Source of the DNA: Sulfurovum sp.
Lineage (GTDB): Bacteria > Campylobacterota > Campylobacteria > Campylobacterales > Sulfurovaceae
Direction: 5' to 3'
NCBI GenBank assembly: GCA_026991605.1
Contig: JALXBG010000147.1
Location: forward strand, 1 to 38,414
Length of the DNA: 38,414 nucleotides
Shown: one piece after another, positions 1 through 38,414 of the stretch
Layout: every line of letters begins with the position of its first letter
Numbering within the stretch: the first letter of the stretch is position 1
The notes under the pieces: model-generated
The model's input: the letters and a program-made list of their open reading frames with translations, nothing else
The model's database searches: none
Told to the model about the DNA's origin: nothing
Program-made: the position numbers and the translations under genes

Positions 1-548
1 ACTTCTATCTCTATGGCGTTACTTGGACAGGCTTGTACACAAGCAGGGGTTTGCCCAACTTCGAGTTTGTCTGCACACATATGACATTTGGTCACGATAC
101 CTCGTTCTTTGTTGAACGTAGGCACTTCGTAAGGACAGTTCCATGTGCAGTATTGACACCCGATACAGCTAGGGTCATCGTGCCAGACGATACCATTGTC
201 AAATTTGATGTAAGACTCTGTAGGACAGCCTATGAGACACTCAGGCTCTATACAGTGGTTACAAGACATAGAGTTAAAAAGTTGCAGGGTATCTGGGAAT
301 GCTCCCATCTCCATCTCTCCTACACGACGCCACTTAATGTCATCTGGGTTTGCATTTTGCTCATTACAAGCGACTTCACAACAGTGACAGCCTACACAGG
401 CAGTCGCATCAAAATGAAAACGATACTGCTCTCCCTCACCTAGGTCGGGTAGGTCTATGGAGTAGTTACCACACTGCATACCTGTGTTGGTTTTGTGGTT
501 AATGAAGTCTGATAGGGGTGTGTTTTGCGTTAGGGGTTCTACTGGCAT
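1..548 (-). CDS. DmsB/NrfC-type four-cluster 4Fe-4S electron-transfer subunit, 3' end cut by window
   Basis: The first 182 codons are visible, starting at the ATG complementary to 546-548. Sixteen cysteines lie in four ferredoxin-type groups: C51/54/57/61, C96/99/104/108, C128/131/134/138 and C155/158/170/174. This is the pattern of iron-sulfur subunits that pass electrons to molybdopterin oxidoreductases (DmsB, NrfC, NarH-like). There is no signal peptide, so it is probably cytoplasmic. It lies downstream of the nitrite reductase on the same strand, 128 bp away. I infer that it feeds an assimilatory nitrate reductase whose catalytic subunit would lie beyond the left edge, but that gene is not seen. 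The stop codon is outside the window. An open frame on the opposite strand here is a shadow. Confidence 0.85.
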   Translation of the reverse strand, partial: MPVEPLTQNTPLSDFINHKTNTGMQCGNYSIDLPDLGEGEQYRFHFDATACVGCHCCEVACNEQNANPDDIKWRRVGEMEMGAFPDTLQLFNSMSCNHCIEPECLIGCPTESYIKFDNGIVWHDDPSCIGCQYCTWNCPYEVPTFNKERGIVTKCHMCADKLEVGQTPACVQACPSNAIEIE

Positions 549-569
549 AGATATTCCATTGATTGTTTT

Positions 570-662
570 TGTAGGGTGGGTTTTCTAACCCACCACGAAT
601 GTAGTGAAATATAAATATTAATTGTAAAATAATTGTTGGTGGGTTGGAAAACCCACCCTACA
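570..662. repeat. REP/BIME-like paired hairpin, family 1
   Basis: Two 26-nt arms, 570-595 and 637-662, are inverted copies matching at 25 of 26 positions, separated by 41 AT-rich bases. Each arm also folds on itself: GGTGGGTT pairs with AACCCACC across a 4-nt loop (ttct in one, ggaa in the other). This is the architecture of REP doublets. It lies between two co-oriented genes, so it may act as an RNA-stabilising or attenuating structure (inference). No REP-associated transposase gene is in the window. Confidence 0.8.
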
Positions 663-676
663 GGTATATTCATGAT

Positions 677-2596
677 TTAAACCTCTTTCAATGCCACTAA
701 TAACTCAGAGAAAACAGAGGCTCTTTCACTCTTTTTTTCGTGTGTCATGTTGTAGATGACTTCTGAGAGTTTTGCAGGTACTTTTGGATTGAGTTTGGTG
801 ACTTCATCTCTTTTTATCTTTCTTGGACGTACTTTGCTTGCTTCTAATCCAACGACTGATTCAAATCTTTTCTCTCCTGTAAGAAGTTTAAAGAGTTGTA
901 GTCCAAAAGTAAAGAGTTCGTACTCTTCTCTCTTGCTACTTTTAGGCTCTTTTTCTAGTTCAAACATTACATCTAAGCCTAACTTGTCATTAATGATATA
1001 GTTTATTTTTGTAAAAAATGCCAAGGCTTGAAAGCTATAGTTACGTGATAAAAATCTATCATCAAAGGCTTCATAGGTTTCCCCTCTTTGTTTGTATGCT
1101 GCATAAGTTTTGAGTAAGTATTTCACGTGGTGTTTTGCTTCAGTGATAGGTAGTGCTTTATGCAGTGTATGTGCTTCTTTTGCTTCACGGGTGATTTTAC
1201 CACCTAAATAAATGTGTACACCGTCAACACGGGTACCATCACTTAACTTTGCTTTACATCCTTCAAACCCAATATCTGCTATGCCATGCACGCCACACCC
1301 TTTAGGACAGGCAGACCAGTTCATGCGTACATTGGCATTTTCTATGGCAACTTCAGAGTTGAGAAAGTGTGCCATTTCAATGGCATCTGGTTTGTTAGGT
1401 ATGACCCCAAAACTACATGTAGCTGTACCTGCACAGGCTATCATGTCTGCAAAGTAAAGATTGTTAAACTTTGCATAATTTGAGACAACATCACTTGCTT
1501 CTAAAGCAGATAGATTTTCTGTAGGAACATTGACAATATAGAGGTTTTGATCATAGGTAAGTCTAATGTTTCCATCTCCATAAGTGTTAGCGCTTTGGGC
1601 TGCTGCCATCATGTCAGAGCCTGTAAAAATCCCTGATGGGATGATAATCTTGTAGTTCATCTTTCCATTGCGTCCGAGTACTTTGTTTGAGCCAAGAGCG
1701 ATGTTTTGTGACTGTACCATCGTTGTACCTGCAGTTGCAAATGTAAGCCCAGACTCTTTTTTAATCGCATCGATAAGTGGATCCATACCTATGTCGTTAA
1801 TGAGAAAGATGAGACGGTTTTTGTTACGGTTGTCTCTGTATCCATAGGTTTTAAAGAGCTCAAGGAGCGCTTTGTAAAAACGAGGGGCTTCTTCTACGGT
1901 AACAAAAAGGTTTGCATCTTTTGCTTGCATACCTACACGCGCACCAAGATAGATATTGAATCCAAAGATACCCTCTTTCTGTGCCAATACAAAGTTACAG
2001 TCATGCCCAAAGATGTTACAAGAGTTAGAAAGAGAACCGATGATACCTGTGTTAAATTTACGAGGTAAAACAGAAATCCATTCAGGATTTTCTAAAAAGA
2101 CATCCTGCAATTTTTCTATGATGGGCATAGTCTCAATGATGTTGTCATAAGCGATGCCATCGAGTGGATCAGTCACAATGTTACGTAAGTTATCTACCCC
2201 TGTTTGAAACGTAGTAAGGTCTACTTCTTTGAGGGATGCCAAGACTTTAGCGATGTCTGCTATCTGTAGGTAACGAAGCTCTACTTGCATACGTGTGGTG
2301 ATGTCAATATAGTCATTACCATACTCTTTTGCTACTTCACCAATACGCTTTGCTTGTTCATACGTTAATTGACCTGCAGGTACACGTACACGAAGCATAA
2401 AGTCTTCACCCTTATCAAAGAGTCCAAAACATTTTAAAAAGTATCCACTATCTTCAGGTGCAAGGTTTTCATATCCACCTGCTGCTATCTCTTCTAGTTT
2501 TGCATAGACATCCATAGGTATTTTGAGTGCTTTGGTGGTTTCAACTTTATTTACTTTTTTACTTCTTGCTTCTAAGGCTTTTTCTAAAATAGTCAT
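677..2596 (-). CDS. nirA: Siroheme nitrite reductase (NirA family) with kinase-C-lobe-like C-terminal extension
   Basis: This 639-residue protein has the two-repeat sulfite/nitrite reductase ferredoxin-like fold. The siroheme/4Fe-4S cysteines are C388 and C394 (Cx5C) and C430 and C434 (Cx3C, in SACPKGCGVH). It should reduce nitrite to ammonium in the cytoplasm, with ferredoxin or a similar donor. Family members usually end near residue 510-520. Here about 120 more residues follow, and residues 558-639 resemble helices F to I of a Ser/Thr kinase, aligning with the kinase encoded at 4298-5929. No catalytic kinase motifs (HRD, DFG, VAIK) are present in the tail. It is divergent from narK. Sulfite reductase is the main alternative, but the nitrate transporter next door favours nitrite. 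Confidence 0.88.
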   Translation of the reverse strand: MTILEKALEARSKKVNKVETTKALKIPMDVYAKLEEIAAGGYENLAPEDSGYFLKCFGLFDKGEDFMLRVRVPAGQLTYEQAKRIGEVAKEYGNDYIDITTRMQVELRYLQIADIAKVLASLKEVDLTTFQTGVDNLRNIVTDPLDGIAYDNIIETMPIIEKLQDVFLENPEWISVLPRKFNTGIIGSLSNSCNIFGHDCNFVLAQKEGIFGFNIYLGARVGMQAKDANLFVTVEEAPRFYKALLELFKTYGYRDNRNKNRLIFLINDIGMDPLIDAIKKESGLTFATAGTTMVQSQNIALGSNKVLGRNGKMNYKIIIPSGIFTGSDMMAAAQSANTYGDGNIRLTYDQNLYIVNVPTENLSALEASDVVSNYAKFNNLYFADMIACAGTATCSFGVIPNKPDAIEMAHFLNSEVAIENANVRMNWSACPKGCGVHGIADIGFEGCKAKLSDGTRVDGVHIYLGGKITREAKEAHTLHKALPITEAKHHVKYLLKTYAAYKQRGETYEAFDDRFLSRNYSFQALAFFTKINYIINDKLGLDVMFELEKEPKSSKREEYELFTFGLQLFKLLTGEKRFESVVGLEASKVRPRKIKRDEVTKLNPKVPAKLSEVIYNMTHEKKSERASVFSELLVALKEV

Positions 2597-2773
2597 CTTT
2601 TCTCACTATATTGATTGGTTTATGGGTACCTTACTATGTGGTACTCTTATATGGGAGTTATTATATCTTTATTTTATTATTTATTTATATTTATACTGAT
2701 TAAAAAATAAACAATGCATATATAGTCTATCTTGTCTTATATCCTTATTTGTCTTTCTGAAAGGCTATTTTAG

Positions 2774-2790
2774 TGATTAAAAATTAATCA
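2774..2790. promoter_or_regulatory. Perfect palindrome in nirA-narK divergent promoter region, candidate operator
   Basis: TGATTAA, three A bases, then TTAATCA gives perfect 7-bp arms about 33 bp upstream of the narK -10. An imperfect copy starts at 2697 (TGATTAAAAAATAAACA), 77 bp away and closer to nirA. The spacing does not fit the FNR consensus (TTGAT-N4-ATCAA), so the regulator is unknown. The 263-bp spacer 2597-2859 has no gene. Confidence 0.5.
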
Positions 2791-2822
2791 TCAATTTACT
2801 TATCATATGTATAGTTTTATAG

Positions 2823-2828
2823 TATACT
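2823..2828 (+). promoter_or_regulatory. Probable -10 element of narK promoter
   Basis: TATACT lies 31 bp upstream of the narK start codon, after a T-rich stretch. No convincing -35 is visible, as is usual for epsilonproteobacterial sigma-70 promoters. Confidence 0.45.
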
Positions 2829-2859
2829 TCGCACATTATTTATTTAAAGGATTATCAAT

Positions 2860-4140
2860 ATGGCAGGTTTTAAAGCACTCAAAGGGCAGGGACACGCACC
2901 TACACTCTTTGCAGCATTTTTATATTTTGATTTCTCATTTATGGTGTGGATTATGCTTGGTCCACTTGTGACTGAAATCAGTGAATCTTTAGCATCTCAT
3001 GGTGAAGTGCTCAATGCTAGTCAGCAGGCAACGCTTCTTTCTGTTCCTATACTTTCTGGTGCATTACTTCGTATTGTTCTCGGATTTGGTGTCGATAAAC
3101 TTGGGGCAAAATTGACTGCACTCATTGCACAGTCTATTGTTATCTCTGTACTATTTTATGCATACTTTAGAGGCGCAACCATTACCTATAATGAGCTTTT
3201 GGTCGTTGCACTTGGACTTGGATTTGCTGGGGCTTCATTTGCTGTAGCACTTCCACAGGCAGGGCAGTGGTATCCACCTAAACTCCAAGGTATTGTACTT
3301 GGTATCGCAGGAGCAGGGAATGTGGGTGTGGTTATTGATTTCTTGTTTGCTCCAAAAATCGCTGAAAAGTTTGGATGGGAAGCAGTCTTCTTAGTCGGTG
3401 GGGTACTCTCGTTACTTGTATTTGTGATGTATATGTTCTTGGCTAAAAATGCACCCGAGTCTGTGTATAAAGCAAGACCTAAAAAGTTAAGTGACTATTG
3501 GAAACTACTAAAAGACAGAGATTCATGGTGGTTTATGCTCTTTTATGCCGTAAGTTTTGGTGGATTTGTAGGCTTTGCCAACTACATGAAAGTCTATTTA
3601 ATGAACACCTATCAAGCGGACATGTCAGCATTTGGATTAGATGTATTTAATGAACCCAATGTAAAAGTCATCGCAGGGTACTTTGGGGCACTGACTATTT
3701 TTGCTGGGGCGATACTCCGTCCAGTTGGTGGCGGTGTAGCAGATAAAATGGGAGGGATAAAAGCCCTATATATTTTCTTTGGTGTTGTCTTGGTTTTGGT
3801 TGCTTTAAGTGGTCTTGTTCATCTTCCATTCTGGGTAGCGATAGCTGTTCTTTTTGTTATTATGGCAAGTCTTGGTATGGCAAACGGCGCAGTATTCCAG
3901 CTAGTACCTCAAAGATTTGGTAAAGATATCGGTATTATGACAGGACTTATCGGTGCTGCTGGTGGTATTGGTGGTACATTCCTAGTGAAAACACTTGGAT
4001 GGGCTAAAGGCACATTTGACAGTTACTCTATGGGATTCTTTATTTTTGCAGGACTTGTATTACTTGCTATTGCTGCTATCTCTTTGGTAAAAACAAGATG
4101 GAGAACGACGTGGGGTGTACAGTCTGGCGGTATGATATAA
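2860..4140 (+). CDS. narK: NarK/NasA-type nitrate/nitrite MFS transporter
   Basis: This 426-residue protein has about 12 predicted membrane helices. It carries the two glycine-rich nitrate-signature motifs of the NNP family of the major facilitator superfamily: GAGNVGVVI in the first half and GAAGGIGGTF in the second. It should import nitrate, or exchange nitrate and nitrite, across the inner membrane. It is divergent from the nitrite reductase and followed by the kinase-phosphatase gene, which supports an assimilatory role. The ATG follows an AAAGGA ribosome site. Confidence 0.93.
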   Translation: MAGFKALKGQGHAPTLFAAFLYFDFSFMVWIMLGPLVTEISESLASHGEVLNASQQATLLSVPILSGALLRIVLGFGVDKLGAKLTALIAQSIVISVLFYAYFRGATITYNELLVVALGLGFAGASFAVALPQAGQWYPPKLQGIVLGIAGAGNVGVVIDFLFAPKIAEKFGWEAVFLVGGVLSLLVFVMYMFLAKNAPESVYKARPKKLSDYWKLLKDRDSWWFMLFYAVSFGGFVGFANYMKVYLMNTYQADMSAFGLDVFNEPNVKVIAGYFGALTIFAGAILRPVGGGVADKMGGIKALYIFFGVVLVLVALSGLVHLPFWVAIAVLFVIMASLGMANGAVFQLVPQRFGKDIGIMTGLIGAAGGIGGTFLVKTLGWAKGTFDSYSMGFFIFAGLVLLAIAAISLVKTRWRTTWGVQSGGMI

Positions 4141-4149
4141 TAAAATATT

Positions 4150-4231
4150 GTAGGGGTGAACCCATGTGTTCGCCCTTCAAAGTGATTTATTAATCCAAAA
4201 ATTAAGGGTAAACACATGGGTTTACCCCTAC
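4150..4231. repeat. REP/BIME-like paired hairpin, family 2
   Basis: Arms 4150-4177 and 4204-4231 are inverted copies matching at 25 of 28 positions. Each also forms its own 8-bp hairpin: GGGTGAAC with GTTCGCCC in the left arm, GGGTAAAC with GTTTACCC in the right. The differences between arms are compensatory, so base pairing has been kept while sequence drifted. The element fills the narK-kinase gap and may separate their expression (inference). Confidence 0.8.
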
Positions 4232-4297
4232 GAGTAATGTTATTTTAAATTATGTCATAATCTTTATCACATAATTTAGAATATTAAAGGCTAACCC

Positions 4298-5929
4298 ATG
4301 TCCAAACAAAACATCGAAACTTCAGGTCTTACATTGGCAAAAGGTACACAGCTTCAAGGGGATGATTTTTTTGAAATCAAGGTGATGGATACCATTACTG
4401 TGGCTGTAGTATGTGATGGTGTAGGTTCTGCGATGCAAGGGGCAGAGGCAGCTAAGCGTACCTGTCATTTCTTGGTGCATTCTCTTAAAAATAGACCCAA
4501 GTCTTGGTCTATGGAAAAATCCATTAAACATTTTATTGAGAACATTAACCGTGTACTTTATATGGAGTCGATGGAGGACTATGAACGTGAAGAGTTGGTA
4601 ACGACATTGACGCTTGTGGTTATAGAAGGTGATAGACTCTATGGTGCCAACGTGGGTGACAGTCGCATCTACTTACAGAGAAACGGACAGCTTGCCCAAC
4701 TCTCCCATGACCATGCGATGGATGAAGAGGGTATGGAAAATGTGCTGACTTCTGCCATGGGACTTGAAGAGAATGTCTCGCCATACTATTTTGAAAATAA
4801 TTTACAATCAGGAGATCAGATACTTTTGTGTTCTGATGGACTCTATAATGAACTGACACAAAATGAGATAGCTGATGGTTTAATGATGGGGGCTTCCTTT
4901 TTAGTGAAAAAAGCCTCTAAAAAACATGATGATGACTTACCAGATGACACAACCGCTGTTGTCTTAGAGATAAAAGATCTAGATCCCCGTCTAAAGTTTA
5001 AACAATCAGACTTGATAGTGCAGGAGTACTATCAAGTTGGGGATGAAGTAGATGGATACGAACTCCTTAAACCACTCATTCAAAATAATCGTACGTGGTT
5101 GTGTGAAAAAAGAGGCTTAAAGTATGTCATAAAGTTTGTACCTTATGACGCGTTAGATGATGAGGTGATGCTGGATTTGTTTGTCAAAGAAGTATGGATG
5201 GCTAAGAGACTCAAAGCAGGCTTCTTCCCTAAAGCTGTAGTACCTAAAAACCGTACACACCGTTACTACATTATGGCATTTGTGGAGGGAAAGACACTCA
5301 AAGAGTTTACACAGAAAAAACCACTTTCTGTAGACCTCTCTGTTGAACTTGCCGTTTTTTTACTTAAAATGTCACAGTTTCTCATTAGACTCGATTTGTT
5401 GCATGGAGATATAAAACCAGAAAATATCATCGTTACCGAACGTAAAGGAAAACTTGTATTCAAGATGATAGATTTTGGAAGTATTACAGAGGCATATTCT
5501 AATGTTACACGTGCAGGAACACCTAGCTATCTAGCCCCAGAACGTTTTAGACAATCACCTGTCAATGAACAGACTGAAGTCTATGCCATAGGTGTTACAC
5601 TCTATGAAGCACTGACACAAAGGTATCCTTTTGGAGAGATAGAGCCTTTTCAAACGCCGAGTTTTGAAAAGAAGATAAAAGAGCCAACAAAGCTCAATCC
5701 CAAGATACCAAAATGGTTAGAGTCTGTAGTCTTACGCGCACTCGAAACGGACACAGACAAACGCTACCATAACTACTCAGAAATGCAGTATGAAGTCACA
5801 AATCCAGAGAAAGTAAAACCTTACTTTGATAAAGGCACTTCCTTTATAGAACGGAATGAAAAGATGGTCTATAAAGTTGGTTTTATTGTAATGTTTATAT
5901 TGAATATTTGTCAAATATTATTTAGGTGA
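4298..5929 (+). CDS. Bifunctional PP2C phosphatase-Ser/Thr protein kinase, membrane-anchored
   Basis: The 543 residues hold a PP2C phosphatase (about 1-228) and a Hanks-type kinase (about 252-505), with one C-terminal transmembrane helix (about 524-541). Phosphatase metal ligands are visible as D40 (CDGVGS), D121 (GDSR), D180 (CSDGL) and D217 (PDDTT). Kinase motifs are K279, E298, HGDIKPEN at 369-376, DFG at 392-394, APE at 413-415 and R489. The canonical glycine-rich loop is missing: residues 252-278 have no GxGxxG, so nucleotide binding may be altered. The order transporter-kinase next to nitrite reductase recalls nitrate assimilation clusters of some proteobacteria (from memory). It probably controls nitrate or nitrite assimilation by reversible phosphorylation; its target is unknown. 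Confidence 0.9.
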   Translation: MSKQNIETSGLTLAKGTQLQGDDFFEIKVMDTITVAVVCDGVGSAMQGAEAAKRTCHFLVHSLKNRPKSWSMEKSIKHFIENINRVLYMESMEDYEREELVTTLTLVVIEGDRLYGANVGDSRIYLQRNGQLAQLSHDHAMDEEGMENVLTSAMGLEENVSPYYFENNLQSGDQILLCSDGLYNELTQNEIADGLMMGASFLVKKASKKHDDDLPDDTTAVVLEIKDLDPRLKFKQSDLIVQEYYQVGDEVDGYELLKPLIQNNRTWLCEKRGLKYVIKFVPYDALDDEVMLDLFVKEVWMAKRLKAGFFPKAVVPKNRTHRYYIMAFVEGKTLKEFTQKKPLSVDLSVELAVFLLKMSQFLIRLDLLHGDIKPENIIVTERKGKLVFKMIDFGSITEAYSNVTRAGTPSYLAPERFRQSPVNEQTEVYAIGVTLYEALTQRYPFGEIEPFQTPSFEKKIKEPTKLNPKIPKWLESVVLRALETDTDKRYHNYSEMQYEVTNPEKVKPYFDKGTSFIERNEKMVYKVGFIVMFILNICQILFR

Positions 5930-6061
5930 TACTGGCAACATCTTAGCTTTTTTTGGACTAACACTTTTTTACATGGGTTAATTTACAAAGTATTGACTTT
6001 TTTTTGTTATACTTTACAGATATTAAAGGCTCAAGCCTTTCATCTTATGTTTGGAGTCTTT

Positions 6062-7672
6062 ATGTTTAAGCAACTACTTACTAGTATCTTTGTACTTTCA
6101 ACTGTGACTACACTAGAAGCTAATATAGAACTAGATTATTTAAATGGGCTACGTATACAAACAGGTTTACCTCCTTTCTCTAGCCAAGCTCGTTTACAGA
6201 TAGCAGCAGAAAATCATTCTGCCTACATGCAAACAAACAATACATCGGGGCATGGAGAAGAAAGTAATGCTACAGACTACACGGGCGCATCTCCCTCACA
6301 AAGAGTACAATATGTAGGGTATGCATCTACTACGGTTTCTGAAAACGTCTCTTATGCTTCAAATGCAACCTTGTATACTTCTATAGATGGGTTGATGTCA
6401 GCTATATACCATCGTTTTGGTTTTTTGAGTCTTAATGTAGATGAGATAGGGATAGGTATAAGTAGTAATGAAAAATTTTACACTTATGACATGGGAAATT
6501 CAGTACTCAAAAACTTATGTATTGATGGGGTATACTCCGGTGGCTCGTATTATCTTCCTTGTAGTGATACTACAAAAAAAGTAGAATCTGAAAATTATCT
6601 TGCTAGAGCGGACGGTATTAAAAAAGCATCTCCTAAACTCATACTTTGGCCTCCAGCAGATGCAAATGACATACCTCCTGTATTTTATGAAGAGACTCCA
6701 GATCCATTACCTTCTCATGGTGTGACCGGATATCCTATCAGTGTAGAATTTAACAGTGAAAAGGTTACTTCCATCCCTACTGTATCTAGTTTCACTCTAA
6801 GTGATGTATCTGAGACACAATTAGATGACATAATACTTATGGAGAAAAGCAATGACCCAAATAAAAAGTTTAGTGACTATCAATTTGCATTATTTCCTAA
6901 AGAAAGACTAGAGTGGGGAAGTAAATATGACGTTGAATTTATCTATAATGATGGCACACAAAAAACTATAGGCTGGTGCTTTTCAACCCGTTCACTTAAA
7001 GGAACTGCTGATAGATTTTACCGTGTTGAGAATGATGGGAATATTGTATTGGATGTTGTGTCTGGTCAGTCATATGCTATATATATAGTACCTACTGACA
7101 GTAATGACAAGTTGGGAGGAGTAAATTATAGTACTACAACTGAAGTAAATTTTTCATATATTGATAACAATACATTTTATACGAAGCTTACAGCTAGTAG
7201 TGGTAATTATGTGAATTATACATTCTCAAATGGACAGAAAATAAAGCTCATCGTTGCCTCAAATGATACAGCTACCATTCCTTCACAAGCATTGTGTGCA
7301 TCCCAAAGTGATTTTGACAAGGATGGAATCATTGATATTATAGATACAGATGATGACAATGATGGTGTATTGGATGAAGAAGATGCTTTTCCTTTTGATA
7401 CAACAGAAAGTGTAGATACAGACGGTGATGGCATAGGTAATAATGCAGATACAGATGATGATAATGATGGTATTTCAGACAGAGATGAAATAGCCAATGG
7501 GCTAAACCCATTACTTGCCTCAGATGCACAAGCTGATTTTGATAATGATGGCTTCTCTAATAGTATAGAAATTTCCGTAGGTTCAGATATACTAGATGTA
7601 AATTCTAAACCAATTTGGACTCTTATTATAATGGGTGACTTAAGCATTTTAGTACCATCTTTTTCGATATAA
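6062..7672 (+). CDS. Secreted CAP/SCP-domain protein with thrombospondin-type-3-like calcium repeats
   Basis: I chose the ATG at 6062, preceded by GGAG with 7-8 nt spacing, because the signal peptide (MFKQLLTSIFVLSTVTTLEA) follows directly; the frame extends upstream to 5993. The mature N-terminal half has a CAP (SCP/PR-1) domain, recognised from LDYLNGLR, AAENHSAYM and SGHGE. The C-terminal 120 residues carry Asp-rich repeats such as DTDDDNDG and DTDGDG that bind calcium in thrombospondin type 3 modules. It is likely exported to the periplasm or surface. The last 17 residues are hydrophobic and unlike the repeats, so a late frameshift or anchor is possible. The gene converges with mltG, 36 bp away. 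Confidence 0.8.
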   Translation: MFKQLLTSIFVLSTVTTLEANIELDYLNGLRIQTGLPPFSSQARLQIAAENHSAYMQTNNTSGHGEESNATDYTGASPSQRVQYVGYASTTVSENVSYASNATLYTSIDGLMSAIYHRFGFLSLNVDEIGIGISSNEKFYTYDMGNSVLKNLCIDGVYSGGSYYLPCSDTTKKVESENYLARADGIKKASPKLILWPPADANDIPPVFYEETPDPLPSHGVTGYPISVEFNSEKVTSIPTVSSFTLSDVSETQLDDIILMEKSNDPNKKFSDYQFALFPKERLEWGSKYDVEFIYNDGTQKTIGWCFSTRSLKGTADRFYRVENDGNIVLDVVSGQSYAIYIVPTDSNDKLGGVNYSTTTEVNFSYIDNNTFYTKLTASSGNYVNYTFSNGQKIKLIVASNDTATIPSQALCASQSDFDKDGIIDIIDTDDDNDGVLDEEDAFPFDTTESVDTDGDGIGNNADTDDDNDGISDRDEIANGLNPLLASDAQADFDNDGFSNSIEISVGSDILDVNSKPIWTLIIMGDLSILVPSFSI

Positions 7673-7708
7673 AGTAACAAGTTTTATCTTACATGCCTAG
7701 TTAAAACC

Positions 7709-8662
7709 TTAGCGGGCTTTTTTAATGTTCTTTCTATGGGCTTTGTAGCTCTTTGTAAAGTCATGCACACCTTTAGCATTTTTCATAAAGTACAAATAGT
7801 CAGTTCTTGCTGGCTTAATAGCAGCTTTTATAGCATTTAAACTTACAGAACCAATAGGTGAAGGAGGAAGACCTTTGTATTTGTAGGTATTAAAACGGCT
7901 TGTATCATTTTTTATACGCTCGGGTGTTACTTTTATATGAGAATATTTACCATAATTGAGTGTACCATCCATCTGTAAACGCATGCCTTTTTTTAAACGA
8001 TTCATAATAACGGAAGAGACGATAGGCATCTCTGTCGCATTGGCTGCTTCCTTTTGGATAATAGATGCAATAGTAAGTACTTTTAGCCACTGTTTTTTAT
8101 CGTAAGTACCATAAATCTTTTTTGAAAGTGAACTATATTTTTTATTGGAAGCTTTGGTTAAAAACGCCATGAGGTGTTTTTCTCCTATACCATAGGGTAC
8201 ATGATATGTATCTGCATAGATACCAGCTTCAGGATATGTAGCAAATTGATTATAATATTGATTAAGTTTTGTTACATTAAGGTCTAGTTTTTTTGCGAGA
8301 GAGGCCAAGAAAAGTGTTTTGGTTTCTCCTGGGATAAGGGTTACTTTATGAATCATCGCTCTGGCATTGGTAAGTTTATAAAGAAAATCAATACGATTTA
8401 GTTGATTTCTACCCATAGATATCCACCCTGTTTTAGGGGTACCGAGTAAACGTAAAATATATGAATCTATAATGGAAAGTTGGTATCCCTGTTTATGGAG
8501 TTGTGCTATAATTGCATGAATAGAACCTTGGGGTACAAAAAGTGTTTTTGTGGTCTTGATGGGAAGTGTAGTATAAAAGGCAAAAGAGATGATTAAGACG
8601 AGTGCAATATTTTCTGCCCATGCCATCCATGTTCTGATACGAAATACACTCATTTTTTTCAT
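7709..8662 (-). CDS. mltG: Endolytic murein transglycosylase MltG (YceG family), copy 1
   Basis: The protein has a short cytoplasmic N-terminus, one membrane helix (AENIALVLIISFAFYTT), then the periplasmic YceG fold. The motif IIQKEAAN holds the catalytic glutamate, followed by LQMDGTLNYGKY, VTPERIK and GLPPSPIGSVS. It cleaves nascent glycan strands at the inner membrane and so sets strand length. The open frame reaches 8722. I prefer the ATG at 8662 or the one three codons on (8653), which follow AGGA. Any of these starts lies inside the divergent gene beginning at 8589. A second mltG is at 23731-24759. Confidence 0.9.
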   Translation of the reverse strand: MKKMSVFRIRTWMAWAENIALVLIISFAFYTTLPIKTTKTLFVPQGSIHAIIAQLHKQGYQLSIIDSYILRLLGTPKTGWISMGRNQLNRIDFLYKLTNARAMIHKVTLIPGETKTLFLASLAKKLDLNVTKLNQYYNQFATYPEAGIYADTYHVPYGIGEKHLMAFLTKASNKKYSSLSKKIYGTYDKKQWLKVLTIASIIQKEAANATEMPIVSSVIMNRLKKGMRLQMDGTLNYGKYSHIKVTPERIKNDTSRFNTYKYKGLPPSPIGSVSLNAIKAAIKPARTDYLYFMKNAKGVHDFTKSYKAHRKNIKKAR

Positions 8663-11201
8663 TGTCCTTTTTATCGTACTGTTTGCATGGCTCAGTGTAG
8701 GTGTAGAGATAGATACTTTCAAAGCATCAGGCTACCGTGTTGATGGATTATACATCAAACTTGATAAAAAGCTTACACTTAAGGCTGATAAAGTCGTTAT
8801 CCCTCAGCGTAAAGAAAATCCTTCCTTTGACCGTATTGATGAAACACTTGAGAGTATTAAATATCTTTTGACTTTCTTTGAACATATTGATTTGAAAAAA
8901 ATTGTATTTGATAACAACATTTTGGGTATTTATTTTTATGACAATATCCTTCAGTTAAGCAGTAAGGACTATCTGGTACGTGGTAATGTGCATAGAGAGG
9001 GTAAGATGCTCATAGGTGAGATACCTATACTTCTGCTAAAAGATCAGAATGTGACGATGAGGGGTACGTTTAGGTATGACTTGCATGAAGATGTATTGAC
9101 GACAAAGGGAAAGTTTGCACTCGATCGTTTTATTGGTGATTTTGAAGCAAGTAAAATAGAAGATGAAATTACATTTTCTCTAAAGAGTGAGCCATTCTCT
9201 GACTTGAAAGAAATTGTCGATAGATTTCCAATGATACCTGCAGTGAGAAGCTGGCTACTCGATAAAGTACAGGCAAAAAATTATCAACTACTTTCACTCA
9301 CAGGTGGGGGTACGATTGTTGATAAAGCCTTTAAAATTAATCTTGATCTACTGAAAGGAAAAGTACGTTTTAGTGATGTCAGTATTTATTTTAAAGAGGG
9401 GCTTGATCCTGTTTTAGCACCAAGTTTTGTGTTGAGTTATACGAATAAAAGCGGACTTTTCTTTGATTTGAAAAAACCTCGTTACCGAGGGCGTAACCTC
9501 GATGGTACTACAGTTTCCATTGTCAATTTACGAGATTATAATACTACATTAAAACTTGATTTGCATATGCGAAGCCCTATCGATAAGACGATGCATAAGA
9601 TATTGTCTGCATATGACATACCTATGCCTGTAATGCAAGAGCAGGGAGATGTCAATGCAACGATTAGACTAGATATTCCTCTGAAACATAAAGGCATCAC
9701 TGTTCTAACAGATCTGACGCTGGGTAAAGGTAAGATTGTTGTCAATCATATCCCATTTTTTGTACAAAGTGGTTATGTATCATATGCAGATGGACTAGTT
9801 CATTTGAACGATATTGTATTATCTCATAGCACGTATAATGGCATACTTGATGGTGATATTGATTTACATAAATCAACAGCATTTATGCTTTTTGATATGA
9901 AATATTTAACATTGAAAGCCAAAGATGAAGTACTCATCTCCTTAAAAAATGAAAAAATACCTGTAACACTAAATTATAAAGATTATATAGATATTAGCAT
10001 ACCAAAATATACTTTGAAACTTTTAAGTAGAAAAGATAAAACGATACTGACTATTGATGACTTGAACAAAGTAAAACAGTGTATTAGTGATGCTATCCCC
10101 ATAGAAAATGGTGGTAATCTAAAGATAAAAACAAAAGAGTTTAAAACCTATACTTTCAAAGGAGTAATGAAACGTGAATCGTGTTTTTTATATGAAAAAG
10201 AGGATGTATGTTTTGTCAATGTTCCTTACCATGGAACGGTAACACAAAATGATATCCAGTTTTATGCTTTTAATGATAGATTATATTATCAAAAATCAAA
10301 GTCTCGTCTTATTTTTAATGGTATTAATATTGATTTAAAAAGATTTTTAGCACAAGAGAATAAAAGTCTAAAGAAGCGTAAAAAAGTAAAAAGTGGTACG
10401 AAATTAATCATTATAGGAAAGAAAAGTCATTTGAGATATGATGATTATAGTCTGAATACAGACAGTTATGATGTAGAAGTGAAAAACAATGGTGACATTA
10501 AAGCCATCGGAAGTACAGATGGTGACATTGTCAAGTTTACAAAAGTGAATGATATCTTAACACTGCAGGCGTTACGCATTAAAGATAAAGTTTTACAGCC
10601 ACTTATTAATTTTTATGGTTTGCAAGGCGGCCGTTACTCTATCACAAAAACAGGTGTACCTTCGAAGGTGATGAAAGGTGAAATTATTGTTGAAGGGGGA
10701 GTGATGAAAGGATTTAAAGCCTATAACAATACTTTAGCTTTTATAAATACTATCCCAGCGTTGGCTACACTACACAAACCAGGATATTCTAGTGAAGGGT
10801 TTACCATTGAATCTGGTGTCATTGAGTATCGTATGATCAAAACAGATAAAATTGTATTTGACTCTATCTACATTAAAGGTGATTCTGCAACGATTGTTGG
10901 CAAAGGTGAAGTGGATTTAAAGAAAAAAACAATCAATGTTGAATTGGGAATACAAGTTGCACGTGAATTGGGAAAAGTAGTGGGGAGTATTCCACTTGTA
11001 GGCTATATTTTGGTAGGAAAAGATAAAAGTGTAACAGTGGGGCTTAAAATTATGGGAAGTTTGGAGAAACCAGATGTATCTGTTACTGCTGCAAAAGATA
11101 TACTCTCTTATCCTTTAGATATTATCAAACGTACTATTGAAGCACCGGGGCAACTTTTAACCCCAAAACAGCCAAAATTGAAAACTGACAATAAAAAATA
11201 G
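8589..11201 (+). CDS. Large AsmA/YhdP-like (DUF3971) envelope protein
   Basis: The protein has 870 residues: an N-terminal membrane helix (about 17-38), then a long beta-rich periplasmic region with no catalytic motif. The C-terminal 230 residues resemble the AsmA-like domain of YhdP: alternating strands, GGVMKGFKAYNNTLAFINTI, then VGSIPLVGYILVGKDKS. Relatives bridge the inner and outer membranes and are implicated in phospholipid transport. The ATG is preceded by AAAGG with 8-nt spacing, and no other start keeps the membrane helix. Its first 65-74 bases overlap the 5' end of mltG on the opposite strand. The next gene follows 14 bp downstream and is probably cotranscribed. Confidence 0.75.
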   Translation: MIKTSAIFSAHAIHVLIRNTLIFFIVLFIVLFAWLSVGVEIDTFKASGYRVDGLYIKLDKKLTLKADKVVIPQRKENPSFDRIDETLESIKYLLTFFEHIDLKKIVFDNNILGIYFYDNILQLSSKDYLVRGNVHREGKMLIGEIPILLLKDQNVTMRGTFRYDLHEDVLTTKGKFALDRFIGDFEASKIEDEITFSLKSEPFSDLKEIVDRFPMIPAVRSWLLDKVQAKNYQLLSLTGGGTIVDKAFKINLDLLKGKVRFSDVSIYFKEGLDPVLAPSFVLSYTNKSGLFFDLKKPRYRGRNLDGTTVSIVNLRDYNTTLKLDLHMRSPIDKTMHKILSAYDIPMPVMQEQGDVNATIRLDIPLKHKGITVLTDLTLGKGKIVVNHIPFFVQSGYVSYADGLVHLNDIVLSHSTYNGILDGDIDLHKSTAFMLFDMKYLTLKAKDEVLISLKNEKIPVTLNYKDYIDISIPKYTLKLLSRKDKTILTIDDLNKVKQCISDAIPIENGGNLKIKTKEFKTYTFKGVMKRESCFLYEKEDVCFVNVPYHGTVTQNDIQFYAFNDRLYYQKSKSRLIFNGINIDLKRFLAQENKSLKKRKKVKSGTKLIIIGKKSHLRYDDYSLNTDSYDVEVKNNGDIKAIGSTDGDIVKFTKVNDILTLQALRIKDKVLQPLINFYGLQGGRYSITKTGVPSKVMKGEIIVEGGVMKGFKAYNNTLAFINTIPALATLHKPGYSSEGFTIESGVIEYRMIKTDKIVFDSIYIKGDSATIVGKGEVDLKKKTINVELGIQVARELGKVVGSIPLVGYILVGKDKSVTVGLKIMGSLEKPDVSVTAAKDILSYPLDIIKRTIEAPGQLLTPKQPKLKTDNKK

Positions 11202-11215
11202 AGTATAATAAAGTT

Positions 11216-11923
11216 ATGAATAAATATCTATTACTTATAGCTGGACTTACTGTTTGTCTTTTTGCAAAGATTTCAGCGCAAGAAGCAGCAGAGCTGGAAC
11301 TGCGTGCAGCAGGTATTAGAAAAGAACTGCATATCCATACGCCTACAGCTAAAGAGAGAAAACTAGAGCGCATTCGTCATGAGCTTAATCTAGATTTTGA
11401 TACTTCCTCCAAAGAAGCACTTTTAGAGACAAATAAGCCTGATACAGTTGAGTCACTTGTGGCTTCTAAAAGTAGTAGTATCAGTGATGACATTAGCTCA
11501 GGATTTTCTACTATCACAAAAAAACTGGGACTTTCAGATGATGATATTGATGACGATAACGGATACTCATTTTCTGGTACTTTGAACAGCTTCTATGATA
11601 CTGTTGGACTAAAAGAAGGGGAGAGCTGGGGGATGCCTTCTTTCTTTGGTTTTAATGAAAAGAAAAAGAAGAAAAAATCACTTTTTGGTATAGGTATATT
11701 TGGAAATATCCAAGATACTGGTAATACCATCTTCAAGGGTATGAAATACTCTGGACAGTCTGCAGAGTTTAGTTCAGGAATGATTTATAAGAGTTCTAAA
11801 ATGTATAACACGATGTTTGGCATGTTTGAAGACTCACCTTTTAATGTATTTGAAGATGAGAAGGAGACATCAGTATTTGATGTCTTTGAGGGTGGGAATA
11901 AAGTATTAGACATGTTTAACTGA
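11216..11923 (+). CDS. Exported hypothetical protein
   Basis: The 235-residue product has a clear signal peptide (about 1-22, ending near ISA). A charged helical stretch follows, then an acidic Ser/Asp region (DDDIDDDNG) and a lysine block (KKKKKK) before a Gly/Phe-rich C-terminus with repeated short F-D/E patterns. I recognise no domain. Lying 14 bp after the AsmA-like gene, it probably belongs to the same transcript and may also act in the envelope (inference). Its 3' end overlaps a small minus-strand ORF by 18 bp. Confidence 0.65.
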   Translation: MNKYLLLIAGLTVCLFAKISAQEAAELELRAAGIRKELHIHTPTAKERKLERIRHELNLDFDTSSKEALLETNKPDTVESLVASKSSSISDDISSGFSTITKKLGLSDDDIDDDNGYSFSGTLNSFYDTVGLKEGESWGMPSFFGFNEKKKKKKSLFGIGIFGNIQDTGNTIFKGMKYSGQSAEFSSGMIYKSSKMYNTMFGMFEDSPFNVFEDEKETSVFDVFEGGNKVLDMFN

Positions 11924-12049
11924 GTGTTGTCTCTGTTCTTTAAGCACAGCTAATTTTTCTCTAAGAAGAGACTTTTCCTCTTCTGTGAGTCCATAGATAT
12001 GGAGTTGCTTACGAATTTTTTTAATTTCAATTTCTAATTTAGTTTTCAT
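11906..12049 (-). CDS. Small charged helical protein, hypothetical (47 aa)
   Basis: An ATG at 12049 opens a 47-codon frame ending in TAA at 11906. The product begins MKTKLEIEIKKIRKQLHIYG and continues as a Glu/Lys/Leu helix, likely a short coiled coil. Codon use looks coding, and it fills the gap downstream of the lolC/E-type gene on the same strand. No clear Shine-Dalgarno is visible and a terminator-like hairpin lies upstream of it, so its own promoter would be needed. It overlaps the convergent exported-protein gene by 18 bp. Function unknown. Confidence 0.45.
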   Translation of the reverse strand: MKTKLEIEIKKIRKQLHIYGLTEEEKSLLREKLAVLKEQRQHSVKHV

Positions 12050-12095
12050 AATGGCATTTTATCTTATCATTGTCATCCAATTGTCACTTTAAATA

Positions 12096-12118
12096 AAAAG
12101 AGAGAATTTTTCTCTTTT
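12096..12118 (-). terminator. Hairpin with T-rich tail downstream of the secA-lolC/E operon
   Basis: AAAAGAGA pairs with TCTCTTTT across a 7-nt loop. Read on the minus strand the stem ends in TTTTTATTT. It lies about 80-105 bp past the permease stop codon, which suits the end of the secA-permease operon. The stem is A/U rich, so it may be weak. Confidence 0.5.
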
Positions 12119-12200
12119 ATACTTTATTTAAAAGTTGTTTATAATAATAATTTATAATATAATAATATAAGTATATTGTCACAGAATTGTTATGTCTATA

Positions 12201-13418
12201 TTATTCGTTACGTAAAACCACCAATGGGTCTGTTTGTGAAGCTTTTTTAGCAGGGTAGAGAGAAGAAAGAAGGATGATAATACTTGTACCAATAATAATA
12301 AAACTAAAGTCACCCATAGTAAGATCAACAGGCAGTTTACTGGTACCATACACATCTTCAGGTATAGAGATAAGGTCAAAGGTCGTAAGTATCCAAATAC
12401 CAAAACCGCCAAGCATAGTCCCCGCTACAATGCCTGCCGAACCAATAACCAGCCCAAGTCTAAAGAAGATAACTTTTATTTCTGCTTTCGTAGCCCCTAG
12501 TGTACGCATGAGTGCGATTTCTCTTCTTCTGCTCATGACCGTCATAAGTAGGGAAGAGATGATGTTTAAAGAGGCTACAAGTATGATGAGGAGTAAGACT
12601 AAAAAGAGTGCTTTCTTCTCCATTTCCATAGCGGCAAAGAAGTTTCCATTTTGCTGCCACCAGCCTTCTATGACTACCATTTCAGGTAATGCAGCCTTAA
12701 TAGCATCTATTTTATCAATAGGGTCTTTCGTATAGACATGCAAGCCATCGTAGCTACCAGGGGTACGTTTTAGGAGCTTTTCAAAGGCTTCAAGTGTGGT
12801 GTACATGATGGCTTTGTCATAGGCCTTCAGTCCAGACTTAAAGACACCATCTACTACAAAACGTTTCTGCAAAGGCATCGTTCCGAAGCCTATGGCCTGT
12901 TGTTCTGAAAAGTAAAGGGTTACTTTGTCACCTACATGTGCATTCATCTCATAGGAGAGTCCTTCTCCTACAACGACTTTGAATTTGCTCTTGGATGTCC
13001 CTTTTGCCTCTTTGAAAATATGGTTAATCTCAGCTTCTTTTTGTGCATCAACACCATAGAGCAGAGAACCCTGTACAGCACCATCATTTTTTGTGATTAC
13101 CTGTGTAGTATAGTAGGGTGAAAATTTCAGTGAGGGGAACTGTCTTGAAAGTTTTTCTATGAGTTTGTCATTGACTGTATCTTCTGCTAATGGAAGTATA
13201 GTAAGTGGATAATTCATCACAAAAAGTTTTTTAGAAAATTCTTTTTGAGTACCATTCATAATCCCCATGGCTATCATCAGTACCATTACACCCGCAGCGA
13301 TACCCAAAAAGGCTAACATTGCAGAGATAAAAATAAAAGGATTTTCTTTGTCGTACTTGAGGTAGTGTTTGATGATGTGCCTAATAAATTTCTTATTAGG
13401 CGAGGGGAGTGTTTTCAT
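12201..13418 (-). CDS. LolC/LolE-type lipoprotein-releasing ABC permease (FtsX family)
   Basis: The protein has 405 residues from the ATG at 13418, which overlaps the secA stop as TAATG, showing translational coupling; the longer open frame into secA is a shadow. It has one membrane helix near residues 25-50 (FISAMLAFLGIAAGVMVLMI), a large periplasmic domain, then three C-terminal helices typical of MacB/FtsX permeases. The motif SRRREIALMRTLGATKAEI is characteristic. It should form the membrane part of the complex that extracts lipoproteins for transfer to LolA. A lolA gene lies just across secA. The LolD ATPase is not in the window. Whether it acts as LolC, LolE or a homodimeric LolF cannot be told. 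Confidence 0.88.
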   Translation of the reverse strand: MKTLPSPNKKFIRHIIKHYLKYDKENPFIFISAMLAFLGIAAGVMVLMIAMGIMNGTQKEFSKKLFVMNYPLTILPLAEDTVNDKLIEKLSRQFPSLKFSPYYTTQVITKNDGAVQGSLLYGVDAQKEAEINHIFKEAKGTSKSKFKVVVGEGLSYEMNAHVGDKVTLYFSEQQAIGFGTMPLQKRFVVDGVFKSGLKAYDKAIMYTTLEAFEKLLKRTPGSYDGLHVYTKDPIDKIDAIKAALPEMVVIEGWWQQNGNFFAAMEMEKKALFLVLLLIILVASLNIISSLLMTVMSRRREIALMRTLGATKAEIKVIFFRLGLVIGSAGIVAGTMLGGFGIWILTTFDLISIPEDVYGTSKLPVDLTMGDFSFIIIGTSIIILLSSLYPAKKASQTDPLVVLRNE

Positions 13419-16057
13419 TATGCCAATAAACCTTTTTTTGGGCCACTCTTTCCACAACAATTTTTGTATTTTTGACCAGATCCACAAGGACATGGGTCAT
13501 TTCTCTTTGGTTTTTTTGCTGCTCTTTGTGGTGTAAGCTTTTCTGAATCTTCAGCAATAGTACCTTCTTCGTACGATTGGTTCAGTGTTGCATCTGCGAC
13601 ATCAGCTTCGAGCTCTTCTCTGATATGCTCAACTGCTGCTTCTTCCTCTTCGGCTGTGGTAAAGTCGAACTGTACCAGCTGTAGGGTTTTAACGGCTTCA
13701 TGTTTAATGCGTGTTACCAAGTCCGTAAAGAGTTTATATGAGTCCTGTTTATACTCTGTAAGTGGATCTTTTTGGTTATAGCCTCTAAGACCAATTCCCG
13801 TTTTAAGTACATCCATCTCATAAAGGTGGTCTCTCCATTGAGGATCAAGTACTTGAAGGTATAAAATACGTTCTATTTCTTTACGTTGTTCAGGATCTAT
13901 TGGTTCCATTTTTGCTTCATAAAGATTTTCTAACATGTCACGTATCATGGTAGTCATCTCTTCTACTTCTTTACCTTTAAATTCCGTTGCATCCACTTCT
14001 ATATGCAACTCTTCTTTAATGAGTGCTGCAAGTTTTTCAACATCAAAGTCTTCCGTAGGCATACCTTCAAAGATTTCAGCTTCTGCCATAAGATGTGCGA
14101 TGTACTCTTCACGGTTCTCTTTGATTTTTGCATCAATGTCAAACTCAGGGTCAAGGAGTTGGTTTCTAAAGGCATAGATAGCTTTACGTTGGTGGTTTGC
14201 TACATCATCGTACTCTAAGATATGTTTACGAGATTCATAGTGTTGATTCTCTACTTTTTTCTGCGCTTTTTCAACAGAACGGGTTACAATTTTAGAATCA
14301 ATGTATTCACCATCTTCCACACCAAGTTTGTTCATGATATTTCTGATTTTCTCTCCACCAAAGATACGAAGAAGGTTATCATCTAGGCTTAGGAAGAATT
14401 GAGATTCACCTGGGTCACCTTGACGACCAGAACGTCCACGAAGCTGGTTGTCGATACGTCTACTCTCATGACGTTCAGTTCCTAGTATCATAAGACCGCC
14501 AAGTGCTTTAACCTCGTCGTCTATTTTGATGTCAACCCCACGTCCTGCCATGTTGGTTGCAACAGTGACTGCACCTTTTTGTCCGGCATTCATGATAATC
14601 TCTGCTTCTTGTGCGTGGTTTTTAGCGTTGAGCATGTTGTGAGGGATTTTCTCTTTTTTAAGTCTCTCATCAATCATCTCTGATTTCTCAATGGAAGCAG
14701 TACCGATAAGTACAGGCTGCCCTTTAGCATGCAGTTCTCTTACACGTTTTACAACTGCATCAAGTTTTTCACGCTCTGTGTTATAGATGAGATCATTTTT
14801 ATCTAACCTTGCTATAGGTACATTGGTAGGGATGGAGATAACTTCCAAATTGTAAATTTGAGAAAATTCTGTGGCTTCTGTTTGTGCTGTACCTGTCATA
14901 CCTGCAAGTTTGTCATAGGCTCTAAAGTAGTTTTGGTAGGTAATCTCTGCAAGGGTTTGTGACTCTTCTTGAATCTCTACATCTTCTTTACACTCCAGTG
15001 CTTGGTGTAGCCCTTCTGAATATCTACGTCCTTCACTTAAACGTCCTGTAAATTCATCAACGATGATAATTTCATTATCTTGGACAACATAGTCTACATC
15101 TTTTTCAAATATGTAATGTGCTTTAAGTGCTTGGTCAAGGTGGTGAGAGAGTGCAGCATTTTCAAGTGAGTAGAGGTTGTCTACTTCAAAGAGGTCTTGT
15201 GCTTTTTGTAGACCATCTTCTGTCATGATGATAGTTCTGTTCTTTTCATCTACAATGAAGTCACCAGTCGTTTTCTCATCTTCTCCTGCTTTGACTTCTA
15301 TTTTTTCTCCACGTTCCATCTGTCTTGCTATTTTGTCAGCTTGTGCATAGTAACTGTGGTCACGCTGTGTCGGACCAGAAATGATAAGTGGTGTTCTTGC
15401 TTCATCAATAAGAATGGAGTCGACTTCATCGATGATGGCATAGTGATGATTACGTTGTGCTTTCTCTTCGGCACGTACTTTCATGTTATCACGTAAATAG
15501 TCAAATCCGTACTCGTTGTTTGTACCATAAGTAATATCAGCAGCATATTGTGCTTTTCTAGCCATATCATCATGAATGTCCGCAGTAAGACAACCTACAG
15601 TGTATCCTAAAAATTCATAGATAGGAGACATTTCAGCACTGTCACGGCTAGCAAGGTAATCATTCACGGTAACGATATGTACGCCTTTACCTTCCATGGC
15701 ATTGAGTACTACAGCAAGTGTGGCAACGAGTGTTTTACCTTCACCTGTTTTCATCTCTGCAATATTCCCATCATGAAGTACCATACCCCCAACCATTTGG
15801 ACATCATAGTGTCTCATACCAAGGGTACGTTTAGCAACTTCTCTGGTGATGGAAAAAGAGTCAGAAAGGACATCGTCTAACGTTTTTTCTCCATTTTGTA
15901 CGGCTGAACGCAAAGCATTAAATGCTGCTTTGAGTGCATCATCATCCATAGCTTCATACTGTGCTTCTAAGGCGTTAATAGGTTGTACTTTTTTGAGATA
16001 ATTTTTTACGATTTTATCATTTTGCGTGCCGAAAACTTTGAGGATACTTTTTATCAT
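13418..16057 (-). CDS. secA: Preprotein translocase ATPase SecA
   Basis: This full-length 879-residue SecA drives proteins through SecYEG. Visible are Walker A (MKTGEGKT), Walker B region ([18 protein letters not shown]), [29 protein letters not shown] (motif VI area), and the C-terminal zinc-binding SEC-C motif [13 protein letters not shown]. The ATG at 16057 follows AGGAAAC. The last A of its stop is shared with the start codon of the Lol permease. It is divergent from lolA across a 175-bp promoter region. Confidence 0.98.
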
Positions 16058-16232
16058 TGTATATGTTTCCTAATATTATAATGGGGATAATTTTATCTAA
16101 ATAGTGATTAATAACCCGTTAGTAAATGTTTTCCACTCACACTTCATTCACTATTTTATGTCAAACTGCTATTGTTTAACACCCTTCAAGTGCTATTTTG
16201 GTATATTTTCACTAAGAATTAAGGAAAAAAGA

Positions 16233-16754
16233 ATGAAATTACTATTAGGAATTATCATAGTGAGTTCTATGGCATTGTCTAACATAAACTTGCCACAGAA
16301 CTTTACATCAGACTTTATACAAATGGTTACGAATACAAAGAAAAAGGTTATTACTTACAGTGGAAAAGTGTATTTTTCAGATAATAAACTTTTTAAATGG
16401 AGTTATTTAGAACCTACTAAAAAAGAGGTCTGTACCGATGGAAAAGAACTGCTTGTGGTTGACCATGATTTGGAACAGGTTTCTGCATTTTACATAAACA
16501 AAGGTTTAGATATAGCGAAAATTTTAACCCAAGCCAAGCACTATCAAGACAACATTTATCTTGCAGACTTTGATGGCAAAAAGTACACGATACAACTCAA
16601 TGATGCACAAGAACTACAGAGTATTGCTTACTTTGATGAACTTGATAACAAAGTGCAAATACTTTTTACACATATGAAGTATCAAAAAGGAAAGTTGCCA
16701 AGTAAAGAGATGCAGTGTAGCTATCCTCTAGAATATGATGTGATAAGAGGTTAA
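16233..16754 (+). CDS. lolA: LolA-like periplasmic lipoprotein carrier
   Basis: I chose the ATG at 16233, after AAGGA; it gives 173 residues with a signal peptide of about 16-18 residues (MKLLLGIIIVSSMALS). The upstream in-frame extension to 16104 is unlikely. The mature part is the LolA half-barrel: FTSDFIQMVTN, SGKVYFSDNKLFKWSYLEP, then a strand-rich core. It carries outer-membrane lipoproteins across the periplasm. The setting beside secA and a LolC/E-type permease is consistent. Its stop overlaps the rmuC start as TAATG. Confidence 0.85.
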   Translation: MKLLLGIIIVSSMALSNINLPQNFTSDFIQMVTNTKKKVITYSGKVYFSDNKLFKWSYLEPTKKEVCTDGKELLVVDHDLEQVSAFYINKGLDIAKILTQAKHYQDNIYLADFDGKKYTIQLNDAQELQSIAYFDELDNKVQILFTHMKYQKGKLPSKEMQCSYPLEYDVIRG

Positions 16755-18307
16755 TGATGAATGAACTTATTGCAAAGATACAAAGTGATTCTACGATGAT
16801 GCTTATGGCTATTATCGCAGTGGTTGTGTTACTTGTTATCGTTTTAACTATTGTAGTCTCTGCGATGCGCGTAAAAACGTATAAAGACAGATGGTGGAAT
16901 GTGACTGTTGATAACAAAGAAAAAGCAGAATATATCTCGGCAATAGAGCGTGAACTTCAAGCCTATAAAATCAAAAATGCCAGTAATGCCCAAGAACTTT
17001 CACAGTTTGCAGATACAAAAGAGCGTCTGAAGACAGCGCAGGATGAGTTTTATATTTTGCAAAAAAATTTTAATGAACTTGAAAAAGAATTAAGTCAGCT
17101 AAGAGCTAAGCTTGAGAGTGCAGAAGGTATGTATGAGACACTCTCTCATGCGCATAAAGAGCTTCAAGAGAGAAATGAAAGTCTACTTGAGGATAACAGC
17201 CGTTATCGTACAAACAATGCGAGGCTTCTCATGAAACTTGAGAGTGAAGAGCGACATGCTTTTTCTAAGCAAGAGATGATGTCTTCACATGAACAAAAGA
17301 TAAAAGCGGAGTTTGAAGCTTTGGCTAAAAAGGTTTTTAACGGAAATTCTCAAAAGTTTGCAGAGTTTTCCAAAGAGAACATGAACTCGATGATTAAACC
17401 GCTTCAAATACAAATTTCAGAGTTTAAAAAACAGGTATCAGATAGTTATAAGGTAGAGAGTGAAAATATAACAGTACTTGAAAATGAGATAAACTCTCTT
17501 AAAGAGTTCAATGAAAAGATAAGTAAAGATGCCATTACCTTTACCAATGCACTTAAAGGTGAGAGTAAACAGCAAGGTGTCTGGGGTGAGATGATTCTAG
17601 AACATGTACTTGAAGCTTCGGGACTTCGTAAAGGCTTTGAGTTTGAGCGTTCAATTCCGTTAAAAACGGATGGTAATGAAACGTTAGATACTGATGTAAT
17701 AGTTCATATACCAAATAATAGAGACCTGATTATTGATGTAAAAACTTCTTTGGTGGCGTATGTACGTTATATCAATGCAGAGAATGATGCACTTAAAGAG
17801 AAGTATCTAAAAGCGCATTTGGAGTCCATACGTACACATGTTGCAGGACTTTCTATACAGAACTATGAACGCTTAAAAGAGGTCAATACACTTGATTTTA
17901 TTTTTATGTTTATGCCTATTGAAGGGGCATTGGCAGTGGCACTGGAGCATGACAATAGCATCTATGACAATGCCTTTAAAAACAAGATATTTCTTGTTGA
18001 ACCCAGCACACTTCTTGTCGCGATGAGAGCGGTAGAGAATGTATGGAAGTTTGAACGCCAAAACCAAAACGCCCAAGAGATTACACGGAGTGCAGGGGCT
18101 ATGTATGACAAGTTTGTTGGTTTTTCTGAAGACTTGGTGAAGATTTCTAAGCAGATATATGGCATACAAGGTAGTTTATCTGCTGTATGTAATAAGCTTA
18201 CTGATGGTAAGGGCAATTTGTTTAAACAGGTACAACAACAGAAAGAATTTGATGTACAGACAAATAAAAAGACCCCCAAAGATTTAAGAGGTGATAAACA
18301 TGTATAA
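16754..18307 (+). CDS. rmuC: RmuC family DNA recombination protein
   Basis: The protein has 517 residues: an N-terminal membrane helix (about 15-37), a long coiled coil (about 50-190), then the RmuC nuclease-like domain. Typical motifs are QQGVWGEMILEHVLEASGL, DTDVIVHIPNNRDLIIDVKT and FIFMFMPIEGALAVAL. The family limits DNA inversions and has a PD-(D/E)xK-like fold. The start may be 16754 or the adjacent ATG at 16757. It overlaps lolA by one base and the ppk2 start by 8 bp, so lolA-rmuC-ppk2 form a tight operon. Confidence 0.93.
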   Translation: MMNELIAKIQSDSTMMLMAIIAVVVLLVIVLTIVVSAMRVKTYKDRWWNVTVDNKEKAEYISAIERELQAYKIKNASNAQELSQFADTKERLKTAQDEFYILQKNFNELEKELSQLRAKLESAEGMYETLSHAHKELQERNESLLEDNSRYRTNNARLLMKLESEERHAFSKQEMMSSHEQKIKAEFEALAKKVFNGNSQKFAEFSKENMNSMIKPLQIQISEFKKQVSDSYKVESENITVLENEINSLKEFNEKISKDAITFTNALKGESKQQGVWGEMILEHVLEASGLRKGFEFERSIPLKTDGNETLDTDVIVHIPNNRDLIIDVKTSLVAYVRYINAENDALKEKYLKAHLESIRTHVAGLSIQNYERLKEVNTLDFIFMFMPIEGALAVALEHDNSIYDNAFKNKIFLVEPSTLLVAMRAVENVWKFERQNQNAQEITRSAGAMYDKFVGFSEDLVKISKQIYGIQGSLSAVCNKLTDGKGNLFKQVQQQKEFDVQTNKKTPKDLRGDKHV

Positions 18308-19112
18308 GCAAAAGATTGTCTATACAAAAGATTTACCTGAATATATAAAAGATTCTTCAAAAGTATTTAAAAAAAATGGCAATATTAAACGTGATTTTTA
18401 TGAAGAAGAGTCACTGAAACTTCAGTATGAGTTGGTAAAACTCCAAAAATGGATTATAGATAACGATAAGCGTCTACTTGTCATTTTTGAAGGTATGGAC
18501 ACAGCAGGGAAAAGCTCAACGATTAAAGAATTTAATGCCTACTTAAACCCTAGAGAAGCACGTTCAGTCGCACTTCCAAAGCCTAATTCAAAAGAACTTG
18601 GACAGTGGTATTTTCAACGTTATCTCAAACAGATACCCAATGCTGGAGAGATAGTCTTTTTTGATAGAAGTTGGTACAATAGAGCAGGGATAGAATTGAT
18701 CTTTGGTTTTTGTACACAGGCACAGCATGAACACTTTTATAAACAGGTCAATGGGGTAGAAGAGATGTTGGTTGATGATGGTATGCTCTTTTTCAAGTTT
18801 TACCTAAACATCTCCAAAGGGACTCAGGAAAACCGCATTAAAGACCGTGAAAATGACCCACTCAAAAGCTGGAAACTCTCAGAACTTGACTACAAGTCTA
18901 TGGCGAAGTACCACGAATATGAGGTACTACGTGATAAAATGTTCAACATCTCAGGAACCAAGCATGCTCCATGGTGCGAATTAGATGCCAACGATAAAAA
19001 ACGTGCACGTATTAATGCTGTGCGTTATTTGCTTTTCAACATACCTTATGAAGGTAAGGATGAAGCGCTTATTTGTGGGGTAGATGTAGCTATTGTTAGA
19101 CTAAATCATTGA
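18300..19112 (+). CDS. ppk2: Polyphosphate kinase 2 (PPK2)
   Basis: The protein has 270 residues from the ATG at 18300, preceded by AGAGGTGA; the frame also has an ATG at 18291 with a poorer site. It is a P-loop kinase: Walker A GMDTAGKS (65-72), Walker B VFFDRSWYNRAG, and lid KDRENDPLKSWKLSELD. The length and single domain fit one-domain PPK2 enzymes that phosphorylate nucleoside mono- or diphosphates with polyphosphate. Substrate class cannot be assigned from sequence alone. It overlaps the end of rmuC. The 167-bp stretch to the next gene holds only a promoter. Confidence 0.93.
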   Translation: MYKQKIVYTKDLPEYIKDSSKVFKKNGNIKRDFYEEESLKLQYELVKLQKWIIDNDKRLLVIFEGMDTAGKSSTIKEFNAYLNPREARSVALPKPNSKELGQWYFQRYLKQIPNAGEIVFFDRSWYNRAGIELIFGFCTQAQHEHFYKQVNGVEEMLVDDGMLFFKFYLNISKGTQENRIKDRENDPLKSWKLSELDYKSMAKYHEYEVLRDKMFNISGTKHAPWCELDANDKKRARINAVRYLLFNIPYEGKDEALICGVDVAIVRLNH

Positions 19113-19243
19113 TTAAAAAATTTATGCTGAAATGAAAATTGGTTTTTTTATGGTATTGTAACTTAGGTTGCATTGGTTATATGGGAGTATCTTTACACAC
19201 TTTAAGTCTAACTTATATAATATACTCTCTTTAACTCTATAGA

Positions 19244-19254
19244 TTTGCTATAAT
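19244..19254 (+). promoter_or_regulatory. Extended -10 promoter of the first DUF234-like gene
   Basis: TGC followed by TATAAT at 19249-19254 lies 25 bp before the start codon, an extended -10 site. No good -35 is seen. A similar TATACT sits at 20958-20963 before the paralogous gene. Confidence 0.6.
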
Positions 19255-19279
19255 AAGACATCTTATACAAGGCTACCTC

Positions 19280-20206
19280 ATGGCAAAACATCCAACACTT
19301 TTACAACACTTTCGCTCGTTTGCATATCAGAATAACATCAAAGATTTTGATACAGCTTTAGAGTACTTTAGTGTATTTGGTGGTACTGGATGGGATGTGG
19401 ATGTCTCTAAGAGTGTTGCTACGCTCATTGAGGAGAAAGTACTTTCTAACTATGAAGCACTGCATGAGAATATGACACGGTATACACATAATAATGGCTT
19501 GTATCATATGATGTTGAACATTATTGCATTGGGTGTGAACCATGAAAATGATGTACTTAAAAAAGCCAAAGTAGGTAAAGATAAGGGCGAAGAAGCCATA
19601 GATTATCTTGTTAGTAAAAGTTTAATCAAGTTTGATTTGTCTGTAGAAAAACCTTTAAAAGCGGATGGTGGGAAGTCAGATAGGATTTTGTTTGACTTGC
19701 CTTTTATGCGTTTTTGGTTTGCTATGATTTCGCCGAACTATCAAAGTATCTCAGAAGGAGATTATGATGAGTTTGCACAAAAGTGGCATAAAATAAGAGG
19801 AAACTTTTCTATCTTACTCTCTAATCTTTTACTTTTGGAATTGCTCAAAGAAACCTTTAACGCTAAGTCTGAAAAAGACCCTATAGTAAAAATAGGTTCT
19901 TACTACGATAAAAAATTAGAGATAGACATACTCGCCATTAGAAAATCAGGTGATATGATAGCTGGTGCGTGCAAATACTCTGAGACACCAGCAAAGAGTA
20001 ACATGATGCATACCCTTATAGAAAAGTGTCAAAAAGCAGAACTAGAAATTTCTGATTATGTACTCTTTTCTAAAAATGGATTTACTCCAGAAGTTGAGGC
20101 ATTAAAAGAGAAGGAAGTGATCCTTCTCTCTGGAGTAGACTTCTCTTCACTGCTTGATAATTTGACGCAAGATGATTTGTTAGTGTATAAGAACAAAAAG
20201 TATTAG
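19280..20206 (+). CDS. DUF234-like protein, paralogue 1, ATPase domain absent, altered PD-(D/E)xK motif
   Basis: The 308-residue protein matches the C-terminal part of the archaeal/bacterial ATPase (DUF234) family. It has a winged-helix-like N-terminal part, FMRFWFAMISPNY (about 142-154), then a restriction-endonuclease-like core. In that core the first acidic group is E214-I-D216. The strand that normally reads GE(C/V)K is here G229-A-C-K232, so the glutamate is lost while lysine stays. No P-loop ATPase domain precedes it. A paralogue lies at 20988-21926. The methyltransferase gene follows after 3 bp. Function unknown; it may bind DNA or a partner ATPase without cutting. Confidence 0.7.
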   Translation: MAKHPTLLQHFRSFAYQNNIKDFDTALEYFSVFGGTGWDVDVSKSVATLIEEKVLSNYEALHENMTRYTHNNGLYHMMLNIIALGVNHENDVLKKAKVGKDKGEEAIDYLVSKSLIKFDLSVEKPLKADGGKSDRILFDLPFMRFWFAMISPNYQSISEGDYDEFAQKWHKIRGNFSILLSNLLLLELLKETFNAKSEKDPIVKIGSYYDKKLEIDILAIRKSGDMIAGACKYSETPAKSNMMHTLIEKCQKAELEISDYVLFSKNGFTPEVEALKEKEVILLSGVDFSSLLDNLTQDDLLVYKNKKY

Positions 20207-20209
20207 CCT

Positions 20210-20785
20210 GTGGCACGTATCAACCAAAAAGCATTTTATCAAAATAATTATGAGACCTATGGTGTCTCAGCTGAGGGTGTGGCGTGGGATTCTACGCAGA
20301 CACAGAAACGTCGTTTTTCTGCCATCGTCTCTTGTTTGGGTGATATAAAGAGTAATACGCTTGTAGATGCAGGCTGTGGGTTTGGGGATTTTTATCTTTA
20401 TTTGAAAGAAAAGAACAACTTACCAAAAAACTACACAGGCTTAGACCTCTGTGAACCTATGGTCAAAGAAGCCAAGGTACGTACGGGCTGCAAAATCGTC
20501 CAACGTGACATTTTAAAACAGACTCTTCCTCTAGCAGACTGGTATGTGGCAAGTGGTTCGATGAATCTATTGACTCGTGTGGAAACACGTATCTTCATAC
20601 AGCGTTGTTTTGAAAAGAGTCGTAAGGGCTTTGTCTTTAACCTCTTATGTGGAAAAGAGCAAGAGGGTGAGTTTAGTTATTGGGTGCCTCATGATATCTT
20701 GGAGCTTTGTAAACCTTTGGGTGCAAAAGTGCAGATAAAAGAGGGCTATATGGAGGGTGATTTTACGGTAGTCTTGCGGACTTAA
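20210..20785 (+). CDS. Class I SAM-dependent methyltransferase
   Basis: The 191-residue protein starts at GTG 20210, three bases after the DUF234-like gene, so it is probably cotranscribed. The SAM-binding motif I is VDAGCGFGDFYLYL, motif II is TGLDLCEPMV, and the post-II acidic region is VQRDIL. The substrate is not evident. A similar small methyltransferase occurs at 23109, but the two are not close relatives by eye. The 202 bases after it hold only a promoter for the next gene. Confidence 0.8.
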   Translation: MARINQKAFYQNNYETYGVSAEGVAWDSTQTQKRRFSAIVSCLGDIKSNTLVDAGCGFGDFYLYLKEKNNLPKNYTGLDLCEPMVKEAKVRTGCKIVQRDILKQTLPLADWYVASGSMNLLTRVETRIFIQRCFEKSRKGFVFNLLCGKEQEGEFSYWVPHDILELCKPLGAKVQIKEGYMEGDFTVVLRT

Positions 20786-20987
20786 AGAAAGATGATATGT
20801 TTATATAAAGTATTAAAGTAGAGCTTTTATTTTGGATAGTTTTTCGTGCTGAGCTATTGTACTTATAGATTGTAACTGTTAGCTATAAATATTTGTATTG
20901 CTTATGTTTTTACTTTAATGTCTTGATGTCCGCCAACTTATGTTTGGGTAATTTGGATATACTATCACATTAATATCAAGGTCAATC

Positions 20988-21926
20988 ATGTCAACTCAAT
21001 CCTCTAAACACCCTTCACTCTTAGCGCAATTTCGCTCTTTTTGCTACCAAAACAGAGCCACTGATTTTGAAACTGCTGTCGAATACTTTGCCGTCTTTGG
21101 CGGTATGGGATGGTCTGTAGATATGACGAAGCCTCTAGATAAGCTTATCGTCAATAAAGTACTCAATAACTACCGTTACATACATGGTGACCTTACGAAG
21201 ATTACACACTCTAAGCCTACCTACCATGCGATGCTTACCGCCATAGCTACAGGAGACAGACGAGAACACTCTGCCTTTAAAAAAGTAAATATAGGTAGAG
21301 AAGATGGTGAAGAAGTAATAGACTTTCTCATCAAAGATGGATTTTTAAAGTTTGACCGTTCTGTAGAAAAACCTGTAGATGAAAAAGATGGTATCTCCGA
21401 TAAACTACTCTTTATTACCCCTTTTATGCGTTTTTGGTTTGCTGTTATCTCTCCTACCTATAAGAGCATCAAAGAGGGTGACTATGCTGAAGTAACCAAG
21501 CGTTGGGAAGGGATGAAGTCGGAGTTTACGACACTCATCTATGAACAACTGCTACTTGAGCTCATACAACTTAGTTTTAAAGATGAGTTTGAGGGTGATG
21601 CGATAGAGAGTATCGGTTCTTACTATGATAAAAATGTGGAGATAGACATTTTAATCAAGCGTAAGTCAGGCGCTATGCTTGCAGGTGCCACGAAACATTC
21701 AAAACAGAAAATGAACAAATCTGAACTGACGAAACTCAAAGAGAACTGTGCCAAAGCCCAGTTGGATGTTGATACCTTTATTCTCTATTCTAAAAATAAG
21801 TTCTCTTCAGAACTTAAAAAAGAGAAGGGAGAGCATCTTCGTCTATTTTCTCTTAGAAATCTTGCGAAGTTAATGGACAATCTCTCTGAGGATGATTTAC
21901 TTGAATATACTAACAAAAAGTATTAA
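20988..21926 (+). CDS. DUF234-like protein, paralogue 2, altered PD-(D/E)xK motif
   Basis: The 312 residues are clearly paralogous to the product of 19280-20206. Shared landmarks are KHPSLLAQFRSFCYQN, FGGMGW, FMRFWFAVISPTYKS, IGSYYDKNVEIDIL and the shared ending DDLLEYTNKKY. The nuclease-like core has E218-I-D220 and G233-A-T-K236; again the glutamate of ExK is alanine. Both copies therefore share the same loss, probably from before duplication. No ATPase domain is attached. The ATG at 20988 follows CAAGGTC. It converges with the TRAP-binding-protein gene. Confidence 0.7.
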   Translation: MSTQSSKHPSLLAQFRSFCYQNRATDFETAVEYFAVFGGMGWSVDMTKPLDKLIVNKVLNNYRYIHGDLTKITHSKPTYHAMLTAIATGDRREHSAFKKVNIGREDGEEVIDFLIKDGFLKFDRSVEKPVDEKDGISDKLLFITPFMRFWFAVISPTYKSIKEGDYAEVTKRWEGMKSEFTTLIYEQLLLELIQLSFKDEFEGDAIESIGSYYDKNVEIDILIKRKSGAMLAGATKHSKQKMNKSELTKLKENCAKAQLDVDTFILYSKNKFSSELKKEKGEHLRLFSLRNLAKLMDNLSEDDLLEYTNKKY

Positions 21927-21932
21927 AAGTAT

Positions 21933-21967
21933 CTCTATCCTCTATCCTCTATCCTCTAATCTCTAAG
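21933..21967. repeat. Heptanucleotide tandem repeat overlapping the end of the TRAP gene
   Basis: Three perfect CTCTATC units are followed by CTCTAAT and CTCTAAG. The last units encode the C-terminal residues and TAG stop of the minus-strand TRAP binding protein, so unit loss or gain would alter only its tail and the spacer to the convergent gene. Confidence 0.75.
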
Positions 21968-23046
21968 AAGTTTTTGGTGCTGATGTCATCATAAGGCTTG
22001 TTGAGTGCATAGAAAGCTTCATAGCTTTTTAGGACTCTTTTGAAATCTTCACTCTTTTTACTCTCCTCTTTTAACACTTCAGATAAAGCGACTTTCGCTG
22101 CATCCATCATATCTTTAGGGAAAGTTTTAATCTGTACATTGCTTGGTAACTCTTTGAATGCTTTGGCATTTTTATATCTAAACTCCTGTAGCATGTTGCC
22201 TGTCATCTCTTCACTTGCAGCGGTGATGATGGCTCTATGCTCATTACTGAGTTTCTCCCAACGTGCTTTGTTGAAAGTAATCTCCAAGATACTTCCGGGT
22301 TCATGCCAGCCTGTGTAGTAGTAGTCTGCGGCTTTGTCAAAGCCCATCATCCTATCAAGTGCAGGGCCTACCCATTCTGTAGCATCGATGGTACCACGTT
22401 CTAGCGCGGTATATATCTCTCCAGCAGGAAGCAGGACAGGATTGACACCCAGTTTTTTCATCACCTCTCCACCTAAGCCTGGGATACGCATCTTTAGACC
22501 TTTTAGGTCTGCAAGAGAGTGTATCTCTTTTTTGAACCATCCTCCCATTTGTGGCCCTGTTGTTCCACCTATAAGAGGGTAAAGGTTAAACTTCCCATAC
22601 ATCTCACGCCAGAGTTCATAGCCTCCACCAAATTTTAGCCATGTTATCATCTCTTCAGAGGTTAACCCTAGTGGCATACCACCAAAGATACTAAAGGCAG
22701 GGTTTTTCCCTTTCCAGTAATAAACTCCTGAGTGAAACGCATCTATCTGGGCAGCAGAACAGCTGTCAAACACTTGCAGAGCAGGGACTAAGATGTTTTT
22801 AGGAAATACCTTTATCTCCAAAGAACCACCAGAGAGTTCAAAACAGCGTTTGGCAAAGGTGTCTACCCCTGTTCCCATAATGGGGAAATGTGCTGGCCAT
22901 GAGGTAGCAAGTTTGAGTGTGACTTTTTTGGCTTTGTTGACATTGACGGTACCTTCTTTGCTTTTCTCTTCAGCTCTATGGCATCCACTTACTGCCATAG
23001 CGGTAGCGGTTAGGGCAGTCGTAGTTAAAAAGTCTCTTCTTTTCAT
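21949..23046 (-). CDS. TRAP transporter substrate-binding protein (DctP family), Tat-type lipoprotein-like signal
   Basis: I chose the ATG at 23046, preceded by AAGGA, giving 365 residues; the frame to 23085 adds 13 hydrophobic residues before the signal. The N-terminus MKRRDFLTTTALTATAMAVS combines a twin-arginine motif with a possible lipobox ending at cysteine (SGC). The body shows DctP features: LATSWPAHFPIMGTGVDTF, LADLKGLKMRIPG, ALERGTIDATEWVGP. It would bind an organic acid or similar anion. No membrane subunits (DctQ/DctM) are in the window, so it is an orphan here. Confidence 0.88.
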   Translation of the reverse strand: MKRRDFLTTTALTATAMAVSGCHRAEEKSKEGTVNVNKAKKVTLKLATSWPAHFPIMGTGVDTFAKRCFELSGGSLEIKVFPKNILVPALQVFDSCSAAQIDAFHSGVYYWKGKNPAFSIFGGMPLGLTSEEMITWLKFGGGYELWREMYGKFNLYPLIGGTTGPQMGGWFKKEIHSLADLKGLKMRIPGLGGEVMKKLGVNPVLLPAGEIYTALERGTIDATEWVGPALDRMMGFDKAADYYYTGWHEPGSILEITFNKARWEKLSNEHRAIITAASEEMTGNMLQEFRYKNAKAFKELPSNVQIKTFPKDMMDAAKVALSEVLKEESKKSEDFKRVLKSYEAFYALNKPYDDISTKNFLEIRG

Positions 23047-23108
23047 GGTAAATAATCCTTGCATTAATAGAGTTAATAGTAACATATCATACGTTTTAAA
23101 GGGATAAA

Positions 23109-23747
23109 TTGAATTGCCACATTTGTAATGAGTCTACAGAATCATTTTTGCATGAAAAAACCAATATCACCTACTATCACTGTACCTCATGTGAATACAT
23201 CTTCAAATCTCCAAAGTGTTATCAAGACCTAGAAACACAAAAAGAGCGTTATAATCTCCATGAGAATAATGAAGAAGATGAAGGCTATAGGGCTTACTTT
23301 CAACGCTTTTTGGATTTTGTATTGCCTCATGTAGATAACGTTAAAACAGCGTTAGATTTTGGCTGTGGACGTACATCATTACTGGCGCAACTCCTAGAAG
23401 ATGAGGGTATAGCGTGTGACTATTATGACCCTATCTATCATCCCGATACTTTAGATGAAAAGAAAAGGTATGACCTTATAGTCTCTACAGAAGTCTTTGA
23501 ACATTTACATCAGCCAAGAGAGGTTTTTGCACAGTTGTTAGAAAAGTTAAAGAGTGGTGGATACTTAGCCATACAAACAGAGTTTCATAGCAATGAACAA
23601 GTGTCATTTCAACAGTGGTGGTACCCGCAAGATGAAACACATATTATTTTTTTTAGAGCTAAAACATTTAGGGTTTTGTGTAAAATATATGGCTGTCAGT
23701 TTGTGGTAGAGAATGCTAAAAATATGGTCATTATGAAGAAACTTTAG
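23109..23747 (+). CDS. Zinc-ribbon plus class I SAM methyltransferase
   Basis: The 212 residues start at TTG 23109, supported by AAAGGG just upstream and by the immediate CxxC motif. An N-terminal zinc ribbon (C3/C6 and C26/C29) precedes a Methyltransf_11-type domain with motif I ALDFGCGRTSLL and VSTEVFEHLHQPREVF. The C-terminus carries QWWYPQDETHIIFF, typical of this group. Substrate unknown. It is divergent from the TRAP gene (62 bp), and its end overlaps the second mltG by 17 bp. Confidence 0.82.
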   Translation: MNCHICNESTESFLHEKTNITYYHCTSCEYIFKSPKCYQDLETQKERYNLHENNEEDEGYRAYFQRFLDFVLPHVDNVKTALDFGCGRTSLLAQLLEDEGIACDYYDPIYHPDTLDEKKRYDLIVSTEVFEHLHQPREVFAQLLEKLKSGGYLAIQTEFHSNEQVSFQQWWYPQDETHIIFFRAKTFRVLCKIYGCQFVVENAKNMVIMKKL

Positions 23748-24759
23748 ACTTTTTTAAATGTTTTAATATTTTTATTTTACTTTGATTGTTATCATTACTT
23801 TTAGACTTGAAAGCACGTACATTTTTAAGATGCTCTTTATATGTTTCTGCAAACTGATGTGACCCATCTTTTTTGAGCATAAAAAAGAGATAATTGCTTA
23901 TTTTTGGGTGATATGCCGCTTCTAAAGCCTCTATACTTACCGTACCAAGTGGTGAAGGTGGAATACCTTTATGTTTATAGGTATTGTACTCACTTTCATC
24001 AGTCTTAATGCGTTCAGGAGTAACAATGGTATGTGCATATTTTCCATAATTGAGTGTACCATCCATTTGGAGTTTCATGTTTTTATTTATTCTATTGTAA
24101 ATTACCGAAGCAATAAGAGGCATTTCTTCGATAGAATTACTCTCTTTTTGTATAATTGATGCAATAATCAAAAGTATTTTAATTTCTAGTAATTTAGGTT
24201 CTTTATGATAGTTTTTTTCTATAAAATGATCTAAAATATTGTGTGATTGCTCCAAGAGAAAAGTAATACTTGTGTTCTCATCTACATCTCTGGCTAATTC
24301 ATATTGTCCTGAAAAAATATCTGCTTCATCATAAACGCTTTGTGACTTATATGATTTTAAAAGTTTTTGTGCATTAAGTTTTAGGTCATTTGCTAGACGC
24401 TGCGTAAGTTCCCAAGAGGTTTCTCCTGCGTAAATTTTAATATGCATAGTTTTGGATTTTTTAGTATATAAAGATTTGAAAAATTGGAATCGACCTTTTT
24501 TATCTCCATCTAAACTATACCATCCTTTTTTTGGAAGCGTTATATATTTTAATACATATTTGTCGATAGCATATGTGGGGTAACCTTCTTTATCAAGTGT
24601 ATTTAAAAGCGTTTCAAGAGTGTTGTCTTTTAAGTAGAATGTTGTTTTTTTAGAAGGCATTGAAATAAAGTTATAGGCAAGGAAGAGTGCCAAAAGAAGG
24701 ATTGTTATCTCTATAATGAGTATAAGTAAATGGTATTTTACTTTTATAATCCTTCTCAT
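23731..24759 (-). CDS. mltG: Endolytic murein transglycosylase MltG (YceG family), copy 2
   Basis: The 342 residues have one N-terminal membrane helix (about 10-30) and a YceG domain with catalytic glutamate E206 in IIQKESN. The conserved stretch LQMDGTLNYGKY, VTPERIKTDES and KGIPPSPLGTVS is near-identical to copy 1, while the N-terminal half has diverged. It has a basic tail of about 30 residues absent from copy 1. Having two paralogues is uncommon, as most bacteria carry one. Which is the housekeeping enzyme is not evident. It converges with the methyltransferase gene, overlapping by 17 bp. Confidence 0.88.
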   Translation of the reverse strand: MRRIIKVKYHLLILIIEITILLLALFLAYNFISMPSKKTTFYLKDNTLETLLNTLDKEGYPTYAIDKYVLKYITLPKKGWYSLDGDKKGRFQFFKSLYTKKSKTMHIKIYAGETSWELTQRLANDLKLNAQKLLKSYKSQSVYDEADIFSGQYELARDVDENTSITFLLEQSHNILDHFIEKNYHKEPKLLEIKILLIIASIIQKESNSIEEMPLIASVIYNRINKNMKLQMDGTLNYGKYAHTIVTPERIKTDESEYNTYKHKGIPPSPLGTVSIEALEAAYHPKISNYLFFMLKKDGSHQFAETYKEHLKNVRAFKSKSNDNNQSKIKILKHLKKSKVSS

Positions 24760-24821
24760 ACTTTCCCTAATGTGTTAGATGTAATAAGTGTATCATATCT
24801 AAATAGAGAAAGAAAGAAAAG

Positions 24822-25802
24822 TTAAAATAAACGATATTCTTCTTTAATTGTATTTAAGATACTTTTATCAGCATTGAGAATAAAAGCATAGTTGAAGAGA
24901 GTATTTTTAAGGATTTGTCTTACTTCTTCTTCACTTTCAAACCAGTGTGGACGATCAATACCTGGCACTTTAGTTTTAGGCGGGGTAAGTACAATACCTT
25001 TTACCCAGTTATTGGAACGTTTGATGTATTCTCTTGCTTCAACAATATCTGGAATACTATCTGTAAAGATTGCTACTTTGTCACTTTGGTTGGAACGTGT
25101 AGTATTGAGTTGCCCATCTATAAATACAGGTGTAAAGTGTTTTGTATAGCGTAAACGCTCTAAGTCATACGGTAGAGAATTTGCATCACAAAAGTGTATG
25201 ACACGAAGAAGGTGCTCTAAGTGAAAAGGAATCAAATCTTTTTCCTGATAGACAAATCCATTGACTTTAAAAGTGGTTTTAAAGAGTGTATCAAAAACGA
25301 CATATCCATCTACATCACGCTCTAATTTTTTGACATCAGGCTTGATGAGTTTCATCAACTCTTTGTCTGTACCCACATAGAGTGTACCCTCTGTGTTGAG
25401 TATCTGTTCAAACGCCTTACGCCAATCATTTGGGATAAAGTTGATGTTTGTTTTGTGTGTCAAAATCATCTTTAAAAAGGTGATTTCATGTTCAGAGAGT
25501 AGAAAGAACTGTGCCTCTTTTTTGAGAACGACATAACGGATGAGCTTAAAAGCTGCCAGTTGTATGTCTGAAACTTTTATCCATGCTATCTCATCATCTT
25601 TTTTGATGATGCTGTCATCATCGTAGATAATGGCATACGCACCATTGTCGATGGCTTGGTCTATCTCTCCTTGGTTTGAAGAGAAAAACAAATCACCATG
25701 TTCTACTTTTGATTGGTAGACTGTGGCTGATTCTATCGCTTGTACTTGTGGTGTATTTGTAAGTACACCTTCTGTAAGATTGAGTATATCTTCTATTTTC
25801 AT
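24822..25802 (-). CDS. Conserved epsilonproteobacterial protein with Mur-ligase N-terminal-like segment
   Basis: The 326 residues begin with a segment like the MurE/MurF N-terminal domain (SKVEHGDLFFSSNQGEID, then AIDNGAYAIIYDD). There is no Mur ligase ATP-binding GTNGKT motif, so it cannot be a full ligase. The rest is unfamiliar. It lies 3 bp downstream of metG on the same strand and is probably cotranscribed. From memory, a hypothetical gene also flanks metG in Campylobacter at this place. Function unknown. Confidence 0.65.
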   Translation of the reverse strand: MKIEDILNLTEGVLTNTPQVQAIESATVYQSKVEHGDLFFSSNQGEIDQAIDNGAYAIIYDDDSIIKKDDEIAWIKVSDIQLAAFKLIRYVVLKKEAQFFLLSEHEITFLKMILTHKTNINFIPNDWRKAFEQILNTEGTLYVGTDKELMKLIKPDVKKLERDVDGYVVFDTLFKTTFKVNGFVYQEKDLIPFHLEHLLRVIHFCDANSLPYDLERLRYTKHFTPVFIDGQLNTTRSNQSDKVAIFTDSIPDIVEAREYIKRSNNWVKGIVLTPPKTKVPGIDRPHWFESEEEVRQILKNTLFNYAFILNADKSILNTIKEEYRLF

Positions 25803-25805
25803 CTG

Positions 25806-27779
25806 TTACCCTATAGGTGTGCCAGCCGTTTTAGGCTTTTCTGGGCGTATCATGCAAAGTCCATCTGCATCTTTAGCGGCAAGGAGCATTCCTTGACTCA
25901 CAAGTCCCATGAGCTTGGCTGGCTTGAGGTTTGCTACGACACAGACTTGTGTGTTTAATATATCGTCTGCACTGTACCACTCTTTAATCCCTGCCACTAC
26001 TTGTCTTGGCTCTTCTTCCCCAATATCTACTTGGAGTAAAAGAAGTTTTTTACTTTTTGGTACCTCTTCTGCTTGTACAACAGTTCCTACTTTAAGAGAA
26101 GTTTGGAAGAATTGGTCTATGCCTATGTATGCGATACCTTCAATCTTTTTAAGGTCTTTTTTCTTTTCTATTTTTGGCTCATCCATTTTAGGTGCTTTGT
26201 CCTCAGGCTCTATCTGCGTAAGTAGAGGCTCTTCGATACGAGGGAAAAGAGGGTCGATTTTTTCAAGTGTAAATGGTGCAAGAAGTTCTGTCCCTTTTGC
26301 AAGTCTGTTCCATGCGTCATTGTCTATAGTGAAGTGCAGGGCATCTGCTATCTTTTTACATACTGCGGGCATCACTGGTGAGAGCATGATAGAAACTTTT
26401 GCCAAGATAGCAGCGATGAGACCGTTAAGTGCCATCGCTTCTTCCTCTTTGCCTTCTTTCATGAGTGTCCATGGTTGGTACATGTCTATGGCTTTGTTGG
26501 CTACGCTCAGCGGTCTCCAAAGCTCTTCTAAGTAACGGTGGATTTGCATCTCGAAAAGAAGTGGTTCAAGTTTGTCCAGTGAAGCGTGTACTTCATCAAG
26601 CTCTGCTTGGTAGTACTTAGCTACATGAGACGAGTCCACTTTACCATCAAAATACTTTCCACTCATCCCAATTACACGGTTGAGCAGGTTCCCAAGGTCA
26701 TTACCAAGGTCAGAGTTAATACGGTCAATGAGCGCTTTTTGGCTAAAGTCACCGTCCCCTCCAAAAGGTACTTCACGAAGCATAAAGTAACGGAAGTTGT
26801 CTAGTCCGTATGCATCTGCAACTTCTTTAGGGTTCACCACATTTCCTTTAGACTTAGACATTTTTTCACCATCACGTGTCCACCAACCATGTGCTGCAAT
26901 ATGCTTAGGCAATGGAAGTCCAAGAGACATCAAAAACGCAGGCCAGTAGATAGCATGGAAACGTAAGATATCTTTACCTATTAGCTGTACACGCGCAGGC
27001 CAGAAGTCCATATTTGCATCATCTGTACCGTAACCAAGTGCAGTCAGGTAGTTCATGAGGGCATCTAGCCATACATACATTACGTGTTTAGGGTCATTCA
27101 TATCCTCGGGGAGTTTGACACCCCAGTCAAAAGATGTTCTGGTGATGGAAAGGTCTTGTAACCCACCTTCAACAAAACGAATGACTTCATTTTTTTTGCT
27201 TCTTGGTAAGATACAGTCTGGTGTATCGTTATACCATGCAAGAAGTTTATCTTCATACGCAGAGAGTTTAAAGAAGTAAGACTCCTCCTCTACAATGCTT
27301 GTGCTTTTTCCACACTCTGGACAAAATTCACCATCTACAAGTTGAATCTCAGGGAAAAAAGTCTCACAGGAGATACAGTAGTGACCTTTATAGGTGTCTT
27401 TGTAAATATCTCCATTATTATGCATGGTTGTAAATGCTTTTTGTACACCCTTCATGTGGTCTGCATCGGTAGTACGTATGAACTTGTCATAAGAGATATC
27501 AAAGTCATCCCAGAGGTCTTTGAATGTTGCAGAGATTTTGTCTGCGTAGGCTTGAGTGCTTTCACCTCTTTTTTTGGCTGCTTCTTCTATCTTCTGTCCG
27601 TGTTCGTCTGTACCTGTAAGAAAGAAAGTGTCTAGTCCTGACATACGTGAATAACGTGCAAGCGTATCTGCAATGATAGTCGTGTAGGCATGACCAATGT
27701 GTGCAATGTCATTGACATAATAAATAGGGGTAGTGATATAGGCTTTTTCACAAGAGGTGTTTTCGCAAGAGTTTGGCAT
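25806..27779 (-). CDS. metG: Methionyl-tRNA synthetase
   Basis: The 657-residue class I synthetase charges tRNA-Met. HIGH is at 27-30, the zinc knuckle has CISC and CPEC pairs, and the KMSKSKGN loop is intact. An OB-fold tRNA-binding domain (Trbp111 type) fills the last 105 residues or so, with VGTVVQAEEVP and KLMGLVSQGMLLA. The N-terminus has an extra Cys-containing 12 residues (C5, C10). AAGGAAAC precedes the ATG. It heads the Campylobacter-like gene block. Confidence 0.97.
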   Translation of the reverse strand: MPNSCENTSCEKAYITTPIYYVNDIAHIGHAYTTIIADTLARYSRMSGLDTFFLTGTDEHGQKIEEAAKKRGESTQAYADKISATFKDLWDDFDISYDKFIRTTDADHMKGVQKAFTTMHNNGDIYKDTYKGHYCISCETFFPEIQLVDGEFCPECGKSTSIVEEESYFFKLSAYEDKLLAWYNDTPDCILPRSKKNEVIRFVEGGLQDLSITRTSFDWGVKLPEDMNDPKHVMYVWLDALMNYLTALGYGTDDANMDFWPARVQLIGKDILRFHAIYWPAFLMSLGLPLPKHIAAHGWWTRDGEKMSKSKGNVVNPKEVADAYGLDNFRYFMLREVPFGGDGDFSQKALIDRINSDLGNDLGNLLNRVIGMSGKYFDGKVDSSHVAKYYQAELDEVHASLDKLEPLLFEMQIHRYLEELWRPLSVANKAIDMYQPWTLMKEGKEEEAMALNGLIAAILAKVSIMLSPVMPAVCKKIADALHFTIDNDAWNRLAKGTELLAPFTLEKIDPLFPRIEEPLLTQIEPEDKAPKMDEPKIEKKKDLKKIEGIAYIGIDQFFQTSLKVGTVVQAEEVPKSKKLLLLQVDIGEEEPRQVVAGIKEWYSADDILNTQVCVVANLKPAKLMGLVSQGMLLAAKDADGLCMIRPEKPKTAGTPIG

Positions 27780-27954
27780 AAAGTGTTTCCTTAAACAAAT
27801 GAGTTTTTTGGTTTACGTGTAGTGTAAATTTGATAAATAGTTTATCGAAAATGTGCTGTAATGGTGGTGAAACACTAAATTTAAATTTATATTGTATACT
27901 ATGACATATTCAGATTAATTTTTTCAGGGAAAAGAATATTATAATGAGGTAGCG

Positions 27955-28470
27955 ATGAATGATAATGAAAAAAATAGCATAGATGCTGAATCATACAGTA
28001 GAAAAGAGACTTACTCTGCTGAAGAAAAACAGATAATACTGGACAGGCTCAATACCGAGAGGCGCATCAACCAGAAAATTGCTGTAGATTTGGCAAATAG
28101 TTCTAAACACTATAATCAAAGTGATAAAAATAAAATTCTCAACAAACTTAATGAACAGCGACTAAGTAAACAAAAACGTGAGGAGATAAAGCAAAAAAGA
28201 ACGGACAATAAGGAAGTTTATAAGTTTGGTTCTAAAACTTTTTATAAGTTTAAAAATATGGAACATGAATACTATATTCAGATAGAAGATTGTGATAAAT
28301 TATCAAGCAGTCCAAGTATTATTTCACTCTATTACTGGACTTTTGATAAATTAAATAAAAAAGATGTCTTGATGAAGGTTGAAGCTTATTCAGATAAATT
28401 TTTCATCTCCTACGATGCTATTCGTGTTTATTTTAAGTCTTATGCACTTGAGAATGGAAGCAAGATATAA
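27955..28470 (+). CDS. Hypothetical protein with duplicated 22-residue charged helix
   Basis: The 171 residues are very hydrophilic and lysine-rich. Residues 20-41 and 53-74 are an internal repeat with period 33, sharing the pattern Y..(E/D)K..IL..LN..R...QK. The C-terminal 90 residues look like a small globular domain with alternating strands. The ATG follows GAGGTAGCG. Its stop overlaps the next start as TAATG, so it is coupled to the GIY-YIG gene. I do not recognise it. It is absent from my recollection of the Campylobacter block, so it may be an insertion. Confidence 0.6.
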   Translation: MNDNEKNSIDAESYSRKETYSAEEKQIILDRLNTERRINQKIAVDLANSSKHYNQSDKNKILNKLNEQRLSKQKREEIKQKRTDNKEVYKFGSKTFYKFKNMEHEYYIQIEDCDKLSSSPSIISLYYWTFDKLNKKDVLMKVEAYSDKFFISYDAIRVYFKSYALENGSKI

Positions 28471-28712
28471 TGTATTATGTCTATATTGTTGAGTGTGCAG
28501 ATAAGACACTCTATACAGGTATAGCAATAGAGCTAGAACGCAGAGTAGAAGAACATAACAACTCAGAAAAAGGTGCCAAATACACCCGTGTAAGACGCCC
28601 TGTAAAACTTGTTTACAGTGAAGAATACCCCGATAGAAGTACAGCTTCTAAACGGGAGTATGAGATAAAAAAGAAGATGAATAGGGCAGAGAAGTTAGCG
28701 TTGATTGGCTAA
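28470..28712 (+). CDS. GIY-YIG nuclease-domain protein (YhbQ/UPF0213-like)
   Basis: The 80-residue single GIY-YIG domain reads YYVYIVECADKTLYTGIA, with the YVY...YTG form of the motif, R25 as the following conserved Arg, and E53 as candidate metal ligand. Stand-alone members are small structure-specific or RNA/DNA-acting nucleases of poorly known role. The start is coupled (TAATG) to the upstream unknown gene. Its end converges with the small Cys protein, overlapping by 4 bp. Confidence 0.88.
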   Translation: MYYVYIVECADKTLYTGIAIELERRVEEHNNSEKGAKYTRVRRPVKLVYSEEYPDRSTASKREYEIKKKMNRAEKLALIG

Positions 28713-28906
28713 AACTCAAACCCTCCGCCTTTACCTTTGCTCATCGAGTCATACACAGCTTTGATGTAGGCATCTCTCATCTCACACTCTAAAAGCTTCT
28801 CACACTTAAGACAGCTGCTTACTTGTTGCTCTGCTTGACAGGCTTCAAGTTCTGCTTTTTTGTGGGTGAGGGCGATTTGCCATTCATCTAGGACTTGTTC
28901 AGACAT
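28709..28906 (-). CDS. Small cysteine-containing protein, conserved in epsilonproteobacteria
   Basis: The 65-residue product contains C23, a CLKC pair at 32-35 and C41, so it may bind a metal. The first two thirds look helical and the end is Gly-rich. The start is coupled to the fbp stop (TAATG). The position between metG and fbp matches a small hypothetical gene (Cj0839c, from memory) in Campylobacter jejuni. Function unknown. Confidence 0.7.
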   Translation of the reverse strand: MSEQVLDEWQIALTHKKAELEACQAEQQVSSCLKCEKLLECEMRDAYIKAVYDSMSKGKGGGFEF

Positions 28907-29757
28907 TAGTTTTTGATACCATACGCTTTTTTAAGAGCTTCTACCTCATAGTTAGAGCCAAAGAAACATGGGCTTGTGTCATGTGGGTGAGAAGGAACAA
29001 GTTCCATGAGTCTCAACCCTTTGTTGTTGATGGCTTGTCCACCTGCTTGCTCATACATAAAGGCAAAAGGGATGACCTCAAAAAGTTGTCTTAGTTTTCC
29101 ATTTGGCTTGTCTGAAGTGCCTGGGTAAGAGAAGAGTCCTCCCCCTTTGAGCATGATTTGGTGAAGGTCAGGCACCATTCCTCCAGAGTAACGTAGACGG
29201 TACCCCTCGGCAAATAGACTATCTACAAATGCTTTATGGTGTCTTTCCCAGTTTTGCTGTGTGCCTCCTGGTGCATTGAGTTTTCCTTTTCCTTGCATAG
29301 TAACGGAACCTATCTCTTTAAATTCACCACCCATCACACGTGAAAGCATAGGTGCTTCACCTTTGGTTGCAATCATAAGTTCTATACGAGGTCCATACAC
29401 AACATAGGCAGATGCTACAAGATTTTCAGCTTTAAGCTCACCTTCGTAGATACCGAAAATAGAACCTACTGAGAGGTTTACATCTACAAGGCTAGAACCA
29501 TCAAGTGGGTCATAACAGATGGTATATTTTCCACCCTCATTAAGCTCTAACACACCTTCTTTTTCTTCACTCACTAGGTTTTTTACTACAGCAACAGAAG
29601 CAAAAGCTTTTTCTATGATGATGTCTGACTGCACGTCTAGTTTGAGTTGGTCTTCGCCTGAAGAGTTTTCAGAGTCTGAGTAGCCTAAGTCTGAAGTTTT
29701 GATGGCATTGTCTATCTCAAAAGCAACGGCTTTGATGGTGTCAAAAATAGTAGTCAT
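28906..29757 (-). CDS. fbp: Fructose-1,6-bisphosphatase class I
   Basis: The 283-residue enzyme hydrolyses fructose 1,6-bisphosphate in gluconeogenesis or carbon fixation. The metal-binding signature YDPLDGSS is intact, followed by [14 protein letters not shown], and the substrate part has [20 protein letters not shown] and [15 protein letters not shown]. The protein is shorter than the typical 330 residues and lacks the N-terminal allosteric region. It lies between mobB and the small Cys gene with one-base spacing, so all three are cotranscribed. Confidence 0.95.
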
Positions 29758-29758
29758 T

Positions 29759-30256
29759 TTAAAGTTCCTTTGCGTGGGTGTCTATCCACTCTATGATTTG
29801 TGTTGTGTTGTTAAGGTCAAGTAGGGTGATGTGCTCTGGTATTTGGTAGTCTGAAAGATTGATGCTCTCATCGGTAGCGATGGCTTCAGAGCACGCAAAG
29901 TAGCTCTCGTCAATCTTGTTTCTAAAGATGGCGATACGTGGGAGTGGGAGTGTCTTGAGTCCTTCTACCAGTAAAATGTCAAAATCATTAATCATCGAAA
30001 CGATGTCATCAAGGGTTTTTTCACGTTGAGAGAAGTACGTTGTACGGGTGGGAGAGGTGATGACCACTTCGGCACCTGTTTTAGTGAACTTATCACTATC
30101 TTTACTCTCTGTGTCAAAGACAGCTTTATCTTTGGGATCATTTTTAATGATAGCAACTTTACGTCCCTCTATTAATGTTTTAGCCACTTTCTCAACAAGT
30201 GTAGTTTTCCCACTGTTGGATGGACCAGTAAATGCTACAGCAAATCTTTTTTTCAC
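29759..30256 (-). CDS. mobB: MobB, molybdopterin-guanine dinucleotide biosynthesis adaptor
   Basis: The 165-residue P-loop GTPase has GPSNSGKT at 11-18. It supports attachment of GMP to molybdopterin. The window includes a nitrate assimilation module that would need this cofactor, though mobB lies in the housekeeping block. The stop is one base before the fbp start. Confidence 0.92.
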
Positions 30257-30403
30257 GTATACCCTTTTGTAACTATTGGAGAAATTATACTTAAAAGTTT
30301 ATTGAATGTATGTTAAAATGATTGTAGGGTACCTCTAATCATATGTAATACTCACAATGGGTTTTTTAAATGATTATATGTGTCCTTAATTAAAGGAGTG
30401 TGT

Positions 30404-30940
30404 ATGGTAAGATTATTTTTGGGATTGTGTGTCGTGGCACTCCTTGTTGGATGTTCATCAAAAGAAGAACAAAGTTTACTTCAATCTTATGCTCAAAAAA
30501 CACAATATCATAAACATTTGCAATACACTGAAAAAGCAGAATTATTTGAAGGTGATGATTCAAAGATTATTGTTACTGCTACGTATCTTTTTGTACCAAA
30601 CTTTGAAAAAAAAGATAAGCGTCCAGAAAAATTTATTATAGGTGTGGCATTTGATGATCCAGATGCAAATAGTATTGCTTTTAAGAATGAAAGTTCAGAT
30701 GGAAATTATACATTAACACTAAATAATAAGAGTGCAACGAAAGTTGAAAAATTAGCATTTAATGACAAACGTTTAAAAGAGATATCGTTTGTCACAGAAT
30801 GGGGTGAGTACTATGAGGTAACTTTCCCTCATATAAACAGTAAACGTTTCTCATTGATTTTAAAGCATCCAAAGTATGGGATAAAGAAACTTCCTTTTGC
30901 TAAAGTAGCAAAATTTGTCTATACTAAAAAAGGATTTTAA
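30404..30940 (+). CDS. Putative lipoprotein
   Basis: I chose the ATG at 30404, after AAAGGAG, because it gives a lipobox signal (MVRLFLGLCVVALLVGC); an ATG at 30380 lacks support. The mature protein is about 162 residues, beta-rich and basic, with no recognised domain. The position opposite slt matches the Campylobacter gene Cj0842 from memory. It is the only plus-strand gene within the block and converges with slt, 2 bp apart. Confidence 0.8.
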   Translation: MVRLFLGLCVVALLVGCSSKEEQSLLQSYAQKTQYHKHLQYTEKAELFEGDDSKIIVTATYLFVPNFEKKDKRPEKFIIGVAFDDPDANSIAFKNESSDGNYTLTLNNKSATKVEKLAFNDKRLKEISFVTEWGEYYEVTFPHINSKRFSLILKHPKYGIKKLPFAKVAKFVYTKKGF

Positions 30941-30942
30941 CC

Positions 30943-32211
30943 TTATTTCCTAAACTTATCTGTCTTCTCGGGAGTTGCGAGTGTCTTGAGTAGAGGAAAG
31001 ATACGGGTTTTTACCCCTAACTTATTCATATAAATCACATAGTTTGCCAACACTTTTTTACCATATTCACGTGCTTCTACATTTTTCATCGTTTCCATAC
31101 TCATATAAGGCTCGTAATGTCCTTTTCTAAAGTGTTTAGGATTTTTAATGTGACGTCTCGTAAAGCCTATACCGGCATTGTATGCATACGCGATAAAGAG
31201 AGGGTGGTGTAGGTATTTATTCAAATAGTCTAAATGGTAATCTGCATATTCGATGGCTTTGTAAGGGTCAAACATATCATCAAGGTCTATTTTCTGTCCT
31301 TTCTGTTTTGCGACATGCTTTACTAAAAAAGGCATAAACTGCATCATCCCCAAGGCAAAAGAACGTGAAACTGAAGCAGGTACAAAGCGGCTTTCTTGGC
31401 GGGCTATAGCATAGATGAGCGCTTGTCTCTCTTTGGGCATTTTTTTCATGGCATCTCTGTAAGGCATAGGAAAATAAGACTCTTGAAAGTGAGAGGCTTT
31501 TGCTTTGAGGTAGGTATAGACACCGATACACTCTTGTGATTTATGCTCATCTGCCAAATCATTCAAATCACATCCTGCTTTCATCTGATGTTTGACTTTT
31601 GCCCAGGCAATAGGGTCTTTAATGTCATATCCACGGGTTTTACTTCGCCAAAGTGATTCGGTAATGGTTTTAGGGTATCTTGCATTCATAGTATCTGCTG
31701 CCATAAGTGTATAGATGTTGACATGGTGACTTTGGCGTAATGCTTTAATGTATATTTTTCTTTTGGTACTTAGATAGAGCCAAAAAAGTGACTTGTCTAC
31801 ATCATAGCGTTTTTTGTAAAGACGGCGTGCAAGGTCAAAATATCCGGAAGCCTGTTTGGCTTTACCTTGCTGCATAAGTGCCAGCCCATGCTTAAAACTC
31901 TTGTTTGCCTTACTGCGTGCTCTCCAACTGTTGTCTACATGTCCACTTCTTTTTATCTTTGGAAGTTTGGCATTGAGTCCAGTTTTGGCTCTGTAGGCAG
32001 TACGCAGTTTTTTGTTCAGATGGCTCGCTTCATAGATGATGTTTTTTGCTTCTATTTTGGTGGTACTTTTTTGTAACAACAAACGCCAAATGTAGTAGTC
32101 TTTCTCAACACTTTTTGGCATATGATGCACTTGCCAATAGGTAAAGGTTTTGGCTTCTACGGTAGTACATAATAACGCTATAACAGTAACAAAAAGCAGG
32201 ACAATACGCAT
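30943..32211 (-). CDS. slt: Soluble lytic murein transglycosylase
   Basis: The 422-residue protein has a signal peptide (about 1-20). A helical superhelix-like N-terminal part is followed by a Slt-type domain: catalytic E273 in AIARQESRF, then SFALGMMQFMPF and AYNAG. It cleaves glycan strands in the periplasm, giving 1,6-anhydro ends. It is shorter than E. coli Slt70, as usual in this class. The yggT gene lies 7 bp upstream in the same operon. Confidence 0.93.
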   Translation of the reverse strand: MRIVLLFVTVIALLCTTVEAKTFTYWQVHHMPKSVEKDYYIWRLLLQKSTTKIEAKNIIYEASHLNKKLRTAYRAKTGLNAKLPKIKRSGHVDNSWRARSKANKSFKHGLALMQQGKAKQASGYFDLARRLYKKRYDVDKSLFWLYLSTKRKIYIKALRQSHHVNIYTLMAADTMNARYPKTITESLWRSKTRGYDIKDPIAWAKVKHQMKAGCDLNDLADEHKSQECIGVYTYLKAKASHFQESYFPMPYRDAMKKMPKERQALIYAIARQESRFVPASVSRSFALGMMQFMPFLVKHVAKQKGQKIDLDDMFDPYKAIEYADYHLDYLNKYLHHPLFIAYAYNAGIGFTRRHIKNPKHFRKGHYEPYMSMETMKNVEAREYGKKVLANYVIYMNKLGVKTRIFPLLKTLATPEKTDKFRK

Positions 32212-32218
32212 CTATGGC

Positions 32219-32485
32219 TTATCCGAAAAGTATATTTCTAATGATAATATCGATAAATTGTAACCCAAAGATAATCACTAAAGGTGATAAATCTATCCCC
32301 GACATGACGACAAAAGGTAACTTCTTACGTATAAATGCAAATACAGGTTCAGTCAAGCGGTAGAGTACTTGCACAATAGGGTTGTTGGGGTCAGGGCGTA
32401 CAAAGCTCAAAAATGAGGCGATGATAATAATCCAGATGTAAAGTGTAGCGATACCTCGTAGTAGTCCGTAAAGTTCATAAATCAT
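32219..32485 (-). CDS. YggT family membrane protein
   Basis: The 88 residues have two hydrophobic segments (about 10-28 and 66-84) and the family signature FVRPDPNNPIVQVLYRLTEPVF. YggT proteins are linked to osmotic stress or cell-division-related roles, not well defined. Its start overlaps the gltX stop by 4 bp. Confidence 0.88.
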   Translation of the reverse strand: MIYELYGLLRGIATLYIWIIIIASFLSFVRPDPNNPIVQVLYRLTEPVFAFIRKKLPFVVMSGIDLSPLVIIFGLQFIDIIIRNILFG

Positions 32486-33741
32486 GATGCAATCTCCAAT
32501 ATGTAAGGTTTAATGTATGGGTAAATAGCTGAAAGTTCAGGTCCATGCTCTGTACCCGTGAGTAATAGTCTAAGTGCTTTAAAAAAATCTTGACCTGTAA
32601 GTCCCGTCTTTTTGAGTAGATATGCTTCAAAGGTAGCGTAATCATGGAACATAGGAGCATCTTGTATAAGTGTCTCCATGGTACGCATTTGATTCGCCCA
32701 TTTGCCTTCAAAGTTTTTGGGGCTAAAGATAGATTCGATAGCTAATCTCAACTCTTTGACTGTAGTTGCGTCTTCTAAGTAAAGTTTAGCCAGTTTTCCT
32801 ATGTCTGCATCGGCAAAGCCAAAGAGTGTTGAGAGTGCTTTATCATCCATATTTTTAAGGTGTTCACGGTTAATAAAACGTAATTTCTCAATGTCAAATG
32901 CCACAGCAGCGTTAGAAATATTTTCAACCTTAAACCATGCTATGGCTTCGGGGAGGGTAAATATCTCTTGTGGTGCATCAGCGTTGTTTAATATAGGTAT
33001 ACTTGGTAAAAGTAAGTAGTTGATAATCGCATCAGGAAGAAAGCCTTCTTCAAAGAGCCATTTTATAGAAAATGTATCATCATCATTGAGTAGTGTCGGT
33101 AGATGAGCATAGGTTGTCTCTTCTTCATAACCCAACGCTGTTTTAATGTGCTTTTGTCTTGCTGTACTAGCGAGATTTTTATCTTCTTGAATGAGATACG
33201 TAACACCTGAGAGCATATCATCACAGGCTGAGGCAAAGTCATGCGTAGGAGATGCATCTTGACGTAAGATGACAAAGGCGTCCACTTCATCAGGAGTAGC
33301 GCTAACTTCACCTTTTATAAGGTCATGGTAGACAATACATTCCGTAGGTTTTTTAATACGGAGTACAAAAGGCTCCCCTGACTCTTTTAACTTGCTATAT
33401 TCTGATGGCGCTTTCTTATCACAATGGGCTAAGCACTCTTCTTGGTTTTCATCACAGGTACAGACAAATGCTTTATCCTCTTCAAGAAGTTTAATAGCCA
33501 GTGTCTGGTGCATATGCAGGTGTTCACTTTGATGAAAAACACTATCATGCACAAGCGCAAACTTTTCTAAAATTTGCATGATTTCTGTGTCTTTACCTTC
33601 TACCATAGCTTCTTTATCTGTATCATCAATACGAATAGTGAAACCTTCATTACGTTGTTGTGAGACAAGGTAATTAAGTATAGCAATACGTAGGTCACCT
33701 ATATTCATATCATGAGTTGGTGACTGGGCAAATCTTAGCAT
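32482..33741 (-). CDS. gltX: Degenerate glutamyl-tRNA synthetase paralogue (GltX1 position)
   Basis: The 419-residue frame is uninterrupted and still follows the GluRS fold and C-terminal anticodon region. The catalytic landmarks are changed. The usual FAPSPTG..HIG is FAQSPTH..NIG (4-15). R(I)EDTD is RIDDTD (37-42). The usual RGEDH is I-QEDK (184-188), losing the arginine. The KMSKR loop is deleted: HLPTLLNDDDTFSIKWL (213-229) joins the flanks directly. It is therefore probably not an active GluRS, although it sits where Campylobacter carries gltX1. A functional GluRS must be elsewhere. Open reading and conserved flanks argue against recent decay. Confidence 0.85.
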   Translation of the reverse strand: MLRFAQSPTHDMNIGDLRIAILNYLVSQQRNEGFTIRIDDTDKEAMVEGKDTEIMQILEKFALVHDSVFHQSEHLHMHQTLAIKLLEEDKAFVCTCDENQEECLAHCDKKAPSEYSKLKESGEPFVLRIKKPTECIVYHDLIKGEVSATPDEVDAFVILRQDASPTHDFASACDDMLSGVTYLIQEDKNLASTARQKHIKTALGYEEETTYAHLPTLLNDDDTFSIKWLFEEGFLPDAIINYLLLPSIPILNNADAPQEIFTLPEAIAWFKVENISNAAVAFDIEKLRFINREHLKNMDDKALSTLFGFADADIGKLAKLYLEDATTVKELRLAIESIFSPKNFEGKWANQMRTMETLIQDAPMFHDYATFEAYLLKKTGLTGQDFFKALRLLLTGTEHGPELSAIYPYIKPYILEIAS

Positions 33742-33804
33742 GTGTTGAGCTCCAAAATATATTAATGCTATTATAGGATTATTTGCTGAAGGGAACCTCT
33801 AACC

Positions 33805-33872
33805 CAACAAAGAGAAGCGTAGATGTAAGTCAAAATGCTACAAAATTGGCTACCCTATAGCTCTCTTTGTTG
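33805..33872. repeat. Inverted repeat in gltX-truA divergent spacer
   Basis: CAACAAAGAG (33805-33814) and CTCTTTGTTG (33863-33872) are perfect 10-bp inverted arms 48 bp apart. Pairing can extend inward through AGC/GCT and TAG/CTA with one small bulge. Flanking bases are also similar (AACCTCTAACC versus AACCTAACC). It could be an operator, an RNA leader structure, or a decayed repeat. Confidence 0.5.
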
Positions 33873-33900
33873 AAACCTAACCGTATAAAAGGATATACCT

Positions 33901-34677
33901 ATGTACCATCATCGCCTCATAGTTTCATACAAAGGCACACACTACTATGGTTGGCAAGACATAGGTGAAGGCAAAGAAAAGCCTACCATACAGGCAAGCA
34001 TCAACGAAGTACTACAAAAAATTTGTAAATCCAAAGACTGTACCATAGCCACAGCAAGCAGAACAGATGCAGGTGTACATGCACAAGGACAGGTGATAAA
34101 AGTCAGCATCCCCTTAGTCATAGACTCAAGTAAACTTCTCCTTGGCATGAACTCTCTTCTACCCCATGATATACGCATTTTACTCTGCGAAGCCTCTACC
34201 CTAGCATTTAACCCAAACAAAGACTCTAAAAGTAAAGAGTACCACTACTACTTTTGCATAAACAGCATCCACAACCCCATGCTTAACGACACCATTGCAC
34301 ATATCCCATTCAATGGTTCAATCCCACTTGATACAGCACTCATACAAGAAGCATGTAAACGCTTCGTTGGAGAACATGACTTTTATAGTTTTGCCAAACG
34401 AGATACTACTATGACTTCAACTTTTCGGACTATTGTGAGTTGTGAGATAGTAAAAATCCAACCCAAAGTCTTTGGCAATGACGTTTACTGTCTTAAAATA
34501 GTGGGAGAGGGATTTTTGAGATACATGGTTCGGTATATTGCTGGTGCTTTGTTTGCGTTGGGAAGAAATGAGATTAGCCTGGATGATATTGGCGATGCGT
34601 TAGAAAATCATAAAGAGGAAAAGCTTAGTGCTAGAGTGAAGTCTCGTGGGTTGCATTTGATTGAGGTTTGTTACTAG
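33901..34677 (+). CDS. truA: tRNA pseudouridine synthase TruA
   Basis: The 258 residues match the full length of TruA, which makes pseudouridine at positions 38-40 of the anticodon arm. The catalytic aspartate is D56 in ASRTDAGVHA. Other marks are YKGTHYYGWQ, KEYHYYF, FVGEHDFYSFAK and GEGFLRYMVRYIAGAL. It is divergent from gltX; the ATG follows AAAGGATA. Confidence 0.95.
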   Translation: MYHHRLIVSYKGTHYYGWQDIGEGKEKPTIQASINEVLQKICKSKDCTIATASRTDAGVHAQGQVIKVSIPLVIDSSKLLLGMNSLLPHDIRILLCEASTLAFNPNKDSKSKEYHYYFCINSIHNPMLNDTIAHIPFNGSIPLDTALIQEACKRFVGEHDFYSFAKRDTTMTSTFRTIVSCEIVKIQPKVFGNDVYCLKIVGEGFLRYMVRYIAGALFALGRNEISLDDIGDALENHKEEKLSARVKSRGLHLIEVCY

Positions 34678-34699
34678 GGTTCAACGTGATTGAATGTGT

Positions 34700-34829
34700 G
34701 CAGGACATTATTAATTATTATAATACTATGCGTAAGAAGCAAAATATGAAAATTCTACCCCTTTTCATAAATAATAAGACATATTTGATATACTCTTAAT
34801 AATGAAATATTGTAATAGCAGGACATTAT
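34700..34829. repeat. 12-bp direct repeat bounding an AT-rich segment downstream of truA
   Basis: GCAGGACATTAT occurs at 34700-34711 and 34818-34829. The 106 bases between are AT-rich with no open frame of note. The arrangement could be a duplicated border from an old insertion next to the RES gene, but no terminal inverted repeats are visible. Confidence 0.45.
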
Positions 34830-34849
34830 GTTCGGTTAATAAATAGTTG

Positions 34850-34905
34850 TTCGAATGCTTCGCATTGGAATAACGGGGAGATGGGTTAAAGACCACGCCC
34901 GTTAT
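34850..34905. promoter_or_regulatory. Tandem hairpins at the RES gene start, the second covering the start codon
   Basis: The first hairpin, 34850-34870, is TTC.AATGC with loop TTC and GCATT.GAA. The second has perfect 8-bp arms ATAACGGG (34870-34877) and CCCGTTAT (34898-34905), and the right arm includes the first two bases of the ATG at 34904. No Shine-Dalgarno precedes that ATG. The pair could control translation or mark an insertion border. It resembles integron sites only loosely. Confidence 0.45.
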
Positions 34906-35974
34906 GTTAAAAAAAGGATACACTATCTCTAAAAAGAATTCTCTTTGCTCTGATTGTTTTCAAGATGAAGGCTTAAAATTACATTCATTGAAAATTGGTA
35001 TTAACAATAAAGAAAGATGTGATAATTGCCATAGTATGTCAGGATATAAATTAAATGATGAGTTATTGTGGAAGCTTTCATATGATTTTTTTGTAAAAGG
35101 TACTTTACATAAAGTAGATTATGGTGCTGCTCCCGTTATACAATGTAATGACAAAAGAGAAACAGAAATTACTGTTTCATTAAAACTCTCAAAAGATATT
35201 AATTTAATTGAAAAAATAATTAAAATTGGTTTTTTTTATTATGGACCAAGACTTTGGATGCTAGGAGAAATAGAACCTTTAAAAGAGTTAATTAATAAAA
35301 AAACTAGAAATAATATAATTCAAAAAATTATACAAGCATATCCTATAAAAACTTTATGTCAAAATGATAAATTTTATAGATTGAGAATTAATCCAATCAA
35401 AGAATCTAATCATGATGAATATGATAGCCCACCAAAAGAGTTTCTTAAAAGTGGTAGATTTGATTCAAAAAAACTCCCAATTTTATATGCTTCACAAGAC
35501 GTAGAAGTTTGTATTCATGAATGTAGAGTTACAGTTGAAGATGAATTATATTTAGCAACTTTAGTACCTAGTAAAACTCTAAAATTATTAGATTTAACAG
35601 AAATTGTAGAAGACAATGAATCTGAATTTGAAAGTTTAGATTTAGCTATACATATGTTGTTTTATGCAGGAAAATATTCATATAATATCTCAAGGAATAT
35701 TGCCAAAGTATTATAAAAACAAAGTTTTGATGGTATTATTTATCCATCTTATTTTTCAGTAATGAGAACTGGTGCAATGCCTTTTGATACTGTATATGGT
35801 ATTTCAATACGAAAAATTGCAATATTGAAAAATCATGCTAAATCTCAAGTTATTCCAAATATAGCTTTATTTGGAAGACCAGTTAAAGAAAAAAAAGTAA
35901 TTGTTTCAAATATTAATAAGTTAATATTGAACAAAATTAATTATGATTTTGGTTTTGGGCCAATTGAATATTAA
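34904..35974 (+). pseudogene. RES-domain toxin-like protein with N-terminal zinc motifs, interrupted by in-frame stop
   Basis: The frame runs from the ATG at 34904 to a TAA at 35714-35716. It resumes in the same frame without any shift to the TAA at 35972-35974, 355 residues plus the stop in all. The N-terminus has zinc-type pairs (CSDC and CDNC), as in HEPN/RES N-terminal domains. The rest is a RES domain: SGRFDSKKLPILYASQDVEV, then after the stop FDGIIYPSYFSVMRTG. RES proteins are NAD-degrading toxins usually paired with an Xre/DUF2384 antitoxin; none lies nearby. Base composition is much more AT-rich than that of truA or glnS, suggesting transfer. One substitution would restore the frame, so sequencing error or recent inactivation are both possible. 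Confidence 0.75.
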
Positions 35975-36050
35975 CTTAAAATATAATAAATACGAGGATA
36001 CCAATAATTTACCCTAGCGTGAAAATTACCGCTCACAATAACCGTTTCTT

Positions 36051-36152
36051 GTTCCTATGTTACCCGTGGAATGCATACTTCAAGTTAAACAACAAACAAA
36101 GTTCACATTCAGATCAAACTCTCGTATCAATTCCCACGCAAAGCATGAGAAT
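36051..36152. repeat. Decayed REP-like hairpin pair, family 3
   Basis: At 36130-36152, ATTCCCACGC, loop AAA, and GCATGAGAAT form a stem with two C-A mismatches, both explained by G-to-A changes from GCGTGGGAAT. At 36051-36078 a degraded copy reads GTTCC...CCCGTGGAATGCATAC. I recall this sequence type as an abundant intergenic repeat in several proteobacteria. It occupies the 350-base gap between the RES gene and the small membrane ORF. An open frame at 36019-36237 over it is a repeat translation, not a gene. Nothing else is seen in the gap. Confidence 0.6.
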
Positions 36153-36207
36153 TAATCAAAAAATATGTCAATATGCCATGTTTTTACCTCTAATCCAAAA
36201 ACTCTAT

Positions 36208-36213
36208 TATAAT
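36208..36213 (+). promoter_or_regulatory. Probable -10 element of the small membrane ORF transcript
   Basis: A perfect TATAAT predicts a transcript starting near 36219-36221, right on the ACGTACCCTT segment that is complementary to the downstream Shine-Dalgarno. No clear -35 is seen. Confidence 0.5.
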
Positions 36214-36324
36214 ACCACGTACCCTTTGTACAGTTAGGGTAGTGTTTTAACTTTTGTTCTATTTAGGGTTTGGGCTTGGCATATTTATATGTGGGTGGTA
36301 AAAATCTAGAATGAAGGGTACGTT

Positions 36325-36438
36325 ATGGAATTTATTTCAGTACTGGCACTTGTCATTTCTTTAGTGAAAGTCACTTTGATGTGGTTAAATTATCGAAATT
36401 GTACGAAAGCCAAAAAGAACACTGATTGCGATAAGTAA
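36325..36438 (+). CDS. Small hydrophobic membrane peptide (37 aa), type I toxin-like
   Basis: An ATG at 36325, with AAGGG 6 nt upstream, opens a 37-codon frame ending in TAA. The peptide has one hydrophobic helix (residues 2-21, ending with W20) followed by a basic, cysteine-containing tail (C26, C35). This shape fits small toxic membrane peptides of type I systems, though the sequence matches none I know. The Shine-Dalgarno 36314-36323 (AAGGGTACGT) is a perfect complement of 36217-36226, at the predicted 5' end. Its first 8 bases also complement 36480-36487, downstream. Such mutually exclusive 5'-3' pairing is a feature of hok- and aapA-type mRNAs. An antisense RNA is not demonstrated. Confidence 0.55.
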   Translation: MEFISVLALVISLVKVTLMWLNYRNCTKAKKNTDCDK

Positions 36439-36440
36439 TC

Positions 36441-36487
36441 ACACTAGGTTAGGAGAACGGGCATTCTCCTGACTTCAGTGTACCCTT
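36441..36487 (+). ncRNA. Structured 3' region with anti-Shine-Dalgarno segment
   Basis: AGGAGAA (36451-36457) pairs with TTCTCCT (36464-36470) around a 6-nt loop. An outer stem ACACT (36441-36445) pairs with AGTGT (36477-36481). GTACCCTT (36480-36487) follows and is complementary to the ORF's ribosome site. There is no T-run, so it is not a standard terminator. I read it as the 3' structure of the small ORF's mRNA. Confidence 0.45.
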
Positions 36488-36600
36488 TCCAAAATAATAC
36501 AACAATAATATTAAAGCAAAATAAAATAGATACTTTCCCTAAGATACGACAAGCACTAATTAGATAAAATACGCCATATATATATAAAGGTTACATTATC

Positions 36601-38414
36601 ATGAGTGAACACAAAGATTTTTTACGTACCATAGTCGAAGAGGATTTAAAAGCAGGAAAGTATCAAGAGATTGTTACACGGTTTCCTCCTGAACCTAATG
36701 GATTTCCACATATTGGACATGCTAAATCCATCGCTATTAACTTTGGTATCGCCCGTGATTACAACGGTCATTGTAACCTTAGAATGGATGATACCAATCC
36801 TACCACAGAAGACACCAAATATGTAGAAGCACTCAAAGATGCAGTAGAGTGGCTTGGGTTTGACTGGGAGGGTGATGTTCGTTTTACTTCTGACTATTTC
36901 TCTAAACTCTATGACTATGTGATAGAACTCATAAAAATGGGTAAGGCGTATGTAGATAGTGTCGATGAAGAGGAGATGAGAGAGTTACGTGGTACAGTGA
37001 CTGAAGTAGGGAAGCGTAGTAAATATGCTGAGCGATCTGTAGAAGAAAATCTAGACCTTTTTGAACGCATGAAAAATGGAGAATTTAAAGAGGGTGAACA
37101 CATACTTCGTGCGAAGATAGATATGAGTGCCGCCAACATGAAGATGAGAGATCCGCTTATGTACCGCATACGTCATGCGCACCATTTTAGAGCAGGGGAT
37201 GCGTGGGCTATCTACCCTATGTATGACTTTGCACATTGTCTCTCTGACTATATAGAAGGGGTTACACACTCCATATGTACTTTGGAATTTGAAAATAACC
37301 GTGACATCTATAACTGGGTACTCGATACTCTTGGGCTTGAACCACCACGTCCTTACCAGCATGAGTTTGCAAGACTTGGCATCAACTATACGGTCATGAG
37401 CAAAAGAAAGCTTTTGGAGTTGGTAGAGAGTGGTGTTGTAAACGGATGGGATGACCCTCGTTTACCTACCCTAGCAGGATACAGAAGAAAAGGCTATACG
37501 CCAGAGTCTATTTTAAATTTCTGTGACAGCATTGGTATCGCCAAGGCAAACTCCATGGTAGATGTGGCACAACTTGAGTTTTCGATTAGAGATGATTTGA
37601 ACAAAAAGGTACCACGTGTGATGTGTGTACTTGATCCACTTAAAGTAACGCTCACAAACTATGAGGGAGCAGAAGAGCTTGATGCTTCATACTACCCAGA
37701 GGATGTACCTAAAGAGGGTTCAAGAAAACTTCCTTTCTCAAAAGAGATTTATATAGATAGAGCTGACTTTATGGAAGTTCCTCCAAAAGGTTACTTCCGT
37801 TTGACACCTGAACAACCTGTGAGACTTAAACATGCCTATATTATTACTTGTAAGGAAGTCATCAAAGATGCAAATGGGACTATCGTAGAGATAAAAGCAG
37901 AATACCATCCTGACTCTAAAAGTGGCTCAGATACGAGTGGCATAAAAGTAAAAAGTGCCATTCAGTGGGTAGATGCCAAGGCACATAAAGAGGTAGAAGT
38001 AAGACTCTACGACAGACTTTTTGCCTGCGAAGCACCAGAGGGTATAGATGACATTAATCCTGATTCTTTAAAAGTCATCAAAAATGCATTGGTTGAGCCT
38101 GCTGTTGTGACTGAAAAACCTGACGAGAGATTTCAGTTTGAGAGAGAAGGGTATTTTTATGCTGACCCTATAGATTATACCGATGAAAAACCTGTGTTCA
38201 ATAAAATCGTTGGACTCAAAGACTCTTGGGGTAAGAAGAAAAAAGCACCAAAACGTGAGTCTAGAGATCAAGTGAAAAAAGTACAAGTTGATGGTGAAGT
38301 AGTACCTATGAATGAAGCTGAACAGGCACTATTTGACAGATATACAAATAGACTTAAACTCAATGGTATGGTTGCTGATATTTTGGCAAGAGATGAAAAA
38401 CTTTCAGCATTTTA
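36601..38414 (+). CDS. glnS: Glutaminyl-tRNA synthetase with C-terminal GatB/YqeY-like tail, 3' end cut by window
   Basis: 604 codons are visible and the frame is open at the right edge. It shows the class I GlnRS marks RFPPEPNGFPHIGHAKSI, LRMDDTNP, TVMSKRKL (KMSKS loop) and GWDDPRLPTLAGYRRKG. E. coli GlnRS ends after a FNR.VGLRD.W motif near 554 residues. Here the matching FNKIVGLKDSW (about 533-543) is followed by at least 61 more residues. Their end (about 576-604, LFDRYTNRLKLNGMVADILA) resembles the GatB/YqeY C-terminal domain, as on Deinococcus GlnRS. It charges tRNA-Gln directly, whereas many epsilonproteobacteria use GatCAB transamidation. AAGGTT lies 11 nt before the ATG. Confidence 0.95.
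   Translation, partial: MSEHKDFLRTIVEEDLKAGKYQEIVTRFPPEPNGFPHIGHAKSIAINFGIARDYNGHCNLRMDDTNPTTEDTKYVEALKDAVEWLGFDWEGDVRFTSDYFSKLYDYVIELIKMGKAYVDSVDEEEMRELRGTVTEVGKRSKYAERSVEENLDLFERMKNGEFKEGEHILRAKIDMSAANMKMRDPLMYRIRHAHHFRAGDAWAIYPMYDFAHCLSDYIEGVTHSICTLEFENNRDIYNWVLDTLGLEPPRPYQHEFARLGINYTVMSKRKLLELVESGVVNGWDDPRLPTLAGYRRKGYTPESILNFCDSIGIAKANSMVDVAQLEFSIRDDLNKKVPRVMCVLDPLKVTLTNYEGAEELDASYYPEDVPKEGSRKLPFSKEIYIDRADFMEVPPKGYFRLTPEQPVRLKHAYIITCKEVIKDANGTIVEIKAEYHPDSKSGSDTSGIKVKSAIQWVDAKAHKEVEVRLYDRLFACEAPEGIDDINPDSLKVIKNALVEPAVVTEKPDERFQFEREGYFYADPIDYTDEKPVFNKIVGLKDSWGKKKKAPKRESRDQVKKVQVDGEVVPMNEAEQALFDRYTNRLKLNGMVADILARDEKLSAF

What the first reader, a model, noticed from the sequence alone, without database searches (positions are those of the whole stretch)
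677..926. Nitrite reductase carries a C-terminal segment homologous to the C-lobe of the adjacent kinase
Residues 560-574 of the reductase match residues 427-441 of the kinase in register (helix F: E.F.FGL.LF.LLTG versus E.YAIGVTLYEALT). From reductase T600 and kinase T464 the two align without gaps for 37 residues with 12 identities: shared TKLNPK, P, L, V, then R625/R489 and SE at 630-631/494-495. The spacing between the blocks is 27 versus 24 residues. The tail has no catalytic kinase motif, so it looks like a docking or decoy half-kinase fused to the metabolic enzyme next to a kinase-phosphatase gene. I know of no described case. It suggests direct coupling of nitrite reductase to the signalling protein, for example lobe swapping or substrate mimicry.
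Basis: partly seen in the sequence, partly recalled or inferred. Interest (0 to 1): 0.88.

Follow-up and report, generated by a model that had tools for sequence, protein, structure and literature searches.

The report
Nitrite reductase with half-kinase tail
In Sulfurovum and many related bacteria the nitrite-assimilating enzyme ends in half of a signalling protein kinase, copied long ago from the kinase gene that travels with the nitrate importer; the half cannot catalyse but evolution keeps it, and its job is not yet known.

Summary
Residues ~548-637 of this ferredoxin-type nitrite reductase (NirA) are homologous to the C-lobe, helices F to I, of the neighbouring PP2C-kinase fusion. The stated identities check out exactly (12 of 37). 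A profile of 70 tails finds the neighbouring kinases at E 1e-10 to 1e-14 and nothing else comparable among 2,107 ORFs. The predicted full-length structure splits into NirA (9-526, Z 45.9) and a kinase C-lobe (527-639, Z 8.8). A shared derived residue (Glu for the usual Asp at the start of helix F) traces the tail to this kinase family, not to kinases in general.

The tail is ancestral to NirA in this phylum, was lost at least twice, and is under strong purifying selection (dN/dS about 0.09). It lacks the N-lobe, catalytic loop, DFG and activation segment, so it cannot be a kinase.

The docking/decoy reading is only partly supported. Tails persist without relaxation in genomes lacking this kinase, and ten genomes keep the kinase with a tail-less NirA. 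The kinase's strict partner is NarK (72 of 73 genomes), not NirA. Best reading: an exapted, non-catalytic interaction or stability domain of NirA.

The parts
677..2596 (-). nirA, ferredoxin-type siroheme nitrite reductase with C-terminal half-kinase tail (639 aa)
   Evidence: NIR_SIR, NIR_SIR_ferr; PRK09566 E 3e-104, below its curated cut-off; Mtb NirA Z 45.9 over residues 9-526
686..955 (-). kinase C-lobe half (residues 548-637: helices F, short G region, H, I); no catalytic loop, DFG, activation segment or N-lobe
956..1054 (-). joining segment (residues 515-547) with a helix at 522-538; overlaps kinase helix E in the structural alignment but has no significant sequence match to it
2860..4140 (+). 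NarK-family nitrate/nitrite MFS transporter; co-occurs with the kinase in 72 of 73 genomes
4298..5929 (+). PP2C phosphatase - Ser/Thr kinase fusion (type A), source family of the tail; catalytic residues conserved; hydrophobic C-terminal helix
5540..5800 (+). kinase C-lobe segment (residues 415-501) homologous to the NirA tail
3..548 (-). 4Fe-4S ferredoxin-like subunit of the nas cluster, cut by the window edge
   Evidence: the same kind of gene lies in the nas cluster of L116, L119, L120

Best explanation
A partial copy of the nitrate-cluster PP2C-kinase gene, covering the C-lobe from about the APE motif through helix I, was fused to nirA in a common ancestor of the Campylobacterota lineages that assimilate nitrate. 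It survives as a folded, non-catalytic accessory domain. Inferred mechanism: it packs against the reductase core and serves NirA itself, as a stability, self-association or partner-binding surface built on a reused kinase scaffold. Contact with the NarK-linked kinase is optional, not the reason it is kept. Shown: homology, origin from this kinase family, absence of catalytic parts, ancient origin, purifying selection, persistence without the kinase. Inferred: packing on the core and the kinase-independent role.
For: Homology. Fold: tail alone pLDDT 92.9, full NirA pLDDT 92.5, split into NirA and kinase C-lobe. Origin: Glu at helix F start in 56/56 type A kinases and invariant in tails, Asp in 7/7 type B and 17/18 other kinases; tail-profile score median 47 bits for type A against at most 31 for others. 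Age: the tail is present in nearly all NirA lineages and absent in one nested clade plus a second small group and one long branch. Constraint: median dN/dS 0.09 for tail, 0.07 for core, 307 pairs. Kinase independence: tails without type A or B kinase in eight genomes, with tail/core branch ratios like the rest (1.64 against 1.73, p 0.40); no Pkinase match at E 1e-3 in G096, G088, G292 and G472. Packing: pTM 0.89 for the full model exceeds the ~0.80 I would expect if the tail's position were undefined (my estimate).
Against: No coordinates or PAE were available, so packing on the core rests on pTM alone. The tail evolves about twice as fast as the core, which fits a peripheral module. Tail-bearing genomes have a type A or B kinase more often (60/65) than tail-less ones (10/16; Fisher p 0.006, not corrected for phylogeny), and tail and kinase distances share extra correlation after removing the core (r 0.27); both favour some coupling. 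Most kinase-less genomes are draft assemblies. The relaxation test uses only eight lineages.
Confidence: 0.5

Rival explanations
1. Docking: the tail mimics the kinase C-lobe and binds the NarK-linked kinase (or its own C-lobe partner), coupling nitrite reduction to control of nitrate uptake.
For: Tail comes from exactly this kinase family; genes are adjacent, in some genomes convergent with overlapping ends (L142 kinase 6488-8131, NirA 8124-10028); 60 of 65 tail-bearing genomes have a PP2C-kinase of type A or B; partial tail-kinase correlation r 0.27 against 0.14 for the PP2C part.
Against: Tail kept without relaxation in genomes lacking the kinase; kinase kept with tail-less NirA in ten genomes; the kinase's invariant GEIEPFQ loop after helix F is not kept in the tail; the kinase's obligate partner is NarK.
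Confidence: 0.3
2. Shared-partner module: the tail binds a membrane partner also used by the kinase C-lobe (NarK or FNT transporter), placing NirA next to the importer to capture nitrite.
For: Kinases of this kind sit beside NarK or FNT transporters both here and in other phyla; tail-bearing genomes without NarK include six with the type B kinase, which is FNT-linked where neighbours were read.
Against: Tail persists in genomes with neither NarK nor a PP2C-kinase (G096, G292, G313, G392, G472); tail-less NirA occurs with NarK in ten genomes. No binding data.
Confidence: 0.13
3. Neutral relic of an old fusion with no function.
For: Two or more independent losses; a lone tail remnant in a genome without NirA (G030).
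Against: dN/dS about 0.09, intact reading frames and confident folding across deeply diverged families.
Confidence: 0.05
4. Chance resemblance of a helical bundle, not homology.
For: The window tail alone is below the Pfam gathering score; Z of 7 to 9 alone is not decisive for helical folds.
Against: Profile E-values of 1e-12 and 6e-8, identical spacing of invariant E..E....G and conserved R....SE in both families.
Confidence: 0.02

Closest known systems
Ferredoxin-dependent assimilatory nitrite reductase NirA (spinach/tobacco NiR; M. tuberculosis NirA, PDB 1zj8)
   Same: Residues 9-526: siroheme/4Fe-4S fold, Z 45.9, 508 residues aligned
   Different: Known members end there; NirA hits in plasmids of other phyla end at residue ~508-533. 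Here ~113 residues with a kinase C-lobe follow.
Bacterial Hanks-type Ser/Thr kinases (PknB of M. tuberculosis, Stk1/PknB of S. aureus)
   Same: Tail matches the C-lobe, helices F, H, I, by sequence (E 6e-8) and predicted fold (Z 8.8)
   Different: No N-lobe, no catalytic loop, DFG, activation loop or conserved APE; only about a third of a kinase domain.
PP2C-kinase fusions ('bifunctional protein-serine/threonine kinase/phosphatase') of nitrate and nitrite transporter loci
   Same: Tail derives from the type A subfamily, shared Glu at helix F
   Different: Tail is one lobe only, on a metabolic enzyme; the parent is a full kinase with phosphatase and hydrophobic C-terminus.
Pseudokinases (e.g. 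MLKL, STRADalpha; general knowledge and abstracts)
   Same: Kinase-derived, non-catalytic, kept by selection
   Different: Pseudokinases keep both lobes; this is a lone C-lobe fragment.

Membership tests
NirA ferredoxin-nitrite reductase | Two ferredoxin-like half domains and two NIR_SIR 4Fe-4S/siroheme domains | tested here: met
   Pfam E 7e-32 and 1e-35, two stretches each; Z 45.9 to Mtb NirA
NirA ferredoxin-nitrite reductase | Conserved cysteines binding the 4Fe-4S/siroheme | tested here: met
   C388, C394, C430, C434 invariant in 82 sequences
Protein kinase (active) | N-lobe with ATP-binding lysine, catalytic loop, DFG | tested here: not met
   Absent from the tail; alignment covers only C-lobe positions
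Kinase C-lobe homology | Helices F, H, I with conserved sequence pattern | tested here: met
Pseudokinase | Complete two-lobed kinase fold lacking catalytic residues | tested here: not met
   Single lobe only
Type A NarK-linked PP2C-kinase, as source of the tail | Glu in place of Asp at helix F start | tested here: met
   Invariant E560 in the tail alignment; E in 56/56 type A, D in 7/7 type B and 17/18 others
Obligate docking partner of the kinase | Tail depends on presence of the kinase | tested here: not met
   Tail without kinase and kinase without tail both found
Obligate docking partner of the kinase | Physical binding | not testable with these tools
   No complex prediction or binding data

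The most novel reading that the evidence does not exclude
A lone kinase C-lobe, copied from the NarK-linked kinase-phosphatase, works as a built-in adaptor on nitrite reductase that pairs with the full kinase, so that nitrite reduction directly sets the phosphorylation of the nitrate importer.
Probability: 0.22. Interest if true: 0.85.

Novelty: new variant of a known kind. Interest (0 to 1): 0.62.

Why it matters
It would be an unusual case of a signalling fold reduced to one lobe and built permanently into a metabolic enzyme across much of a phylum. It raises a testable question: what a kinase C-lobe can do on its own. The strict pairing of the parent kinase with NarK (72 of 73 genomes) also gives a concrete target for an uncharacterised kinase family found in nitrate and nitrite uptake loci of several phyla.

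Tried and rejected
Chance similarity: rejected by shuffles and profiles. Generic kinase origin or type B (FNT-linked) origin: rejected by the helix-F Glu and by scores. Helix 522-538 as kinase helix E: no sequence support, although the model overlays it there. A recent local fusion in this genome: rejected, the tail is ancestral. Strict dependence on the kinase: rejected. Neutral relic: rejected by dN/dS. Foldseek alone gave no match with E below 0.001 for the tail; the VIA second look and the sequence profiles were needed. Literature searches found no description of the fusion or of the kinase's function. One search and one look-up failed on a disallowed character.

Full report
WHAT WAS CHECKED. 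The window lies in a draft Sulfurovum-like genome (closest named relatives). The reductase gene is 677-2596 on the minus strand and encodes 639 residues. The adjacent genes are a NarK-family transporter (2860-4140) and a PP2C phosphatase-kinase fusion (4298-5929).

IS IT CHANCE? No. The local alignment score is 90 against 35 +/- 5.5 for 2,000 shuffles, maximum 71; the BLASTP pair E-value is 4e-7. The Pfam kinase model alone gives only E 0.05 on the single tail, so relatives were needed. A profile of 70 tails, searched against 2,107 ORFs from 130 loci, returned the neighbouring kinases at E 1e-10 to 1e-14 as its only strong hits apart from NirA. Profile-profile comparison with the kinase family gives E 1e-12 over 90 columns. 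Against all solved structures the tail profile's listed hits are protein kinases, always over the same C-lobe segment, best E 6e-8.

WHAT THE TAIL IS. Homology runs from about residue 548 to 637 and covers the kinase stretch from the APE motif to helix I. The ATP-binding lobe, catalytic loop, DFG motif and activation segment are missing. The tail folds confidently on its own (pLDDT 92.9). In a model of the whole protein (pLDDT 92.5, pTM 0.89), residues 9-526 match M. tuberculosis NirA (Z 45.9) and residues 527-639 match the PknB C-lobe (Z 8.8, 3.0 A over 79 residues). A Z of 8.8 is moderate for a helical piece; it agrees with, and does not carry, the sequence evidence. If the tail's position relative to the core were undefined I would expect a pTM near 0.80; the value of 0.89 suggests a defined position. 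That is an inference, because no error matrix was available.

WHERE IT CAME FROM. Kinases normally have Asp at the start of helix F. The type A kinases that sit with NarK have Glu there in 56 of 56 cases; the tails also have Glu invariantly; the FNT-linked type B kinases (7 of 7) and other kinases (17 of 18) have Asp. Tail-profile scores are 34-56 bits for type A and at most 31 bits for the rest. The tail was therefore derived from the type A family.

AGE AND SELECTION. In a tree of NirA cores, tail-bearing sequences span all the deep branches. One well-supported tail-less clade is nested among them, with a second small tail-less group inside another genus and one tail-less long branch, G358. 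The simplest reading is one ancient gain and at least two losses. dN/dS is about 0.09 for the tail and 0.07 for the core. In plasmid collections of other phyla, NirA matches end at about residue 508-533, so the tail may be confined to Campylobacterota; other phyla were not searched systematically.

DOES IT GO WITH THE KINASE? In 397 genomes of the phylum, 65 have tailed NirA: 54 with the type A kinase, 6 with only type B, 5 with neither. Sixteen have tail-less NirA: 10 with type A, 6 with neither. The excess is modest (60/65 against 10/16, p 0.006) and not corrected for shared ancestry. By contrast the type A kinase and NarK co-occur in 72 of 73 genomes; the one exception is a decayed NarK. 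Together with the relatives sample, eight tail-bearing genomes lack any type A or B kinase (G082, G088, G093, G096, G098, G292, G313, G392). Four tail-bearing genomes have no Pkinase match at E 1e-3 (G088, G096, G292, G472). Tail-to-core branch ratios in the eight (median 1.64) equal those with the kinase (1.73; p 0.40). So the tail does not need the kinase. A partial correlation of tail and kinase distances after removing the core is 0.27, against 0.14 for the PP2C part; the permutation p of 0.0005 ignores phylogeny, so this is a hint only.

HOW IT MOST LIKELY WORKS. I favour an exapted accessory domain of NirA acting in stability, self-association or partner binding, kept for NirA's own sake (0.5). 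Docking to the kinase comes next (0.3), then a shared membrane partner (0.13). A relic (0.05) and chance (0.02) are disfavoured.

NOVELTY. I found no description of a lone kinase C-lobe fused to a siroheme reductase. Non-catalytic kinase relatives are well known, so I rate it a new variant of a known kind.

Noticed in passing
window 2860-5929; genomes: Type A PP2C-kinase and NarK co-occur in 72 of 73 genomes (kinase never without NarK; the single NarK without kinase, G412, is truncated with stops). The kinase probably controls nitrate uptake.
   Followed up: partly
L094 4256-5980, L113 11200-12921, L135 6089-7810, L134 11490-13223: A second, divergent PP2C-kinase (type B, ~26% identical) sits beside or near an FNT nitrite transporter and NirA; plasmid relatives lie next to FNT and cyanase genes in Acinetobacter and next to NarK and FNT genes in Azospirillum.
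   Followed up: partly
L131 9214-9540 (G030:C27): A 108-aa ORF that is only the tail (helices F to I), 51% identical to the tail of L114, in a Sulfurovum genome with no NirA and no type A or B kinase: a remnant or a free-standing half-kinase.
   Followed up: partly
window 570-662 and 4150-4231: Long imperfect inverted repeats (31-nt arms, each holding a perfect GTGGGTTNNNNAACCCAC palindrome; 28-nt arms) in the intergenic regions after nirA and after narK; they look like palindromic intergenic elements or terminators.
   Followed up: no
L142 6488-8131 and 8124-10028: In one genome (G279) the kinase and nirA are convergent and overlap by 8 bases at their 3' ends.
   Followed up: no
L199, L200, L201 (G308, G470, G388): A second, independent tail loss: these NirA proteins keep the joining helix but end before helix F.
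   Followed up: partly
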